A DNA stretch of 7,250 bases from Bacillota bacterium. Its GTDB lineage: Bacteria; Bacillota_E; Symbiobacteriia; JAMDAP01. The notes beneath the pieces are model-generated. The model made no database searches. It saw nothing but the letters and a program-made list of their open reading frames with translations, and was not told where the DNA came from. Where the stretch lies: assembly GCA_023484675.1 (NCBI GenBank), contig JAMDAP010000089.1, forward strand, positions 5,738-12,987, given 5' to 3'. The translations under genes and the position numbers were made by a program. How positions within the stretch are numbered: position 1 is the stretch's first letter; every line of letters starts with the position of its first letter. Positions 1-7,250 of this stretch are shown here, one piece after another.

Positions 1-869
1 TCCGCCGCCTCCAGCCGGTTGGACTTGAGGTCCTCCCTGCCACCGACCACCACGGCGTTCTCCTCGGGACGGATATCGACCACGTAGAGCGCCTTCCCCG
101 TGGCCAACCCGAGGCCGCGGCGCTGGCCGATGGTGTAGTTGGAGAGGCCGCTGTGAGTGCCGAGCACACGGCCGTCGGTGTCCAGCAGGGGGCCGGGCTT
201 GATGGCCGCAGGCGCCTGCTCGGCTACAAATCGCTTGTAGTCGTTGTCCGGAACAAAGCAGATCTCCTGGCTGTCTGGCTTGGCCGCCGTGGCCAGCCCC
301 AGCCCCCGAGCGATGCGCCGGGTCTCGGTCTTCTCGTAGTATCCCAGGGGCATCAGCGTGCAGGCAAGCTGCTCCTGGATCAGGTTGTAAAGGGCGTAGG
401 TCTGGTCCTTGCTCCGGTCCACCGACTTCTTCATCAGGTGGCGGCCGGTCACAGGGTCGCGCTCCACCTTGGCGTAATGGCCGGTAGCGATGTAATCCGC
501 GTCCAGAGCCTGGGCCCGGCGCAGAAGTTCGTCAAATTTGACGTAGCGGTTGCAGGCGATGCAGGGATTTGGGGTGCGGCCCTGGGTGTACTCCCGCACG
601 AAATAGTCGATAACCTTCTCCTGAAAGTTCTCCTTGAAGTTCAGCACGTAGTAGGGGATGCCCAGCCTGTTCGCCACGCGCCGCGCGTCGTCCACGGCGG
701 AGACGGAGCAGCAGCCGCCCTGGCGGACTTCCTCCACCTCGTCCAGCAGGTCGGGCCAGGTTTGCATGGTAACGCCGATGACGTCGTAGCCCTCCTGCAC
801 CAGCAGGGCCGCCGTCACCGAACTGTCCACCCCTCCTGACATGGCCACCACGACGCGCTTCTTCTCCAC
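1..869 (-). CDS. mnmA: tRNA-specific 2-thiouridylase MnmA (partial, C-terminus beyond window)
   Basis: MnmA uses ATP to adenylate C2 of U34 in tRNA-Lys/Glu/Gln and replaces the oxygen with sulfur delivered as persulfide by a cysteine desulfurase; it acts in the cytoplasm. About 289 codons are present, against ~360 for the family, and the frame is open to the window edge. Visible motifs are the PP-loop SGGVDSS (residues 11-17), GGCCS, the catalytic cysteine in PNPC (about Cys103), the second cysteine in SQEICF (about Cys204), and IGQRRGLG. The frame is continuous across all of them. The first ATG would start inside the PP-loop strand (MSGGVDSS), so I chose the GTG at 869, giving [13 protein letters not shown], which is the usual N-terminus. 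That start lies 5 nt after the desulfurase stop, which indicates translational coupling and a shared pathway. An even earlier CTG at 878 is possible. Identification is very secure; the start is probable. Confidence 0.96.
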
Positions 870-874
870 AGCCT

Positions 875-2029
875 TCAGGCCTTGGGGTTGAGGGACCGCA
901 GCTTGGCCACCGCCGGCGGCAGTTGTTCGAGCACGTAGTTCACGTCTTCCTTCGTGTTGCCGCGGCCCAGGCTGAACCGCAAGGCCCCCATGGCCACGGC
1001 CACCGGCACGCCCATGGCCTTGAGCACGTGGGATGGCTCCAGAGCACCGGCGGTGCAGGCCGAACCCGCCGACAGGGCAATGCCCTTCCGGTCCAGGTTG
1101 AGCAAAAGGGTCTCGCCCTCCACGCCGTGCACGTTGAGGCTCAGGTTGCCGGGCAGTCGCAGTTCCGGAGGGCCGTTCAGGCTGACGTCGGGCACGCGCT
1201 CCTTAATGCCTTCCCAGAGGCGCCGGCGCAGGGTTCGGGCCTGCTCCGCCCGCTGGGGCAGTTCCGCTCTGGCCAGCTCGGCTGCCTTGGCCAGGCCGAC
1301 CACCCCTGGCACGTTCTGCGTGCCGCTGCGCAGGCCCCGTTCCTGACCGCCGCCGTGCAGGGTGGGCAGGATGCGGGTGCGCCGGCGCACGTAGAGGGCA
1401 CCCACGCCCTTGGGGCCGTAGAACTTATGCCCGGTAAGGGAAAGCAGGTCCACGTCCCACTCCTGCACATCGACCGGCATCTGCCCCACCGCCTGAACGG
1501 CGTCGGTATGCACGTAGGCGTCGCGCTTGTGGGCCAGCCGGGCTATCTCGGCGATGGGCTGCACGGTGCCCACCTCGTTGTTGGCGGCCATGATCGTGAC
1601 CAGGATGGTGTCGTCGGTCAGAGCCCGTTCCAGGTCCTCCGGACGCACCGCGCCGAAGGCGTCCACGGGCAGGTAGGTCACCCGGAACCCCTCCTTCTCC
1701 AGGGCCTGGCAGGCGTGCAGCACAGCGTGATGCTCCACCATGCTGGTGATGATGTGGCGGCCGCGTTCGGCGTTGGCCCGGGCAACGCCCAGGATGGCCA
1801 GGTTGTCGGCCTCCGTCCCGCCCCCGGTAAAGACCACTTCGCCGGGCTCGGCGCCGAGAAGCGCGGCGACCTGCTCCCGCCCCTCCTCCAGAGCCCGCCT
1901 GGCCGCCTGGCCGAAGGCATGGATGCTGGATGGATTGCCGAAGGTGGTGGCCATGGCTCGGGCCATCGCCTCAACGACCTGCGGATGCATGGGTGTGGTG
2001 GCAGCGTTGTCCAAATAGACCTGACGCAT
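875..2029 (-). CDS. Cysteine desulfurase, NifS/IscS family
   Basis: This PLP enzyme converts L-cysteine to alanine and a protein-bound persulfide. Next to mnmA it most likely supplies sulfur for tRNA 2-thiolation, as YrvO does in Bacillus; Fe-S cluster supply is also possible. The protein is 384 aa, normal for the family. It opens with [13 protein letters not shown], has the paired His100/His101 of the active site, Asp176 in HTDAVQ, the PLP lysine Lys202 in [11 protein letters not shown], and the catalytic Cys325 in [17 protein letters not shown]. The loop around that cysteine resembles the group I NifS/IscS type rather than SufS. The ATG at 2029 is preceded by a purine-rich AGAGGAGAGG ribosome-binding site. 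It lies 94 nt downstream of the Rrf2 regulator and 5 nt before mnmA, so it is probably the second gene of a three-gene operon. I leave the symbol blank because iscS, nifS and yrvO are all used for such genes. Confidence 0.96.
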
Positions 2030-2065
2030 GACGGTCCTCTCCTCTCACTTCACTAAAGGCAAAGC

Positions 2066-2123
2066 GGCGAGGCCCAGCCCTGCCGCTCCGATGTTGCTCC
2101 CGGCCCTGCCGCCCCAACTCGCC
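2066..2123 (-). repeat. Structured spacer between regulator and desulfurase: 14-bp direct repeats within a possible hairpin
   Basis: The 94-nt gap between the regulator stop and the desulfurase start holds two near-identical 14-bp copies, GCGGCAGGGCYGGG on the minus strand, at 2099-2112 and 2073-2086 (13 of 14 identical, 26 bp apart). They are enclosed by complementary hexamers GGCGAG/CTCGCC at 2118-2123 and 2066-2071. In the mRNA this could fold into a large GC-rich stem-loop, perhaps affecting stability or partial termination; a short CTTTGCCTTT follows. No ORF is supported here. The function is inference. Confidence 0.45.
2082..2105. repeat. Left copy of a perfect 24-bp inverted repeat
   Basis: On the plus strand this reads GCCGCTCCGATGTTGCTCCC followed by GGCC. 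The exact reverse complement lies at 2799-2822 inside the 3' end of rarA. Identity stops sharply at both edges. This copy sits within the regulator-desulfurase spacer and shares bases with both 14-bp direct repeats, so it looks like the native source copy. Confidence 0.9.
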
Positions 2124-2576
2124 TCAGATCTGGTAGACGATGTTCTGGCGTTCCGCTTCGTCGCGGGCTTGGCGGCACAGGTCCTCCAGGGTGATGCCGT
2201 CCACCACGTTGACGATGGCGTCCCGCACCTTCTCCCAGACGCCATGGGTCAGGCAATGTTCGGCCTTCTCGCAGCCGTTCTCCACTCCGGCCTCGGTGGC
2301 GCAGTCGGCATAGCCGATGGGGCCCTCCAAGACGCGAATGATATCGCCAACTGTAATCTGATCCGCCGGCCGGTTTAGCATGTAGCCGCCCTGGGCGCCG
2401 CGGACCGAAGTCACCAGGCCGGACTTGCGCAGCGGCGCCACCAGCTGCTCAAGGTAGTGCTCGGATAGGTCCTGCCGCTCCGCAATGGTCTTCAGCGAGA
2501 TCGGGGTGTTCCCTTGGTGCATGGCCAGTTCGAATAAGGCCTTGACGCCATACTTGCCCTTCGTAGACAACCTCAT
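2124..2576 (-). CDS. Rrf2-family transcriptional regulator with IscR-like Fe-S ligands
   Basis: This is a DNA-binding regulator of about 150 aa. It starts MRLSTKGKYGVKALFELA, has the Rrf2 winged helix-turn-helix (about residues 28-46, AERQDLSEHYLEQLV) and the wing RGAQGGYML. Its gene position matches cymR of Bacillus. Unlike what I know of CymR, it keeps three cysteines and a histidine in the IscR arrangement: Cys92, Cys102, Cys108 and His111 (ending CLTH). This suggests a [2Fe-2S] cluster, although the first spacing is 9 residues rather than the 5 of E. coli IscR. It heads the operon with the desulfurase and mnmA and probably autoregulates through the inverted repeat over its promoter. I chose the ATG at 2576; an in-frame TTG two codons upstream (2582) is an alternative and sits at a better distance from a GGGGG stretch. 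The family is sure; the Fe-S function is inferred. Confidence 0.93.
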   Translation of the reverse strand: MRLSTKGKYGVKALFELAMHQGNTPISLKTIAERQDLSEHYLEQLVAPLRKSGLVTSVRGAQGGYMLNRPADQITVGDIIRVLEGPIGYADCATEAGVENGCEKAEHCLTHGVWEKVRDAIVNVVDGITLEDLCRQARDEAERQNIVYQI

Positions 2577-2632
2577 TATCAATTCACGCCCCCAAGTAAT
2601 GCAATCCCGAGTGGTCTTACCTGCATTTCAAA

Positions 2633-2654
2633 CAAATCCTACCACCCGGATTTG
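2633..2654. promoter_or_regulatory. Candidate operator: 7-8-7 inverted repeat over the regulator promoter
   Basis: CAAATCC and GGATTTG are perfect inverted arms separated by 8 bp. The element covers the -10 hexamer and most of the -10/-35 spacer of the regulator gene. A symmetric element here is the expected place for repression by the dimeric Rrf2 protein encoded just downstream. It does not closely match the E. coli IscR type 1 or type 2 consensus by eye, so assignment to this regulator is inference. Confidence 0.55.
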
Positions 2655-2664
2655 GGGGTGTCAA
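2636..2664 (-). promoter_or_regulatory. Sigma-A-type promoter of the regulator-desulfurase-mnmA operon
   Basis: On the minus strand a perfect -35 TTGACA (2659-2664) is followed by exactly 17 bp and a -10 TAGGAT (2636-2641). The predicted start is near 2629, leaving about 50 nt of leader before the ATG. The promoter lies just 9 bp after the rarA stop, so it separates the sulfur operon from the upstream gene; no terminator is visible between them. Confidence 0.8.
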
Positions 2665-2673
2665 GAATGGTTC

Positions 2674-4047
2674 TCATTCGCCGCTCTTGCGTTTCGCCTC
2701 CAGGCGCTGGGCGATACCCTGCTCCGCCCCCTCCTCCGTGGGGCGGTAGAAGCGCCGGCCGATCAACTCGTCCGGCAGGTACTGCTGCGTCACGAAGTGG
2801 CCGGGAGCAACATCGGAGCGGCGAAGTCGTGGGCGTATTTGTAGCCCTTGCCATGGCCGAACTGGGCGGCCCCCTTGTAGCTGGCGTCCCGCAGGTGGAC
2901 CGGCACGCCCTGGATGGCCGTCTTTTCTACCTCAACCAGGGCCTCGTCAATGCCCAGATAGGCGGCGTTGCTCTTGGGCGCCGCGGCCACGTAGACCGCC
3001 GCCTCCGCCAGCGGGATGCGCCCCTCCGGCAGCCCCAGCCGCTCCACCGCCTGCATGGCGGCCGTCGCCACCACCAGGGCCTGGGGCTCGGCCAGCCCCA
3101 CGTCCTCGGCGGCGCAGATGACGATGCGCCGAGCGATGAACAGCGGGTCCTCACCGCCATAAATCATGCGGGCCAGCCAGTAGAGAGCGGCGTCCGGGTC
3201 GGAGCCGCGCATGCTCTTGATGAAGGCGGAGATGGTGTCGTAGTGGTTGTCCCCACCCTTGTCATAGCGAATGGCCCGCTTTTGGATCGACTCCTCAGCC
3301 GCCGCCAGCGTGATTTGCCGCCGTCCGTCGGACCCCGGCCGCGTTGTGTTCACGGCCAACTCCAGGGCGTTTAGAGCGGAGCGGGCGTCGCCTCCCGCCA
3401 CCCGGATCAGATGGGTCAGGGCTTCCGGGTCCACGGTCACCGCCATGCCGCCCAGGCCCCGCTCCCGATCGGTCAGGGCGCGCCGCAGCAGAGCGGCCAC
3501 GTCGTCGTCGGCAAGGGGCTCCAGCCGGAAGATGCGGGACCGCGACACCAGAGCCGGGTTGACCTCGAAATACGGATTCTCCGTGGTGGCGCCGATCAGG
3601 GTGACCAGCCCCTCCTCCACGAAGGGCAGGAGGGCGTCCTGCTGCGCCTTGCTCCAGCGGTGGATCTCGTCCACGAAGAGGATGGTCCCCTTGCCGTACA
3701 TACCCTGCCGCTGCTTGGCCTCGTCGATCAGACGGCGGATGTCGGCTACGCCGGAACTGACGGCGTTGAGTTGCTCGAACTGCCGCTTGGTGGTGTTGGC
3801 GATGACCTTAGCCAGGGTGGTCTTGCCTGTCCCGGGGGGGGCCGTAGAGCAAGACCGAGCCAAGCTGGTCCGCCTCAATGGCCCGGCGCAGCAGCCGCCC
3901 CGGCCCGATGATCCCCTGCTGCCCCACGATCTCATCCAAGGTGCGCGGCCGCAGGCGCGCCGCCAGAGGGCTCTCCCGCTTGCCGGCCTGCTCGCGCGCG
4001 TAGTCAAAGAGGTCCAAAATGCCTCCACCTCCGTTCTGCCGTTTCAT
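2674..4047 (-). pseudogene. rarA: Replication-associated recombination protein RarA (MgsA/YrvN), disrupted by two frameshifts
   Basis: RarA is a clamp-loader-like AAA+ ATPase acting at stalled replication forks. The full path starts at ATG 4047 (MKRQNGGGGILDLFDYAR) and ends at TGA 2674-2676 (RLEAKRKSGE). Without the two lesions it would encode 451 aa, a normal length. Visible parts are LAARLRPRTLDEIVGQ, Walker A GPPGTGKTT (about 69-77), Walker B FVDEIHRW, sensor 1 GATTENPYFEVN, and the C-terminal QQYLPDELIGRRFY block. Lesion 1 is a C8 run at 3834-3841, where seven C would keep the P-loop in frame; translation from the natural start ends near 3808. Lesion 2 is a 17-bp insertion at about 2806-2822 that interrupts the expected HDFPGHF; the middle frame stops at 2790. 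The two add 18 bp, so start and stop remain in one frame while the middle is shifted. It starts 8 nt after the aldolase stop. These may be real lesions or assembly errors. Confidence 0.9.
2799..2822. repeat. Right copy of the 24-bp inverted repeat, containing the 17-bp rarA insertion
   Basis: The exact reverse complement of 2082-2105. In the rarA reading direction the 17 bases 2822-2806 are extra, and the remaining 7 bases (CCCGGCC, 2805-2799) fit the native codons for F-P-G-H. The repeat therefore consists of a 17-bp insert plus 7 bp of pre-existing microhomology, the typical footprint of an inverted template switch. Confidence 0.85.
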
Positions 4048-4055
4048 GCTAAGCC

Positions 4056-5096
4056 CTAGCCGTGGAGCAGCCGCCGCAGTACCTTGAGGGTCTCCTCCAC
4101 ATCAGCGGTGGAGACGTCCTTGTGAGTCACCAGGCGGATGCGCGTGGGACCGGTGGCGTTGGCCTTTATCCCTTCCTCCCCCATCAGCCGCGCCAGGCCC
4201 GGAGCGTCCAGCTCGGGCTTTGTTACTTCAAAGGAGACCATATTCGTCTGAACTGTCTCCAGATCGACGCCAAGGCCCGGAATCTGAGCGATCCCCTCGC
4301 CCAGCCGGCGGGCATTGGCGTGGTCCTCCGCCAGGCGGTCGACCATGTTGGTGAGGGAGACCAGACCGGCTGCCGCCAACACGCCCACCTGGCGCATGCC
4401 GCCGCCCAGCAGCTTGCGGTTCTTGCGCGCCCGGGCGATCCACTCGCGGGTGCCTGCCACCAGTGAACCCACCGGCGCCGCCAGCCCCTTGGACAGGCAG
4501 AACATGACCGAATCGGCCGGCCGGGCCACCTGACTGGCCGGTACGCCGAGGGCCAGGGCGGCGTTAAAGATGCGGGCGCCGTCCAGGTGCACCCTGGCCC
4601 CATGGCGGTGGGCCACCTCCGCCACCGCCTCCATGTTGGCCAGGGGCACCACGGTCCCGCCGGCTCGGTTGTGGGTGTTTTCCAGGCAGACCAGGGACGT
4701 GCGCGGAAAGTGGATGTTGCGCTCGTCGCGGATGGCGGCCTCCACGCCGGCCGGGTCCATGGCCCCGCGATGTCCCGGAACGGTGCGGGCCTGCACGCCC
4801 GACAGGGCAGCCATCCCGCCCACCTCATAATAGAAAATGTGGGACTCGGCCTCCAGCACGACCTCCTCGCCACGCCGGGTGTGGGTGAGCACCGACACCT
4901 GGTTGCCCATCGTGCCGGTGGGCACGAACAGGGCGGCTTCCTTGCCGGCCATCTCCGCCCCCAGTTCTTCCAGCCGCTGGACGGTGGGATCCTCGCCGTA
5001 GACGTCGTCGCCAACCTCGGCCTCGGCCATGGCCCGGCGCATGGCGTCGGTGGGCACGGTTACCGTATCGCTGCGCAAGTCGATGATGCGGTTCAA
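4056..5096 (-). CDS. ltaE: Low-specificity L-threonine aldolase
   Basis: This PLP enzyme cleaves L-threonine or L-allo-threonine to glycine and acetaldehyde in the cytoplasm. The protein is 346 aa, typical for the family. It begins [19 protein letters not shown] and shows [30 protein letters not shown] (His86), [20 protein letters not shown] (Asp172), the PLP lysine Lys203 in [18 protein letters not shown], and the C-terminal RLVTHKDVS. The frame stays open far upstream through the leader RNA, but family similarity starts only here. I chose the TTG at 5096 because AGGAGA lies 6 nt upstream and no ATG or GTG is available near the conserved N-terminus. It is preceded by a riboswitch and three hairpins and followed 8 nt later by rarA. 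Glycine production next to glycyl-tRNA synthetase may be meaningful. The exact substrate (threonine, allo-threonine or phenylserine) cannot be read from sequence. Confidence 0.94.
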
Positions 5097-5102
5097 CTCA
5101 CG

Positions 5103-5108
5103 TCTCCT
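5103..5108 (-). promoter_or_regulatory. Ribosome-binding site that decides a TTG start
   Basis: AGGAGA on the minus strand, 6 nt before the TTG at 5096. It is the only good Shine-Dalgarno match near the conserved N-terminus of the threonine aldolase and therefore fixes the start. Confidence 0.75.
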
Positions 5109-5120
5109 GCCTCTCTGACG

Positions 5121-5161
5121 AAAAATCCGCCGCCCGGCCCCCAAGATGCACCGGTGCGGCG
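5121..5161 (-). terminator. Terminator-like hairpin directly before the aldolase ribosome-binding site
   Basis: On the minus strand CGCCGC, a bulged A, then CCGG pair with CCGG and GCGGCG (5156-5161/5151-5154 against 5134-5137/5128-5133), giving about 10 bp. GATTTTTC follows. It ends 12 nt before AGGAGA, so it could terminate the leader transcript or hinder translation of the aldolase. Confidence 0.55.
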
Positions 5162-5185
5162 CTGACCGTAAAAGATTCGACGGCG

Positions 5186-5219
5186 AAAAAAGAAAACCTG
5201 CACCCGGAGTTGTGGCAGG
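5186..5219 (-). terminator. Intrinsic terminator in the aldolase leader
   Basis: On the minus strand CCTG-C-CAC pairs with GTG-CAGG (7 bp with one bulged C, 8-nt loop), and the stem runs directly into TTTTCTTTTTT. This is the best U-tract of the three hairpins between the riboswitch and the aldolase and is the likeliest termination point of the expression platform. Confidence 0.65.
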
Positions 5220-5234
5220 GGCGTTCACGCACTC

Positions 5235-5277
5235 GCAAAGACCAAAGCCCGCTCCGGAGTGGGTACCAGAGCGGGCT
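5235..5277 (-). terminator. Strong hairpin just after the riboswitch aptamer
   Basis: On the minus strand AGCCCGCTCTGG pairs with CCGGAGCGGGCT: 12 bp including one G-U, with an 8-nt loop (5258-5265). It is followed by a moderate T-rich stretch, TTTGGTCTTT. The stem begins 19 nt after the aptamer, where a riboswitch expression platform is expected. It could act as a terminator or as one side of a switching structure. Confidence 0.6.
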
Positions 5278-5295
5278 CGCAGCGGCGGTAGTGAG

Positions 5296-5393
5296 CGACG
5301 TTCCGGTAACCCAGCCATCTTGGCTTCCCTTGCGAGAAGCTGTAGACCCGAAGTTTTGCGCCCCTCCCCTTTCGGGAAGGATAGCCTTTGTCG
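5296..5393 (-). promoter_or_regulatory. GEMM-I (c-di-GMP-I class) riboswitch aptamer
   Basis: On the minus strand the ~98-nt element has the layout of the Vc2-type GEMM-I aptamer. A short P1 joins CGAC (5390-5393) and GTCG (5296-5299). P2 begins GGC, has a 3x3 internal loop, a 7-bp arm CCTTCCC/GGGGAGG and a GAAA tetraloop. The stem closes GGCGCAAAAC, equivalent to GGGACGCAAAGCC, with the conserved A after the GC pair. P3 carries GGGTCTA, a GCTTCTC/GGGAAGC arm with a GCAA loop, and AAGATGGC opposite, resembling the tetraloop receptor. It ends GGCTGGGTTACCGG, close to the consensus 3' segment GCCGGGUUACCG. By hand alignment the position equivalent to Vc2 G20 is G, which favours c-di-GMP over cGAMP. 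The internal loop is TAT/GGC rather than AAA/GAC. It probably controls the threonine aldolase through the downstream hairpins. The class is confident by eye; the ligand and the regulatory sign are inferred. Confidence 0.82.
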
Positions 5394-5411
5394 AGACGTG
5401 ATATGGAATTG

Positions 5412-5433
5412 GCTGCCTGGCTTGCCAGGCAGC
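5412..5433. repeat. Perfect 10-2-10 palindrome at the predicted leader start
   Basis: GCTGCCTGGC and GCCAGGCAGC are perfect complementary arms around a 2-bp centre. It begins about 3 bp downstream of the candidate -10 and so covers the predicted transcription start. There is no T-run on either side, so a terminator is unlikely. It could be an operator for a dimeric regulator or a 5'-end hairpin stabilising the leader RNA. Confidence 0.6.
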
Positions 5434-5436
5434 ATC

Positions 5437-5465
5437 ACATTACCACAGACGTTGACAGGTGTTTG
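5437..5465 (-). promoter_or_regulatory. Candidate promoter for the riboswitch-aldolase transcript
   Basis: On the minus strand TGGTAATGT gives an extended -10 (TAATGT at 5437-5442). At 17 bp the -35 would be CAAACA (5460-5465), a poor match. A weak -35 with a good extended -10 and activator sites in the -35 region fits an activator-dependent promoter. Predicted start near 5430. Inferred from sequence only. Confidence 0.45.
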
Positions 5466-5480
5466 TCGAACTTTGTCGAA
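5464..5480 (+). promoter_or_regulatory. Tandem Spo0A boxes
   Basis: Two perfect copies of the 0A heptamer TGTCGAA lie at 5464-5470 and 5474-5480, 3 bp apart (10-bp period), both within TTTGTCGAA. Tandem 0A boxes with this spacing occur at known Spo0A targets such as the abrB promoter. Relative to the predicted start at 5430 they cover about -35 to -50. A third, imperfect copy (TGTCGAG, 5389-5395) falls at the start of the aptamer and may be chance. No spo0A gene is in the window, so binding is inferred. Confidence 0.6.
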
Positions 5481-5511
5481 GCAGCCAGGGAAAAATATCT
5501 GCCGACGGGGC

Positions 5512-5531
5512 GGCGGGACGCGCTTCCCGCC
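5512..5531 (-). terminator. Hairpin downstream of glyQS, possible weak terminator
   Basis: GGCGGGA and TCCCGCC are perfect 7-bp arms around a 6-nt loop, about 55 nt after the glyQS stop. The nearest T-run (ATTTTT, minus strand, about 5491-5497) is 15 or more nt beyond the stem, so this is not a classical intrinsic terminator. It may protect the 3' end. Confidence 0.35.
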
Positions 5532-5532
5532 T

Positions 5533-5582
5533 GGACTGGTCCGGACTGGTCCGGACTGGCCCGGACTGGCCCGGACTGGCCC
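5533..5582. repeat. Five tandem 10-bp repeats after glyQS
   Basis: Five units of GGACTGGYCC run head to tail without gaps: the first two have T at the variable position and the last three have C. Each T-type unit is an imperfect palindrome (GGAC-TG-GTCC). The array ends 3 bp before the glyQS stop codon position, in its 3' untranslated region. Ten base pairs is close to one helical turn. It could be a slippage-prone microsatellite or a structured RNA tail. Confidence 0.95.
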
Positions 5583-5585
5583 GCG

Positions 5586-6971
5586 TTAGAAGGCCAGCCG
5601 CTCCTCCAGGTAGACCTTGAGATCGCCGATGGGCAGGCGCACCTGCTGCATGCTATCGCGCTCTCGCACCGTTACCTGGCCGTCCTCCGCCGACTGGAAG
5701 TCGTAGGTCACGCAAAATGGTGTGCCGACCTCGTCTTGGCGGCGGTATCGCTTGCCAATGGAGCCGGTCTCGTCGTAATCGGCCATGACGTAGCGGGACA
5801 GCTCGGCCCAGATGGCCTGGGCCCCCTCCGCCAGCTTCTTCGACAGCGGCAGCACCGCCACCTTGATCGGCGCCAGGGCCGGGTGCAGGTGCAGGACGGT
5901 ACGCGAGTCGTTATCCGGCAAAGCCTGCTCCTCGTAGGCGTCCAGCAGGAGGGCCAGAGTGACGCGGTCGGCGCCCAGAGAGGGCTCGATGCAGTAGGGC
6001 AGGTAGCGCTCGTTGGTTTCGGGGTCAAGGTAGGAAAGGTCCTCGCCCGAGTGCTGCTGGTGCTGCTTGAGGTCGTAGTCGGTGCGATCGGCAATGCCCC
6101 ACAGCTCGCCCCACCCGAAGGGGAACAGGTACTCGATGTCGGTGGTGGCGGCGCTGTAGTGGGACAGCTCTTTCTTCTCGTGGTCACGCAGCCGCAGGTG
6201 GTCCGGCGTCATCCCCAGCGAGAGCAGCCAGTTGTGACTGAACTCGCGCCAGTACTCAAACCACTTGAGGTCCTCGCCCGGCTTGCAGAAGAACTCCAGC
6301 TCCATCTGCTCGAACTCGCGGGTGCGGAAGGTGAAGTTGCCTGGCGTGATTTCGTTGCGGAAGCTCTTGCCGATCTGGCCAATGCCGAAGGGCAGCTTTT
6401 TGCGCATCGCCCGTTGGATGTTCTTGAAGTTGACAAAGATGCCCTGCGCCGTCTCCGGCCGCAGGTAGATCTGGTTGGCAGAACTCTCAGTGACACCCTG
6501 GAAGGTGCGGAACATCAGGTTGAACTGCCGCACCTCGGTAAAGTCATGGGCGCCGCAGTCCGGGCAGGCCACCTGGTGCTGCGCCAGCAGCTCGCCGAGG
6601 CGGGTGAGGCCAAGCCCGTCCGTCCGCTGCTCCAGGCCCTTCTGTGCCAGGGCATCCTCCAGCAGCTTGTCGGCACGGAAACGCCCCTTGCACTTCTTGC
6701 AGTCGACCATGGGGTCATTGAAGCTGCCCACATGGCCCGACGCCACCCAGGTCTGCGGGTTCATCAGGATAGCAGCGTCCAAGCCCACGTTGTGGGGCGA
6801 CTCCTGGATGAACTTCTTCCACCAGGCGCGCTTGACGTTGTTCTTCAACTCCACCCCGAGGGGGCCGTAGTCCCAAGTGTTGGCCAGGCCGCCGTAGATC
6901 TCCGAGCCGGGGAAGATAATGCCCCGCTGCTTGGCTACGGACACCAGTTGCTCCATCGTCACGCTGCTCAT
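5586..6971 (-). CDS. glyQS: Glycyl-tRNA synthetase, single-chain homodimeric type
   Basis: This class II synthetase charges tRNA-Gly with glycine using ATP. The protein is 461 aa, like the single-chain bacterial enzymes (for example in Staphylococcus) and unlike the alpha2-beta2 GlyQ/GlyS type. Features in order: [22 protein letters not shown] (about 23-44); two cysteine pairs, CKKC (91-94) and CPDC (136-139), that could bind zinc; [14 protein letters not shown] (169-182); motif 2 FRNE (204-207) followed by [25 protein letters not shown]; motif 3 around [10 protein letters not shown] (333-342); and a C-terminal anticodon-binding domain from about 367 to the end (VYLEERLAF). The ATG at 6971 is chosen for the AAGGAG 9 nt upstream and the usual N-terminus. 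A T-box core and terminator lie 43-109 nt upstream, so expression probably rises when uncharged tRNA-Gly accumulates. Very secure. Confidence 0.98.
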
Positions 6972-7013
6972 GAGTCCCTTCTCCTTCGTCCATCCGTCTG
7001 ATCCCGCAAATGC

Positions 7014-7043
7014 AAAAGCTCCCGCCCCTCGAAGGGACGGGAG
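7014..7043 (-). terminator. Intrinsic terminator of the glyQS T-box leader
   Basis: On the minus strand CTCCCGTCCC pairs with GGGGCGGGAG (10 bp with one U-G) around a TTCGA loop, followed by CTTTT overlapping the stem end. Its 5' arm includes the TCCCGTCCC segment used by the antiterminator, so the two structures exclude each other as in a standard transcription-attenuating T-box. Confidence 0.85.
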
Positions 7044-7080
7044 TACTTCCCGCGGTTCCACCATACTTGGCGCCCGCACC
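7014..7080 (-). promoter_or_regulatory. T-box antiterminator core (glycine) controlling glyQS
   Basis: On the minus strand the signature TGGTGGAACCGCGGG (7050-7064) matches the conserved T-box sequence. It is preceded by a short GGTGC/GCGCC hairpin (7069-7080), suitable as stem III. CGGGA pairs with TCCCG for antiterminator helix A2, while helix A1 appears weak. The tRNA-binding bulge reads TGGA, which pairs with UCCA, the 3' end of tRNA-Gly (U73). Uncharged tRNA-Gly would favour the antiterminator over the overlapping terminator. The upstream stem I with its glycine specifier codon is not clearly visible in the ~55 nt left before the thioredoxin stop; it may extend into that gene. Confidence 0.8.
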
Positions 7081-7135
7081 TTTCGTCGATCCTTCGTTGT
7101 GCCTGATGAAGTTGACTTCGGCCGCCGCGCCCTTC

Positions 7136-7250
7136 TTACAAATGAGGGGCGATGATCGCCTGCAGATCCTTCTTGGACCGAAGCCCGACAATGCGCTCCA
7201 CGGGCTTGCCGTTCTTGAAGACCATCAGGGTGGGGATGCTCATGATCCCC
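7136..7250 (-). CDS. Thioredoxin, C-terminal 37 residues (N-terminus beyond window)
   Basis: The fragment reads [20 protein letters not shown] and continues [17 protein letters not shown], ending in TAA at 7136-7138. The cis-proline loop SIPTL, the FKNGKPV strand and the G-x-x-x-K-x-x-L helix are typical of the thioredoxin C-terminus. The CxxC active site would lie outside the window. Thioredoxin reduces cytoplasmic disulfides. It lies 164 nt upstream of glyQS on the same strand, with the T-box leader between. Because only the tail is seen, a thioredoxin-like domain of a longer protein is possible. Confidence 0.88.

Follow-up and report, generated by a model that had tools for sequence, protein, structure and literature searches.

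A putative leader of the threonine aldolase gene ltaE with tandem Spo0A boxes and a c-di-GMP-I aptamer, shared by two bacterial species

We analysed a DNA stretch of 7250 bases (the window), whose named genes all lie on the minus strand, and propose that positions 5480-5186 (-) are the complete leader of ltaE, in which a promoter bearing tandem Spo0A boxes is followed by a c-di-GMP-I (GEMM-I) aptamer and a dual-hairpin expression platform that would work as an OFF switch in the manner of Cd1 of C. difficile. We put the probability of this reading at roughly 0.6. Computed directly are the canonical nature of the aptamer and the conservation of boxes, aptamer and platform in a second species (genome G017). 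c-di-GMP is a bacterial lifestyle signal and, if the proposal holds, the leader would connect c-di-GMP and the control of sporulation directly, through RNA, with glycine metabolism: a second-messenger riboswitch directly tying threonine-to-glycine metabolism to the decision between sessile growth and sporulation.

A cmscan search at the gathering threshold returns c-di-GMP-I (RF01051) as the sole match in the window, at 5396-5302 on the minus strand, with a score of 57.3 bits (cut-off 35) and an E-value of 1.6e-9. The match spans all 87 model positions, and no non-standard pair is marked. The first-pass annotation of this DNA, made from the letters alone, had placed a GEMM-I element on the minus strand at 5296-5393 and had named a covariance search for RF01051 as its check; the significant score bears out the assignment, with the earlier span off by 3-6 nt. 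All the features by which the element had been recognised, a GAAA-capped P2, GGCGCAAAAC, GGGTCTA and AAGATGGCTGGGTTACCGG, are found in the aptamer. Taken alone, its folding energy is unremarkable (z -2.0; 9 of 200 shuffles equal it).

In Vc2 numbering, we take the contacts G20, A47 and C92 to correspond to the G at 5385, the middle A of CAAA at 5356 and the C at 5306, respectively. These equivalents are found in the ltaE aptamers of both the window and G017, the latter scoring 58.3 bits with RF01051 against the cut-off of 35. When 32 chosen aptamers are aligned, the column of window position 12 is nearly invariant and the columns of positions 41 and 91 are invariant. MAFFT put the 5' ends of some rows of this alignment (A3) out of register, which left model R1 with no more than 21 pairs; with R1 the window and G017 copies are still recovered, at 72-73 bits, both of them members of its training set.

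G11 of Cd1 is equivalent to G20 of Vc2 and is described as the selectivity position (PMC9262584), and G20A is reported to go with cGAMP (PMC6274999). Because the equivalent is G in the ltaE leader, cGAMP is unlikely as its ligand. Rare GEMM-I variants are reported to sense cGAMP or another dinucleotide (PMC7266159), and in G017 one of the 12 class-I aptamers, which is not that of ltaE, carries A as its G20 equivalent, opposite a T in the partner position, so that there is some precedent for a ligand other than c-di-GMP. For the ltaE aptamer we consider this extremely improbable: the selectivity position is G in this aptamer, in 11 of the 12 aptamers of G017 and in all 15 of G039, a genome of the same taxonomic order, and the junction of the ltaE aptamer reads GCAAA, the canonical form, where RF03167 has GCGAA. 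A cGAMP-sensing GEMM-I variant, which needs A at the G20 position, was accordingly rejected for the leaders of both species, which have G. We also rejected c-di-GMP-I-GGC (RF03167), for which the G017 copy scores 50.2 bits, below the cut-off of 59, and whose consensus junction is GCGAA versus GCAAA in both ltaE copies; RF03167 was kept for the G017 copy in one scan, and RF01051 is the clan match kept in the window. The exceptional G017 aptamer (L161, G017:C41:6271-6358, 43.7 bits) precedes DUF5317 and MASE9 genes and is a candidate cGAMP-type switch; given its A and partner T, the lineage may hold such a switch elsewhere.

The ltaE gene occupies 4056-5096 (-), with a TTG start at 5096 and a GGAG ribosome-binding site at 5107-5104. 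Its product (P0001) matches the NCBIfam model of GntG-family PLP aldolases with 482.5 (cut-off 230) and that of low-specificity L-threonine aldolases with 322.2, barely above the cut-off of 312; the best relatives of solved structure are L-allo-threonine aldolases. The best named relative comes from a Symbiobacteriia MAG (83%), and among 151 genomes of the class the best match is that of G017 (84.5% identical). In G017 the next gene after ltaE, encoding an SDH-type protease, is convergent, and ltaE is thus the only plausible target of the leader in that genome. This arrangement supports the earlier claim that the aptamer acts on ltaE, and judging from the sequences of both species ltaE is very probably controlled by c-di-GMP. 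A small gene missed by annotation was considered as target and rejected, since no conserved ORF was seen between aptamer and ltaE in an alignment that contains a 1-nt gap and large unaligned stretches. An antisense riboswitch was likewise rejected, every nameable gene of the window being on the same strand. Close behind ltaE in the window stands a split rarA/mgsA-type ATPase gene (2790-4047 (-); Pfam MgsA_C and AAA), which may share its transcript. This gene is spread over reading frames, with one frame break near a G run at ~3834-3842 and another, seen by eye, near the 3' end; both are likely sequencing indels.

G017 has 12 class-I aptamers, of which one, 95 nt long, lies directly upstream of ltaE. 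Over the whole leader (5481-5208), the window and G017 are identical at 245 of 274 positions, summed over the 0A boxes (5461-5481; 19/21), 5440-5460 (15/21), 5397-5439 (37/43), the aptamer (89/95), the linker (21/23), hairpin T1 (33/34) and 5208-5244 (31/37). Segment 5180-5207, which includes part of hairpin T2 and its U tract, retains 20 of 28 positions, and the flanks agree at 14/104 positions ahead of the boxes and 15/75 past T2. The corresponding identity at four-fold sites is 111/191 (58%) in ltaE and 119/198 in glyS. At the four-fold rate and with sites taken as independent, the chance of such conservation is 5e-15 for the aptamer, 2e-7 for T1 and 3e-30 for 5481-5208. Since the aptamer is 94% and T1 97% identical compared with 58% at four-fold sites, we conclude that the leader is under selection. 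Six aptamer positions differ between the two species; three are unpaired, and the three that fall in pairs all keep the pairing.

The gene order in G017 is 6S RNA (L244:324-528), thioredoxin, a T-box-like element, glyS, aptamer and ltaE. In G039, which belongs to the same taxonomic order, a class-II tRNA synthetase gene (aspS by eye) is followed by 6S RNA, thioredoxin and ltaE, with neither glyS nor an aptamer between the last two. Most simply, glyS and the leader would have come to lie between thioredoxin and ltaE in the lineage of the window and G017; from the lack of both in G039, glyS and aptamer either entered in that lineage or were lost in G039. This history also raises the possibility that the aptamer arrived as part of the glyS segment and has lost its control over ltaE. 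Such a vestigial leader would have a parallel in Bc1 of the B. cereus group, which is reported to bind c-di-GMP without a response of its genes in the native setting (PMC11218506), but the identities of 94% and 97% against 58% at four-fold sites argue against it, and we judge it very improbable. Bc1 is described as a class-I leader with a dual terminator whose parts are 28 bp apart (PMC11218506); the ltaE leader is alike in having two terminator hairpins after a class-I aptamer, ~25 nt apart, in a comparison of layout that leaves sequences and genes aside. By this analogy, Bc1 is a fair warning as to the function that may be ascribed to the ltaE leader.

Two tandem perfect Spo0A boxes (TTTGTCGAA) occupy 5462-5480 (+), at 5462-5470 and 5472-5480, 10 bp or one turn apart, with the proximal one lying over the presumed -35 position of the minus-strand leader. 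They fall outside the span given in the first-pass annotation, so that the leader is larger than that annotation had it. The published 0A core, TGTCGAA (PMC3485338), is thus found twice at promoter position, as in a Spo0A-type promoter. With up to one mismatch allowed, there are 4 boxes in the window, compared with a shuffle mean of 0.63 (3 of 200 shuffles reach 4), and the only exact ones are the leader pair; a third near-match, at 5387-5395 inside the 5' end of the aptamer, was left out of the count. The G017 leader keeps one box intact, and its second departs from the perfect box at a single base. Allowing one mismatch at most, the box-pair pattern TYGACAAANTTCGACAAA has a single occurrence in G017, in the ltaE leader, and none in G039; a reversed control pattern gives 0 matches. 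Spo0A itself and 8 GGDEF domains are encoded in G017.

Directly reading the minus strand, we find a -10-like element, TAATGT with TGG ahead, at 5437-5442, and TGTGGTAAnGTG is conserved in G017; transcription would then start near 5430. A sigma-70 promoter scan of the window called no promoter, so that the -10-like element is weak evidence and the boxes are the stronger. A hairpin at 5412-5433 (-) would form the 5' end of the leader RNA (-18.1 kcal/mol for 5410-5440, z -3.2), and folding produces a matching hairpin in the G017 leader. The position of the boxes suggests that Spo0A~P activates the promoter; repression by Spo0A is also possible. The first-pass annotation had guessed at a link with sporulation, and in this respect the two boxes at promoter position and the Spo0A gene of G017 lend it support. 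Literature on Spo0A together with riboswitches and c-di-GMP mostly concerns C. difficile, and according to one report no riboswitch of that species appears to act on sporulation genes, under conditions that did not favour sporulation (PMC8653836).

The leader is adjoined upstream, in both species, by glyS, the gene of glycyl-tRNA synthetase (5586-6971 (-); NF003211, 683.3 bits), whose product is identical at 407 of 459 residues between the window and G017. The two genes are co-directional neighbours, and the aptamer could therefore belong to an internal attenuator that receives transcripts mainly from a T-box-controlled glyS promoter and only uncouples ltaE from glyS, in which case one signal would serve both the glycine maker and the glycine user. 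A T-box-like element is indeed found in the glyS leader (23.8 bits in the window, 43.4 in G017), but both matches are under the Rfam cut-off of 93, and the conserved block begins at the 0A boxes and the -10-like element, with the DNA between glyS and the boxes identical at only 14 of 104 positions. We therefore regard the attenuator as improbable and retain a promoter of ltaE's own. The T-box-like element of the window lies at 7174-7030 (-). By eye, its G017 counterpart has ~90 nt extra in the middle; the antiterminator/terminator part of the window copy looks intact, and the element is perhaps a shortened T-box. Directly past glyS, at 5529-5583, the window has a tandem 10-bp repeat (GGACTGGTCC/GGACTGGCCC) that is not seen in G017.

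Between aptamer and ltaE, the next gene on the same strand, we find the terminator-like hairpins that the first-pass annotation had noticed. T1 (5245-5278 (-)) has a folding energy of -26.1 kcal/mol (z -6.3) and is listed as terminator-like by the scan, with a poor U tract in both species (UGGUCUUUG in the window, AUGUCUUUG in G017). T2, a second terminator-like element at 5219-5197 (-) with the U tract TTTTCTTTTTT reaching to 5186, is not listed by the terminator scan and has -7.6 kcal/mol in the window versus -15.1 kcal/mol in G017. Given the poor U tract of T1 and the weakness of T2 in the window, transcription need not stop at these hairpins. The aptamer is thus situated in a 5' leader, followed by an expression platform and a same-strand gene, and this layout is conserved in G017.

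We folded growing transcripts of both species, with lengths counted from 5438 or the G017 equivalent. In the predicted antiterminator, the aptamer 3' strand GGGTTACCGGA (5302-5312 (-)), including the C92 equivalent, pairs with the switching strand TCTGGTACCC (5270-5261 (-)), which forms the upper 5' arm and loop of T1. At a length of 180 nt, GGGUUACCGGA of the aptamer 3' strand is paired with UCUGGUACCC of T1 (UCCGGUACCC in G017), and at 180 and 186 nt the C92 equivalent pairs with G173 in both species (P 0.99-1.00, and 1.00 in both at 180 nt); at 192 nt T1 takes over in both (P 0.99-1.00). The pairing of aptamer 3' strand and T1 is matched by 28 of 1000 dinucleotide shuffles for the window and 5 of 1000 for G017. 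In the predicted folds T1 is compatible with the aptamer, and the antiterminator excludes both. Ligand and tertiary contacts do not enter the energies of ViennaRNA, by which the Rfam aptamer fold is 4-12 kcal/mol less stable than the best fold at the tested lengths. T1, once formed, is favoured at equilibrium, so that the switch could only be a kinetic one. A Cd1-type layout, in which an antiterminator captures the ligand-pairing C, is predicted in both species, by folding without ligand and with a poor T1 U tract.

According to the proposed mechanism, Spo0A~P would activate the leader promoter. At low c-di-GMP, the upper 5' arm and loop of T1 would capture the aptamer 3' strand with its ligand-pairing C, and this antiterminator would delay T1 and let RNA polymerase read on into ltaE. 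With c-di-GMP bound, the 3' strand would stay in the aptamer, T1 (backed by T2) would form and transcription would stop. Cleavage of threonine to glycine and acetaldehyde by LtaE would then be confined to conditions of high Spo0A~P and low c-di-GMP. An OFF switch by this Cd1-like route is what the folding model leads us to favour, while the two-input gate on glycine supply, with ltaE transcribed only if Spo0A~P is high and c-di-GMP low, is a tentative reading to which we give somewhat less than even odds.

The ltaE leader resembles Cd1, which we take to stand before the flgB flagellar operon, in its class-I aptamer, in a predicted antiterminator that takes the 3' strand of the pocket, in the predicted coexistence of aptamer and terminator and in the OFF logic that would follow. 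It differs in its target, an amino-acid enzyme and not flagella, in having two hairpins and in the Spo0A boxes at its promoter. Cd1 is described as an OFF switch in which aptamer and terminator coexist and an antiterminator that is only transiently stable unfolds the pocket (PMC9262584).

The same riboswitch and target could also work with the opposite sign, c-di-GMP turning ltaE on. The T1 tail (5226-5243 (-)) can pair with the aptamer 5' strand (5401-5384), which contains the G20 equivalent, in a conserved 17-pair helix of -22.0 kcal/mol in the window and -20.7 kcal/mol in G017, equalled by 2 and 0 of 1000 mononucleotide shuffles, respectively. The simple OFF model does not explain this helix, which in the folding predictions leaves room for an ON switch: the bound aptamer would keep its 5' strand off the T1 tail and thereby alter the output of T1 and T2 or ribosome access. 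The poor U tract of T1 in both species would fit such a switch, and so would the pilM riboswitch of Geobacter metallireducens, a close relative of the ltaE aptamer that is reported to be an ON switch with mutually exclusive terminator and aptamer (PMC9262584). However, the 17-pair helix shares no bases with the arms of T1 or T2, and T1 and aptamer are predicted to coexist as in Cd1 and not to exclude each other as in pilM, which shares the GEMM-I architecture by homology and differs in its cGAMP ligand, its ON sign and its exclusive terminator. The confirmed class-I switches of C. difficile are, moreover, reported to be OFF (PMC9495176). An ON switch is thus unlikely, and the Cd1-like OFF switch remains our preferred reading.

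To see how widely ltaE carries the aptamer, we scanned ltaE loci of the class, represented by 151 genomes drawn evenly from a larger group (147 LtaE rows), and a wider set. No upstream aptamer was found at the 89 rows scanned (L122-L150, 29 rows; L184-L243, 60 rows) of the 146 outside G017, the best score in the upstream stretches of L184-L243 being 13 bits (E 0.46). The class rows left out are mostly below ~57% identity, and some lie at contig edges (G051, G125, G058, G009 and G007). At the split ltaE of G039 (L245) the best score is 10.3 bits (E 0.035), with no RF01051 match up to E 1. The 80 wider loci (L001-L080) have no aptamer directly upstream of ltaE; their only strong match, a class-I aptamer of 72 bits in Pontibacillus marinus (L015:11194-11283 (-)), is ~4 kb from ltaE on the other strand and is not an ltaE leader, and a match of 16 bits at L075 lies inside its gene. 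Three genes occur in both sets (L001/L132, L003/L143 and L004/L195). Upstream DNA is short at L064 (86 nt), L026 (186), L131 (194), L029 (204) and L004 (327), and the whole upstream stretch is short at L215 (98 nt) and L195 (354). A wider association of ltaE and aptamer was thus not found beyond the window and G017 in the loci scanned. The earlier expectation of a core conserved in orthologous leaders holds for G017 and fails at the other LtaE loci checked, which are without an upstream aptamer; the shared leader is known in two species, and the pairing of aptamer and ltaE is narrow.

Class-I aptamers as such are common, with 133 of the 151 class genomes above the cut-off. As their targets in G017 and G039 we list long ORFs that start no more than 900 nt after the aptamer, which are not proven first genes. 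The 11 non-ltaE aptamers of G017 precede genes for TadE, RHS repeats (two), an HD domain with TPR, a subtilase, DUF5317 followed by MASE9, and sigma-70 region 2; two further targets have no Pfam match and two are lost at contig ends. For the 10 aptamers examined among the 15 of G039, the targets are Flp pilin, SLH, DUF6531, CAP, alpha/beta hydrolase, HD with TPR, FliD (two), RHS and GGDEF; the last of these aptamers, L179, scores 31.3 bits, under the cut-off. c-di-GMP-I riboswitches are regarded as controlling motility, surface and signalling genes, a view that most nameable neighbours in the two genomes fit (pilus, RHS, S-layer, subtilase, HD, GGDEF and FliD). The same RNA family occurs in G003 of the same class (L081, 85.9 bits) and differs there in its ordinary motility target, the downstream genes being flgB, flgC and fliE by eye. 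Among the named targets in G017 and G039, ltaE is the only amino-acid enzyme. In G039, one class-I aptamer (L168, G039:C46:6645-6721) is followed by a CAP-domain gene and then a phosphofructokinase gene, and with the latter standing behind the CAP gene, another metabolic gene may share such a transcript. Also in G039, tandem class-I aptamers, 75 nt apart, stand before the alpha/beta hydrolase gene (L172 and L174, G039:C5:6286-6528).

We found no paper that joins a c-di-GMP riboswitch and threonine aldolase in a literature search whose scope excluded most subscription journals and the original GEMM gene list. Among papers naming both threonine aldolase and c-di-GMP, no title links the two, and the main text of the C. 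difficile c-di-GMP regulon study (PMC6200980) contains none of the words 'threonine', 'glycine' and 'aldolase'. The ltaE leader thus represents a known riboswitch class with an unusual target, free of an earlier report in the literature searched, in a narrow lineage.

Further minus-strand genes of the window are a thioredoxin-like one, of which the 3' end is present (read by eye), and, from Pfam matches, an Rrf2-type regulator, a class-V aminotransferase (a cysteine desulfurase by eye) and an mnmA-type gene. A 6S RNA stands upstream of ltaE at 12 of the 30 class loci L121-L150 (L123-L125, L128, L132-L134, L136, L137, L139, L148 and L149) and also at L004, L245 and L001, the last being the same gene as L132.
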